DNA of 44,936 nt from Candidatus Gastranaerophilales bacterium (GTDB lineage: Bacteria > Cyanobacteriota > Vampirovibrionia > Gastranaerophilales > Gastranaerophilaceae): contig CALUWL010000007.1 in NCBI GenBank assembly GCA_944324445.1, positions 1 to 44,936 of the forward strand, in the 5' to 3' direction. This document shows, in pieces, positions 1-44,936 of this stretch; the stretch's first letter is position 1, and every line of letters starts with the position of its first letter. The position numbers and the translations under genes are program-made. The notes under the pieces were generated by a model that did no database searches, was not told where the DNA came from, and saw nothing but the letters and a program-made list of their open reading frames with translations.

Positions 1-2
1 TT

Positions 3-992
3 TCTTTAACAGACGCTAAAGAAATTGATGAAGATGTTGAACTTGATGATGAAGTCAAAATTGAAGTAACCCCCGAAAACTTTGGCAGAGTTGCAGCACA
101 AAGTGCAAAACAAGTAATAACTCAAAGAATTAGAGAAGCTGAGCGCAAAATGGTTCTTGATGAATTTATGTCTAAAAAAGGCACTTTAATAACAGGTATA
201 ATTCAAAGAAGAACAGATAGAGCAGTCATTGTAAACATCGGAAAAACTGATGCTATAATGCCATCTAGAGAACAAATCCCAGGGGAATATTATAAACCCG
301 GAAATCGTATTAGAGTATTTGTTTTAGACGTTAAAGAAACCTCTAAATTACCTCAAGTTATAGTTTCACAAGCACACGCAGAAATTGTTAGAGAACTTTT
401 TGAACTTGAAGTACCTGAAATTGAAGACGGAATTGTTGAAATTAAATCAATTGCTCGTGAAGCAGGTTTTAGAACAAAACTTGCCGTATGGTCAAATGAT
501 CCTTCGGTTGATTCGGTTGGTGCCTGCATAGGTCCTCGCGGAACAAGAATTCAAACAATTGTAGGTGAATTGAAAAATGAAAAAATTGATATCGTAAGAT
601 ATTCTGAAGATCCTGTTGAATATATCGTTAATGCTCTATCTCCCGCAAGAATAGTATCGGTTGATATTTTAGCAGATGATGATGAAAGACATGAAGCTTT
701 TGTTATTGTTCCTGATGATCAATTATCTCTTGCAATCGGTCGTGAAGGTCAAAACGTACGTCTTGCGCACAGATTAACAGGCTGGAAGATAGATATTAAA
801 TCTGAATCTCAAGCAAGAGAAATGGAATCAAAAGCTGTTGAAGTTCAATATGAAGATAATAATGATACAGTTGAAGATTATGTTGAAGAAGATGAAGCTA
901 TTGATGAAATAGCTCAAGAAGCTCTTGAAGAAACAAATCAAACTGCGCTTGATGAAGAAGATCAAATTCAAGAAGAATCTCAAGAAGTATAA
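3..992 (+). CDS. nusA: Transcription termination/antitermination factor NusA (5' end outside window)
   Basis: NusA binds RNA polymerase and nascent RNA and modulates pausing, termination and antitermination. The reading frame is already open at base 3 (SLTDAKEIDEDVELDDEVK...), so the start codon lies upstream of the window; the Met at 150 is internal. In order it shows the end of the N-terminal polymerase-binding domain, an S1 domain (starting about KKGTLITGIIQRRTD, with VNIGKTDAIMP), KH1 (VGACIGPRGTRIQTIVGEL) and KH2 (LSLAIGREGQNVRLAHRLTG), each with the GxxG loop. It ends in a strongly acidic tail of about 55 residues rich in Glu and Asp, replacing the helix-hairpin-helix repeats of enterobacterial NusA; acidic tails of this sort occur in other lineages. 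A strong hairpin follows directly. infB does not follow, so the usual nusA-infB order is broken here. Confidence 0.95.
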   Translation, partial: SLTDAKEIDEDVELDDEVKIEVTPENFGRVAAQSAKQVITQRIREAERKMVLDEFMSKKGTLITGIIQRRTDRAVIVNIGKTDAIMPSREQIPGEYYKPGNRIRVFVLDVKETSKLPQVIVSQAHAEIVRELFELEVPEIEDGIVEIKSIAREAGFRTKLAVWSNDPSVDSVGACIGPRGTRIQTIVGELKNEKIDIVRYSEDPVEYIVNALSPARIVSVDILADDDERHEAFVIVPDDQLSLAIGREGQNVRLAHRLTGWKIDIKSESQAREMESKAVEVQYEDNNDTVEDYVEEDEAIDEIAQEALEETNQTALDEEDQIQEESQEV

Positions 993-1005
993 ATTTTATT
1001 TTAAA

Positions 1006-1044
1006 TAATTAAAAAGATAGGGAAAAACCCTATCTTTTTAATTA
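1006..1044 (+). terminator. Intrinsic terminator after nusA
   Basis: A 17-bp perfect stem (arms 1006-1022 and 1028-1044) with an AAAAA loop. The lower stem is A/T tracts and the upper stem is GATAGGG/CCCTATC, so it can act in either direction. It sits 14 bp past the nusA stop codon and before the next same-strand gene, which has its own -10 box. Confidence 0.85.
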
Positions 1045-1091
1045 GCTGATACTTTAAATCTTTAAAACGATGTATTTAACAATTTTTTATG

Positions 1092-1107
1092 TATAATTCT
1101 TTCTATG
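1092..1107 (+). promoter_or_regulatory. -10 box placed for a leaderless start
   Basis: TATAAT at 1092-1097 is followed by 7 nt and then the ATG at 1105. With the usual 6-8 nt from the -10 box to the transcription start, the mRNA would begin at or next to the start codon. There is no Shine-Dalgarno sequence and no good -35 box at the normal distance. Confidence 0.5.
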
Positions 1108-1974
1108 GCAAAAGTTGTGCTTATAGGATACGGAAAAATGCTCTATTCCTTAATAGAAGGAATAGAAGCTTCAGAACATAAAATAGTCGGTATCTTTAGG
1201 AATGATAGAATTAAATATTCTAAAATAGAACTTTTTTTTAAAGATATATTCAATCCTTCTTGGGATTTTACAATTATAAAATCCAAAAAATTGTATGATA
1301 TAAAAGCTAAAAGCGTAAATAGCGAGAAATTTTTAAAAGAAATTAAAAAATTAAACCCTGACCTTATAATAGTAGGTTCTTGGGCGGAAAAATTTAAAAG
1401 CGAAATTTTGAATACTATCCCTTGTATAAATTTTCATCCTGCGCTTTTACCTAAAAACAGAGGACCAAATCCTTATTTTTGGTCAATTTATCTTAATCAA
1501 AAAGTAACGGGGCTTACCGTTCATTTTATGAACGAATTTTTTGATAAAGGCGATATTATAATGCAAGAAGCAATTACAATAGATGAAAATGAAACAGGAG
1601 AAAGCCTTAAAGAAAAAACAACCCGACTTGCAAAAGTTATGGTAAAAGAATTTTTAGATTTATATGTTAAAAAACAAATACAACCTATTAAACAACAGGA
1701 AGAATTTGCAAGCTATGAACCGCAATTAAGTGAAAAAGAAGTCATAATTGATTTAAATAAATCAAAAGATGATGTTAAAAGACACCTAAGAGCACTATAT
1801 CCTTGGGCAGTTCCTTATGTTAAGGTTTTAAGAAGATATATAAAAATAGAAAAATATGAATTTATCGAACTTGATGAAAAACATAAAAACAGAAAAAATT
1901 ATGAAGTGATTGAAAATAATTCAAATTTCTTTGTTTTAAAAGGGTCTGATTTTTTAATAAAACTCTACAAATGA
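1105..1974 (+). CDS. Formyltransferase, methionyl-tRNA formyltransferase-like
   Basis: Transfers a formyl group from 10-formyl-tetrahydrofolate to an amino group. The N-terminal half is a Rossmann-type formyltransferase domain (MAKVVLIGYGKML) with the catalytic triad visible: Asn and His in INFHPALLPKNRGPNPYFW (about residues 108-126) and Asp in HFMNEFFDKGDI (about 140-151). The C-terminal part (from about residue 195; EVIIDLNKSKDDVKRHLRAL...PWAVPYVKV) resembles the Fmt C-terminal domain. The GPNPYFW loop is closer to amino-sugar formyltransferases than to classical Fmt, where RGAAP is usual, so the substrate (Met-tRNA or a nucleotide-linked amino sugar) is not settled. At 289 aa it is a little shorter than typical Fmt. 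It has no ribosome-binding site and a -10 box 7 nt upstream, suggesting leaderless translation. Confidence 0.75.
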   Translation: MAKVVLIGYGKMLYSLIEGIEASEHKIVGIFRNDRIKYSKIELFFKDIFNPSWDFTIIKSKKLYDIKAKSVNSEKFLKEIKKLNPDLIIVGSWAEKFKSEILNTIPCINFHPALLPKNRGPNPYFWSIYLNQKVTGLTVHFMNEFFDKGDIIMQEAITIDENETGESLKEKTTRLAKVMVKEFLDLYVKKQIQPIKQQEEFASYEPQLSEKEVIIDLNKSKDDVKRHLRALYPWAVPYVKVLRRYIKIEKYEFIELDEKHKNRKNYEVIENNSNFFVLKGSDFLIKLYK

Positions 1975-2031
1975 TTATATTTAACAAACTTTTGTAATAT
2001 AATTAACCAAAAGAATAAAAAGAGAGATTTT

Positions 2032-2772
2032 ATGAAAATAATTGCACAAAATCTGGTTAAAATATACGGAGATAGATCGGTTGTAAATGATGTATCTTTT
2101 GATGTTAATAAAGGTGAAGTTGTAGGACTTTTAGGGCCTAACGGGGCCGGAAAAACCACAACTTTTTATATGGTAGTGGGATTGGTTAGAGCAAACTCGG
2201 GTCAGGTATTTATTGAAGATGATAATAAAAATCGAATTGAAATTACTCATCTTCCGATGAATGAAAGAGCAAAATTAGGAATAGGCTACCTGCCGCAGGA
2301 AACTTCAATTTTCAGAAAACTAAATGTTGAGGATAATTTAAAACTTGTTCTTGAAATGAACGATAAATTAAATCAAGAACAAAAAGATGAATTGTTAGAA
2401 AGCTTATTAACTGAATTTGGTGTGGCAAAATTAAGAACAGCTCCTTCTGTAGCACTTTCCGGCGGAGAAAGAAGAAGAGTTGAAATTGCAAGAGCGCTTG
2501 CTGCAACTCCTTCATTTATACTTCTTGATGAACCTTTTACAGGGATTGACCCTATTGCAATAGGAGAAATTAAAGAAAATATATATAAACTTGCAAAAGA
2601 AAAAAATATAGGAATTTTAATAACAGACCATAACCCGAAAGCCACTTTATCAATTACAGATAGAGCAAATGTCATTTTTGACGGCAAAATTAAAATCTCT
2701 GGTAAATCAAAAGATGTTGCGGTTGATCCTGTTGCAAAAGAATTTTATTTAGGAAAAGATTTTGTACTCTAA
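2032..2772 (+). CDS. lptB: LPS export ABC transporter ATPase LptB
   Basis: The ATPase that powers extraction of lipopolysaccharide from the inner membrane by LptB2FG. All ABC motifs are present in 246 aa: Walker A GPNGAGKTTTFYM (about residues 36-48), Q-loop GYLPQETSIF, signature LSGGERRRVEIARAL, Walker B FILLDEPFTGIDP and H-loop ITDHN. The GIGYLPQE, VEIARALA and DEPFAGIDP-like phrasing is characteristic of LptB rather than other ABC ATPases. It is followed 4 bp later by the LptF/G-type permease. The upstream gap has an A+T-rich promoter-like stretch (TATAAT near 1997) and a GAGAG ribosome site before the ATG. lptA and lptC are not next to it in this window. Confidence 0.93.
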   Translation: MKIIAQNLVKIYGDRSVVNDVSFDVNKGEVVGLLGPNGAGKTTTFYMVVGLVRANSGQVFIEDDNKNRIEITHLPMNERAKLGIGYLPQETSIFRKLNVEDNLKLVLEMNDKLNQEQKDELLESLLTEFGVAKLRTAPSVALSGGERRRVEIARALAATPSFILLDEPFTGIDPIAIGEIKENIYKLAKEKNIGILITDHNPKATLSITDRANVIFDGKIKISGKSKDVAVDPVAKEFYLGKDFVL

Positions 2773-2776
2773 AACT

Positions 2777-3904
2777 ATGGAATTTATAAATAAAATTAAA
2801 AATTTTAAATTAAGCCTTTTGGATAAATTTATTTTAAGCCAAGTAATGGGTGCAACTTTGGTTTGCTTAATTTTATTTATAATTGTTTGGATAGCTCCCG
2901 AGACACTTTTTAAAATAATAAAAAAAGTACTGAATGATCATATAGGTATTTCAATGGCGCTTAAACTTTTGGTTTTAGAAATTCCTAAAGTTTTAGCAAA
3001 AGCAATTCCTGTTGGAATTTTATTGGGTTCAATTTTTACTTTTGACAGACTCTCTAAAAATTCAGAACTTTCAATTTTAAGAGGAATAGGAATTTCATTT
3101 AACAGAATAATGCTTCCTGTTATTTGTTTCGGATGTGTTTTATCGATTTTTTGCTATATGGTAAATGATAAGCTTGTTCCTTTAGCAAGTAAAAAACTCG
3201 GTGAATCAAAAGGCGGCGGAAGCCATTTTGTCTATATTGTCGAAAACCCTGATAAAACACCAAAGCAAAATATAATTGTTTCAAATTTTAACCCCACCAC
3301 AATTTTTGATATTACAGTGATGAATTTTGCGCACGAAGGTTATGATGATGCTACAACATTTGACAGTATTGTCTTTGCTCCGATTGCGACAAAAGAAAAA
3401 GATTGCTGGATGCTAAAAGACGCTCTTATTTATAAAATAGATAAAGAAGGTATATATAAAAAAATACTCCATGAAGACTTTTACCCGATTTTACAAGAAA
3501 AAAATCAAGCGCAGGAAGTATTTGACCTTATGCTAAATACGACAAGAAAAGAAAGGGTCTTTACAAATCATCAAATTTCAAAATATTCAAAATTACTCAA
3601 AAAAGCTAATTTTTCTGATGAATACAGATATTTTAGAACAAAATTATATCAAAGATATCTGCATCCTCTAACTTGTATTTTATTTGCAATTATAGGCTGC
3701 ATGCTTGGTTTTGCCCCTCCGAGATCCCAAAGACTTGTAGGTTTTACAATAGCTGTTGGTATGATTTTTGGTTATTATATAACCTTGCCTTTCTTTGACC
3801 TTTTAGCTCAAAAAGGCGTGCTTCCTTCGTTTTTAGCAGCGGGACTACCTATAATTTTATTTATAGCTTCAATTTTTATAATTAAAAAAGTAAAGGATTT
3901 ATAA
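2777..3904 (+). CDS. LptF/LptG family permease
   Basis: Inner-membrane permease of the YjgP/YjgQ (LptF/LptG) family, which works with LptB to pass LPS to the periplasmic bridge. Hydrophobic segments are visible at about residues 25-50, 68-90 and 100-125 near the N terminus and three more at the C terminus (from about 295), separated by a soluble beta-rich domain, the standard layout. The ATG at 2777 (MEFINKIKNF) is the natural start; a TTG at 2762 would overlap the end of lptB and gives an atypical N terminus. Only one LptF/G gene is present here, as in several non-proteobacterial diderms where one permease may act as a homodimer or the partner is elsewhere. The next gene starts within its stop codon. 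Confidence 0.85.
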   Translation: MEFINKIKNFKLSLLDKFILSQVMGATLVCLILFIIVWIAPETLFKIIKKVLNDHIGISMALKLLVLEIPKVLAKAIPVGILLGSIFTFDRLSKNSELSILRGIGISFNRIMLPVICFGCVLSIFCYMVNDKLVPLASKKLGESKGGGSHFVYIVENPDKTPKQNIIVSNFNPTTIFDITVMNFAHEGYDDATTFDSIVFAPIATKEKDCWMLKDALIYKIDKEGIYKKILHEDFYPILQEKNQAQEVFDLMLNTTRKERVFTNHQISKYSKLLKKANFSDEYRYFRTKLYQRYLHPLTCILFAIIGCMLGFAPPRSQRLVGFTIAVGMIFGYYITLPFFDLLAQKGVLPSFLAAGLPIILFIASIFIIKKVKDL

Positions 3905-4716
3905 TGAAAAAGAAAATATTTAATCTTCTTTTATTGTTTATATTTAGCATTTTTTCAATAATACCTTCTTTTGCAGCGGAAAAAATCGAAATAAATAACG
4001 ATGAAACAGGAATTTGGGTCTTTAAAATAAATACTAAAAAATACGGTTCAAAAATTAAACCCTATATGACTGATGATTTGACTACACCTAAAAAACTTTA
4101 TGATGACAAATGTTTCGACCTTGTTGTAAATGGCGGATATTATGACGTTAAAAACGGAAAAAGCGTTTCTTATGTTATTATAGACGGTATCTTAGAAGGA
4201 AATTTAGATAATCACACAGATTTAGTCGAAGCTTTAAAAAAAGAAGAACGTTTAGATAAAGTAAAATCGAGAGCCGAATTTAGAATTTTAGAAAATAAAA
4301 GACATAAACTAAAATTTGATATTGCTCGCCATACAGACCCGATTAAAAAAGGCTGGACAATAAAACATTCTCTGCAAGCAGGTCCAATGCTATATCCTGC
4401 TATGGATTTAGTTAATGAGGGGTTTGTGGTTTATGAAGATGATATTGTAAAATCACAAAGTGCGGATATTTTAAAAAGACGTGAAAGAACCGCAATTGCT
4501 CTAAAAGGGAAATATCTTTATATAGTAATATTTACAAAAGACCATAAGGTAGACGCTAAAGAACTAAAAGACTTTATGGAAAAAAACCTTAAAGTCGATA
4601 AAGCCATGGCATTTGACGGTGGAATTTCAACCGCAATTAACTGCAAAAATGTTTCAATAGGCTCAATAGGTAAATATCAAAGAAAAGTTAAATCATTTCT
4701 GGTTATTGAAAGGTAA
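3904..4716 (+). CDS. Phosphodiester glycosidase (NAGPA-like) domain protein, secreted
   Basis: Starts with a signal peptide (MKKKIFNLLLLFIFSIFSIIPSFA, cleavage likely after SFA). The remainder is a phosphodiester glycosidase domain, the family of NAGPA and of bacterial proteins once labelled exopolysaccharide biosynthesis (DUF2233). Visible family signatures are VVNGGYYD (about residue 78-85), LQAGPMLYP (about 158-166), RRERTAIAL (about 197-205) and AFDGGISTAIN near the C terminus. Members hydrolyse phosphodiester-linked sugars in cell-wall or surface polymers. The substrate is unknown here. The ATG overlaps the LptF/G stop by one base, so it is translationally linked to LPS export, consistent with an envelope role. 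Confidence 0.8.
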   Translation: MKKKIFNLLLLFIFSIFSIIPSFAAEKIEINNDETGIWVFKINTKKYGSKIKPYMTDDLTTPKKLYDDKCFDLVVNGGYYDVKNGKSVSYVIIDGILEGNLDNHTDLVEALKKEERLDKVKSRAEFRILENKRHKLKFDIARHTDPIKKGWTIKHSLQAGPMLYPAMDLVNEGFVVYEDDIVKSQSADILKRRERTAIALKGKYLYIVIFTKDHKVDAKELKDFMEKNLKVDKAMAFDGGISTAINCKNVSIGSIGKYQRKVKSFLVIER

Positions 4717-4721
4717 AAAAT

Positions 4722-5168
4722 ATGAAGTTAGGGAAAATTGATTTTTGTAAAATAAAAAAGATAACAGCAATTGAAATTACAACTGTTGTGCTTGCTTTTG
4801 TGGCATTGGGAGTTTATTATTCACCTAATTTCATGCACAAACAAGAAACTATGAAAGCGGCTAAAATTAAAGCAGATAATGCAATTTTTACATCAAAAGC
4901 TCTTGAAGAATTTGCTAAAGATAAATCAGCAAAATCCTCTGAAATAGCACAAAAAATTCTGGATGAACTCAATTTAACAACTATTAACCCTTATAACAAA
5001 AAGGCTCCTGCATACACATTTGAGATTAATTGCAAAGCTTGCAACAGTGTTGAATATGATGATAATTTAAGCATGATTATACTTACAACCTACAATAAAA
5101 AAGGTGAGCTTATAGCAAGAACTGTTATAAAACCGCCATCTTTCGTTACATATACAAAAGAAGATTAA
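4722..5168 (+). CDS. Pilin-like single-pass membrane protein
   Basis: A 148-aa protein with one N-terminal hydrophobic helix (about residues 15-37, ITAIEITTVVLAFVALGVYY). This resembles the helix of type IV pilins and pseudopilins, including a Glu a few residues into the segment, but the canonical G-F prepilin cleavage site is not obvious. The exported part has one close Cys pair (CKAC). It lies 5 bp after the glycosidase gene in the lpt operon. The family was not identified; the pilin resemblance is an inference from helix layout only. Confidence 0.55.
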   Translation: MKLGKIDFCKIKKITAIEITTVVLAFVALGVYYSPNFMHKQETMKAAKIKADNAIFTSKALEEFAKDKSAKSSEIAQKILDELNLTTINPYNKKAPAYTFEINCKACNSVEYDDNLSMIILTTYNKKGELIARTVIKPPSFVTYTKED

Positions 5169-5210
5169 TTTTTTATTTTATGATATTCTTTTTTTGTAAG
5201 GAGACAAATT

Positions 5211-5684
5211 ATGGTAAATACTTTTGAAGGAAAATTATACGCAGACAGTGATGATAAGTTTTGTATTGTTATTTCAAGATTTAATGATTTTATAGGAAGC
5301 AAACTTTTAGAAGGCGCAATAGACACTTTTAAAAGATTAAATGTGAAAGAAGAAAATATTGACGTAATTTGGACTCCGGGAGCTTTTGAAATCCCTCTTA
5401 CAGCTTCTTATGCTGCTAAATCGAAAAAATACTCTGCAATTTGTGCGCTGGGCGCAATAATAAAAGGTTCAACAAATCACTATGACTATGTTTGCGCAGA
5501 ATTATCAAAAGGCATTGCAACTGTTTCAATGAATTCAGGAATACCTGTTTTATTTGGAGTTTTAACAGTAGATAATATAGAACAAGCAATTGAGCGTGCA
5601 GGTTCAAAAGCAGGAAACAAAGGTTCTGAATGCGCTAAAGCGGCAATTGAAATGGCTAATGTTTTAAAAAAAATCAATCTTTAG
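5211..5684 (+). CDS. ribH: 6,7-dimethyl-8-ribityllumazine synthase (RibH)
   Basis: Condenses 5-amino-6-ribitylamino-uracil with 3,4-dihydroxy-2-butanone 4-phosphate to give the riboflavin precursor lumazine. At 157 aa it has the normal length. Family motifs are present: [16 protein letters not shown] near the N terminus, the substrate loop [14 protein letters not shown], the catalytic region [15 protein letters not shown] (including the conserved His) and [27 protein letters not shown]. It has a good AAGGAG ribosome-binding site. No other rib genes are adjacent, so riboflavin genes are dispersed in this genome. No FMN riboswitch is visible in the 42-bp gap upstream. Confidence 0.93.
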
Positions 5685-5693
5685 ATTAATATA

Positions 5694-5801
5694 AAATCAT
5701 CCGAAAGCAACCTCAAGGTTAATGCCCTATCAGAATAAAACAAATACATTATTGTTATAGACTTTTATTCAGATTGATGGGAGAGTATTTAAGGATGATT
5801 T
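5694..5801 (+). promoter_or_regulatory. Structured leader that can pair with the start codon of the next gene
   Basis: AAATCATCC (5694-5702) is perfectly complementary to GGATGATTT (5793-5801), which contains the ATG at 5795. Between them are GCAACC-TCAA-GGTT (5707-5720) and a GAATAA/TTATTC helix (about 5732-5770). The stretch GCAACC...GGTTAATGCC recalls the P3 region of S-box RNAs, but the other conserved S-box parts are missing. It could also contain the ribH terminator. No family is assigned. Confidence 0.35.
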
Positions 5802-6952
5802 CCTTTAAAATAAAAACAGGTCTTTTAACAACATTAATTTTATTTTGCACAACTTATCTGCCTGCTTTAGCTCAGGAAAATATAATTTCTTCGGTTGTAA
5901 TTTCAAAATCGAAAGAAAAGCCGAACGCATACGAATTAAACATTGATTCAACCGAAACAGTTGATTATAAAGCAAATATAGACGAAGAAGGCGACATATA
6001 TTTTGACCTTAAAAATTCAACTGTAGCTGAAGATGCAGGAACAATCTATGATGATGTTTCAAATATTGATAATGTTGTAATTAAACAATTGAATAACAAC
6101 AAAGTAAGAATATATGTAAAAGGAAAAAACGCAAGAAATACAGAACTTGTTTTTGTAAATTCTCTTTTTGATACATCTAAAGAAACTTCAAAAAAAGTTA
6201 TCATTAATCGCCCAATTAATGAATATCAACCGACAAACCACTTAAATGATTTAGATGATGAAGAAATACAAGATTGGAACGATAATTCGTTTAATTTTGC
6301 TCATCTTTTAACTGAACTGTTATCAAGCTTGAAAAATGGTTCAACAGGAATTGTATTGATATTCTTAACGCTTTTGGGACTTGGAGCAATAATAATTAAG
6401 AATTTAGCTTTGAAAATTTCACAAGATAAAGAACCTTTAATTGGTTTAAATACTACAAAAATTAATAACAATGATTTAAGAAGTGTATCAAATCGAATGG
6501 AAGCTCTTAAAAATGCCCAAGACGAATTAAATAAAGCACATCAGAAATATCAAAATTATCTTCAAAACAAATACAAAGATAATTATAAAGAAAAAGCAAA
6601 ACCGGTTAATATTGATGCAATTAAAAAAGGTATAGCCTTAAATCAATATCAAAAAAGCACACAAAACCCCTATCTTGATCAGGAAGTAATAAAAATTAAT
6701 AAAGATTTTACAAGCAGCATACCTCAAGGAAATTTCCAAATTCCGCCAAGACCTAAAAAACCTGCTCAAATAAATACCAGTCCTTATATACAAAGAAAAA
6801 ATAATAAAATTGACTATATTCCAAAAACAAATGAAAAATCAAGCTCAACTAAATTTTTAGAATCAGTTACAAAAATATATGAACAATCCGGAAGAAAAGA
6901 TCTTGCAAACGGATTAAAAAACTCGATATCAAAAGCAAAACAATCAATTTAA
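5795..6952 (+). CDS. Secreted/membrane-anchored protein with AMIN-like N-terminal domain
   Basis: The start at 5795 (MISFKIKTG) is preferred over ATGs at 5774 and 5777 because GGGAGAG lies 9-10 nt upstream of it. The product (385 aa) has a signal peptide or anchor (ending near LPALAQ), then a beta-rich domain of about 100 residues (VVISKSKEKPNAYELNIDSTE...VRIYVKGKNARN) that resembles AMIN-type envelope domains. A linker and one transmembrane helix (STGIVLIFLTLLGLGAIII) follow. The C-terminal half is polar, basic and Lys/Asn/Gln-rich with a short coiled-coil-like stretch (MEALKNAQDELNKAHQKYQNYL). The arrangement suggests a protein that senses or binds the envelope and has a cytoplasmic tail. 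The function is unknown and the AMIN comparison is tentative. Confidence 0.6.
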   Translation: MISFKIKTGLLTTLILFCTTYLPALAQENIISSVVISKSKEKPNAYELNIDSTETVDYKANIDEEGDIYFDLKNSTVAEDAGTIYDDVSNIDNVVIKQLNNNKVRIYVKGKNARNTELVFVNSLFDTSKETSKKVIINRPINEYQPTNHLNDLDDEEIQDWNDNSFNFAHLLTELLSSLKNGSTGIVLIFLTLLGLGAIIIKNLALKISQDKEPLIGLNTTKINNNDLRSVSNRMEALKNAQDELNKAHQKYQNYLQNKYKDNYKEKAKPVNIDAIKKGIALNQYQKSTQNPYLDQEVIKINKDFTSSIPQGNFQIPPRPKKPAQINTSPYIQRKNNKIDYIPKTNEKSSSTKFLESVTKIYEQSGRKDLANGLKNSISKAKQSI

Positions 6953-6973
6953 TATAATACTCAACCAATAAAT

Positions 6974-7003
6974 GCCTCTTTATTAAGAGGCTTCTTTTTA
7001 TTT
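6974..7003 (+). terminator. Intrinsic terminator
   Basis: GCCTCTT-TATT-AAGAGGC (6974-6991) followed by TTCTTTTTATTTT, 21 bp after the stop codon of the upstream gene. Confidence 0.85.
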
Positions 7004-7051
7004 TGCTAGACTAGAGCATGACTTTTTCGTATAATTATTTTAGGTTGAATT

Positions 7052-8083
7052 ATGGCATCAAATGTATATACAAAAAATGAAATATTACAGAGTTTAGCTT
7101 CAAAAGGTTATTTTATAGACGCTTATACTCTTGATACCTTTTTTGAAAAATGGAGAATTGAAGCCATTTTTGAAGATGAACAAGGAACGGAATTTTTTGA
7201 TAAGCACGCACTTGATTTAATTTTGGAAAATCTTTTCAGTGCAAAAAATGAACCTGAAAAAAAAGAAGAAGAAACCCAAAAAATAGAACAAACAGCAGAA
7301 ATTCAAGCACCACAACCTGAAATTCAACCGCAAGTTGAAATAAATCAACCCATCCAACACCAAGATAATTTTGAAATTAAAGAAGAAAAATTACAGATAG
7401 ATGACAATGTAACTGCAAATCTATTAAATAATATTGAGCTTTCAGACGGCACTCCTTTAATAAATAAAATTCAAGAAAATCCTGATTTTAGTGCAGATAT
7501 AATTCAACCGCAAAAAATTGATGAACCCTCAACATCAAATATTCCTGTAATTGAAAACAACGAAACTCAAAATACTAAACCCGGTATTCTGGAAGGTGCA
7601 ATGGAAGGGCTTAGCGGGGATAATATAATTCAACAAAACAATGATTTTAATAACACACAAATTATACCCCCAACGGATGATAATAGCGACTTTGATGATA
7701 TTAGCCTTTTATCAGAGTCCCTAGAAGCTCAGGAAAAATTTAGACAATATGTTGTTTCTGAACTTGTTAAGAAAAATGTTGACCTAAACCCCAGAAGTAA
7801 TGAATTTAAGCTTGATATATCAGAACGCACGTTAAATATGATAGCTCGTACCATGGCAAAAAAAATAGCAAAACATGTGAACACTATCTTTTCTGCAGAT
7901 GCCAAAAATGCAACTCAATTGGAAAATGTTAAAGAAGAGAATAAAAAACTAGCACAAAGAACAAAAGAATTAGAAGAACAAAATCGAAAATTAAAATTAC
8001 TTCTGGCAGAATCAAACAAAAACTTAAATTCTTATAAGCCAAGCATATTTGGACTTTATAAAAAAGTAAACCCCAACAAATAA
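7052..8083 (+). CDS. Hypothetical protein with disordered middle and C-terminal coiled coil
   Basis: A 343-aa cytoplasmic protein with no signal peptide. Residues 1-65 form a compact, probably helical domain (TKNEILQSLASKGYFIDAY...). About residues 70-215 are low-complexity, rich in Gln, Glu, Pro and Asn, and probably disordered. Residues 225-285 are helical (EKFRQYVVSELVKKNVDLN..., MARTMAKKIAKHVN). Residues 285-330 form a clear coiled coil (LENVKEENKKLAQRTKELEEQNRKLKLLL as heptads). It lies directly upstream of the M50 protease gene, which starts 20 bp after its stop. No family was recognised; the build suggests a scaffold or regulator. Confidence 0.7.
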   Translation: MASNVYTKNEILQSLASKGYFIDAYTLDTFFEKWRIEAIFEDEQGTEFFDKHALDLILENLFSAKNEPEKKEEETQKIEQTAEIQAPQPEIQPQVEINQPIQHQDNFEIKEEKLQIDDNVTANLLNNIELSDGTPLINKIQENPDFSADIIQPQKIDEPSTSNIPVIENNETQNTKPGILEGAMEGLSGDNIIQQNNDFNNTQIIPPTDDNSDFDDISLLSESLEAQEKFRQYVVSELVKKNVDLNPRSNEFKLDISERTLNMIARTMAKKIAKHVNTIFSADAKNATQLENVKEENKKLAQRTKELEEQNRKLKLLLAESNKNLNSYKPSIFGLYKKVNPNK

Positions 8084-8102
8084 AAGTTTTTAAAGGAGCG
8101 CA

Positions 8103-9827
8103 ATGAATCAACTGATAATGATTTTACTTATAAGTTTACTTATTTTAGTTCATGAAATAGGACATTTTGTCGCAGCAAAAATATTTAAAGTAAGGGTAAC
8201 GCGCTTTGGAATAGGAATGCCTGTTGGACCGTCTTGGAAGCTTTTTAAATGGGGTGATACAGTATTTTATATACATGCGTTTTTATTTGGCGGATACGTC
8301 TCATTTGCCGAACCCGAGCCGAGCGAGCTTAGCGAAAGCTTAGCAAGCGAAGGCGAGGGCAAAAGTGTGCGAAGTGCGAAAGCGGCAAGCGGTGAGCTTG
8401 GCGCAGAGCACGCAGACCGTACTATTGAGCCGAGCGAGCTTAGCGAAAGCTTAGCAAGCGAAGGCGAGGGCAGAAGTGTGTTGAACAATAAGACCGTACA
8501 TCCCGAGAGCCAAGGAGCGGACGACAGTCCAGCGAACGGCTCGAGGGCAGAAGTGTGTGAAGGGCGTGGCGGTGAAGCGAGAAGCTTCAGCGAACAGCCC
8601 GAAATCCGTACTATTGAGCCGAGCGAGCTTAGCGAAAGCTTAGCAAGCGAAGGCGAGGGCAGAAATAAAGATAAAAATGACGATAACGAAACACTACCCA
8701 TTGATTCACCTGAACTATATGAAAATAAAACCATAATACAAAAGTTGATAATTGTTTCAGCAGGTGTAATTATGAATATTGTTTTTGCTGTTATTCTTGT
8801 AATATTTGCAGCAGCATATTATCAAAAACTTCCTGCTTCAATTCAAAATATATATGTAGATGGTTTTTCTAATAAAACAACCTCAACAATAGAAAAATCA
8901 GGAATTATCAAGGGAGATAAGTTTTCTAAAATTAATGATAAAAAAATTAATTCTCTTTATCAATTAACTTTCTTTGCTAAAAATTCAAAACTTTTTGATA
9001 ATTACGCACAAGAAGATTTAATCGAAAAAAATCTTAAAGAACTAAAAAAACTTAATCCAAATATTCAAAATGAAATTAAAGCAGGTACTTCAATAATTTT
9101 ACCTTCTCAAAAATCCGAAAAACCTTTAGAAGTTAATGAAAACGTTCTAAAAGGACTTGAAAAATATAAAAAAGAAGGAATTGAACTGACTAAAAATCAA
9201 ATTGATTTAAGAAATGAATTGTATAATAAAAAAACATATACTTTTAAAAATGAAACAAATTTAAATGATATAGCAACAGCGCTTTCAGATACTTATAAAC
9301 CAGTTAATATAACAATTATAAGAAACGGAAAAGAAATTAATTTCAACAATATAATTGTAAATCAAGAAGGTATGCTTGGTGTAATGCTAAAAATTGAAGA
9401 TGTTTACACCGAAACAAAAACTCCAAAACAAATTATAGAAAAATCAATAAATTATTTATACACAACCACAGCTACAATGCTATATAGTTTATGGCAGTTA
9501 ATAACAGGCAAAGTTTCCGCTTCCGATATGCATGGGGTAATTGCCGTTGTTAAAGTAGGCGGGGATATAATAGCTTCAAAAGGTATGTTAAACGGGATTT
9601 TACTTACTGCAATGATAAGTATTAACCTTGCTATTATGAATTTTCTTCCTATACCTGCGCTTGATGGCGGTCATGTAATGTTTTTATTAATTGAAAAATT
9701 CACAGGTAAAAAACCCGATAGAGAATTCAGCGAAAAAATTAATAACTTTTTCTTTATCCTGTTAATAATTTTAATGATAAGCATTTGTTACAACGATATT
9801 TTTGCTTTAATAACAAAAAAATTATAA
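8103..9827 (+). CDS. rseP: M50 (RseP-type) intramembrane zinc metalloprotease carrying an in-frame repeat insertion
   Basis: Site-2 protease family: it cleaves transmembrane segments of regulators such as anti-sigma factors within the membrane. Zinc motif HEIGH lies at about residues 17-21 in the first TM helix and the second motif PIPALDGGH is near the C terminus. A PDZ-like segment (SGIIKGDKFSKINDKKINSLYQL) and a short LysM-like stretch (LNPNIQNEIKAGTSIILP) lie between them. The conserved GGYVSF strand and the ENKTIIQKLIIVSAGVIMN motif, normally a few tens of residues apart, are here separated by about 118 extra residues from G+C-rich repeats (8311-8664). Frame is kept and the downstream catalytic half is intact, so the enzyme is probably functional with a long Ser/Glu-rich loop. 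RBS AAAGGAG precedes the ATG. At 574 aa it is longer than the usual 350-450. Confidence 0.9.
   Translation: MNQLIMILLISLLILVHEIGHFVAAKIFKVRVTRFGIGMPVGPSWKLFKWGDTVFYIHAFLFGGYVSFAEPEPSELSESLASEGEGKSVRSAKAASGELGAEHADRTIEPSELSESLASEGEGRSVLNNKTVHPESQGADDSPANGSRAEVCEGRGGEARSFSEQPEIRTIEPSELSESLASEGEGRNKDKNDDNETLPIDSPELYENKTIIQKLIIVSAGVIMNIVFAVILVIFAAAYYQKLPASIQNIYVDGFSNKTTSTIEKSGIIKGDKFSKINDKKINSLYQLTFFAKNSKLFDNYAQEDLIEKNLKELKKLNPNIQNEIKAGTSIILPSQKSEKPLEVNENVLKGLEKYKKEGIELTKNQIDLRNELYNKKTYTFKNETNLNDIATALSDTYKPVNITIIRNGKEINFNNIIVNQEGMLGVMLKIEDVYTETKTPKQIIEKSINYLYTTTATMLYSLWQLITGKVSASDMHGVIAVVKVGGDIIASKGMLNGILLTAMISINLAIMNFLPIPALDGGHVMFLLIEKFTGKKPDREFSEKINNFFFILLIILMISICYNDIFALITKKL
8316..8361 (+). 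repeat. 46-bp repeat block, copy 1
   Basis: Identical to the copies at 8427 and 8616. It begins GAGCCGAGCGAGCTT and ends GGCGAGGGCA, with a short hairpin AGCTT-AGCGA-AAGCT (8326-8340). Unlike copies 2 and 3 it is not preceded by CCGTACTATT, so it probably marks the truncated left edge of the cluster. Confidence 0.9.
8427..8472 (+). repeat. 46-bp repeat block, copy 2
   Basis: Perfect copy of the block at 8316, preceded by CCGTACTATT and followed by GAAGTGTG, the junction also seen in the related unit beginning at 8552. Confidence 0.9.
8616..8661 (+). repeat. 46-bp repeat block, copy 3
   Basis: Perfect copy, preceded by CCGTACTATT. The sequence returns to A+T-rich host coding sequence (GAAATAAAGATAAAAATG) immediately after it, marking the right edge of the insertion. 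Confidence 0.9.
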
Positions 9828-9903
9828 TAAAATTTAACAGTGCATTTTTGATTTTTTTCTGCTAAAATCATTACAGTATAGAGAGATTGTTACAATTGAG
9901 ATA

Positions 9904-11214
9904 ATGAAAGAAAGAATAGCTTTATTAATTATAATTTCATTTCTTATCGCATTTTTGGTCATTTTCCAAAATTACTTTAATACAATGTGGGCGATTATCT
10001 TTTTAATAGGTTTTATGTTCCTGTATACTTTCTATATGTACATTGTAACTAAATATAGAAAAAGAAAATTAAAAAAATGCCCGCCTATTTTAGATTACAA
10101 TTATCATCCCTTTGTTTCGATTTTAATTCCTTGTCATAATGAACATGAAGTTATTGAAAAAACCGCATTAAATGTTCTTAATCTTGATTATGATGATTTT
10201 GAAATTATTTTAATTGATGATAGATCAACTGATGACACAGCAGAAATCATAAATAAACTTTCTCAAAAATACGATAAAATAAAGACTCTTGTAAGATTAG
10301 AAAATGCAACCCCCGGAAAATCAGCTGTTTTAAATGATGCTATGAAAATTGCAAAAGGTGAAGCAATTCTTGTATTTGATGCTGATGCTAAGGTTGAAAA
10401 AGATTTCTTATCAAAAATGATAATAGCGCTTGCTCCGGCTGATGTTGGCGCTGTCCAAGCACAAAAAGTAATAATTAATGCTAAGCAAAATTTCTTAACA
10501 GAATGTCAATATAATGAGTACATATTGGATACTTATCTGCAAGCAGGCAGGGATGCAGTTAGAGGAGCAGTGGAGCTTAGAGGAAACGGAGAGCTGATTA
10601 AAAGGCAAGCTCTAAAAAGCATAAACGGTTGGAACGAAGACACAATAACCGATGACCTTGATATGTCAACAAGACTACATGTCAAAGGCTGGGATATTCG
10701 TTTTTGCCCTGAAATAAAAGTATACGAAGAAGGCGTTATAACTTTTTCTGCTTTAATTCGCCAAAGAAGAAGATGGGTCGAAGGCTCAATCAGAAGATAT
10801 CTTGAATATGCTAAAGATGTTTTTACCTCAAAAGATATGTCCCTTAGAGTAGGTTTTGACCTTATAGCATATATTACAGAGTTTCTTTTGCCGTTTTGGC
10901 TTATAGCGGAAATAATAATTCAAGCTTTTCACTTTGTTAAAGGTTATCAAAATAGCATTCTATCATCCATTACGGTAGTTGTTGCAACCGGAATATTCTT
11001 TACGTGCGGCTTTATATACAGTTTAAGAAAATATTCCCACTACGGTTTTTGGCGTTCTTGTTATGAGGCTATTGTAACTTCGATATACTTTATTACAATT
11101 TGGTTTCCAATTGCAATGTTTATCATTTTTAAAATTATATTCACTAAAAAAACAATGGACTGGGGAAAAACGCAGCATGGCGTTGCAACGGTAAATTTAG
11201 AGGTAATTGAATAA
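9904..11214 (+). CDS. Membrane glycosyltransferase, family GT2
   Basis: A processive-type GT2 enzyme: two N-terminal TM helices (about residues 5-50), a GT-A domain and three or four C-terminal TM helices. Catalytic signatures are SILIPCHNEHEVIEKTALN, LIDDRSTDDT, the DxD element FDADAK (about residues 158-163), the acceptor-site Asp in TDDLDMS and QRRRWVEGS. This is the layout of cellulose/poly-GlcNAc synthase-like enzymes (BcsA/PgaC class). It transfers a sugar from a nucleotide donor onto a growing surface polymer; donor and product cannot be read from sequence. It overlaps murC by one base, linking it to wall synthesis genes. Confidence 0.85.
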   Translation: MKERIALLIIISFLIAFLVIFQNYFNTMWAIIFLIGFMFLYTFYMYIVTKYRKRKLKKCPPILDYNYHPFVSILIPCHNEHEVIEKTALNVLNLDYDDFEIILIDDRSTDDTAEIINKLSQKYDKIKTLVRLENATPGKSAVLNDAMKIAKGEAILVFDADAKVEKDFLSKMIIALAPADVGAVQAQKVIINAKQNFLTECQYNEYILDTYLQAGRDAVRGAVELRGNGELIKRQALKSINGWNEDTITDDLDMSTRLHVKGWDIRFCPEIKVYEEGVITFSALIRQRRRWVEGSIRRYLEYAKDVFTSKDMSLRVGFDLIAYITEFLLPFWLIAEIIIQAFHFVKGYQNSILSSITVVVATGIFFTCGFIYSLRKYSHYGFWRSCYEAIVTSIYFITIWFPIAMFIIFKIIFTKKTMDWGKTQHGVATVNLEVIE

Positions 11215-12587
11215 TGGATGGTTACGACTTTCATTTTATAGCAATTGGAGGAGTAGGACAAAGCGCGCTGGCTAAAATTCTTCTGCAGCAAGGATACAAA
11301 GTATCAGGTTCTGATTTAAACGAAAGCAAATATACAAAAATTGTAGAAAAATTGGGCGCAAAAGTTTTCATAGGACAAAACGAAAACAATATAGAAGGAA
11401 AACCCACCGTTGTAATTTCTTCTGCTATAAAAGAAGATAACCCCGAACTTTTAAAAGCAAAACAACTCAATCTTAAAATTATGCACCGTTCTGATTGTTT
11501 GAAATTTATTTCAGAAGAATTTGAAACTTTTATAGGATTGTCAGGGACTCACGGAAAAACAACAACAAGCGGAATGCTATCTTTTATAATGGAGAAAATT
11601 CAACTAAATCCTGCTTATGCAATAGGTGGAATTCTCCCTTATTACAATACAAATGCAAATTCATACAAAAATTCCAAATATTTTATAGCAGAACTCGATG
11701 AATCAGACGGTTCCATTATAAAATATCATCCAGATTATCTTGTAATTAATAATCTTGAAGCAGATCATCTTGATTTTTATAAAAACGGGCTCGATGACAT
11801 TTTAAAAACCTTCAAAACAACCGTACAAAACGTAAAACCGGAAGGAAAAGTCTTTATAAATATTGATAACGAAGGTAATAACAAACTTTTAAAAATCATT
11901 GAAAAAAACAATATAATAACATATTCAATTGAAAATAATGCTGATTATCAGGCAAAAAATATAATTTATGATGATTTTAATACCACATTTGAAATATATA
12001 AAAAAGATAACCTATTAGGTAAAATAAATCTTATAATCCCAGGTAAACACAATATTTATAATGCTCTTGCAATATGCGCTATTTTAGATACCTTAGGATT
12101 AAAATTTGAAGAATATGCAAAATATTTTAGAGAATTTAGCGGCATGGGACGCAGATTTCAAATTGTTGCAGACATTAAAAATATTAAAATAATAGATGAT
12201 TATGCTCATCATCCGACAGAAATTAAAACAACCTTAAGTGCTGTTGAAAATATTAAAAAAAGAAAAGTGGCAATATTCCAACCCCACAGATACACAAGGC
12301 TGAAAGGGCTATGGGGGGAATTTCTAGAAAGTTTTAATTCAATAGATAAATTATATGTGCTTGATGTATTTTCTGCAGGAGATAAGCCTTTGGATGATTA
12401 TAATTCCAAAAATTTTGCTTATGAAATAGCAAAAAAAGGAATTAATGCCACATACATCCAAGGTGATATAGCTAAAGCAGCTGAAAAAATTGCACCTGAA
12501 TTATGTCAAAATGATGTAGTATTAACGCTTGGTGCCGGAGACATTACAAAAATTGGCGGTATGATAAATGATTTGCTCACAAAATGA
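11214..12587 (+). CDS. murC: UDP-N-acetylmuramate--L-alanine ligase (MurC)
   Basis: Adds L-alanine to UDP-MurNAc, the first amino acid of the peptidoglycan stem peptide, using ATP in the cytoplasm. The N-terminal Rossmann-like domain (HFIAIGGVGQSALAKILLQQGYKVSGSD) is the MurC form. The ATP loop is GLSGTHGKTTTSGML (about residues 104-118); the central domain has ELDESDGSI and NNLEADHLDFY; the C-terminal domain has DDYAHHPTEIKTTL and FQPHRYTR. At 457 aa it has normal length. It starts inside the preceding stop codon (ATAATGG) and overlaps murB by 20 bp, so translation of the cluster is coupled. Confidence 0.95.
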   Translation: MDGYDFHFIAIGGVGQSALAKILLQQGYKVSGSDLNESKYTKIVEKLGAKVFIGQNENNIEGKPTVVISSAIKEDNPELLKAKQLNLKIMHRSDCLKFISEEFETFIGLSGTHGKTTTSGMLSFIMEKIQLNPAYAIGGILPYYNTNANSYKNSKYFIAELDESDGSIIKYHPDYLVINNLEADHLDFYKNGLDDILKTFKTTVQNVKPEGKVFINIDNEGNNKLLKIIEKNNIITYSIENNADYQAKNIIYDDFNTTFEIYKKDNLLGKINLIIPGKHNIYNALAICAILDTLGLKFEEYAKYFREFSGMGRRFQIVADIKNIKIIDDYAHHPTEIKTTLSAVENIKKRKVAIFQPHRYTRLKGLWGEFLESFNSIDKLYVLDVFSAGDKPLDDYNSKNFAYEIAKKGINATYIQGDIAKAAEKIAPELCQNDVVLTLGAGDITKIGGMINDLLTK

Positions 12588-13497
12588 TATAAAATTTTAT
12601 AATGATTTTCAATTAACAAACTATAATACGCTTAAAATTAAATCGACCGCAAAATCTTTCTATATACCTGATAACGACGGCGAATTAGTAACTTTGCTTA
12701 AAAAATTCAAAAATTCCAATCCGATTGTAATAGGAAACGGTTCGAATATATTATTCTCATCAAAAGGCGTTGATGAACCTGTTATTTACACAGGCAAAAT
12801 GAAATCTCATATTGTAATAGGAAACACTATAGAAGCACAAGCAGGAATTAAAGTGCAGACTTTATCAAAACTTGCACTTGATAAAAAACTGAGCGGATTT
12901 GAATTTTTAATTGGTATACCGGCATCATTAGGCGGGGCTTGCTATATGAATGCAGGAGCGCACGGAAATTCAATAAGCGATAATTTTATAAGCGCAAAAG
13001 TTTATGATATGGAAAAAAATAAAATCATCACACTAAAAAAAGAAGATATGGATTTTTCATACAGACATTCAATTTTAAAAGAAAAACCATATATTCTTCT
13101 AAGTGCTAAATTTGAACTTAAAAAAGGACTCCAAGAAGATATAAAATCCAAAATGGACGAAAATATAATCTTTAGAAAAAACAGACAACCTAATTTATCA
13201 ATACCAAATGCAGGTTCAGTCTTTAAAAATCCTGAAAATTGCGAATTTTCAGCAGGTGCTTTAATTGATAAATGCAATCTTAGAGGTTTTCAAATAGGTG
13301 ATGTTCAAGTTTGGAAAAATCATTGCAATTTTGTAATAAATAAAGGAAATGCGACCTCGGATGATTATATTAATGTTATTTTTGAAATGTATTCAAGAGT
13401 AAAAGAAAAATTCAATATAGAATTAACACCCGAGATAATATATATTGGAAACATGAGCAGAAACGAGAAAGAAAAATGGAAAATACTAAAAAAATAA
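12568..13497 (+). CDS. murB: UDP-N-acetylenolpyruvoylglucosamine reductase (MurB)
   Basis: FAD-dependent enzyme that reduces enolpyruvyl-UDP-GlcNAc with NADPH to UDP-MurNAc. FAD-binding motifs are visible: IGNGSNILFS (about residues 56-65) and LIGIPASLGGACYMNAGAHGNSI (about 110-132). The catalytic Ser-containing motif NAGSVFKNP lies at about residue 214. It is the shorter type II form (309 aa). It overlaps murC at its start and ddl at its end by about 20 bp each, giving a tight murC-murB-ddl translational chain. Confidence 0.95.
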   Translation: MICSQNDIKFYNDFQLTNYNTLKIKSTAKSFYIPDNDGELVTLLKKFKNSNPIVIGNGSNILFSSKGVDEPVIYTGKMKSHIVIGNTIEAQAGIKVQTLSKLALDKKLSGFEFLIGIPASLGGACYMNAGAHGNSISDNFISAKVYDMEKNKIITLKKEDMDFSYRHSILKEKPYILLSAKFELKKGLQEDIKSKMDENIIFRKNRQPNLSIPNAGSVFKNPENCEFSAGALIDKCNLRGFQIGDVQVWKNHCNFVINKGNATSDDYINVIFEMYSRVKEKFNIELTPEIIYIGNMSRNEKEKWKILKK

Positions 13498-14435
13498 ACA
13501 AAAATTCTAAAATCGGAGTACTTTGCGGCGGACTTTCAAACGAAAGAGAAGTTTCACTGCGTTCAGGAAGAAATGTTTTTAAAGCATTAATTGAACTGGG
13601 ATATAAAGATGTAACTTTAATTGATGTAGATAGAAACATAGCAACAACCCTATCTGATACCAAGATAGAATATGCTTTTAATGTTCTTCACGGAAGATAT
13701 GGCGAAGATGGCTGTATACAGGGTGTTTTAGAATTTTTAAATATTCCTTATACGGGTTGTAATGTTATGGCAAGCGCTATTTGCATGGATAAAATCATGA
13801 CAAAAAAAGTTTTATCAACAAACAAAGAAATTCCCTTGATTAAATCTGAAAACGCTACATCAAAAGAAGAAGCAATTGAAAAAATTAAGAACTTAAATTT
13901 CCCGATTATCATAAAACCCTCAAGAGAAGGTTCATCAATCGGCATGACCAAAGTTAATCAAAATGATGAAACATTGTTAAATGCACTTGATGAAGCATTT
14001 AAATGCGATAAAGAAATTCTAATCGAAGAATATTTAGAAGGAAAATCAGCAACAGTAGGTGTTTTAGAAAGAATTAAAGATGGCAGGCATGAAATTTTTG
14101 CAACTCCTATTTTAGGTTTCAAAACTAAAACAGAATGGTATGATTATGAAGCAAAATACACAAAAGGCTTAACAGAATTTATCCTTCCTGCTGATTTTAG
14201 TCCTGAATTAACAAAGAAAATTCAAGATATAGCCCTTCTTGCGCATAAATTAACGGGCTGCAAAGGTTTATCAAGAGTTGACTTTTTGGTACATAATAAC
14301 ATACCATATGTATTAGAAATTAATACCAACCCCGGAATGACAGATACTTCGGATTTACCCGCCCAAGCAAACGCTATGGGAATAGATTACAATGAATTAG
14401 TCGACATTATATTAAAAACATCGGAGCTAAATTAA
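13476..14435 (+). CDS. ddl: D-alanine--D-alanine ligase
   Basis: ATP-grasp enzyme that makes the D-Ala-D-Ala dipeptide for the peptidoglycan stem. N-terminal GVLCGGLSNEREVSLRSG (about residues 13-30) and NVLHGRYGEDGCIQG carry the substrate-binding Glu and Ser. The ATP-grasp part has IIKPSREGSSIGM (about 143-155), the metal-binding region GLSRVDFLV and EINTNPGMTDTSDLPAQA. At 319 aa it has standard length. The terminal D-Ala specificity residue cannot be confirmed by eye, but nothing suggests a D-lactate ligase. It is followed 4 bp later by ftsQ. Confidence 0.94.
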   Translation: MENTKKINKNSKIGVLCGGLSNEREVSLRSGRNVFKALIELGYKDVTLIDVDRNIATTLSDTKIEYAFNVLHGRYGEDGCIQGVLEFLNIPYTGCNVMASAICMDKIMTKKVLSTNKEIPLIKSENATSKEEAIEKIKNLNFPIIIKPSREGSSIGMTKVNQNDETLLNALDEAFKCDKEILIEEYLEGKSATVGVLERIKDGRHEIFATPILGFKTKTEWYDYEAKYTKGLTEFILPADFSPELTKKIQDIALLAHKLTGCKGLSRVDFLVHNNIPYVLEINTNPGMTDTSDLPAQANAMGIDYNELVDIILKTSELN

Positions 14436-14439
14436 TAAA

Positions 14440-15408
14440 ATGGGACTGCTTTATCAAAAAAGAAGACTCAAAGTAAATAAAATAAAACGTCAAATTGCGG
14501 CTAATCGTGCTAATTTGCAAAGAATAAGAGTATTATTATCACTTTTTATGATAATTGGTATTTACTATTGCGGAATAAAAATTTTAAAAATGCCCCAATG
14601 GTATATTGATTCAAATAAACTTGCAAAAGCAGATCCGAGCGTTTTAAAAATACAAGGAAATGTTATTACTCCGGATTATAAAATAATTAATATGGTTCGC
14701 CAAACCCAGCTTCCATATACTCAAATCTTTAGATTAGATACAACTGAACTTGAAAATAATATAGGACAATTGCAGCCTGTTAAAAAAGTCTATGTAAGAC
14801 GTTATTGGTATCCGGCCAGATTAACTATTACAATAGAAGAAAGAACACCTGTATTTTTACTTGCGCCAAATCTTGATTCTGAGCCAAATTCTGCTCTATC
14901 TTCAGACGGCGTTTTAATTGATCATGATTATCTTCCTTTTAATTCAAACATAAAAGCTAAAAAACTTTTAACCTACGGGGTTAGAAACGGTCATGACGAA
15001 GTTTGGGATAAAAAAAGAGTAGAAGAAATATTAAAATTTACAAAAGCAATGGAAGCTTATTCTGGTCTTTCTGTTAAATATATTGATATAAGAAATCAAA
15101 AAGATGTTTATGTAATGCTTGATAATTATTTAATTCGTTTCGGTGAAATTAACGATTCTGCAATAGCAAGAGCAAAAAGGATAGCATCAATTCTTCCTGC
15201 AGCAAAGAAAAATGCTGACAAATTAAAATATATAGATTTAAGATGGGAAGATTCTTGTTATTTAAGACTTGAAGGTGCAAAAGAACAAAAACCCGATATT
15301 AAACCTCAAGAAGCTAAACCTGCTAACCCTTTTAATAATCAAAGCACCAACCAAAACGTAACTCAAAATAATACAGAAATTAAAAAAACTGAAGAAAATC
15401 AAGAATAA
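14440..15408 (+). CDS. ftsQ: Cell division protein FtsQ/DivIB-like
   Basis: Bitopic division protein that joins the divisome through FtsL and FtsB. A basic cytoplasmic N terminus (KRRLKVNKIKRQIAANRANLQRIR) precedes one TM helix (VLLSLFMIIGIYYCGIKIL, about residues 32-50). A POTRA domain (VLKIQGNVITPDYKIINMVRQ...IFRLDTTELENNI, then VKKVYVRRYWYPARLTITIEER) and the beta domain follow. The Asn/Gln/Pro-rich C-terminal tail (about 40 residues) is probably disordered. Position directly after murC-murB-ddl matches the dcw order of many bacteria; ftsA and ftsZ do not follow. Its last codons overlap the convergent HEAT-like gene by 10 bp. Confidence 0.85.
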   Translation: MGLLYQKRRLKVNKIKRQIAANRANLQRIRVLLSLFMIIGIYYCGIKILKMPQWYIDSNKLAKADPSVLKIQGNVITPDYKIINMVRQTQLPYTQIFRLDTTELENNIGQLQPVKKVYVRRYWYPARLTITIEERTPVFLLAPNLDSEPNSALSSDGVLIDHDYLPFNSNIKAKKLLTYGVRNGHDEVWDKKRVEEILKFTKAMEAYSGLSVKYIDIRNQKDVYVMLDNYLIRFGEINDSAIARAKRIASILPAAKKNADKLKYIDLRWEDSCYLRLEGAKEQKPDIKPQEAKPANPFNNQSTNQNVTQNNTEIKKTEENQE

Positions 15409-16604
15409 CAACTTAAAAGAAAAGCTCTTATATTGTTATCTTTTATAGTTTCAATATTTTGTTTTTCAACTAAATTAATTTTTCCTAAATTCTTTAAAAC
15501 TTGAACAGAACATGTTAAAAGATTTAAAGGCAAAAGCTTTTTATTTATTTTATCAGCTAAAATATCGGTATAATTTAATAATTGATAATTATTAATTACT
15601 TTTAGCGCAGCATCAAATCTATAAATTTCGTCTATATAATCAAATTCTTTTTCAATTCCTTTAAAATCAAAATTCAATGCATTTAAGTAATTTGAAATGT
15701 TTTTTAGCTCGTTTTTTGTATTTTTATCCAAATCAAAGCTGTATATTTCATTTTGCGCATATTCATTAAAATTATATTTTGCAATAGCTAAAATATTTTT
15801 TATGTAGATGTTATCAGTTTTAGATAGATACTTAATAAAATCAGAAATTTGATAATAAATAATCGTATTTAAAGATATATTTTCAGGATAATTTTCAATT
15901 AACACACTAAAAATTCTTGCAATTAAAATCCCATCTAAATTTTCTTTTAAAATTGAAAAATCGTTAAAATCAAGCAAAGCAGAAATAATATCAGCTAAAA
16001 AAGGACTTGTAAAACAATTATTTAAACAAAATTTAACGGATTCAATTCCGCCGTATGCAAGAATAAAAGTGTATGCTGAAACTTTTTCAAATTCATCTTT
16101 TGAATTTAAAATTAAGTCTTTCATTTCATTTAAAATCTTAGTGTCGCTAAATGCGCTTAACGCTTTTGCGCAATTAATTTTTAGAGGTATAAAATCTTTT
16201 TTTACATTTTCATATAAATAATCAAGCGCCAAAGGGTCTTTTATAAAAGTAAAATATCTGGCACAATAAGTTTTTTCAAAATCAGTCCCTTTTTCAAAAA
16301 GTTCAAGTAAAGTATCGGTCAAATCCTCATCAGCGTATTTTAACCAAGATTTTACAATTAAATCTTCGAAATCATAACTATATATTTTTGCAAATTTAAA
16401 AATTCTATCTAAATCATTTTTGTTAATTAACTTAACAAAATCATTAATAATTTTTTCTTTTATGAAAGAAAAAATAAATTCACTATTTTCACACAAATTT
16501 TTAAAATCATCACAATCGCCTGATTTTACAAGGTTTTTAATTGTGCTTTCATATAAATTTTTATCTTTTGAAGTAATATTTTTTAACAAATCAGCTAATG
16601 GCAT
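15399..16604 (-). CDS. HEAT-repeat-like helical protein
   Basis: A long, almost entirely helical protein without signal peptide or TM segments. It contains repeated 30-35-residue helical pairs such as FEKTYCARYFTFIKDPLALDYLYENV and PLKINCAKALSAFSDTKILNEMKDLI, which look like HEAT/Armadillo-type repeats. Such proteins usually bind other proteins; the partner is unknown. The start at 16604 (MPLADLLKN, 401 aa) is preferred: the upstream in-frame codons would be read from the promoter, because TGTAATAAT lies 6 nt before this ATG, suggesting a leaderless mRNA. It lies tail-to-tail with ftsQ and head-to-head with pyrH. Confidence 0.65.
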   Translation of the reverse strand: MPLADLLKNITSKDKNLYESTIKNLVKSGDCDDFKNLCENSEFIFSFIKEKIINDFVKLINKNDLDRIFKFAKIYSYDFEDLIVKSWLKYADEDLTDTLLELFEKGTDFEKTYCARYFTFIKDPLALDYLYENVKKDFIPLKINCAKALSAFSDTKILNEMKDLILNSKDEFEKVSAYTFILAYGGIESVKFCLNNCFTSPFLADIISALLDFNDFSILKENLDGILIARIFSVLIENYPENISLNTIIYYQISDFIKYLSKTDNIYIKNILAIAKYNFNEYAQNEIYSFDLDKNTKNELKNISNYLNALNFDFKGIEKEFDYIDEIYRFDAALKVINNYQLLNYTDILADKINKKLLPLNLLTCSVQVLKNLGKINLVEKQNIETIKDNNIRAFLLSCYS

Positions 16605-16619
16605 GATTAAATTATTACA
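16602..16619 (-). promoter_or_regulatory. Extended -10 for leaderless start (HEAT-like gene)
   Basis: On the minus strand TGTAATAAT (TG-n-AATAAT) is followed by 6 nt and then the ATG at 16604. The same arrangement is found at 39904. No ribosome-binding site lies in between. Confidence 0.45.
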
Positions 16620-16688
16620 CATTGGCAAAATCTTGTGTATAATTGATTTAGATTATTTTTTGAATTAAGTTTTGAAAAAAGGTGTTAA

Positions 16689-17411
16689 ATGAACGATTTA
16701 AAATACAAAAAAATTCTTCTTAAAATCTCCGGAGAAGCTCTTTTGGGCTCTCAACAATTTGGAATAGACCCTGAACCAGTCGAAAAAATATGCAAGGAAA
16801 TTAAAAAAGCCTATGATTTAGGAGTCCAAATCGCCATTGTCGTAGGCGGCGGGAATATCTTCAGAGGCATGAATAATTCTAAAAAACTTGGAATGGATCA
16901 AGCCTCAGGGGATTATGTCGGCATGCTTGCAACTGTTATGAACGCTATAGCGCTTCAATCGGAATTAAGAAAAATTGGAGTAAGCTGCAGAGTTCAATCT
17001 GCAATCAACATGGAAAAAATTGCAGAACCATATATAAGATTTAAAGCCATAAGACACTTAGAAAAAGGCAGAGTGGTAATTTTTGCAGCAGGAACAGGCA
17101 ATCCCTTCTTTACAACAGACACAGCTGCTGCTTTAAGAGCTGCAGAAATCGGAGCGGATGCTATGCTAATGGCAAAAAACGGTGTGGATGGAATTTATTC
17201 GGATGATCCAAAAACAAACAAAAATGCCGTAAAATATGATAAAATAAGCTATGACGATATAATTGTAAAAGGTTTAAAAGTTATGGATTTAACATCCTGT
17301 GCGCTGTGTAAGCAAAATAATATTCCTATATGCGTATTTGATTTTAGCTTAGAAAATAGCATAGTAAAAATTTTAAACCATGAAAATGTAGGAACTATAG
17401 TAACAGAATAA
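16689..17411 (+). CDS. pyrH: UMP kinase (PyrH)
   Basis: Phosphorylates UMP to UDP with ATP in pyrimidine nucleotide synthesis. It belongs to the bacterial amino-acid-kinase fold family. Motifs: KKILLKISGEALLG at the N terminus, IAIVVGGGNIFRG (about residues 48-60), the UMP region MDQASGDYVGMLATVMNAIALQ, FAAGTGNPFFTTDTAAALRAAEI, and GVDGIYSDDPKTNKNAVKYD. At 240 aa it has standard length. It opens the conserved pyrH-frr-cdsA block. An AAAAGGTG ribosome site precedes the ATG. Confidence 0.96.
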   Translation: MNDLKYKKILLKISGEALLGSQQFGIDPEPVEKICKEIKKAYDLGVQIAIVVGGGNIFRGMNNSKKLGMDQASGDYVGMLATVMNAIALQSELRKIGVSCRVQSAINMEKIAEPYIRFKAIRHLEKGRVVIFAAGTGNPFFTTDTAAALRAAEIGADAMLMAKNGVDGIYSDDPKTNKNAVKYDKISYDDIIVKGLKVMDLTSCALCKQNNIPICVFDFSLENSIVKILNHENVGTIVTE

Positions 17412-17429
17412 TAATTTAGGAGAAAATAT

Positions 17430-17990
17430 ATGCCAATTGAAGAAATTAAAAAACAAGCAAACGAGAAAATGGAAAAATGTACAGCTCAGCTTTCAAAAGA
17501 ACTGGCTTCAGTTAGAACAGGCAGAGCTAATCCTTTGATTTTAGATAAAGTAGTTGTTGATTACTACGGAGCACCGACCGGACTGCGCCAATTAGCACAA
17601 GTTTCAGTTTCCGAAGGTACAACTCTTGTTATTACTCCTTTTGATAAATCAATTATAAAAGAAATAGAAAAAGCAATTGTAAAAGCTGAAATCGGTATTA
17701 CGCCAAACTCTGACGGTGTTGTTATTCGTTTACAATTCCCGCCTTTAACTCAAGACAGAAGAAAAGAACTGGCTAAAGAAGTTAAAGCAATCGGGGAAGA
17801 AGCAAAAGTTGCAATAAGAAATGTAAGAAGAGACATGCAAGATGCCGTTAAAAAACTTGAAAAAAGTGCTAATCTTCCTGAAGATACAATTAAAGACGGA
17901 CTTGATCAAATTCAAAAAATTACAGATAAATTTACAAAACTTGTTGATGAAACAGTAAGTAATAAAGAAAAAGAGGTTATGGAGATATAA
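17430..17990 (+). CDS. frr: Ribosome recycling factor
   Basis: With EF-G it splits post-termination ribosomes so that subunits can be reused. It is 186 aa, with the three-helix bundle signatures LASVRTGRANPLILDKVVVDYYGAPTGL split over the first 50 residues, ISEGTTLVITPFDKS-like text around residue 75, and the C-terminal RKELAKEVKAIGEEAKVAIRNVRRD. It lies 19 bp after pyrH with an AGGAG ribosome site. Confidence 0.96.
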   Translation: MPIEEIKKQANEKMEKCTAQLSKELASVRTGRANPLILDKVVVDYYGAPTGLRQLAQVSVSEGTTLVITPFDKSIIKEIEKAIVKAEIGITPNSDGVVIRLQFPPLTQDRRKELAKEVKAIGEEAKVAIRNVRRDMQDAVKKLEKSANLPEDTIKDGLDQIQKITDKFTKLVDETVSNKEKEVMEI

Positions 17991-17994
17991 ACCA

Positions 17995-18900
17995 TTGGAA
18001 GATACTGTTGTAAAAAAGAATAAGCTGAAAAGAGTTATAACAGGGGTAATAATTTCATTAGTATCAATTATAGCGATTATATTAGGTTCGCTGCCTTTAT
18101 TTTTATCGCTGTTATTAATTATTTCTCTATGTTGCAAGGAATTTGTTAAAATACTTAAATACAAAGGTTTTCACCCCAGTTTAACAATCATCTTGTTTTC
18201 AGCATTTATTTTTGCAACGCTGACTTTTTTCCACAGGTTTGATTTAGTGCCTTCAATGCTTACATTAACTATTATGGCATCTTTTTTAATCGTTCTTTTC
18301 AGAGGGCGTCAACCATATATAGTTAATGTTGCAACAACCATTCTTGGTGCACTTTATTGCGGCTGGCTGCCTTGCCATTTGCTTTTGATAAGACAAATAG
18401 GAATGAACAGAGTAAGCGCTTTTCAATTTTCATATTCTGAAGGATTAGGGCTTTTGATGTTTGTATTTTTGGCAGTTGCAATGACTGATATCGGGGCTTA
18501 TTATTTTGGAATTCGCTTTGGAAAACACAAGCTTGCGGAAGTTATAAGCCCCAAAAAAACAATCGAAGGAGCATTAGGCGGAGCTCTTTGCGCTGTTATA
18601 GTATCTTGTTTCGGGATTTTTTATACGGAACTTAGCTTATGTCAAGCGATTATAGGCGGAATAATTATTACAGCTTCTGCGCAATTAGGCGATTTATCGG
18701 AATCGTTAATAAAAAGAGATGCAGGAGTTAAAGATTCAAGCGATATCTTACCCGGACATGGCGGAATGCTTGATAGATTTGACGGATATATCTTTGCAAT
18801 TCCTGTTGCGTATTACTTTTTTATGCACTTTACGCTTGGAAAAAATGTGTTTGTAGAATTTTTAGGATATTTCAAAGGTGCAATAAATGTCTATTTCTAA
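17995..18900 (+). CDS. cdsA: Phosphatidate cytidylyltransferase (CdsA)
   Basis: Makes CDP-diacylglycerol from phosphatidate and CTP, the branch point for membrane phospholipids. A polytopic membrane protein of 301 aa with about eight hydrophobic segments. It carries the family's C-terminal signature, visible as SDILPGHGGMLDRFDGYIFA (about residues 255-275), including the metal-binding Asp residues, and the PKKTIEGALGGAL element. The likely start is TTG at 17995 (LEDTVVKKNK read as Met): it follows frr by 4 bp and GGAG lies 11 nt upstream within the frr end. It overlaps rnc by 14 bp. Confidence 0.93.
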   Translation: MEDTVVKKNKLKRVITGVIISLVSIIAIILGSLPLFLSLLLIISLCCKEFVKILKYKGFHPSLTIILFSAFIFATLTFFHRFDLVPSMLTLTIMASFLIVLFRGRQPYIVNVATTILGALYCGWLPCHLLLIRQIGMNRVSAFQFSYSEGLGLLMFVFLAVAMTDIGAYYFGIRFGKHKLAEVISPKKTIEGALGGALCAVIVSCFGIFYTELSLCQAIIGGIIITASAQLGDLSESLIKRDAGVKDSSDILPGHGGMLDRFDGYIFAIPVAYYFFMHFTLGKNVFVEFLGYFKGAINVYF

Positions 18901-19624
18901 CTTAATCACCGAAGAAAGACTTAAAAAACTTCAAGATTTCCAAGAAAAATATAATCTTAATTTTTCCAATATTGAGCTTTTAAATCAAGCTTTTTGTCAT
19001 ACTTCATTTATAAATGAAAACAATTTAGGAATAGAAAATTCATACGAAAGATTGGAATTTTTAGGAGATGCGGTTTTAAAACTTTCAATAAGCAGTCTTT
19101 TTTATGAAAAATTTGAAAATTATCAAGAAGGAAACCTGACAAAACTAAGAGCTGAAATTGTTTCAGATAAAAATATATCAAATTATGCAAGAAAACTGGG
19201 TTTTGAAGATTTAATACTTCTTGGAAGAAACGAAAAAAAACTCGGCGGAGCAAAAAAAGAATCTATTTTAGCTTGTTCTTTCGAGGCTCTTTTAGGCGCA
19301 ATTTTTATAGAATACAAAGAAAAAGGCTATAAAAAAGCCTCTGATTTTTTAATTGAAAATTTTTCAGATGAAATAACATCTGTTGAAAAGAAAATAAATA
19401 CTCTAAATCCTAAAGCAATTTTACAGGAATACACCCAAGGAATTTCAAAAGAACTGCCTGAATATAAGCTTGCAGGTGAAGAAGGAAAAGAACATGATAA
19501 AACTTTCTTTATAGAAGTAAGCTATCAAAATGAAATTATTGGAAAAGGCAGCGCAAAAAATATAAAAGAAGCATCGCAAAATGCAGCCAAGGACGCACTT
19601 ATTAATTTAGGAATCATAAAATGA
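18887..19624 (+). CDS. rnc: Ribonuclease III
   Basis: Double-stranded-RNA endonuclease for rRNA and mRNA processing. The endonuclease domain has the signature ERLEFLGDAVL (about residues 49-59) with catalytic Glu and Asp, and FEALLGAIFIE with the second metal-binding Glu. A C-terminal dsRNA-binding domain (NPKAILQEYTQGI...GKGSAKNIKEASQNAAKDAL) covers about residues 165-245. At 245 aa it is full length. It starts within the end of cdsA and overlaps rpe by 4 bp (ATGA). Confidence 0.95.
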   Translation: MSISNLITEERLKKLQDFQEKYNLNFSNIELLNQAFCHTSFINENNLGIENSYERLEFLGDAVLKLSISSLFYEKFENYQEGNLTKLRAEIVSDKNISNYARKLGFEDLILLGRNEKKLGGAKKESILACSFEALLGAIFIEYKEKGYKKASDFLIENFSDEITSVEKKINTLNPKAILQEYTQGISKELPEYKLAGEEGKEHDKTFFIEVSYQNEIIGKGSAKNIKEASQNAAKDALINLGIIK

Positions 19625-20259
19625 CAATTATTTCGCCTTCAATATTATCTTGTGATTTTGCAAATTTAGAAAAAGAAATTAAAAAAGTTGAGCCTTATGT
19701 TCCTTGGATACATATTGATGTTATGGATGGACACTTTGTACCTAATATTTCAATAGGAATTCCTGTTATTAAATCCATAAGGAAAATTACAAATCTTTTT
19801 TTTGATGTTCATTTGATGATTGAAAATCCTGAAAAATATGTTGATGCTTTTATAGATGCAGGCAGCGATTTAATTACTTTTCACTATGAAGCTGCAAAAG
19901 AAAACACATCTAAAATTATCGAACAAATTAAAAATAAAGGTAAAAAAGCAGGTCTTTCAATTAAACCTAAAACAGACCCCGCTGAAATAAAAAATTATAT
20001 TGATTTATGCAATTTAATTCTTATTATGACTGTTGAACCGGGGTTTGGCGGGCAAAAATTTATGGAAGATTGCGCTAAAAAAATTGCAACCGTTAAAAAA
20101 ATGGCAAATAAAGATGATTTAATTATCCAAGTAGACGGCGGAATAAACGATTTAACGGGTAAATTATGCACGAATTTGGGCGCAAATTCACTTGTTGCAG
20201 GGAATTACATATATAAATCAGAAGATATTAAAAAAGCTATAGAGTTATTGAAAAAATAA
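19621..20259 (+). CDS. rpe: Ribulose-phosphate 3-epimerase
   Basis: Interconverts ribulose 5-phosphate and xylulose 5-phosphate in the pentose phosphate pathway. TIM barrel of 212 aa with the family motifs ISPSILSCDFANLEKEI, IHIDVMDGHFVPNIS (about residues 31-45, metal-binding His and Asp), FDVHLMIENP, MTVEPGFGGQKFM and IQVDGGIN near the phosphate site. It starts in the rnc stop codon (ATGA overlap) and ends the operon at a large hairpin. Confidence 0.95.
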   Translation: MTIISPSILSCDFANLEKEIKKVEPYVPWIHIDVMDGHFVPNISIGIPVIKSIRKITNLFFDVHLMIENPEKYVDAFIDAGSDLITFHYEAAKENTSKIIEQIKNKGKKAGLSIKPKTDPAEIKNYIDLCNLILIMTVEPGFGGQKFMEDCAKKIATVKKMANKDDLIIQVDGGINDLTGKLCTNLGANSLVAGNYIYKSEDIKKAIELLKK

Positions 20260-20314
20260 AACCACCGTGAACTTACGCCCAATCGTCGAGCATAAGTTCT
20301 TTTTAAGGTGGTTT
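20259..20314. terminator. Nested hairpin between convergent rpe and hsp20
   Basis: Outer stem AAACCACC (20259-20266)/GGTGGTTT (20307-20314) encloses an inner stem GAACTTA (20269-20275)/TAAGTTC with a 17-nt loop. Internal TTTTT and flanking A/T runs are present, but the classic U-tract after the outer stem is short. It is placed to stop transcription from both sides; a small RNA is possible. Confidence 0.6.
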
Positions 20315-20357
20315 ATATATAAACTAGAAACTATGATATCAAAAGATTAAAGGCGTA

Positions 20358-20822
20358 TTAATCTATTTTCAATTTTTTAATATCGTCTTTTTTATCTTCG
20401 TGTAATTTTGGCAATTGAATATGCAAAACACCGTTTTTATATTCACTTTTTGCACCATCTGTATTTATTTGATGTTCAAAAGGAATAACACGGCTGAATT
20501 TACCGTATCTAAATTCTGAAGTTCTTAAATTTTCTTCTTCTTTGCATTCTTCAAATTTTGTTTCAGCTGAAATTGAAATCGAATTTTCACTCAATTCAAC
20601 ATCTATATCTTCTTTTTTGACATCAGGAAGTTCAACTTTTATTTTATATTCATTTTTCTTTTCTTTAACTTCTATTGCAGGGCGAAAAGTCTTATAAATA
20701 GATAACATCTCTTTATCTGCAATTGGAAGTTCTCCAAATGTATCTTTTAAAAATCTATTTAAATCTTCATGAATATTTTCAAAAAAATATGAAGGTTCTC
20801 TTTTTATAACACTAAATCTCAT
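20358..20822 (-). CDS. Small heat-shock protein, Hsp20/alpha-crystallin family
   Basis: ATP-independent chaperone that holds unfolding proteins. It is 154 aa with an N-terminal arm followed by an alpha-crystallin domain. The visible signatures are YKIKVELPDVKKEDIDVELSE split around residues 60-80, SISISAETKFEE, and the C-terminal strand YKNGVLHIQLPKL with the GVL motif. A short Lys/Asp tail follows. RBS AAGGAG lies 8 nt before the ATG. No CIRCE or other heat-shock operator was seen in the A+T-rich upstream region. Confidence 0.92.
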   Translation of the reverse strand: MRFSVIKREPSYFFENIHEDLNRFLKDTFGELPIADKEMLSIYKTFRPAIEVKEKKNEYKIKVELPDVKKEDIDVELSENSISISAETKFEECKEEENLRTSEFRYGKFSRVIPFEHQINTDGAKSEYKNGVLHIQLPKLHEDKKDDIKKLKID

Positions 20823-20898
20823 TTTTTTTCTCCTTTGAATAATAAAACTCGATATTTTATTTTGCCTTATTTTTCAAAAAAGAACATTGTCTAAAAGT

Positions 20899-21738
20899 CT
20901 ATATATGCGTAATAATTACTCTATCAATATTTGCTAAATCTTTAATTATTTTTATATCTTTAAAACCATTATCATCAAGCATTTTTTTAATTATTTCGCT
21001 TTGATTAATTCCGATTTCAAAAGCAAGAAATCCACCGGTTTTTAAAAATTTATGAGCGTCTTTTATAATTTTTTTATAAAATTCTACTCCCTCTTCATCC
21101 GGAGCAAAAAGCGCCATTTCAGGTTCAAAACCAACTTCAGCCTGTAAGTTATTTTTTTCTTTTAATGGAATATAAGGAGGATTAGATACAATCAAATCAA
21201 ATTTCTCGCAATCCCTTATTTTTGAATAAATATCTGATTTTCTAAAGATAATTTTTCTGATTAAATCTAATTTATCAGCATTTTCAAGAGCTGTTTTAAT
21301 TGCTTCTAAGCTTATATCGACCCCTAAAATCTCAATATCACAATCAACAAGCTTTTTAGCTAATGCGCAGCTTATACAACCCGAACCGACGCCGATATCC
21401 AGTATATCTATTTTATTTTTTTTATTTTTAAGTAATTTATAACATTCTAAAACTAAAATTTCTGTTTCATCTCTGGGGATTAAAACATTAGAATTAACAA
21501 TATATTTTTCTCCCATAAAATATGAAAAACCAAGTATATGTTGAATAGGAGCTTTTGTTTTGGCTCTTTTTACTGCAATTTCAATTATTTTATCAATATT
21601 TTTTATTTCGTATCCCAGTATAATTTTATCTGTTGATAAGCCTGAAACAGCTTCTACGATTAATTTTGCTTCTTGTTTATATTCTTCAATTCCAGCTTCA
21701 GATAAAATTTTTTCAATTTGTTTTATTATTGTATTCAT
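20899..21738 (-). CDS. prmC: Release factor N5-glutamine methyltransferase (PrmC/HemK)
   Basis: Methylates the Gln of the GGQ motif in class 1 release factors using S-adenosylmethionine. It has the helical N-terminal domain (EAKLIVEAVSGLS...KRAKTKAPIQHILGFSYFMG) and a Rossmann methyltransferase domain with DILDIGVGSGCISCALAKK (SAM loop, about residues 110-128) and the catalytic NPPYIP (about 185-190). VLIPRDETEILV is the family's typical RPxTE-like element. At 279 aa it has normal length. It overlaps the upstream gene's 3' end by 26 bp. The prfA partner is not adjacent in this window. Confidence 0.93.
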   Translation of the reverse strand: MNTIIKQIEKILSEAGIEEYKQEAKLIVEAVSGLSTDKIILGYEIKNIDKIIEIAVKRAKTKAPIQHILGFSYFMGEKYIVNSNVLIPRDETEILVLECYKLLKNKKNKIDILDIGVGSGCISCALAKKLVDCDIEILGVDISLEAIKTALENADKLDLIRKIIFRKSDIYSKIRDCEKFDLIVSNPPYIPLKEKNNLQAEVGFEPEMALFAPDEEGVEFYKKIIKDAHKFLKTGGFLAFEIGINQSEIIKKMLDDNGFKDIKIIKDLANIDRVIITHI

Positions 21739-22216
21739 TTTTTTCTATAATTTCCATTATCCAATTTCTTAAATCAAGTCTGCTTGCGTTTTCAAGGTCT
21801 TTTTTTTCAATTCCGTGGGCTTTTGTTAATTTATCATAATACATAATTTGTTTTTTGGTTGGTTTTAATTTTGACATTTTATAATCATTTGCTTTTTTTC
21901 GCTGAAGCTTCATATATTCTTTTTCTTTTTGTTTATATGGCTCCATAAGCTCCATTTGATGTTTTTCAAATGCGCAATATTTAAAAAATTTTATTATATC
22001 GTCTAAAAAATTATCATCCTCAAAATAATCTTGAACAAATTCGAAATGAGGATTTTGAATATTTATATAATATTTTTCATCCTCTAAAAATTTATATGCT
22101 AAATCTACTTCGGATAAATTAGAAAATTTTTTAAAATAAGATTTCAAAGTACCCAAAAGTTGGGATTTTTGACGTTTTGATAAATATAAAAACACACAAT
22201 TTTTAATATTTTGCAT
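21713..22216 (-). CDS. Hypothetical protein
   Basis: A 167-aa basic, helix-rich protein with no signal peptide. The middle is acidic and aromatic (DYFEDDNFLDDIIKFFKYCAF). The C terminus (LKPTKKQIMYYDKLTKAHGI...SRLDLRNWIMEIIE) looks like a short helical domain of the kind found at the end of some phage- or plasmid-style proteins, but no family was recognised. It sits between a 56-aa ORF, with which it shares one base (TAATG), and prmC, so the three form one minus-strand unit. Confidence 0.6.
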   Translation of the reverse strand: MQNIKNCVFLYLSKRQKSQLLGTLKSYFKKFSNLSEVDLAYKFLEDEKYYINIQNPHFEFVQDYFEDDNFLDDIIKFFKYCAFEKHQMELMEPYKQKEKEYMKLQRKKANDYKMSKLKPTKKQIMYYDKLTKAHGIEKKDLENASRLDLRNWIMEIIEKNEYNNKTN

Positions 22217-22386
22217 TATTTTAATAAATCTTTTGAATTAATTTCTTTTTTTGTCTTTTGAAAAGCAAGCAATTTTGCTGCAATCGGATTTTGCGCATAA
22301 CCTGAATTAAGCAGGTTTTCATAGTTTTTTTCTGCTGTTTTTTTAATATTTTTTTCTTTTAAATATGTTATTTTATTTTTTTCCAT
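22216..22386 (-). CDS. Small hypothetical protein, 56 aa
   Basis: ATG at 22386 reads MEKNKITYLKEKNIKKTAEK...LLAFQKTKKEINSKDLLK and stops at TAA, whose last A is the first base of the next gene's ATG (TAATG overlap). The sequence is Lys/Asn-rich and helical. The stop/start coupling and unbroken frame support a real gene. The family is unknown. Confidence 0.5.
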   Translation of the reverse strand: MEKNKITYLKEKNIKKTAEKNYENLLNSGYAQNPIAAKLLAFQKTKKEINSKDLLK

Positions 22387-22551
22387 AGCGCAAAAAATAT
22401 ATCTTTATTCTCTCTTAAATATATAAAGTAATTTTTAATCTAAAAATTGCCTTTTAAAACTATTATAATTATTCATTATTTTAAGAAAATTTACAATAAG
22501 TTTAATATAGGAATTATTCCATGATATAATTTTTTTCGGAAAGATGGATAT

Positions 22552-23316
22552 ATGCATAATCTGAAAAGAAAATTAATTGATTTTATTAAAAAAACAGATA
22601 TAATCAAAAAAATAAATTACAGTAAATTTGTTTTTTATTTTCTTTTTGGGCTTAAAAGCCGTTTTGGACAATTTAAAATTAATATAAATACAAAATGTCT
22701 TGTTTTATCTCAATACCCGGGAGCAGAAACAAAAGGTCTGGGAGGATTGGCTGCTCAATATCCTAAAAATTTTGAAATATTATGTCTTACAAATGGTTCT
22801 AATATGATTGAAAATTATGATCCTATTGAATCAGCAGGAATTAAAAAACAGCAATTTCAAGATGTTATGAAAACAATAAGAATAAAAGGTTCTAAAATTT
22901 TTGACATCGATTCCGGAACTTTAAAAAATCATTACGCAACATTTAAAAAAATTGATATATCGGAAATTGACTATATTTTTATTCCTAATGTTTACGACAA
23001 TAACATTGATACAATTGCTCTATTGCAGCACTTTAAACAAATCTTGAAAGACAAAGAATTTAAACCTGAATTAAAAATTTTAATGTATGAATCGGATTTT
23101 CCTCTTTGTACTTTGGACTATTACATAGATATAAGCCCAATTATCGAAACAAAGAAAAAAATGCTTAAAACTTATTATCCTGAGGATAAATTTCCAAATT
23201 TAGTTGATAAAATAACAGGAATTAATGCTTTTCGCTCTATTCAGCATAATTGTGAATATTGCGAAGCATTTATGGCTTTTACGCCTGAAGAATTTATAAA
23301 AATTCCTTTAATATAA
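22552..23316 (+). CDS. LmbE/PIG-L-like protein without the zinc-binding motif
   Basis: A 254-aa protein whose residues 45-85 (TKCLVLSQYPGAETKGLGGL...FEILCLTNGS) align in shape with the start of LmbE/PIG-L/MshB deacetylases (strand, then HPDDE, GCGG, then VVVLTDG). The catalytic and zinc-binding HPDD-E is replaced by QYPGAET, so deacetylase chemistry is unlikely. The C terminus has a CEYC pair and FMAFTPEEF. It may be a binding protein or pseudo-enzyme derived from a PIG-L fold. A TATAAT box lies at about 22524. It is transcribed away from the minus-strand unit with prmC. The assignment rests on the N-terminal pattern alone. Confidence 0.5.
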   Translation: MHNLKRKLIDFIKKTDIIKKINYSKFVFYFLFGLKSRFGQFKININTKCLVLSQYPGAETKGLGGLAAQYPKNFEILCLTNGSNMIENYDPIESAGIKKQQFQDVMKTIRIKGSKIFDIDSGTLKNHYATFKKIDISEIDYIFIPNVYDNNIDTIALLQHFKQILKDKEFKPELKILMYESDFPLCTLDYYIDISPIIETKKKMLKTYYPEDKFPNLVDKITGINAFRSIQHNCEYCEAFMAFTPEEFIKIPLI

Positions 23317-23392
23317 AGGATTGCCGAAACTACTGTTTAAAACCCTAAGAATTGTTGTATAATAGAATAAATTACAGTTAAAGGGTTTATAA

Positions 23393-25543
23393 ATGAGAAG
23401 AAAAATCATAATTATTTTTGCGGCATTTTTATTCTTCTGTGCTAATGCAAAAGAATTTTCACAGGAAGATGTTCAAAGATATTCTGCATACTATTCAAAC
23501 GGGATGGAATATTTTAAAAATCAACAATATAGTTCCGCTATTATTGAATTTCGCAAGGTTTTAAGATTTTCTCCTTATGATGAAACTATACAAGAAAAGC
23601 TTGCAAATGCATATATTGCAAGAGCTCAACAATATAAATCTCAAACAAAAGAATACAAAAAAGCCTTGAATGATTATAAGAGTGCTGTTTTCTATGCTAA
23701 ATATTGGAAACAAACCTCACCATCACAATCTATGTTATCTCTTGCAAATAGCGCAACAGGAGAAATAAACAGTCTTGAAAAAAGATTATCTATTGCGCAA
23801 AACCAATCATCCCGCTTGCAAAATGCTAAAATTTTAAAAGCGCAAGGTGAACTTGCTGCTGCAGGATATGATTTTCAACTTTTAAAAAGCGGTCAATATA
23901 AAGAAACTGCCTATGAAAACCTTGGAAACATCTATAAAAATTTGAATAATTTATCTTCTGCAATGGATTATTTCAAAGATGCAATAAGCTTTAATCCTGA
24001 TAACCCTAAATTGCATTTTTTATACGGAGTTATGCTTGATGAAGCTAAAAATTATGAAGCAAGCATGGAACAATATAATCTTGCCTTAAAATACGGAGAT
24101 AAAAGCCCTGAATTGCTTGAAATTCTTGAAAACAAATGGACACAAAATATTGTAAATAACCCTAATGATGCTCAAAGCTACATTAATTTAGGTGCAATTT
24201 ATCAAAAACAGGGTAATTTTGAAGCGGCAAAAACTCAATATTTAAAAGCTGCAAATCTGGATAGTTCAGATGATACAAGCTTATATAATCTTGCCTCTTT
24301 ATATGTTCAACAAAAAAATTATCAAAGCGCAATTGGTATATACGATAAGTTGCTTTTAAAAAAACCGAATAACATTGAAGTTCTTGAATATAAAGCAAGC
24401 GCCCTAAAAGAAATGCAAAGATACGATGAGGCGCTTAAGCAATACGATAAAATCTTAGCAATTGATCCTAATAATAAAAACGCAAGAAATTTAGCAGACG
24501 ATATAATTTTAAATCATTTTTCAGGTCAAAAACTTCAAACTTATCTTCTTGCAAAAGCTAATTCTAACCCGACAAATTATGAAGCACAATTTAACTATGC
24601 TCTTGAATTACATAAAAATAAAAATTATTTAAGTGCAATTGAATACTATAAAAAGGCTCAAAATATAAATCCCTCAAAAGAAGAAACCTACTTAAATCTA
24701 GCCCAAATTTATATGGAGCAGAAAAACTATTCTCTTGCAAATCAAACTTGCGAAAAAGGTTTGATGATGATTCCAAACAGCCAAGAATTAAGAAAATATT
24801 TAGATGATTCAAAAGCTCTAAGCGCAAACACTCAATATGAAAATGCCACAAAATTATTTAACGAGAAAAAATATGCTCAAGCAATAAATGAATATAATAA
24901 AATTCAAAATAAAACAAAAGAGGTTAACCTTGCTATTGCAAGCTGTTATTGGCAGATGAATGATTATAAAAACGCAAATAAATATTATCTTGATGTTTTA
25001 TCAAAAGAACCAAATGACCTTGAAACACTCACAAGCAGCGCTTGGGCATATTATTCCATGAACGATTTTGAAAATGCGAAATTAACAGCAAATAAAATTC
25101 TTGCTCTAAATAATTCAAATCAAGACGCTAAAAACATAATCGAAAACATTGAAGAAGCGCAAACCTCTCAGCTTCTGCAAAATGCAATAGATAAATATGA
25201 AAAAGGCTCATTTAGTGAATCTTTAGCTGATTTAAATAAATTATTAAACAAAAATCCAAACGATGAATACGGAATTTATTATAAAGGTTTATGTTTAGAC
25301 GAATTAAAAAAACCGCAAGAAGCAATAAAACAATATAAACTGTTAATTTCAAAAAATCCAAACTTTGCTTCAGCTTATTATTCTCTTGCAGTAAACCTTG
25401 ATAATAATGAAAATTATAAAGAAGCAATTTCAAATTATGAAAAGTTCCTTTCTCTAAAAGGAGCTGAAAAGGATGAAATGACTAATTTTGCAGCGTCAAG
25501 AATTAAAGAATTAAAAGATTATTTAAATGCTCTCAACAAATAA
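23393..25543 (+). CDS. Exported tetratricopeptide-repeat protein
   Basis: 716 aa with a signal peptide (RRKIIIIFAAFLFFCANAKEF) and at least twelve TPR motifs covering most of the rest. Examples are YFKNQQYSSAIIEFRKVLRF, AYENLGNIYKNLNNLSSAMD, AQSYINLGAIYQKQGNFEAA and ASAYYSLAVNLDNNENYKEA, each with the W/L-G-Y-A-P spacing. TPR arrays bind proteins; exported ones often organise envelope or secretion complexes. No enzymatic domain is seen. A TATAAT box (about 23357) and GGGTTT before the ATG mark the start. Its last 17 bases overlap dus. Confidence 0.88.
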   Translation: MRRKIIIIFAAFLFFCANAKEFSQEDVQRYSAYYSNGMEYFKNQQYSSAIIEFRKVLRFSPYDETIQEKLANAYIARAQQYKSQTKEYKKALNDYKSAVFYAKYWKQTSPSQSMLSLANSATGEINSLEKRLSIAQNQSSRLQNAKILKAQGELAAAGYDFQLLKSGQYKETAYENLGNIYKNLNNLSSAMDYFKDAISFNPDNPKLHFLYGVMLDEAKNYEASMEQYNLALKYGDKSPELLEILENKWTQNIVNNPNDAQSYINLGAIYQKQGNFEAAKTQYLKAANLDSSDDTSLYNLASLYVQQKNYQSAIGIYDKLLLKKPNNIEVLEYKASALKEMQRYDEALKQYDKILAIDPNNKNARNLADDIILNHFSGQKLQTYLLAKANSNPTNYEAQFNYALELHKNKNYLSAIEYYKKAQNINPSKEETYLNLAQIYMEQKNYSLANQTCEKGLMMIPNSQELRKYLDDSKALSANTQYENATKLFNEKKYAQAINEYNKIQNKTKEVNLAIASCYWQMNDYKNANKYYLDVLSKEPNDLETLTSSAWAYYSMNDFENAKLTANKILALNNSNQDAKNIIENIEEAQTSQLLQNAIDKYEKGSFSESLADLNKLLNKNPNDEYGIYYKGLCLDELKKPQEAIKQYKLLISKNPNFASAYYSLAVNLDNNENYKEAISNYEKFLSLKGAEKDEMTNFAASRIKELKDYLNALNK

Positions 25544-26504
25544 AAAAATTGATATTAATGAAATTAAAGTCATACAAGCCCCGCTTGCGGGGATTTCCGA
25601 TGTTGTCTTTCGAGGATTAATAAGAAAATATAATTCAAAATGCCTCATGACAACCGAGATGATTTCATCTGAAATGCTCTGTAACAACCCTAACCCAAGA
25701 ATCATTCAATTTGAAGAATTTGAATATCCTCTTGCTTTTCAATTAGTCGGTCATAAAATAGATAAAATGACAACCGCAGCAAAAATAATTGCTCCCTATG
25801 CCAGCATGATTGATATTAATTGCGGATGTCCGGTAAAAAAAGTCGTAGTTTCAGGCGATGGTTCTGCTATGATGAAAACGCCGAAACTTGCTTCAGACAT
25901 ATTAAAATCAATCAAAGACGCAACAAATTTGCCTGTTAGTGTAAAATGCAGACTAGGCTGGTCAAAAAATGAAGAAAATTATATTGAATTTGCAAAAGTA
26001 ATGGAAGAAGCAGGAGCAGATTTTATAACTCTCCATGCAAGAACAAGAAACACAATGTATGAAGGGTGCGCCGACTGGAATAAAATCGGACTTTTAAAAA
26101 AAGAGCTCAAAATTCCTGTTTTTGCAAACGGAGATATTAAAACTCTTGAGGATGCTAAAAAATGTCTTGAAATAACAAAATGCGACGGCGTTTCAATAGG
26201 CAGAGGCATTATGGGAGATTTCAGCCTGCCGTATCGAATTGAAAAATTTTTAAACGAAGGAATTGAAATAAAAGAACCCGATTTAGACGAAAAAATCAAA
26301 ATGCTTAAAGAACACTTATCCTTGGAAGTTCAAAATATGGGCGAAATTAACGGGGTTAAATTTATGAGAAAATTCTATAATTATTATATTTCCTCAACTA
26401 AAAATGCTTCAAAATATAGATGTGCCTTAGTTAGATTAGAAAGCGAAAAAGAAATTTTAAAGGTTCTGGATGAAATACTTTGTCTACATAATTCAAACTG
26501 TTGA
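25527..26504 (+). CDS. tRNA-dihydrouridine synthase (Dus family)
   Basis: FMN- and NADPH-dependent enzyme that reduces specific uridines in the tRNA D-loop. TIM barrel with APLAGISDVVFRGLIRKY at the N terminus, TTEMISSEM, PLAFQLVGHKIDKM, DINCGCPVKKVVVSGDGSAMM (catalytic Cys in the CGCPV region, about residue 105), SVKCRLGW, FITLHARTRNTMYEGCADW and FANGDI...CDGVSIGRGIMGDF for phosphate binding. It looks like the DusB-type bacterial enzyme, although subfamily is not certain. It starts inside the TPR gene's end and overlaps the GIY-YIG gene by 35 bp. Confidence 0.93.
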   Translation: MLSTNKKIDINEIKVIQAPLAGISDVVFRGLIRKYNSKCLMTTEMISSEMLCNNPNPRIIQFEEFEYPLAFQLVGHKIDKMTTAAKIIAPYASMIDINCGCPVKKVVVSGDGSAMMKTPKLASDILKSIKDATNLPVSVKCRLGWSKNEENYIEFAKVMEEAGADFITLHARTRNTMYEGCADWNKIGLLKKELKIPVFANGDIKTLEDAKKCLEITKCDGVSIGRGIMGDFSLPYRIEKFLNEGIEIKEPDLDEKIKMLKEHLSLEVQNMGEINGVKFMRKFYNYYISSTKNASKYRCALVRLESEKEILKVLDEILCLHNSNC

Positions 26505-26748
26505 TAATACGCTCTATTGCGGAATTGCAAAAGATGTAATTAAAAGATTTAAGCAACACATTGAAGGCAGGGGCGCAAAATATTTAAAAAGTCATAAACC
26601 CGAAAAAATTGTCTATATAGAAACTTATGAGGATAAATCCTCTGCGCTAAAAGAAGAATACAGAATTAAACACCTATTAAAAACCGATAAAATCGAGCTT
26701 ATCAAAAAGAATACAGAAAAAACCGAAAAATTTTTATATAAGTATTGA
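26470..26748 (+). CDS. GIY-YIG nuclease-domain protein (UPF0213/YhbQ-like)
   Basis: A single 92-aa GIY-YIG domain of the UPF0213 type. It shows YFVYIIQTVDNTLYCGIAKD (the YVY...YTG pattern with Y-C-G here), the helix DVIKRFKQHIEGRGAKYLKSHKP with the catalytic Arg region, and EEYRIKHLLKTDKIELI, with the conserved metal-binding Glu. Stand-alone proteins of this kind may act on DNA or RNA ends; physiological function is unclear. It overlaps dus by 35 bp, so it is almost certainly co-transcribed. Its TGA stop lies inside the -35 box of the next gene's promoter. Confidence 0.88.
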   Translation: MKYFVYIIQTVDNTLYCGIAKDVIKRFKQHIEGRGAKYLKSHKPEKIVYIETYEDKSSALKEEYRIKHLLKTDKIELIKKNTEKTEKFLYKY

Positions 26749-26773
26749 CATAAAAAACTTTACATGGTAAAAT
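26745..26773 (+). promoter_or_regulatory. Near-consensus sigma-70 promoter
   Basis: TTGACA (26745-26750), a 17-bp spacer and TAAAAT (26768-26773) preceded by TGG, making an extended -10. It is the strongest vegetative-type promoter seen in the window. Transcription would begin near 26780, about 140 nt before the ATG at 26922. Confidence 0.8.
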
Positions 26774-26779
26774 AGAAAA

Positions 26780-26921
26780 AATTTGTGAAATCGGTTAGGG
26801 AAACAAATTTTTTAAAACACGTCGATTTGATTTTTTTTTGACCAAATCAAGACGAGAAAAATAGCGAGTGTCTAAATCTAAAGAAAAGACATGATTATCT
26901 TGTGAAGAAAGTGTGAAGATT
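26780..26921 (+). promoter_or_regulatory. Long structured 5' leader
   Basis: Two stem-loops are visible: AAATTTGT (26780-26787)/ACAAATTT (26803-26810), and CGTC...TTGATTT/AAATCAA-GACG (about 26820-26854) with a T-rich loop. ACAC (about 26817) and GTGT (about 26868) could close a larger helix. A 4-codon ORF (ATG ATT ATC TTG, stop TGA) lies at 26891. No known RNA family was recognised. Confidence 0.4.
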
Positions 26922-27293
26922 ATGATTAATTCAATTCAACCTACACAACAAAACAAAAACTATGCTAAGTTTGCTATGGCTTCAGGAATAGGTGCAATAG
27001 CGGGTGCTGGTGCACGTTATTTGATTCCTACAAAAAAAGAAATTTCTTCTATGTTAAATAAAGATGCAGTGGATGTTTTTATGTCGAACACGGCTGCTCA
27101 AACTCGTGGTGCAAATCGTTCCATAGTTAAATATGCAGGAGTTGGTGCAATTGTAGCTGCGGGTTTAACTTTGCTTTCTAAAATCTTCCCAAGTCAAAAA
27201 AATTACGATAAAGCCAACCTAGAATATTCAAAATTCGGCGCATTAGTTGATGCTCCGGATTATGCGGTTGAAATTATGTGGTATGGTGAATAA
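26922..27293 (+). CDS. Small Gly/Ala-rich membrane-associated protein of lineage type
   Basis: 123 aa from the ATG at 26922 (MINSIQPTQQNKNYAKF); an in-frame GTG at 26913 is an alternative start. Two hydrophobic, Gly/Ala-rich segments are present: FAMASGIGAIAGAGARYLI (about residues 17-36) and YAGVGAIVAAGLTLLSKIF (about 68-86), so it is probably membrane-associated. The N-terminal style (INSIQPTQQN) is similar to many small proteins in Gastranaerophilales-like genomes; that is recollection, not a search result. It has a very strong promoter and a long leader, suggesting high or regulated expression. It is convergent with another small Gly/Ala-rich protein. Function unknown. Confidence 0.6.
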   Translation: MINSIQPTQQNKNYAKFAMASGIGAIAGAGARYLIPTKKEISSMLNKDAVDVFMSNTAAQTRGANRSIVKYAGVGAIVAAGLTLLSKIFPSQKNYDKANLEYSKFGALVDAPDYAVEIMWYGE

Positions 27294-27302
27294 AAATTTA
27301 TA

Positions 27303-27346
27303 ATATACTAAAAATCCCGAGTAACTACTCGGGATTTTTAGTATAT
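27303..27346. terminator. Bidirectional terminator
   Basis: Perfect 20-bp stem (27303-27322 and 27327-27346) with an AACT loop. A-rich lower left arm and T-rich lower right arm allow termination on both strands, between two convergent small genes. Confidence 0.9.
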
Positions 27347-27349
27347 AAA

Positions 27350-27841
27350 TTAACCAAACATCTTTTGTATTTTAGCTTTATCTGTGTATTCTTGGTCTAA
27401 TTTTCCTGCGTTATAAATTGTTTCTCCACGAACTTTAGATGACAAAAGCCCTGTCAAAACTATACCGGCACCCAAAACAGCTTTTGCCGGTTTTGGAAGC
27501 CCGGAAACAAAATTGAAAGCTTTCTTTGCAGCCGGTTTTAATGCTTCAACTGTCTGTGCAAATGCTTCTTTGCAACCTTGTCCAAAACCTGAGTTTGCAA
27601 TTTTTTTGCCAAAACCGTTAAGGATATTTTGAGCAGTTTTAGATTTTGAAACAGCACCGGCGGCACAAACTGAACCAGCTATTCCAGCGGCTGTAACAAA
27701 TGAATCCTTTAGCATACCTTTTTGCATATTAATTCCTTGTTTAACCCCATATTCGATTCTATTTCCAATAGAACCCTTATCATCAGATTTTTGTTTTAAT
27801 GCTTTTCCTGCTGCACCATATTTTACCGCTAATAAATCCAA
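27350..27841 (-). CDS. Hypothetical small protein with Gly/Ala-rich hydrophobic segments
   Basis: 163 aa. The start is probably TTG at 27841, since AGAAGGAG lies about 6 nt upstream and no ATG fits. The N-terminal 35 residues are polar and basic. Two or three Ala/Gly-rich hydrophobic stretches follow: FVTAAGIAGSVCAAGAV (about residues 48-64) and AKAVLGAGIVLTGLLSS (about 123-139). The middle is amphipathic and basic. This build (small, basic, with Gly/Ala helices) is similar to its convergent neighbour at 26922, suggesting the two act in the same process. No family recognised. Confidence 0.6.
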   Translation of the reverse strand: MDLLAVKYGAAGKALKQKSDDKGSIGNRIEYGVKQGINMQKGMLKDSFVTAAGIAGSVCAAGAVSKSKTAQNILNGFGKKIANSGFGQGCKEAFAQTVEALKPAAKKAFNFVSGLPKPAKAVLGAGIVLTGLLSSKVRGETIYNAGKLDQEYTDKAKIQKMFG

Positions 27842-28018
27842 GTTTTTCTCCTTCTAATTATTTAAAATATTCCGCAATCGACTGTTATAAATAATTAAAA
27901 AATTTTATTAATAAAAAATTGCTAATTGAAATTGTTTAAATAATATTTTCAACTTATAAAATCTAAAGATAGACAATTTGTTTTGTCTTTTGCTATTACT
28001 TTGTATAATTTAAATTTC

Positions 28019-28092
28019 GGCATAGTTTATTTGAATGTTTTTATTATTAAAATTGAATAATAAAATACATAAAACGTGTTTTAGTTTATGCT
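28019..28092 (+). promoter_or_regulatory. Structured leader before the QueD-like gene
   Basis: GCATA (28020-28024)/TATGC (28087-28091), extendable with G-U pairs, closes a region holding a hairpin with ATGT-TTTTATTATT (28035-28048)/AATAATAAAA-T-ACAT (28056-28070). The AAGGAG ribosome site follows directly. A possible -10 box TATAAT is at 28004-28009. It does not match the preQ1 classes I know. Confidence 0.35.
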
Positions 28093-28107
28093 ATAAAGGA
28101 GAACAAA

Positions 28108-28668
28108 ATGAAATCAATTACAACTTTTGATTTACAGTATGCGCACAGATTTTACGGTTTCAAAGGCGAAGCACAATATTTGCACGGACACACGGGAGTT
28201 TTAACTATCGAAGTGGAAGATAGCATAAATACAGGTGTAAATATGGTGTTTCCGTGTAATGAAATTCAAAAGACTGCTTGGGAAGTATTAAAAAACTTTG
28301 ACCATGCAACAATTCTAAGAGAAGACGATCCTCTTTTACCCGCTATTTTAGAAGTTTATGAAAAACAAGGAATAAAAAACGGCGCTCCTCAAAATACAAT
28401 GAAGGGTGAAGCATTTAAAACAGAATTAGCAACAGCATATCCTGATTGTAGACTTGTTGTAACAAAAGAAACAATGACGGTTGAAGGTATGATTAAAATC
28501 GTTTATGACTTATTGAAAGATAAATTAAATATTTCAAAAATCACCTTTACAAGCGGAGTAAATGCTGCAAGCGAAGAATATAAGGTGAATAAAACAATAG
28601 AACGTTGTCCTTTATGCGGTATTGCTTTAAATAACGGCGTTTGTCCAAAATGCGGATATAAAAAATAA
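28108..28668 (+). CDS. 6-pyruvoyl-tetrahydropterin synthase/QueD-like protein with C-terminal zinc ribbon
   Basis: 186 aa. T-fold (PTPS/QueD) signatures: zinc-binding His in YAHRFYGF and in YLHGHTGVL, the Asp-His pair in NFDHATIL and the pterin-anchoring Glu in VTKETMTVEG. In QueD the catalytic Cys sits four residues before HGH (C-x3-HGH); here that place is Ala (A-Q-Y-L-HGH). The PTPS-III Glu (E-x2-HGH) is also absent; a Glu is at minus five. A two-Cys-pair zinc ribbon (CPLCGIALNNGVCPKCG) is added at the C terminus. It could make a different pterin product, use another general base or be regulatory. No queC, queE or folE is nearby. AAAGGAG precedes the ATG. Confidence 0.75.
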   Translation: MKSITTFDLQYAHRFYGFKGEAQYLHGHTGVLTIEVEDSINTGVNMVFPCNEIQKTAWEVLKNFDHATILREDDPLLPAILEVYEKQGIKNGAPQNTMKGEAFKTELATAYPDCRLVVTKETMTVEGMIKIVYDLLKDKLNISKITFTSGVNAASEEYKVNKTIERCPLCGIALNNGVCPKCGYKK

Positions 28669-28680
28669 TAATTTTCAGTT

Positions 28681-28725
28681 AATACAGAGGTTTAAAGTTA
28701 AGCTTTAGGCCTCTTGTATTTTTTG
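28681..28725. terminator. Terminator between convergent QueD-like and EamA genes
   Basis: AATACAGAGG (28681-28690) pairs with CCTCTTGTATT (28710-28720) with one bulge and an internal TAAAG/CTTTA helix, followed by a T-run. It overlaps the last codons of the minus-strand EamA remnant. Confidence 0.7.
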
Positions 28726-29370
28726 TTTATTAATAACAATAAAAGAAACACTGCACAATATTAAAATAATTCCAAAAACAGACCTAAAATTCAATCTTTC
28801 ACCAAAAAACAAAACTCCAAAGAAAATTGCGCTCAAAGGTTCAAGAGTGCCTAAAATTGCTGTTTTTGTAGAACCTATTAATTTTATAGCAATATTAATT
28901 GTCTCAATTGAAATGATTGTAGGAAAAATTGATAACATTAAAAGAAAAAATAAATGTTTAGTGCTATCAATCATATCAAGATTTATTCCAAACTTAGAAC
29001 TAAAAACATATACAAATAAACCGAATAACATAGTATAAAAATTTAACTTTTCAGCTTTTAGATGATTTATATATGGAAATTTTTTAACTCCGACTATATA
29101 AAAAGCATAAAGCAGAGCTGAAGATAAAACAAGCAAAATGCCATAAGGATTAATTTTTGAACTTATGTTATTAACCGATAAAAGAAAAATCCCAATAAAA
29201 GCACAAAACATAGAAAACATCACTTTTAAAGTTATTTTTTCTTTAAAAAACGCTGCCATTATAATAGCGGTAAACATGGGATAGACAAATAAAATTGTGC
29301 AAGCTATACCGGAATCTAAAAATCTAAAACTTTTAAACAAAGTTAAAGATGAAAAAGAAAATAATAACAA
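28705..29370 (-). pseudogene. EamA/DMT transporter, N-terminally truncated
   Basis: Reads as an EamA-family drug/metabolite transporter from about its third TM helix: LTLFKSFRFLDSGIACTILFVYPMFTAII matches the end of EamA repeat 1, and the second repeat is complete (GSTKTAILGTLEPLSAIFFGVLFFGERLNF). About 65-75 N-terminal residues (the first two helices) are missing, and a TAG lies just upstream in this frame. The only available start is a weak TTG at 29370 without an RBS. The upstream neighbour is the N-terminal third of a SulP transporter that ends at the same place, so a deletion probably joined the two genes. Function was probably lost. Confidence 0.65.
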
Positions 29371-29771
29371 ATTAAACTACCTAAAATCAAAGCTATAATT
29401 TGAGATGGAATATATTTTATTAAAGACGGGATTGAAGTTATTGAAATTATCATTTGAATTATTGCGCTAAATGCTAAAATTAAAAACACGCTTGAAATAT
29501 CGCCGCTCATTAGCGCGTAAATATTAGCTATAATAATAGTGCTAGGACCAGTAGGACCGGATATTATAGGGCAATTTAGCCCTAATATAGCACCAACAAA
29601 AGATAAAACTATAGCACCCCAAATTCCTGCTACCGCCCCAAGTCCTGATGCTACACCAAAAGCAAGAGCCTGAGGAAAAGCTATTATACTTGCAATAACT
29701 CCGCCAAAAAAATCACCTTTAATTGTATTAATTTTTTTAATCAAAATATGCCCTTGAAATTTTATATACAT
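29343..29771 (-). pseudogene. SulP-family anion transporter, N-terminal fragment
   Basis: The first four or so TM helices of a SulP (SulP/SLC26) transporter: KGDFFGGVIASIIAFPQALAFGVASGLG, AIVLSFVGAILG, LNCPIISGPTGPSTIIIANI and SLIKYIPSQIIALILGS. These match the usual D-l-laG...iPqalAya.laGlpp opening, GPtg and y.P..vi.Gf. A full SulP is about 550 aa or more; here it stops at 142 aa, after a few residues that no longer look like SulP, exactly where the EamA fragment begins. A start at the TTG near 29744, with AAGGG upstream, is an alternative to the ATG at 29771. It is probably a deletion remnant. Confidence 0.65.
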
Positions 29772-29799
29772 TATTTTTCATTAAAAAAACTAAAATTGC

Positions 29800-29833
29800 A
29801 AAAGTCCGATAAGATTAATCTTATCGGACTTTT
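29800..29833 (-). terminator. 34-bp perfect palindrome, terminator of groESL transcription
   Basis: A perfect inverted repeat centred between 29816 and 29817 (AAAGTCCGATAAGATT and its complement), with T-runs at both ends. It is downstream of groEL and the repeat array on the minus strand, so it would end the groESL message with the array included, and insulate the SulP fragment. Confidence 0.8.
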
Positions 29834-29839
29834 ATTTAA

Positions 29840-30244
29840 TTCGTTCTGTTTGTATGACCTCAACGTTTTGACATCACGCCCTTGTATTCTGTCGGGTCAT
29901 TCGTAATTTTCAACAGCGCACAAGCGCTATGTGTCTCCTGTGGAGTTTTACTTTTGTATAACTCCTACGTCGACATAGTAAGGCTTTCGCAATGAGGCAG
30001 GAGTTCTACACTCCTGCCTCATTACTTCACACACTTATGCCTTATTTGTTTTCGCTAAGCCAAGTCTGGCTAAGCTCAAACTACATAAGGTTTTTACATC
30101 ATTCCCATTGCTCCTGAGGAAATCAAAGATTTCCACGTCGCTTTGGTAAGGTTTCGCTCTGTTCGCCAGACCTCAACGGTCTGCCGCCACGAGCTCACAC
30201 ACCATGGGGTCATTCGTAAAACCTAGCGCAGTCGCGCTACGGTT
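29840..30244 (-). repeat. Tandem G+C-rich palindromic repeat array in the groEL 3' region
   Basis: About 400 bp without a credible gene, richer in G+C than its surroundings. Three units can be aligned: a partial one (29840-29934), one from CTCCTG at 29935 to about 30110, and one from CTCCTG at 30111 to groEL. Shared plus-strand landmarks in the last two are CTCCTG, a hairpin, ACGTCG-N5-GTAAGG, TTTCGC, a hairpin and TCACACAC (30027-30034; 30195-30202), ending TACATCATTCCCAT. Partial and last units share GACCTCAACG (29856; 30169) and GGGTCATTCGTAA (29894; 30207). Hairpins include a 14-bp stem (29991-30023), CAGACC-TCAAC-GGTCTG (30167-30183) and a 7-bp stem at about 30119-30135. On the minus strand the landmarks match the M50-gene insertion. 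Confidence 0.8.
29991..30023 (-). repeat. 14-bp hairpin within the array
   Basis: AATGAGGCAGGAGT (29991-30004), 5-nt loop, and the complementary ACTCCTGCCTCATT (30010-30023). On the minus strand the loop is GTAGA, another G...A pentaloop like GTTGA and GAGAA in its relatives. It is followed on that strand by GCGAAAG, as in the other units. Confidence 0.85.
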
Positions 30245-31909
<1,665 letters not shown>

Positions 31910-31940
31910 TCATTTCTAACTAATACAATACTTTTTTCAA

Positions 31941-32225
31941 TTAAGCTAAAATAGCTAATGCGTCTTTTACGCTAATGATTTTATATTCAACGTCATCGAT
32001 TTTAACATCAGTTCCTGAATATTTTGCAAAAAGAACAATATCGCCAACTTTAACTTCCATTGGTTCTTTTTCGCCGTTATCCATTGTTTTACCTGAACCT
32101 ACAGCTACAACTTCACCTTTTTGAGGTTTTTCTTTTGCGCTATCAGGAATGAATATTCCGCCTGATGTTTGTTGAACGTCATCAATAACTTTAATAACAA
32201 TTCTGTCTGCTAAGGGTTTAATCAT
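31941..32225 (-). CDS. groES: Co-chaperonin GroES
   Basis: Caps the GroEL ring. The start at 32225 (MIKPLADRIVIKV, 94 aa) is chosen because GGAGGAT lies 6-9 nt upstream; the in-frame ATG at 32237 would contain that site. Family features are the mobile loop VQQTSGGIFIPDSAKEKP (about residues 18-35), GEVVAVGSGK, VKVGDIVLFAKYSGT and EYKIISVKDALAIL. No CIRCE element (TTAGCACTC-N9-GAGTGCTAA) was found upstream, so HrcA control is not indicated here. Confidence 0.96.
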   Translation of the reverse strand: MIKPLADRIVIKVIDDVQQTSGGIFIPDSAKEKPQKGEVVAVGSGKTMDNGEKEPMEVKVGDIVLFAKYSGTDVKIDDVEYKIISVKDALAILA

Positions 32226-32416
32226 AATATCCTCCATTTTTCTGATTTATTACAAGTTCACTTCTCTATAATAACGGCAAAATCAAAAATAAATAATTAT
32301 GTTAATAAAAAATTAATTTTTTAAATTTTTCTTTTTTTAAAAAGTCTAAGATTGCTTTTAAGGGGCATTTATTATAAAATTTTCGTATAGTTATGTAAAG
32401 AAGAAAGAAGAAAAAA

Positions 32417-34558
32417 ATGACAAACATGCCTGAAAGTAAAAAAATGGTACTTACGGTTGGTGGGAAAACCGTAGAAGTTGAAACAGGAAAATACGCTAAA
32501 CAAGCAACCAGTTCAGTTACCGTAAGATGCGGCAACACAATGCTTTTTGTTCATGCAACAGTTAGCAAAGAACCACGTGTTGGAATAGACTTTTTCCCTC
32601 TGTTAATTGATTATGAAGAAAGAATGTCTGCAATAGGCAAAATCCCGGGAGGATACACAAGAACTGAAGGAAGAAGCTCTGAAAAAGCAATTTTAATTTC
32701 AAGATTAATAGATAGACCAATAAGACCGCTATGGCCTAAAGGATACAGAAACGATGTACAAATTGTTTCACAATTATTTGCTTATGATCAAGAAGAACAA
32801 CCTGATATTTTATCAATTATAGGTGCTTCAACTGCTCTAATGTTATCTGGTGCTCCTTTTGAAGGACCGGTTGGTGCAGTCAGAGTAGGCAGAATAGACG
32901 GTCAAATGATAGCAAATCCGACTCATTCTCAAGATGAAAAATCTGATATGAATATCGTAATAGCAGGTACCCATGATTCGGTTATTATGGTTGAAGCAGG
33001 CTGTAATTTCGTAACTGAAGACGATATTATGGCAGCTGTTGAATTTGCACAAGTTGAAATAAGAAAACAATGCGAAGCTCAATTAGCATTTGCAAAAGAA
33101 TGCGGAGTTGAAAGACAAGAATTTGTCAATCCTTATGACACATCAGAATTAGCTGCTATCATTAAAGAAACAGCTTACGATGCTGTGGTTGACGCATATC
33201 ATACTACAGATAGAGACCAAAGAAGCGAAAAATTAGATAAAATCAAGGAAGTTGTTAAAGAAAAAATCGAAGCATTGGGAGAAGAACATCCTATTGCAAA
33301 AATGATTGAAGAAACAGGAATTGATTTTGTAGCAGAAGAATTCAAAGCTCTTGAAAAGAAAATTATGAGAGCAATGATTAAAAATGAAGGCATAAGAGCC
33401 GATGGAAGAACTACAACAGAGGTAAGACCTATTTGGTGCGAAGTTGGTGTTCTGCCTATGGTTCATGGTTCAGCTGTATTTACAAGAGGTCAAACACAAA
33501 TCTTATCTGTTGCAACTCTGGCTGGCCCAGGAATGGCACAAGAATTGGATGGAGTTGACCCTGTTAGAACAAAAAATTATATGCACAAATATATTTTCCC
33601 AGGGTTCTCTGTTGGAGAAGTTAAACCGCTAAGAGGTCCCGGACGTCGTGAAGTAGGTCATGGAAATTTGGCAGAACGTGCTAACGTTCCTGCGCTTCCT
33701 TCTCAAGAAGAATTCCCATACACAATAAGAGTAACATCAGATGTATTAGAATCAAACGGCTCAACTTCTATGGGTTCAACTTGTGCAAGTTCTATGGCAT
33801 TAATGGATGCCGGTGTTCCTGTTAAGTGTATGATAGGCGGTGTTGCAATGGGATTAATCCATGAGGAAGATACTGATATCGTTTTAACAGATATTCAAGG
33901 AATTGAAGACTTTTTAGGCGATATGGACTTTAAAGTTACAGGTAACACTGAAGGAATTACAGCGCTTCAAATGGATATGAAAATTAAAGGTATTTCAAAT
34001 CCTACTTTAAGAAGAGCCCTAGCTCAAGCTAAAGAAGGCAGACTTCATATTATGAACTGTATGAAAGAAGTTATAAGTGCTCCACGACCTGAAATTTCAC
34101 CTAATGCGCCAAGATTAATGTCTATGACAATCAATCAAGAAGATATAGGAACAGTAATTGGCCCAGGCGGCAAAATGATTAGAAGCATTATTGATGCAAC
34201 AGGCGCTGAAATTGATATCCAAGATGACGGAAAGGTTACAATCACATCAAATGATAAAGAAGGAGCTGAATTAGCAGCTAAAATGATTAGAGATTTAACC
34301 TTTAGACCTGAAGCAGGCATGATATGCAAAGGTAAAGTTGTAAGAATTATTCCAATCGGCGCTTTTGTTGAATTAGCTCCGGGAAAAGACGGTATGGTTC
34401 ATATTTCTCAAATCTGCAACGAAAGAATAGAAACAATTGAACCGCATCTGACAATTGGCCAAGAAGTTATCGTAAAAGTTCAAAAAATCGACGATAAAGG
34501 CAGAGTAAATCTTACAATTAAAGGTGTAACCGAAGAAGAAAAAGCTCAATTACAATAA
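32417..34558 (+). CDS. pnp: Polyribonucleotide nucleotidyltransferase (PNPase)
   Basis: 3'-to-5' phosphorolytic exoribonuclease and mRNA-decay enzyme. 713 aa with the full order: RNase PH domain 1 (RTEGRSSEKAILISRLIDRPIRPLW), helical linker, RNase PH domain 2 (IRADGRTTTEVRPIWCEVG, YMHKYIFPGFSVGE, GSTCASSMALMDAGVP), KH domain (GTVIGPGGKMIRSIIDATGA, about residues 573-592) and S1 domain (GKVVRIIPIGAFVELAPGKD, about 637-656). It is transcribed divergently from groES with about 190 bp between. The start has a weak purine-rich RBS (AAGAAAGAAG). A terminator follows. Confidence 0.97.
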   Translation: MTNMPESKKMVLTVGGKTVEVETGKYAKQATSSVTVRCGNTMLFVHATVSKEPRVGIDFFPLLIDYEERMSAIGKIPGGYTRTEGRSSEKAILISRLIDRPIRPLWPKGYRNDVQIVSQLFAYDQEEQPDILSIIGASTALMLSGAPFEGPVGAVRVGRIDGQMIANPTHSQDEKSDMNIVIAGTHDSVIMVEAGCNFVTEDDIMAAVEFAQVEIRKQCEAQLAFAKECGVERQEFVNPYDTSELAAIIKETAYDAVVDAYHTTDRDQRSEKLDKIKEVVKEKIEALGEEHPIAKMIEETGIDFVAEEFKALEKKIMRAMIKNEGIRADGRTTTEVRPIWCEVGVLPMVHGSAVFTRGQTQILSVATLAGPGMAQELDGVDPVRTKNYMHKYIFPGFSVGEVKPLRGPGRREVGHGNLAERANVPALPSQEEFPYTIRVTSDVLESNGSTSMGSTCASSMALMDAGVPVKCMIGGVAMGLIHEEDTDIVLTDIQGIEDFLGDMDFKVTGNTEGITALQMDMKIKGISNPTLRRALAQAKEGRLHIMNCMKEVISAPRPEISPNAPRLMSMTINQEDIGTVIGPGGKMIRSIIDATGAEIDIQDDGKVTITSNDKEGAELAAKMIRDLTFRPEAGMICKGKVVRIIPIGAFVELAPGKDGMVHISQICNERIETIEPHLTIGQEVIVKVQKIDDKGRVNLTIKGVTEEEKAQLQ

Positions 34559-34574
34559 AAAGTTGTAAACAATA

Positions 34575-34610
34575 AAAAAACCGATAGAATTTAATTTCTA
34601 TCGGTTTTTT
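34575..34610. terminator. Bidirectional terminator after pnp
   Basis: AAAAAACCGATAGAA (34575-34589)/TTCTATCGGTTTTTT (34596-34610), 6-nt loop, located between pnp and the convergent XRE gene; the right arm touches the XRE stop codon. Confidence 0.9.
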
Positions 34611-34884
34611 ACTTTTCCATTAAAGAAAATTTATCACCTAATTCAAATTCAAGTTTTCTTATCAGATCGGATAATTTTAAATTCAAAGCCTCGCAAACAG
34701 ACAACAAAGAAATTAATTTAGGCTCATTTATACCGTTTTCAAGTCTGCTTAGCATGGATTTCGGTATATCAAACTCATCCGCTAAAAGTCTTTGCGACTT
34801 ATTTTGTCTTAAACGTTCCTCTTTGATTAATTTTGCAAGAATTCTTATAACATTTTTAGCTTTTTTAGAATTTACATGTTGCAT
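34609..34884 (-). CDS. XRE-family HTH regulator
   Basis: 91-aa protein with one Cro/C1-type helix-turn-helix: LIKEERLRQNKSQRLLADEFDIPKSMLSRLENGINEPKLISLL (split over residues 20-62) holds the classic Q-x3-L-A-x8-S-x2-S-x2-E-x-G pattern, followed by a short helix (LNLKLSDLIRKLEFEL). It likely binds the inverted repeat in the shared promoter region with the divergent pilin gene and controls itself and the pilin. ATG at 34884 has no clear RBS, and one arm of the inverted repeat reaches into its first codons, as expected for autoregulation; a slightly later start is possible. Confidence 0.85.
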   Translation of the reverse strand: MQHVNSKKAKNVIRILAKLIKEERLRQNKSQRLLADEFDIPKSMLSRLENGINEPKLISLLSVCEALNLKLSDLIRKLEFELGDKFSLMEK

Positions 34885-34941
34885 ATATAGAATTGTATGC
34901 TTTAATAATGTTATGGTTATCTATATATAGAACCATGTAAA
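34871..34941. promoter_or_regulatory. Operator-like inverted repeat between XRE and pilin genes
   Basis: Left arm TTTACATG-TTGC-ATATATAGA (34871-34891) and right arm TCTATATAT-AGAAC-CATGTAAA (34920-34941) are complementary over their 8- and 9-bp outer parts. Centre-to-centre distance is about 50 bp. The arms flank the divergent promoters, consistent with two dimers of the XRE protein and looping or dual repression. Confidence 0.6.
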
Positions 34942-34961
34942 TAGCTTACTGGAGTAGTATT

Positions 34962-35684
34962 TTGGGAAAATTTAAAAAAGCTTTTACATTAGCTGAAATT
35001 ATGATTGTTTTGGTAATAATCGGGGTAATTACCGCGATATTATTGCCTGTTGCAATCCACAATGCACCCGATGAAAACGTTATGAAATTTAAAAAAGGGA
35101 ATAATACGCTTGGTGTTGTAATAAGGGAGTTGGTTAATTCCGATGAATATTATTTAAATGGGGATTTAGGAATAAAAGCAGACGGAACTTTATTAGATGG
35201 AACTCATGACGGGGATAATACATATTTTTGTCAAACATTTGCTGATGTAGTAAGCACAAAAGAAGTTAATTGTATAGACACAGGTGAATATCATGGCACT
35301 TGGGTAGATTTAAATATTTTTTCACTTGAAGAAAATAAAGAAAAATTGGATAGTTTTTGCAAAAAAGTAAGTACACGAAATGGTATTCAAACAAGCGATA
35401 ATATAATATTTTATGAATATGCTCCTACAATAACCTTCGGAATGAATATAGCCCAAGCTCATAGTGCCGCACAACTCACAAATCCCAGTTCTCTAGATAT
35501 TAGAAATTTTGGTGAATATAAACCAAAAGGTTTCGATGTAATTTATAAAATTTTCTGTATGGATGTGGACGGTATTAATAAAGGCGAAGACCCTTTTGGA
35601 TACGGTATTAGAGTAGATGGTAAAATTTTATACGGCGCAAGGGCGCAAGAGTGGATGCAAAAATCAGTTCAAAAAGGTGATTAA
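34962..35684 (+). CDS. Type IV pilin/pseudopilin-like protein
   Basis: 240 aa beginning MGKFKKAFTLAEIMIVLVIIG (read from a TTG start at 34962 with GGAG 8 nt upstream). The KKAFTLAEIMIVLVIIGVI segment is a class III prepilin signal: short basic leader, cleavage before F, Glu at +5 and a long hydrophobic helix. Cleavage is after Ala, not the usual Gly. The globular part has four Cys residues (FCQTF, VNCID, SFCKKV, IFCMDVDG), probably disulphides. Its gene faces the XRE regulator across an inverted repeat, so expression is likely switched. It is followed at once by a 49-aa membrane protein. It belongs to a pilin group that is typically present in many copies in this lineage (recollection). Confidence 0.8.
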   Translation: MGKFKKAFTLAEIMIVLVIIGVITAILLPVAIHNAPDENVMKFKKGNNTLGVVIRELVNSDEYYLNGDLGIKADGTLLDGTHDGDNTYFCQTFADVVSTKEVNCIDTGEYHGTWVDLNIFSLEENKEKLDSFCKKVSTRNGIQTSDNIIFYEYAPTITFGMNIAQAHSAAQLTNPSSLDIRNFGEYKPKGFDVIYKIFCMDVDGINKGEDPFGYGIRVDGKILYGARAQEWMQKSVQKGD

Positions 35685-35685
35685 A

Positions 35686-35835
35686 ATGACTAAAAAAGAA
35701 AAAATAATTGCAATTTGTTTTACAATATCATTTTTTATGGTAATTATTTCATCTATTTATACAGCAAACCTAAATAAACCTGATGGATACGAATTTAAAA
35801 TAGTGAAATTATTTAAAAGCATTATTGCTCCTTAA
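35686..35835 (+). CDS. Small single-pass membrane protein
   Basis: 49 aa (MTKKEKIIAICFTISFFMVI start) with one TM helix (about residues 7-27) and a short basic C terminus. ATG lies 2 bp past the pilin stop codon, with AAAGGTG upstream, so it is translated with the pilin. Possibly an assembly partner; the function is unknown. Confidence 0.55.
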   Translation: MTKKEKIIAICFTISFFMVIISSIYTANLNKPDGYEFKIVKLFKSIIAP

Positions 35836-35862
35836 ATTGTTGCTTAATAAAAAAAATTACTG

Positions 35863-35879
35863 TATCATAGTATCAAATG
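35863..35879 (+). promoter_or_regulatory. Promoter for a leaderless lipoprotein mRNA
   Basis: TTGCTT (35840-35845), a 17-bp spacer and TATCAT (35863-35868) precede the ATG at 35877 by 8 nt, placing the transcription start at about the start codon. The ogt gene has the same -35 hexamer and spacing. Confidence 0.5.
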
Positions 35880-36533
35880 AAAAAGATTAAACAATTAAAA
35901 TTAATGCTTCTAGTTTGCGCAGTGCTCTTTCTTAGCGGTTGCGCTACTTTAACTTATGTTGGCGATGATTATAATGCAAACAACACGCAAACTATAAAAA
36001 CAAATGAAGATCTTGTTTTTAACGTATACAAAAAAACAAATCAAGATGTTAATGTTAAAATGGGAATATCCAAAACCCCTGTTCCTGAAATTTTAGCGCT
36101 ATTTGTACAAGTTGAAAATTTATCATATGAAACGCCATATATTTTTAAAGTTGAAGATTTAATTATATCAAACCCTGATAAAACATTACAATTCATAACT
36201 TCAAGTAATTACCTTGATATTTGGCAAAATCAAGAAGCTTCATCAATGGCGGCAATGAGTTCTATGGGTGCTACATTGACAAATATGACAGGGATGACCG
36301 CTAATTATAACGAAATGAATCAATCAATGGTTCAAAATTCTTCTGAACAATCAAATCAATCAGCTTTTTCAAGGCTTGAAGCTATAGGAAATCAAATTTT
36401 AAAACATTCAGTTAAATATTCTGCAACAATAAGCCCGAGAAAAAGTCAATATCTATACTTTTTCTTTGAAGACCTTGATAAATATCCGATTTTTGTTCAA
36501 TACAAAGATTTAAAATATCAATTCCAGCTCTAA
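35877..36533 (+). CDS. Lipoprotein
   Basis: 218 aa with a lipoprotein signal peptide: basic start, hydrophobic core (LMLLVCAVLF) and lipobox LSGC at about residues 19-22, so it is lipidated and anchored. The mature part has mixed beta structure, with VKMGISKTPVPEILALFVQVENLS and a Met/Asn/Ser/Gln-rich stretch (AMSSMGATLTNMTGM...) in the middle, then YLYFFFEDLDKYPIFVQYKDL. No enzyme motif is seen. It is convergent with and overlaps the tolC-like gene by 4 bp. Function unknown. Confidence 0.75.
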   Translation: MKKIKQLKLMLLVCAVLFLSGCATLTYVGDDYNANNTQTIKTNEDLVFNVYKKTNQDVNVKMGISKTPVPEILALFVQVENLSYETPYIFKVEDLIISNPDKTLQFITSSNYLDIWQNQEASSMAAMSSMGATLTNMTGMTANYNEMNQSMVQNSSEQSNQSAFSRLEAIGNQILKHSVKYSATISPRKSQYLYFFFEDLDKYPIFVQYKDLKYQFQL

Positions 36534-37825
36534 ATATTCTCTTGTTTAACAACGTCCAAACTGTCAGCATTCATTTCTTTTAATAACTCTGCATAACAAT
36601 TATAATATTCTGCTAATGCAGATTCATAACCAAGAATAAGCTCTAAATAAAGCTTTTTTGAAACCAAAAACGAAGTTAAATCAATTTCTTTTTTATCTAA
36701 ATTATCTTTAGATTCTTTTAACAATTCTCTTGAATTTGATAAAAGTTCTTTATTATAAAAATTAAGGTTGTTTCTTGCTATAACAAATTTTTCCCAAGCA
36801 TCGGTTAAATCCCTTATGACGTCTACTTTTATATCTTCATATCTTAATTGAGCTTTTTCAATTTCTATTTCGGCGTTTTTGATTTCGGGCTTATATCTAT
36901 AAAATAAGGGAATATTGACTAAACTTGCTCCAACGTATGCCCCTGAAAGATAATTTCCCGTTGCAGAAACACCTTTTGTTTGATATGCATAACCTCCAGT
37001 TACTTCAACATCAGGAATAAGCTGGCTTTTTACAACTTTTAAATTAAACTTGGCACTTTCAACCTCTTGCGAAGCCTTTAGTAAGTCATATCTTTTAGAA
37101 AGTGCGTATTCTTTAATTTTTTCAAAGTCATAACCGTTTTCCAAAGGACTTATAGTGTTCAATGCTTTATAATTATCATTTAAGTAATCCTCTTTTGTAT
37201 CGTAGTTGATTTCACTTGTGTTCATTGTTGAATTAAGACGATTTTGAGCAAATATAACCTCTGATTTTGCTGTATTCGTGTACATTATTGCTCGATTAAG
37301 GGCAATTTCTGCTTGAATAACTTCTGTTTTTGGAAGTTTTCCTTTTTGAGATTCATTCTTTGCAAAATCATATAATTCTCTTGAAAGTTCTTGTTGGTCA
37401 GTTAAAATTTTTAGATATGATTTTTTAAGAAGCAAATCAATATATGCTTTTTTAACCCCTAAAATAAGTTGCTGCTCTTTAAATTTTTGATTATCATAGG
37501 CAGCAATTGACTCTGATTTTTGATAATCTTTTCTTTTGCCTCTTTTTAAAATTTCTATTGTATAATCAGCTCCAACTTGTTGCGGATTACCTTCTCCTGC
37601 TGTTCCTATGTTTTGAAAAGTATGCAGAGAGGGATTTTGTAATCTATCTGCTATATTAATTTCATTTTTCGATGTTTCAACATTTAATTTTTCAATTTTT
37701 ACTCTTGGGTTTGCATTCAAAGTAATCTCTATTGCTTGATTTAAGTCGATTTTTTTATTTTCGACAAGTGCAAAAGATGAACTATTTAATAAAAGCAGTA
37801 TTAGAAATAATATTATTTTTTTCAT
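36530..37825 (-). CDS. TolC-family outer-membrane efflux protein
   Basis: 431 aa: signal peptide (KKIILFLILLLLNSSSFA) followed by two OEP repeats made of long coiled helices. Typical phrases are IDLNQAIEITLNANPRVKIEKLNVETSKNEI at the start, VKKAYIDLLLKKSYL...ELYDFAKNESQKGK (repeat 1) and VIRDLTDAWEKFVIARNNL...LLKESKDNLDKKEIDLTSFL (repeat 2). This is the CzcC/TolC class, the outer-membrane channel of tripartite efflux or type I secretion. No inner-membrane RND or ABC partner or adaptor is adjacent, so the partner is elsewhere. Promoter region shared with the divergent ogt gene. Confidence 0.88.
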   Translation of the reverse strand: MKKIILFLILLLLNSSSFALVENKKIDLNQAIEITLNANPRVKIEKLNVETSKNEINIADRLQNPSLHTFQNIGTAGEGNPQQVGADYTIEILKRGKRKDYQKSESIAAYDNQKFKEQQLILGVKKAYIDLLLKKSYLKILTDQQELSRELYDFAKNESQKGKLPKTEVIQAEIALNRAIMYTNTAKSEVIFAQNRLNSTMNTSEINYDTKEDYLNDNYKALNTISPLENGYDFEKIKEYALSKRYDLLKASQEVESAKFNLKVVKSQLIPDVEVTGGYAYQTKGVSATGNYLSGAYVGASLVNIPLFYRYKPEIKNAEIEIEKAQLRYEDIKVDVIRDLTDAWEKFVIARNNLNFYNKELLSNSRELLKESKDNLDKKEIDLTSFLVSKKLYLELILGYESALAEYYNCYAELLKEMNADSLDVVKQENI

Positions 37826-37881
37826 TGTTTGCTTCGAGCTGAAAAACTATATATTCATTATAAAACATAAGAAAAAAAATA

Positions 37882-37920
37882 TTGCTTAATTTTACAAAAT
37901 AAGTCAAAATGTAAACTATG
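37882..37920 (+). promoter_or_regulatory. Promoter for leaderless ogt mRNA
   Basis: TTGCTT (37882-37887), 17 bp, CAAAAT (37905-37910), then 7 nt to the ATG at 37918. There is no Shine-Dalgarno sequence. Confidence 0.45.
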
Positions 37921-38385
37921 AATTATTTTTATAAAAAAACCAAATTAGGCTATATAACAATTTTTGAGGAGAATAATCAAATTGTTAAATTAAAATTTGG
38001 TAAACTTGAAGATAATTCAAATTTTATATTATCTCCGCTAATCAAAAAAACATTTCAAGAGCTTGATGAATATTTTGAAGGCAAAAGAAAAACTTTTGAT
38101 ATACCAATTAATCCAAAAGGTACGGATTTTCAAAAAAAAGTTTGGATAGAATTAACCAAAATTCCATACGGAAATTATACAACCTATAAAGATATAGCAG
38201 AAAAAATCGGAAATGAAAATGCTTCAAGAGCAATTGGAAACGCAAATAATAAAAATCCGATTTTAATTATAATTCCATGTCATAGAGTAATTGGTTCAAA
38301 CAATAAATTAAGAGGCTATTCAAGCGGAATAAACTATCAGGAAAAACTTTTAAAAATAGAAAAAATATTAAAGGAGCAATTATGA
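37918..38385 (+). CDS. ogt: Methylated-DNA--protein-cysteine methyltransferase
   Basis: Suicide repair enzyme that moves the methyl group from O6-methylguanine to its own Cys. 155 aa with GTDFQKKVWIELTKIPYGNYTTYKDIAEKIG (split; about residues 68-98), the DNA-binding Arg finger region NASRAIGNANNKNP and the active site IPCHRVIGSNNKLRGYSSGI (Cys in PCHRV, about residue 120). The N-terminal part is the short Ogt type without the Ada regulatory domain. It overlaps the next gene by 4 bp (ATGA), coupling DNA repair to the flavoprotein-rubredoxin gene. Confidence 0.94.
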   Translation: MNYFYKKTKLGYITIFEENNQIVKLKFGKLEDNSNFILSPLIKKTFQELDEYFEGKRKTFDIPINPKGTDFQKKVWIELTKIPYGNYTTYKDIAEKIGNENASRAIGNANNKNPILIIIPCHRVIGSNNKLRGYSSGINYQEKLLKIEKILKEQL

Positions 38386-39011
38386 ATATTCAAGAATCAC
38401 TTAAAAATCTTTCTTACGGAGTGTATGCTGCAACAGTAAAAGATAATGATAAATCGACAGGATGTATTGTAAATAGTGTTATTCAGGTTACATATAATAC
38501 AATAGCAGTGAGCATAAACCACAACAATTACACAAATGAATGTATTAAAAAAACAAAACATTTTGCAATTTCGATTTTACCTGAAGATACAGACGAAAAT
38601 ATAATTCCTGCTTTTGGTTTTCAATCGGGAAGAAACGTGAATAAATTTGATGGTATTGAAAAAATTACCGTATCAGACGTTGATATAATTCCAAATTGTG
38701 TCAGCTATTTAATTTTAGATGTTGAAAACACAATTGAAACTGAAACGCATACAATCTTTATTGCAAAAATAATTGAAGGAGATGTAATTAATCCAAATAA
38801 AAAACCTATGACATACGCTTATTACCATTTAATTAAAAAGGGATTAACTCCAAAAAACGCTCCGACATTTATAGAACAGAAAATTGAATACAAAGAAGCA
38901 TACAAATGTTCAGTCTGCGGCTATATTTATAACGGCAGCATTGAAAATGAACCCGATGATTTTGTCTGCCCTGTCTGCAAACAGCCAAAAAGCGTGTTTA
39001 AAAAAGTTTAA
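38382..39011 (+). CDS. Flavin reductase-rubredoxin fusion (high-molecular-weight rubredoxin type)
   Basis: 209 aa. Residues 1-150 are a flavin-reductase-like FMN-binding split-barrel domain (NLSYGVYAATVKDNDKSTGCIVNSVIQVTYN, FAISILPEDTDENI, FGFQSGRNVNKFDG). Residues 168-205 are a rubredoxin domain with both CxxC iron knuckles (YKCSVCGYIYNG and FVCPVCKQPKSVF). This fusion is known as high-molecular-weight rubredoxin; in acetogens it passes electrons from NADH to flavodiiron NO or O2 reductases. The role here would be detoxification of O2 or NO in an anaerobe. No flavodiiron gene is adjacent. RBS AAAGGAG precedes the ATG inside ogt. It overlaps the convergent EamA gene by 4 bp. Confidence 0.88.
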   Translation: MNIQESLKNLSYGVYAATVKDNDKSTGCIVNSVIQVTYNTIAVSINHNNYTNECIKKTKHFAISILPEDTDENIIPAFGFQSGRNVNKFDGIEKITVSDVDIIPNCVSYLILDVENTIETETHTIFIAKIIEGDVINPNKKPMTYAYYHLIKKGLTPKNAPTFIEQKIEYKEAYKCSVCGYIYNGSIENEPDDFVCPVCKQPKSVFKKV

Positions 39012-39904
39012 TCAACTTTACTAAAATTCTTGCTCCATTTTGCAACATAAAGACTTTCCAATACGACCGAAATTAAAATTGCGAAAAATCCGATATAAAA
39101 AGCAATATTTAAGTCTTTATATTCATGAAATATAATCATAGCAAGGATTATAGTATAAACCGGTTCAAGATTATAAGATAAATTAACACTAAAAGCTGAT
39201 AATTTTTTCAATGCGCTAATTTGAAAATAATATAAAAATACCGTACAAAATAAAGCTAATACAACAAGATAAATTAAATCTAATCCGGCAGGGAATATGT
39301 TTTTAACAGGGAAAAAATGTAAATAAAAGGGTAAAAACGCACTTATACAAATGAAACCGCCGACCATTTCATAAAACAATACTGTTTCAAGATTATAGTT
39401 TGCAACTTTTTTATTAAATATCGTAAATAGCGCAGCTAAAAGCGCTGAAAATATACCTATAATAACCCCTAATCTATATCCGCTGTCAAAATTAAAAATC
39501 AAAACTATGCCAAAAATTGTAATTAAACTGAATAAAAATTCATGTTTAAAGTATCTGTGCTTATTTACAATAGGGTCAATTATTGCTGTAAAAAAGCTTA
39601 TTAAAGAAAGACAGACCGTTCCAACGGATATATTTGAATATTTTATGCTGCCGTAAAAAAACACCCAATGAAGCCCTAAGAGTCCGCCTACAGCTGCAAT
39701 TTTAAAAAAATCTTTTAATTTAACTTTATAGAATTTTTTTGTAAAAAGTAAAATTAAACAAAAAATTCCAACAGTAAAAAATAAACGCCAAAAAGTAAGC
39801 AAGCCCTCATTTAAAGTAACCAAACGTCCAAATAGACCCGTTAGACCCGCAAGCAAAATTGAAATATGTAAATCTAAAAAAGCACGCTTTGAATTTTTTT
39901 CCAT
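39008..39904 (-). CDS. EamA/DMT-family transporter
   Basis: Ten-TM drug/metabolite-type permease. The start at 39904 (MEKNSKRAFLDLHISILLAG, 298 aa) is preferred because the upstream in-frame codons fall on an extended -10 box. Two EamA repeats are visible: repeat 1 with FGRLVTLNEGLLTFWRLFFTVGIF and NISVGTVCLSLISFFTAIIDPIV, repeat 2 with ALFTIFNKKVANYNLETVLFYEMVGG and AFSVNLSYNLEPVYTIILAMIIFHEY. Family members export amino acids or other metabolites; substrate unknown. It is intact, unlike the remnant at 28705. It is divergent from the GNAT gene 37 bp away. Confidence 0.85.
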   Translation of the reverse strand: MEKNSKRAFLDLHISILLAGLTGLFGRLVTLNEGLLTFWRLFFTVGIFCLILLFTKKFYKVKLKDFFKIAAVGGLLGLHWVFFYGSIKYSNISVGTVCLSLISFFTAIIDPIVNKHRYFKHEFLFSLITIFGIVLIFNFDSGYRLGVIIGIFSALLAALFTIFNKKVANYNLETVLFYEMVGGFICISAFLPFYLHFFPVKNIFPAGLDLIYLVVLALFCTVFLYYFQISALKKLSAFSVNLSYNLEPVYTIILAMIIFHEYKDLNIAFYIGFFAILISVVLESLYVAKWSKNFSKVD

Positions 39905-39941
39905 AGTTACATTATTGCACAAAATATGTTAAAATCTCCCA
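39905..39941. promoter_or_regulatory. Divergent promoters for two leaderless genes
   Basis: On the plus strand TGT-TAAAAT (-10 at 39930-39935) is followed by 6 nt and the ATG at 39942. On the minus strand TGC-AATAAT (about 39911-39919) is followed by 6 nt and the ATG at 39904. Both are extended -10 elements, and both put the start of transcription at the initiation codon. The whole intergenic region is 37 bp. Confidence 0.5.
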
Positions 39942-40478
39942 ATGGAGTTAAAAACAGCTGAAACCAAAGAAAAACTAAATAAAATCAGAGAATTATATGA
40001 AAAATCTTTTCCTGAAAATGAAAAAAAGCCTTTTTCATTAATTTGCAAAAAACAAAAAACAAAAAAAATTGAAATTCTATCTATTGAAGAAAAAGATTCT
40101 TTTTATGGTCTTATGATTTTAGCATTTCATAATAATTGCGTTTTGCTTGATTATTTTGCAATAAATCCTGAATTTCAATCAAAAGGAATCGGAACAAAAG
40201 CTCTAAATTTATTATTTGAAAAAATGAAAGACAAAAAAATAATAATCGAAATAGAAACAACCTCTAAAAAATCAGATAATCAAATTCAAAGAGAAAAAAG
40301 AAAAAATTTTTATCTTAAAAATAACTTTATTATTCAACCCTTTAAGGTTAATTTGTTTAATGTTGAAATGGAGATTTTATCAAATTGCAGAAATATAAAC
40401 TTTGAAGAATATATTAATGTTTATATAAATGCGTATGATAAAAATTTTGAAAAAAATATCTTATTGCTTAAAAATTAA
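39942..40478 (+). CDS. GNAT-family N-acetyltransferase
   Basis: 178 aa. The acetyl-CoA-binding motif A is visible: VLLDYFAINPEFQSKGIGTKALNLLFEKM (split, about residues 66-94), with Q-S-K-G-I-G as the Q/R-x-x-G-x-G/A loop, preceded by the strand FYGLMILAFHN. The C-terminal third departs from typical GNATs (INFEEYINVYINAYDKN). The acceptor (protein, antibiotic or metabolite) cannot be inferred. The mRNA is probably leaderless. Confidence 0.8.
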   Translation: MELKTAETKEKLNKIRELYEKSFPENEKKPFSLICKKQKTKKIEILSIEEKDSFYGLMILAFHNNCVLLDYFAINPEFQSKGIGTKALNLLFEKMKDKKIIIEIETTSKKSDNQIQREKRKNFYLKNNFIIQPFKVNLFNVEMEILSNCRNINFEEYINVYINAYDKNFEKNILLLKN

Positions 40479-40538
40479 AATAAAAAACTGGCAATTATTT
40501 TATTTTTTTGGTTTTCTATAATTGCAAAGGAGCCAAAT

Positions 40539-40763
40539 ATGATACAAAAATTAAAAAATTTAGCATTAACATCAAGATTTTCAACTCACCAACGTGAATT
40601 AAGAAAAGCTGTAAGCGGTGCTTTTAAATATGAAAAAAGCCTCAAAAAAACTCGTGCGGATATGTTTCAAAGACGATTTGCACAAGTTGATGCCGGATAT
40701 TTTCCACAAATTAAAAAACAAAACCCGATTATAAGCTTTTTTAAAAGTTTAATTGGAAAATGA
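40539..40763 (+). CDS. Small basic hypothetical protein
   Basis: 74 aa, strongly basic and helical (MIQKLKNLALTSRFSTHQRE start, then KAVSGAFKYEKSLKKTRADMFQRRFAQVDAG) with a hydrophobic end (NPIISFFKSLIGK). RBS AAAGGAG lies about 8 nt before the ATG. It overlaps the 3' end of the convergent MATE gene by 15 bp. The family is unknown. Confidence 0.55.
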   Translation: MIQKLKNLALTSRFSTHQRELRKAVSGAFKYEKSLKKTRADMFQRRFAQVDAGYFPQIKKQNPIISFFKSLIGK

Positions 40764-42116
40764 TTTTTTATTTTCTTTTCTAAACTTTTTCAAATTTTTC
40801 ACAAGACTTATTTTATAGCCTATATATAAAACTATTGCAGCAGCAACCCAAGCAGCAGGAGTGGACAAGCATATTCCTAAATAGCCAAAATAATGTCCCA
40901 AAATAAAAGCACATGCAGTTCTTGCAATAAGCTCCGCAACACCTGAAGCTAAGGGTGCAATAACATTTCCCATACCTTGCAGAATATTTCTGTATATTAA
41001 TAAAACCCCAAGGAAAAAGAAAAACACCATAATTATATGTATATACATAACAGCCAATCGAATAACTTCAGGGTGTGGTTCATCCATAAATAAAGCTACA
41101 ATATTACCCGAAAAGAATGTTAAAAATATAACAGCAAAAATACTTGCAATAAAAGCAATTAAAACGCTTGCCTTAGCACCTTCTTTAATTCTGGACATTC
41201 GTTTTGCGCCATAATTTTGCGCTGTATATGTTGCAACTGTAGCACCAAGCGCAAGATAAATCTGCGAAAATAATTGATCAACACGCATAGCGGTAGTATA
41301 AGCCGCAACGGCAATTGAACCTAAACCATTTAAAACAAATTGCAGAGCAATTATTCCGATTGATAGAACAGACATCTGAAAACCCATAGGAATTCCAACA
41401 TAAAGATGTTCATAAGCAAATTTTTTATCAATTTGCCAATCTGTTTTTTTCAATTTTAAAATAGGAAATTTAATAAACATAAAAATAAGGCATAAAATCG
41501 TTGCAACAGCTTGTGATAAAACAGTTGCCCAAGCAGCACCGCTAACTCCCATGTTAAATTTCAGAATAAAGAGTAAATCAAGAAAAATATTTAATATTGA
41601 GGCAAAAATTAAAAAATATAAAGGAGTTTTGCTATCTCCTAAAGCCCTTATAATATTGGATGAAAGATTATAAAAAACTGTTGCAAAAACCCCGATAAAC
41701 ATAATAAAAAGATAATCATAAGCAGGTTTTATAATATCCGATGGGGTCCTCAAAAAATCAAGCATTTGATAAGCAAAAGGAGCAGAAAGAAGTGTTAAAA
41801 TAATCGTTAGAATAAAAGATAAAATAAAAGAAGTCCCAACTGATTTTTTAACCATTTCATAATCTCTTGCGCCAAATTTTTGCGCTGTTACAACAGAAAA
41901 ACCTTGCGTAGTTGCAAAAATAAAACTTATAAAAAGAAAAATCAAAGGTCCGGTAGCGCCAACTGCGCCAAGAGCATTGATGCCCAAGGTTCTTCCTACT
42001 ATTAAAGCATCAACTAAATTATAAAACTGTTGAAACATGTTCCCTATTAATATAGGAAACATAAAATTCAAAATTAATTTAAAAGGATTACCGATTGTTA
42101 ATTCTTTTGTTGCCAT
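40749..42116 (-). CDS. MATE-family efflux transporter
   Basis: 455 aa, twelve TM helices in two six-helix halves. Characteristic MATE phrases are NPFKLILNFMFPILIGNMFQQFYNLVDALIVGRTLG at the N terminus, GAVGATGPLIFLFISF, TQGFSVVTAQKFGARDYE and, in the second half, AVAAYTTAMRVDQLFSQI with ATVATYTAQNYGAKRM. These transporters export cationic drugs or metabolites using Na+ or H+ gradients. It belongs to the DinF/NorM-like subgroup common in Firmicutes-type gut bacteria. No regulator is adjacent. Confidence 0.92.
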   Translation of the reverse strand: MATKELTIGNPFKLILNFMFPILIGNMFQQFYNLVDALIVGRTLGINALGAVGATGPLIFLFISFIFATTQGFSVVTAQKFGARDYEMVKKSVGTSFILSFILTIILTLLSAPFAYQMLDFLRTPSDIIKPAYDYLFIMFIGVFATVFYNLSSNIIRALGDSKTPLYFLIFASILNIFLDLLFILKFNMGVSGAAWATVLSQAVATILCLIFMFIKFPILKLKKTDWQIDKKFAYEHLYVGIPMGFQMSVLSIGIIALQFVLNGLGSIAVAAYTTAMRVDQLFSQIYLALGATVATYTAQNYGAKRMSRIKEGAKASVLIAFIASIFAVIFLTFFSGNIVALFMDEPHPEVIRLAVMYIHIIMVFFFFLGVLLIYRNILQGMGNVIAPLASGVAELIARTACAFILGHYFGYLGICLSTPAAWVAAAIVLYIGYKISLVKNLKKFRKENKKSFSN

Positions 42117-42166
42117 ATACTCCTCAAAAAGTTATTATATAACAAACATCTTTAAAAGGGGTAAAA

Positions 42167-42703
42167 ATGAACAACATTAATTTTAAAGCTAGATTAATTG
42201 CAACAAATAATGCTCAAACAATTGGGGGTAGAGCATTTCAGGATTTTGATAGAAGAAAAGAAAATATCTGTAAGATTTTTGAAGAAAATACTAAAGATTC
42301 TCCAAATTCGATTTTATATATTGATAATTTTAGACATCTTGAAGCCATTTATGAAGAAAATGGAGAAATTCAAGCTCGTCATACTTTTAATACAAGTTCT
42401 ATAAGAAATCCGGAAGATGAAATTGTTGCTAAACGTTTTTTGGATATTTTTGATTTATTGCAGTTAAAAGCACAACAAAATCTTGATATTAGAAAATTAA
42501 AACAACAAAGAAAAGAGCTTGATCAATTTTATCAACAAATGATAAATGAAAAAGAAACAAAAGGAGAAAATACAAACGTATATAAACAGGCGCAAATAAT
42601 GGCTTTTAGCCAGAATTCAAAAATGATTGCAAGTTTAAAAAGAATTTATGATTCAGATTTTGAAAGTAAAGTTATCTCAAAAGGATTATCTGATAAATTT
42701 TAA
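42167..42703 (+). CDS. Hypothetical protein with N-terminal NNINFKAR motif
   Basis: 178 aa, RBS AAAGGGG about 6 nt upstream. It begins MNNINFKARLIATNNAQTIG, an opening shared by many unrelated small proteins in Gastranaerophilales-like genomes (recollection). The rest is polar: a mixed region (SILYIDNFRHLEAIYEENGEIQARHTF) followed by long helices (LKAQQNLDIRKLKQQRKELDQFYQQMINEKE), probably coiled coil. There is no signal peptide or TM. The role of the N-terminal tag is unknown; it could be a sorting or processing sequence. Confidence 0.6.
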   Translation: MNNINFKARLIATNNAQTIGGRAFQDFDRRKENICKIFEENTKDSPNSILYIDNFRHLEAIYEENGEIQARHTFNTSSIRNPEDEIVAKRFLDIFDLLQLKAQQNLDIRKLKQQRKELDQFYQQMINEKETKGENTNVYKQAQIMAFSQNSKMIASLKRIYDSDFESKVISKGLSDKF

Positions 42704-42751
42704 TTTTAGTATTGAAAATTTAAAATCGCAAAAAAGTATTATAGATTAATT

Positions 42752-43104
42752 TTATTTTGAACTTAAGCTTGCTTTCCAATAAACTTTAAAATTTTCAATT
42801 TCATCAAAAGTTTTATTATAATCTCCCTTGAAACAAATTGTTCTATCGTCGATGTAAAGATAAGACGGTAATTTTACATTTGTTATGTCTTTAAAAAATT
42901 TATCCAAATTATTATTGATTAACCATTTTGCTGCAAGCATTAAATTCCTTGTCGTAAAAAGATATAATTCAGCATTTTGAGATAATTTTTCTAAAAATTC
43001 ATAGGCTCCTTCTTTAATTTCAGGAATATAATTTTCATCAAATTTCTCTTTCCCGTATTCATTCAATACGCCGTCTAAATCTATAAGTATTTTTTGGTGT
43101 ACAT
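42752..43104 (-). pseudogene. HAD-like hydrolase, frameshifted near the start
   Basis: The body (NEYGKEKFDENYIPEIKEGA...ELYLFTTRNLMLAAKWLINN...YLYIDDRTICFKGDY) is a small HAD-fold hydrolase of the hypothetical-nucleotidase kind. The essential N-terminal ILIDLDGVLN lies just upstream but is joined to the ATG at 43104 only if one base is added: the run after ATGTACACC has six A (43090-43095), while the sister copy at 43723 has seven and reads MYTKKILIDLDGVLNEYG in frame. The copy is therefore probably frameshifted, or expressed from the alternative TTG without the nucleophile Asp. Slippage in an A-tract or a sequencing error are both possible. Confidence 0.65.
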
Positions 43105-43233
43105 AAGATTTTATTTATTTTACCTTATAATGCTATTATCTTTATTAAAATCTATATTATTTGTTATAATATTACATTAAAATAAGAAAATTATCAATAT
43201 AGATAACATTATATTGGATTTATAAAAAATAAT

Positions 43234-43262
43234 ATAACCTCTAATATTAAAAAAGAGGTTAT
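43234..43262 (+). promoter_or_regulatory. Hairpin sequestering the HTH gene's ribosome-binding site
   Basis: ATAACCTCT (43234-43242)/AGAGGTTAT (43254-43262), 11-nt A/T loop. The right arm holds the GAGG ribosome site and ends one base before the ATG at 43264, so translation may be limited by the structure. Confidence 0.55.
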
Positions 43263-43263
43263 T

Positions 43264-43581
43264 ATGGAGCTAAAGAAAAAATTAGGTAAACGAATACAAG
43301 AATTGCGCCTAAAAAACAATTGGAAGCAAGCAGAACTTGCTGAAAAAGTCGGGATTGCAAATAAGACTCAAAGCTGTATTGAAACAGGTAAAAATTTTCC
43401 TTCATCCGAATTAATAGAAAAATATGCAAAAGCCTTTAATATTAAACTGGCTGATTTGTTGAATATATCTCATATTGAAGATACAAGTATTTTATTAAAA
43501 GAAATTCAAAATATTTTAAATAGTGCAAATGATGAGGAAATTAGATTAATTTATAAAATTGTAAAAAGTGTTACAGATTAG
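43264..43581 (+). CDS. XRE-family HTH regulator
   Basis: 105 aa. N-terminal Cro/C1-type HTH: KLGKRIQELRLKNNWKQAELAEKVGI (residues 6-31) then SCIETGKNFPSSELIEKYAKAFNIKLADLLNI. A short helical C-terminal region (TSILLKEIQNILNSANDEEIRLIYKIVKSV) probably mediates dimerisation. It is transcribed away from the HAD gene; upstream there is a TTATC-AATATA-GATAA inverted repeat (43191-43206) and a TATAAT (43165-43170). The divergent HAD/HTH layout is repeated, in decayed form, at 43584-44019. Confidence 0.85.
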   Translation: MELKKKLGKRIQELRLKNNWKQAELAEKVGIANKTQSCIETGKNFPSSELIEKYAKAFNIKLADLLNISHIEDTSILLKEIQNILNSANDEEIRLIYKIVKSVTD

Positions 43582-43583
43582 TT

Positions 43584-43723
43584 TTATTTTGAACTTAAGC
43601 CTATTTTCCAATAAACTCTAAACTTTTCAATTTTATTTAGGTTATATCTTTAAAAACCACGTTTTCTTTTCCGTATTCATTCAATACGCCGTCTAAATCT
43701 ATAAGTATTTTTTTGGTGTACAT
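43584..43723 (-). pseudogene. Remnant of a second HAD hydrolase copy
   Basis: The ATG at 43723 reads MYTKKILIDLDGVLNEYGKE, the intact HAD motif I, then VVFKDIT and a TAA. Further on, the same C-terminal end as the first copy appears (IEKFRVYWKIGLSSK, stop at 43584-43586). Two internal segments present in the copy at 42752 are therefore missing. It shares a block of about 45 identical bases with the 5' end of copy 1, apart from the A-tract length. Confidence 0.7.
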
Positions 43724-43751
43724 ATTAAGATTAACCTCTCTATTTTATTTT

Positions 43752-43779
43752 TTATTTTTTGCATGCATGCAAAAAATAA
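43752..43779. promoter_or_regulatory. 28-bp perfect palindrome, operator candidate
   Basis: TTATTTTTTGCATGC and its exact complement, sharing GCATGCATGC at 43761-43770. It lies 27 bp before the ATG of the HTH pseudogene, with a second palindrome GCATATATGC at 43801-43810 overlapping that ATG. The shared GCAT/ATGC edges suggest sites for one regulator. Confidence 0.5.
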
Positions 43780-43806
43780 TTAAATAATAGCATTAAAATT
43801 GCATAT

Positions 43807-44019
43807 ATGCAAAGCAATGAATTACAAAAACTAGGTAATCATATAAAAAAATTATGAAAAGAAAGAAAACTAACAATTAGTGCTTTATGCTATAAAAATG
43901 GTCTTGAACCCTCTACAATAAGCAGAATAGAAAAAGGATTAGTTGAGCCTAAATATCTTACATTATTGAATATTGCCAAAGCCTTTGATTTAACACTAGT
44001 TGAATTTTTAAATTTTTAA
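43807..44019 (+). pseudogene. XRE-family HTH gene with an internal stop
   Basis: Reads MQSNELQKLGNHIKKL, a TGA (43855-43857), then KERKLTISALCYKNGLEPSTISRIEKGLVEPKYLTLLNIAKAFDLTLVEFLNF: a complete Cro/C1-type HTH of 70 codons. The stop sits where XRE proteins usually have Arg (KKLRKE), so a CGA-to-TGA change explains it. Trp is encoded by TGG elsewhere, so the code is standard. It forms the second divergent HAD/HTH pair with the remnant at 43584. Confidence 0.75.
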
Positions 44020-44041
44020 TCTAAAAGAATTAAAATAAATT

Positions 44042-44079
44042 AAAACCCTAAAATATTGTTTATTTTAGGGTTTTTAAGA
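44042..44079. terminator. Terminator, bidirectional
   Basis: 14-bp stem AAAACCCTAAAATA (44042-44055)/TATTTTAGGGTTTT (44061-44074), loop TTGTT, followed by T. It separates the HTH pseudogene from the convergent GH57 gene. Confidence 0.85.
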
Positions 44080-44102
44080 TTGTTATAAGATTAATAACGA
44101 TT

Positions 44103-44936
44103 TTATTTTTTAATTATTTGTGCTGCAATGAATTGTTCTTCCCTGTTTTCATATAAAGGAGCAAGTTTAACTTCTTGTTGAGGCATTGTTCCTTCTTCAA
44201 TCGGAAGATATACCCTGTAATCTATATCAGGGAAGCAATTATCTATTGATTCAATTGAAGATAATTCTTCTTCAACTATTGCGTTGTTATCTATCATATC
44301 GGCGATTTTTTCAAATCTTTCAACATGTTCTCTAAATCTGTCTGTAGCATAGTCTTTAGCTTGCCATGTTGTAATTAAGAATGGCCAATCTGAACTTTGA
44401 AGAAGCAGATTTTCTCTTGCAAGTTGATTTAGTGCGCGTTTTAAAAGATTGTTTTCAGGTATTTTTTCATATCTTGAAACAATATCTATTATTCTTTTTT
44501 CGCAAGAGTGAATTATAGGCCACATCCATTCTGTTAAGTGATTTTGCCATACCCAGAAGTGTCCGCCTTGTCCCCAAGAAGACTCAGGGATTTGGATAGC
44601 TTCAGTTGGCGGATGAGCTTTTAAGTATTCGCCTGCTGTCATCATTTCAACTTCGGGAACGTAATTATTAAGTTTTTTGATTACTTGCTTAATAAATTCA
44701 ATTCCTTCAAACCACCAGTGTCCGTATAATTCCGTATCAAAAGAAACCATAACAAGACCTTGTTTTCCGTTGTGAGAGTTTTTGTAATCGTTAAGCAAAT
44801 GATAAATCAAGTTTGTGTAATGGTCAGAATTTGAGTTAACTTGATTCATAGCTAACACCGGATCATAGAGCATTTTATCCCCAAGGTCAGTAGTAGATGA
44901 GGTTATTCTCCAATAGTGCATACCGGAGTTACAGTC
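44103..44936 (-). CDS. GH57 family 1,4-alpha-glucan branching enzyme, C-terminal part (continues beyond window)
   Basis: The reading frame is open to the window edge (DCNSGMHYWRITSS), so the N-terminal catalytic barrel lies outside. What remains contains GLVMVSFDTELYGHWWFEGI (catalytic Asp region of GH57 branching enzymes), PESSWGQGGHFWVWQNHLTEWMWP, and the DUF1957-type C-terminal helical part LLLQSSDWPFLITTWQAKDYATDRF. These make it a glycogen-branching enzyme of the archaeal/cyanobacterial GH57 type, moving alpha-1,4 segments to alpha-1,6 positions. It ends with a C-terminal extension of about 40 residues (IDYRVYLPIEEGTMPQQEV...). Confidence 0.85.
   Translation of the reverse strand, partial: DCNSGMHYWRITSSTTDLGDKMLYDPVLAMNQVNSNSDHYTNLIYHLLNDYKNSHNGKQGLVMVSFDTELYGHWWFEGIEFIKQVIKKLNNYVPEVEMMTAGEYLKAHPPTEAIQIPESSWGQGGHFWVWQNHLTEWMWPIIHSCEKRIIDIVSRYEKIPENNLLKRALNQLARENLLLQSSDWPFLITTWQAKDYATDRFREHVERFEKIADMIDNNAIVEEELSSIESIDNCFPDIDYRVYLPIEEGTMPQQEVKLAPLYENREEQFIAAQIIKK

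What the first reader, a model, noticed from the sequence alone, without database searches (positions are those of the whole stretch)
8553..8597. The two repeat loci are one family, with a stem that changes sequence but stays paired
Seen: in the M50 gene (plus strand) GTGTGTGA-4 nt-CGTGGCGG-[TGAAGC GAGAA GCTTCA]-GCGAACAG-CC-CGAAA. Downstream of groEL (minus strand, 30202 down to about 30152) GTGTGTGA-3 nt-CGTGGCGG-[CAGACC GTTGA GGTCTG]-GCGAACAG-AG-CGAAA. The flanks are identical over 8+8+8 bases; the 6-bp stems differ yet both pair fully, and both loops are five bases G...A. Other units have loops GTAGA, GGTGA and GACA followed by GCGAA or GCGC. Such compensatory change implies selection on the hairpin in RNA or single-stranded DNA. 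REP elements mobilised by RAYT (TnpA-REP) transposases act through such hairpins with a guide motif next to the stem; GCGAA next to the stem could play that part.
Basis: partly seen in the sequence, partly recalled or inferred. Interest (0 to 1): 0.88.

Follow-up and report, generated by a model that had tools for sequence, protein, structure and literature searches.

The report
Mobile hairpin repeats in gut Gastranaerophilales
The two hairpins belong to a small mobile DNA repeat, found so far in one family of uncultured gut bacteria, that keeps its folded shape while its letters change and jumps between species to the ends of genes; what moves it is unknown.

Summary
The 3-4 nt "spacer" is an outer stem that also co-varies (GGGC/GCCC versus GCTC/GAGC). 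A covariance model finds 68 distinct copies: 89.5% of base-pair cells pair, with 238 two-sided changes against 63±8.5 in shuffles. There are 9 outer and 14 inner fully complementary stem versions. A pentaloop GNNRA and an internal loop GTGR/RACA are conserved.

The hairpin is the core of 150-200 nt modular elements, seen only in the Candidatus Gastranaerophilales family of the window (none elsewhere in 292 genomes of the phylum). An element of this family, 93-99% identical between genera whose tmRNAs are about 75% identical, sits exactly at the tmRNA 3' end, so it spreads horizontally. Other copies start 0-4 nt after stop codons (groEL, rpsH), at tRNA genes, or in frame inside the M50 gene, with empty sites in relatives.

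REP/RAYT membership is not supported: no Y1 transposase in this genome, no tag, and GCGAA is not conserved. G·U pairs are nearly absent from the stems (1.4% versus 8.4% in tRNAs), which favours DNA-level pairing. Nearest known kind: Rickettsia palindromic elements (RPE). The mobilising enzyme remains unidentified.

The parts
8313..8660 (+). whole composite insert inside the M50 gene (A-b-A-A'-B1-A modules), GC 58% against 30% for the window, reading frame kept open
   Evidence: absent from the M50 gene of G003, G007, G014, G020, G261 and other relatives, present in different module combinations in G001, G013, G023
8552..8612 (+). B1 hairpin module, copy 1: outermost helix AGTGTG 8552-8557 / CGTACT 8607-8612
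   Evidence: R1 match 8551-8616, 61.7 bits; fold
8562..8600 (+). outer stem P1 GGGC 8562-8565 / GCCC 8597-8600 with internal loop GTGG 8566-8569 / AACA 8593-8596
   Evidence: sequence
8573..8589 (+). inner stem P2 TGAAGC / GCTTCA with pentaloop GAGAA 8579-8583; CG/CG pairs below it (8570-8571 with 8591-8592) and a G.G mismatch 8572/8590
8313..8360 (+). A-type hairpin module, first of three near-identical copies (others about 8430-8471 and 8617-8660)
   Evidence: (D1)
8502..8549 (+). second A-type hairpin (CCCGAGAGCC...GGCTCGAGGGCA) directly 5' of B1; the same A type flanks B1 on both sides in G001 and G013
8364..8423 (+). b-type relative of the B module (outer stem GTGC/GCAC, loop GGTGA)
   Evidence: R1 match 8363-8427, 26.7 bits
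29828..30259 (-). composite element directly behind groEL; its first A hairpin uses the groEL end ATGGGAATGATGTAA (30259-30245) as its 5' arm, and that 15-mer is repeated at 30108-30094
   Evidence: empty site in G005, G007, G022
30141..30204 (-). B1 hairpin module, copy 2 (outer stem GCTC/GAGC, inner stem CAGACC GTTGA GGTCTG)
   Evidence: R1 match 84.7 bits
30109..30140 (-). C hairpin GCGACGT-[GGAAATC TTT GATTTCC]-TCAGGAGC between B1 and the repeated groEL end
29975..30035 (-). second B-type module of the groEL element (AAGTGTGTGAAG...GCCTTACT)
29828..29891 (-). degraded third B1 copy (46.1 bits)

Best explanation
The hairpin is the structurally conserved core (module B1) of a family of short, gene-less, non-autonomous mobile repeats of Candidatus Gastranaerophilales. 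Full units are about 150-200 nt, built from an A hairpin, the B1 hairpin and often a C hairpin. They spread within genomes and horizontally between genera, and settle mainly at 3' ends: exactly at the tmRNA 3' end, at tRNA genes, 0-4 nt after stop codons, and rarely in frame inside a protein linker. Shown here: family, folded structure with two co-varying stems and fixed loops, horizontal spread, filled and empty sites. Inferred: the unit is moved in trans by an unidentified enzyme that recognises the folded single-stranded DNA hairpin (fixed loops and internal loop, free stem sequence), much as REP or IS200/IS605 hairpins are recognised, but without a Y1 transposase.
For: Covariation: 238 two-sided changes versus 63.3±8.5 shuffled, 89.5% of cells paired versus 71.3±0.7; 9 outer and 14 inner fully Watson-Crick stem versions. 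Fixed unpaired parts: 63 of 68 loops are GNNRA, internal loop GTGR/RACA. Near absence of G.U in the two stems, 1.4% versus 8.4% in tRNAs. Horizontal spread: the ssrA copy is 93-99% identical across genera while the tmRNAs are 73-80% identical. The same unit, with its own right end ATTATCTCCA, sits at a tRNA-Lys 3' end in G153. Empty and filled sites: groEL, M50, ssrA, rpsH-rplF with 11 filled and 15 unfilled among 26 readable genomes. Near-identical segments (up to 422 nt) at unlinked loci of one genome. Upstream neighbour co-directional in 36 of 45 arrays, p=7e-5.
Against: No mobilising enzyme found: Y1_Tnp absent, reverse transcriptase does not track copy number, and tyrosine recombinases do not either (G021 has 2, probably XerC/D, with 19 or more copies; G007 has 9 with one copy). 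Single-stranded DNA as the recognised form is inferred only from the missing G.U pairs; the outermost helix P0 does contain G.U (36%) and the 3'-end orientation bias would also fit an RNA role.
Confidence: 0.6

Rival explanations
1. The structure is kept because it works as RNA: a 3'-UTR or RNA-end hairpin that protects or processes transcripts (as REP/BIME elements do), and its mobility is secondary.
For: Arrays lie on the 3' side of a co-directional gene in 36 of 45 cases, start 0-4 nt after the rpsH stop codon in 11 genomes, follow groEL and the tmRNA; loops GNNRA and GNRA are typical RNA folds.
Against: G.U pairs in the two inner helices are about six times rarer than in tRNAs. A given site is filled in some species, empty in others and filled by unrelated element types in a third group, so no site needs the hairpin.
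Confidence: 0.2
2. Palindrome correction: template switching during replication copies one arm onto the other, so the stems co-vary through mutation without selection on the fold.
For: Stem changes go from one Watson-Crick pair to another with almost no G.U or one-sided intermediates; inserts at ssrA contain inverted copies of the host tmRNA T-arm, which a fold-back copying event would leave.
Against: Correction would also erase the asymmetric internal loop (GTGA/GACA) and the G.G mismatch, yet these are conserved. It does not explain spread to new sites. It may contribute to the covariation.
Confidence: 0.12
3. REP elements moved by a RAYT (TnpA-REP) transposase, with GCGAA as guide motif.
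For: Short imperfect palindromes with variable complementary stems and a fixed irregularity, as in REP (PMC3733652, PMC8266576).
Against: No Y1_Tnp in this genome or in 22 of 23 congeners of the sample; no GTAG tag beside B1 in the alignment; GCGAA not conserved; few G.T pairs, which are reported as frequent in GTAG REP stems.
Confidence: 0.03
4. Satellite of a site-specific tyrosine integrase that uses the tmRNA 3' end (core TCTCCA), with secondary sites elsewhere.
For: Insertion at the tmRNA and tRNA-Lys 3' ends with repeat [AG]TCTCCA at both ends; a truncated integrase-like ORF (HDLRHT...HSDIKTTMRY, read by eye) lies by ssrA in G246.
Against: Integrase number does not follow copy number; G021 and G016 have only two, probably XerC and XerD. 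groEL, rpsH and M50 sites share no such core.
Confidence: 0.12

Closest known systems
Rickettsia palindromic elements (RPE)
   Same: Short palindromic repeats confined to one bacterial group, present between genes, in frame inside protein genes, and in RNA genes including tmRNA (PMC2229807, section 9); no dedicated transposase known (the related CGTC REPs that include RPE-4/-6, PMC3733652).
   Different: Different host phylum; modular A-B1-C units; measured stem covariation with fixed internal loop; exact placement at the tmRNA 3' end and directly after stop codons; horizontal spread between genera. Sequence relation to RPE was not tested.
REP/BIME elements with RAYT (TnpA-REP)
   Same: Imperfect palindromes with alternative complementary stems and a required irregularity; composite arrays; mostly outside genes (PMC3733652, PMC8266576).
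   Different: No GTAG tag next to B1, no Y1 transposase in the genome, 60-nt three-helix module, few G.T pairs.
Repetitive or double hairpin elements of mitochondrial genomes
   Same: Mobile hairpins with complementary substitutions, in tandem, in intergenic and rRNA sequence (PMC2800124).
   Different: Bacterial chromosome; larger modular units; preference for gene 3' ends.
IS200/IS605-type single-stranded DNA elements
   Same: Works alike in the proposed recognition of a folded DNA hairpin (inference).
   Different: No Y1 transposase and no tnpB-type carrier found; direct repeats of host sequence flank several inserts.

Membership tests
REP/RAYT system | RAYT (Y1 HUH transposase) gene in the genome | tested here: not met
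   PF01797 search: 0 in G000, 1 of 23 congeners
REP/RAYT system | GTAG (or CGTC) tetranucleotide at the foot of the hairpin | tested here: not met
   B1 flanks are GTGTGTGA / GAAACC; no such tag in the 24-copy alignment. The separate C hairpin has GACG at its 5' foot (CGTC on the other strand); relevance not tested.
REP/RAYT system | palindrome with stem irregularity and complementary stem variants | tested here: met
Rickettsia palindromic elements | in-frame insertion in protein genes | tested here: met
   M50 gene of G000, G001, G013, G023 filled; other congeners empty
Rickettsia palindromic elements | insertion in RNA genes such as tmRNA | tested here: met
   at the tmRNA 3' end in several genera
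Rickettsia palindromic elements | sequence homology to RPE families | not tested
   no RPE set at hand
MITE | terminal inverted repeats and target duplication of fixed short length | tested here: inconclusive
   direct repeats of host sequence of about 6 (M50), 7 (ssrA), 15-18 (groEL) and 22-33 nt (tRNA 5' regions); not one fixed length
Group II intron or other retroelement derivative | reverse transcriptase accompanying copies | tested here: not met
   RVT_1 in 12 of 28 congeners, absent in high-copy G020, G021, G116, present in copy-less G009, G022
Known structured RNA family | match to an Rfam model | tested here: not met
   no match in the window; in 13 related loci only tmRNA and tRNA
Phage-borne element | copies on viral contigs | tested here: not met
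   0 exact matches in IMG/VR for three patterns

The most novel reading that the evidence does not exclude
A previously undescribed insertion system directed to the 3' ends of RNA and protein genes (tmRNA and tRNA ends, stop codons), in which a trans-acting enzyme, neither Y1 transposase nor reverse transcriptase, moves small folded single-stranded DNA units whose stem sequence is free but whose fold and loops are fixed.
Probability: 0.3. Interest if true: 0.85.

Novelty: new variant of a known kind. Interest (0 to 1): 0.62.

Why it matters
Small palindromic repeats without a known mobilising enzyme (RPE, CGTC REPs) are a long-standing puzzle. This family gives unusually good material: orthologous filled and empty sites in 28 congeneric genomes, recent transfer between genera, an exact site (tmRNA 3' end), a recurrent site (the rpsH stop codon) and a fold whose free and fixed parts are mapped. 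That makes the search for the enzyme, and the choice between DNA and RNA as the recognised molecule, directly testable. It also warns that strong base-pair covariation in a repeat need not mean a functional RNA.

Tried and rejected
RAYT/Y1 as mobiliser (absent). Reverse transcriptase (no correlation; the single RT of this genome, G000:C37, lies among integrase-like, DnaB-like and methylase-like ORFs and carries no sign of a maturase, read by eye). Tyrosine integrases (no correlation). Viral origin (no hits). Rfam RNA families (none but tmRNA/tRNA). The idea that an element segment complementary to the host site (T') is a targeting guide: attractive for other ssrA inserts whose T-arm copy matches the host species, but for the B1 element the candidate GATGGCG does not change with the host acceptor sequence (CCATC versus CTCGTC hosts), so it is not claimed. 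Replication-strand bias as cause of orientation: the downstream neighbour shows no bias (17 versus 24). Literature search for repeats in Gastranaerophilales found nothing relevant in the open-access library.

Full report
Observation. Copy 1 (8553-8597 +) lies inside an ORF of 574 aa with a Peptidase_M50 match (E 5e-51). Copy 2 (30202-30152 -) lies directly behind groEL (Cpn60, E 5e-76). The module therefore has an outer 4-bp stem, a 4x4 internal loop (GTGR/RACA), a CG/CG or TG/CA step, often a G.G mismatch, a 6-bp inner stem and a five-base loop. A weaker outermost helix pairs GGTGTG or AGTGTG with CGTACC or CGTACT (folds).

Is it more than chance? A 24-copy alignment gave 55 cells with changes on both sides against 17.6±3.0 in shuffles. 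A covariance model built from it (R1) found 88 matches in the fetched loci, 68 of them distinct: 89.5% of cells paired (71.3±0.7 shuffled), 238 two-sided changes (63.3±8.5), 16 of 19 pairs with two-sided changes, and at most 58 two-sided cells when one strand is slid by 1-3 columns. These shuffles ignore relatedness; the slid controls keep it. Counting whole stems, there are 9 different fully Watson-Crick outer stems and 14 different fully Watson-Crick inner stems. Copies with mismatched outer stems such as GTCC/GAGC look like chimeras of two classes. Unpaired parts are conserved in sequence: 63 of 68 loops are GNNRA and two more are GNRA tetraloops.

DNA or RNA? In the outer and inner stems G.U makes 11 of 776 standard pairs, against 46 of 550 in 25 tRNAs of the same loci (p about 1e-9). 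GTAG REP families are reported to show frequent G.T pairing (PMC3733652). This speaks for pairing in DNA, or for palindrome correction, rather than ordinary RNA evolution. Against pure palindrome correction, the asymmetric internal loop and the G.G mismatch persist. The outermost helix is an exception with 36% G.U. Its class II version pairs differently, so it is the least certain helix.

What the hairpin is part of. It is one module (here B1) of composite units. A hairpins stand before it (for example CCCGAGCCGAGCG...GAAGGCGAGGGCA, or one whose 5' arm is the groEL end ATGGGAATGATGTAA), and a C hairpin (GCGACGT-stem-CAGGAGC) often follows. GC content is 58% and 46% in the two window elements, against 30% for the window. 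Many copies end contigs, as expected for repeats that break assemblies.

Where it occurs. Named genome contigs with an exact 20-base core are 15 Candidatus Gastranaerophilales records and one uncultured bacterium with the same groEL context family, plus single hits in Streptomyces and Solirubrobacteraceae that were set aside as likely chance. R1 finds it in 41 of 241 genomes of the order and 19 of 292 of the phylum, all in the window's own family. Some genera hold 10-22 or more copies, others exactly one.

The single-copy loci checked lie mostly at tmRNA. In 8 of 13 loci searched with Rfam a tmRNA lies beside the copy. The element starts right after the tmRNA acceptor end ...TCTCCA and ends in a second ATCTCCA. 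In its 146-nt core it is 98.6% identical between genera g27 and g29, 99.3% between g27 and g1 and between g29 and g1, and 93% at the lowest between g35 and g27, while the tmRNAs beside it are only 73-80% identical between those genera. Each host keeps its own tmRNA T-arm up to the junction. Flanking DNA was thus not co-transferred: the unit arrived horizontally and inserted at the same nucleotide. In G153 the same unit, with its own right end ATTATCTCCA, sits at the 3' end of a tRNA-Lys gene.

Other sites. groEL: elements start at the stop codon in most of the genus; G005, G007 and G022 are empty. rpsH-rplF: among 26 readable genomes 11 are filled by several different element types, all beginning 0-4 nt after the rpsH stop codon, and 15 carry a plain spacer. 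M50: four species carry different in-frame combinations at one position of an acidic linker, others have a short linker. tRNA-Leu, tRNA-Met and tRNA-Pro 5' regions carry inserts with 20-33 nt direct repeats of host sequence. Among 45 arrays with a left neighbour, 36 neighbours are co-directional (p 7e-5), whereas right neighbours show no bias (17 versus 24), so the preference is for the 3' side of a gene and not for a replication strand. The stop-codon preference may partly be a survival filter: insertions further upstream would break the gene.

Mechanism. Shown: mobility, horizontal transfer, precise sites, conserved fold. Inferred: recognition of the folded hairpin as single-stranded DNA. 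Not found: the enzyme. Y1_Tnp is absent. Reverse transcriptases are missing from high-copy genomes and present in copy-less ones. High-copy G021 has just two tyrosine recombinases, probably XerC and XerD. No copies were found on viral contigs. Remaining candidates are other transposases, XerCD, or host replication and recombination factors acting on palindromes.

Comparison with the known. Rickettsia palindromic elements are the nearest kind: small, palindromic, in frame in genes, and reported in tmRNA and RNase P RNA (PMC2229807); the CGTC repeats that include RPE-4 and RPE-6 also lack a dedicated transposase (PMC3733652). Membership in RPE by sequence was not tested. REP/RAYT membership fails on the transposase and on the tag. 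I rate this a new variant of a known kind: RPE-like or REP-like mobile palindromes, with a larger modular fold, measured covariation, 3'-end sites and an unknown mobiliser.

Noticed in passing
L087-L116 (tmRNA loci of the family), e.g. L112, L111, L116, L069, L073: Other structured inserts sit at the same tmRNA 3' end in genera without B1. Several hold an inverted copy of the host's own tmRNA T-arm that matches the host species base for base (G241: tmRNA GGGGTTCAACTCCCC, insert GGGGAGTTGAACCCC). They look like a different element family or fold-back copying.
   Followed up: partly
rpsH-rplF junction, L234-L260: The stop codon of rpsH is a recurrent insertion point: several unrelated element types start 0-4 nt behind it in 11 of 26 genomes, while a conserved spacer motif GGGTTAAATCG...CGATGCGTTCCCGC is kept.
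   Followed up: partly
L149, L155, L156, L161, L166, L171 behind groEL: A second element type with complementary ends (CGGATTTTGAC...GTCAATAATCCAAGAC) occupies the groEL stop codon in several congeners.
   Followed up: no
window 8363-8427 and related b-type and GCCGGTGCGATAACG-type units (L004, L011, L013, L040): Several further hairpin module families with similar architecture but other sequences are mixed into the same arrays.
   Followed up: no
L010 (tRNA-Leu), L016 (tRNA-Leu), L200 (tRNA-Met), L011/L013/L201 (tRNA-Pro): Inserts near the 5' part of tRNA genes are flanked by direct repeats of 20-33 nt covering the upstream region and the first 10 or so bases of the tRNA.
   Followed up: partly
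L105 (G246), 91 nt behind ssrA: A 99-aa stretch read by eye as a tyrosine recombinase C-terminus (HDLRHTVGTR...HSDIKTTMRYVH) lies next to ssrA, suggesting the tmRNA 3' end is also used by an integrase.
   Followed up: no
window 29343-29771 and 28705-29370 (-): The ORF at 29343-29771 matches only the first third of Sulfate_transp (profile positions 2-116 of 380) and may be a truncated gene.
   Followed up: no
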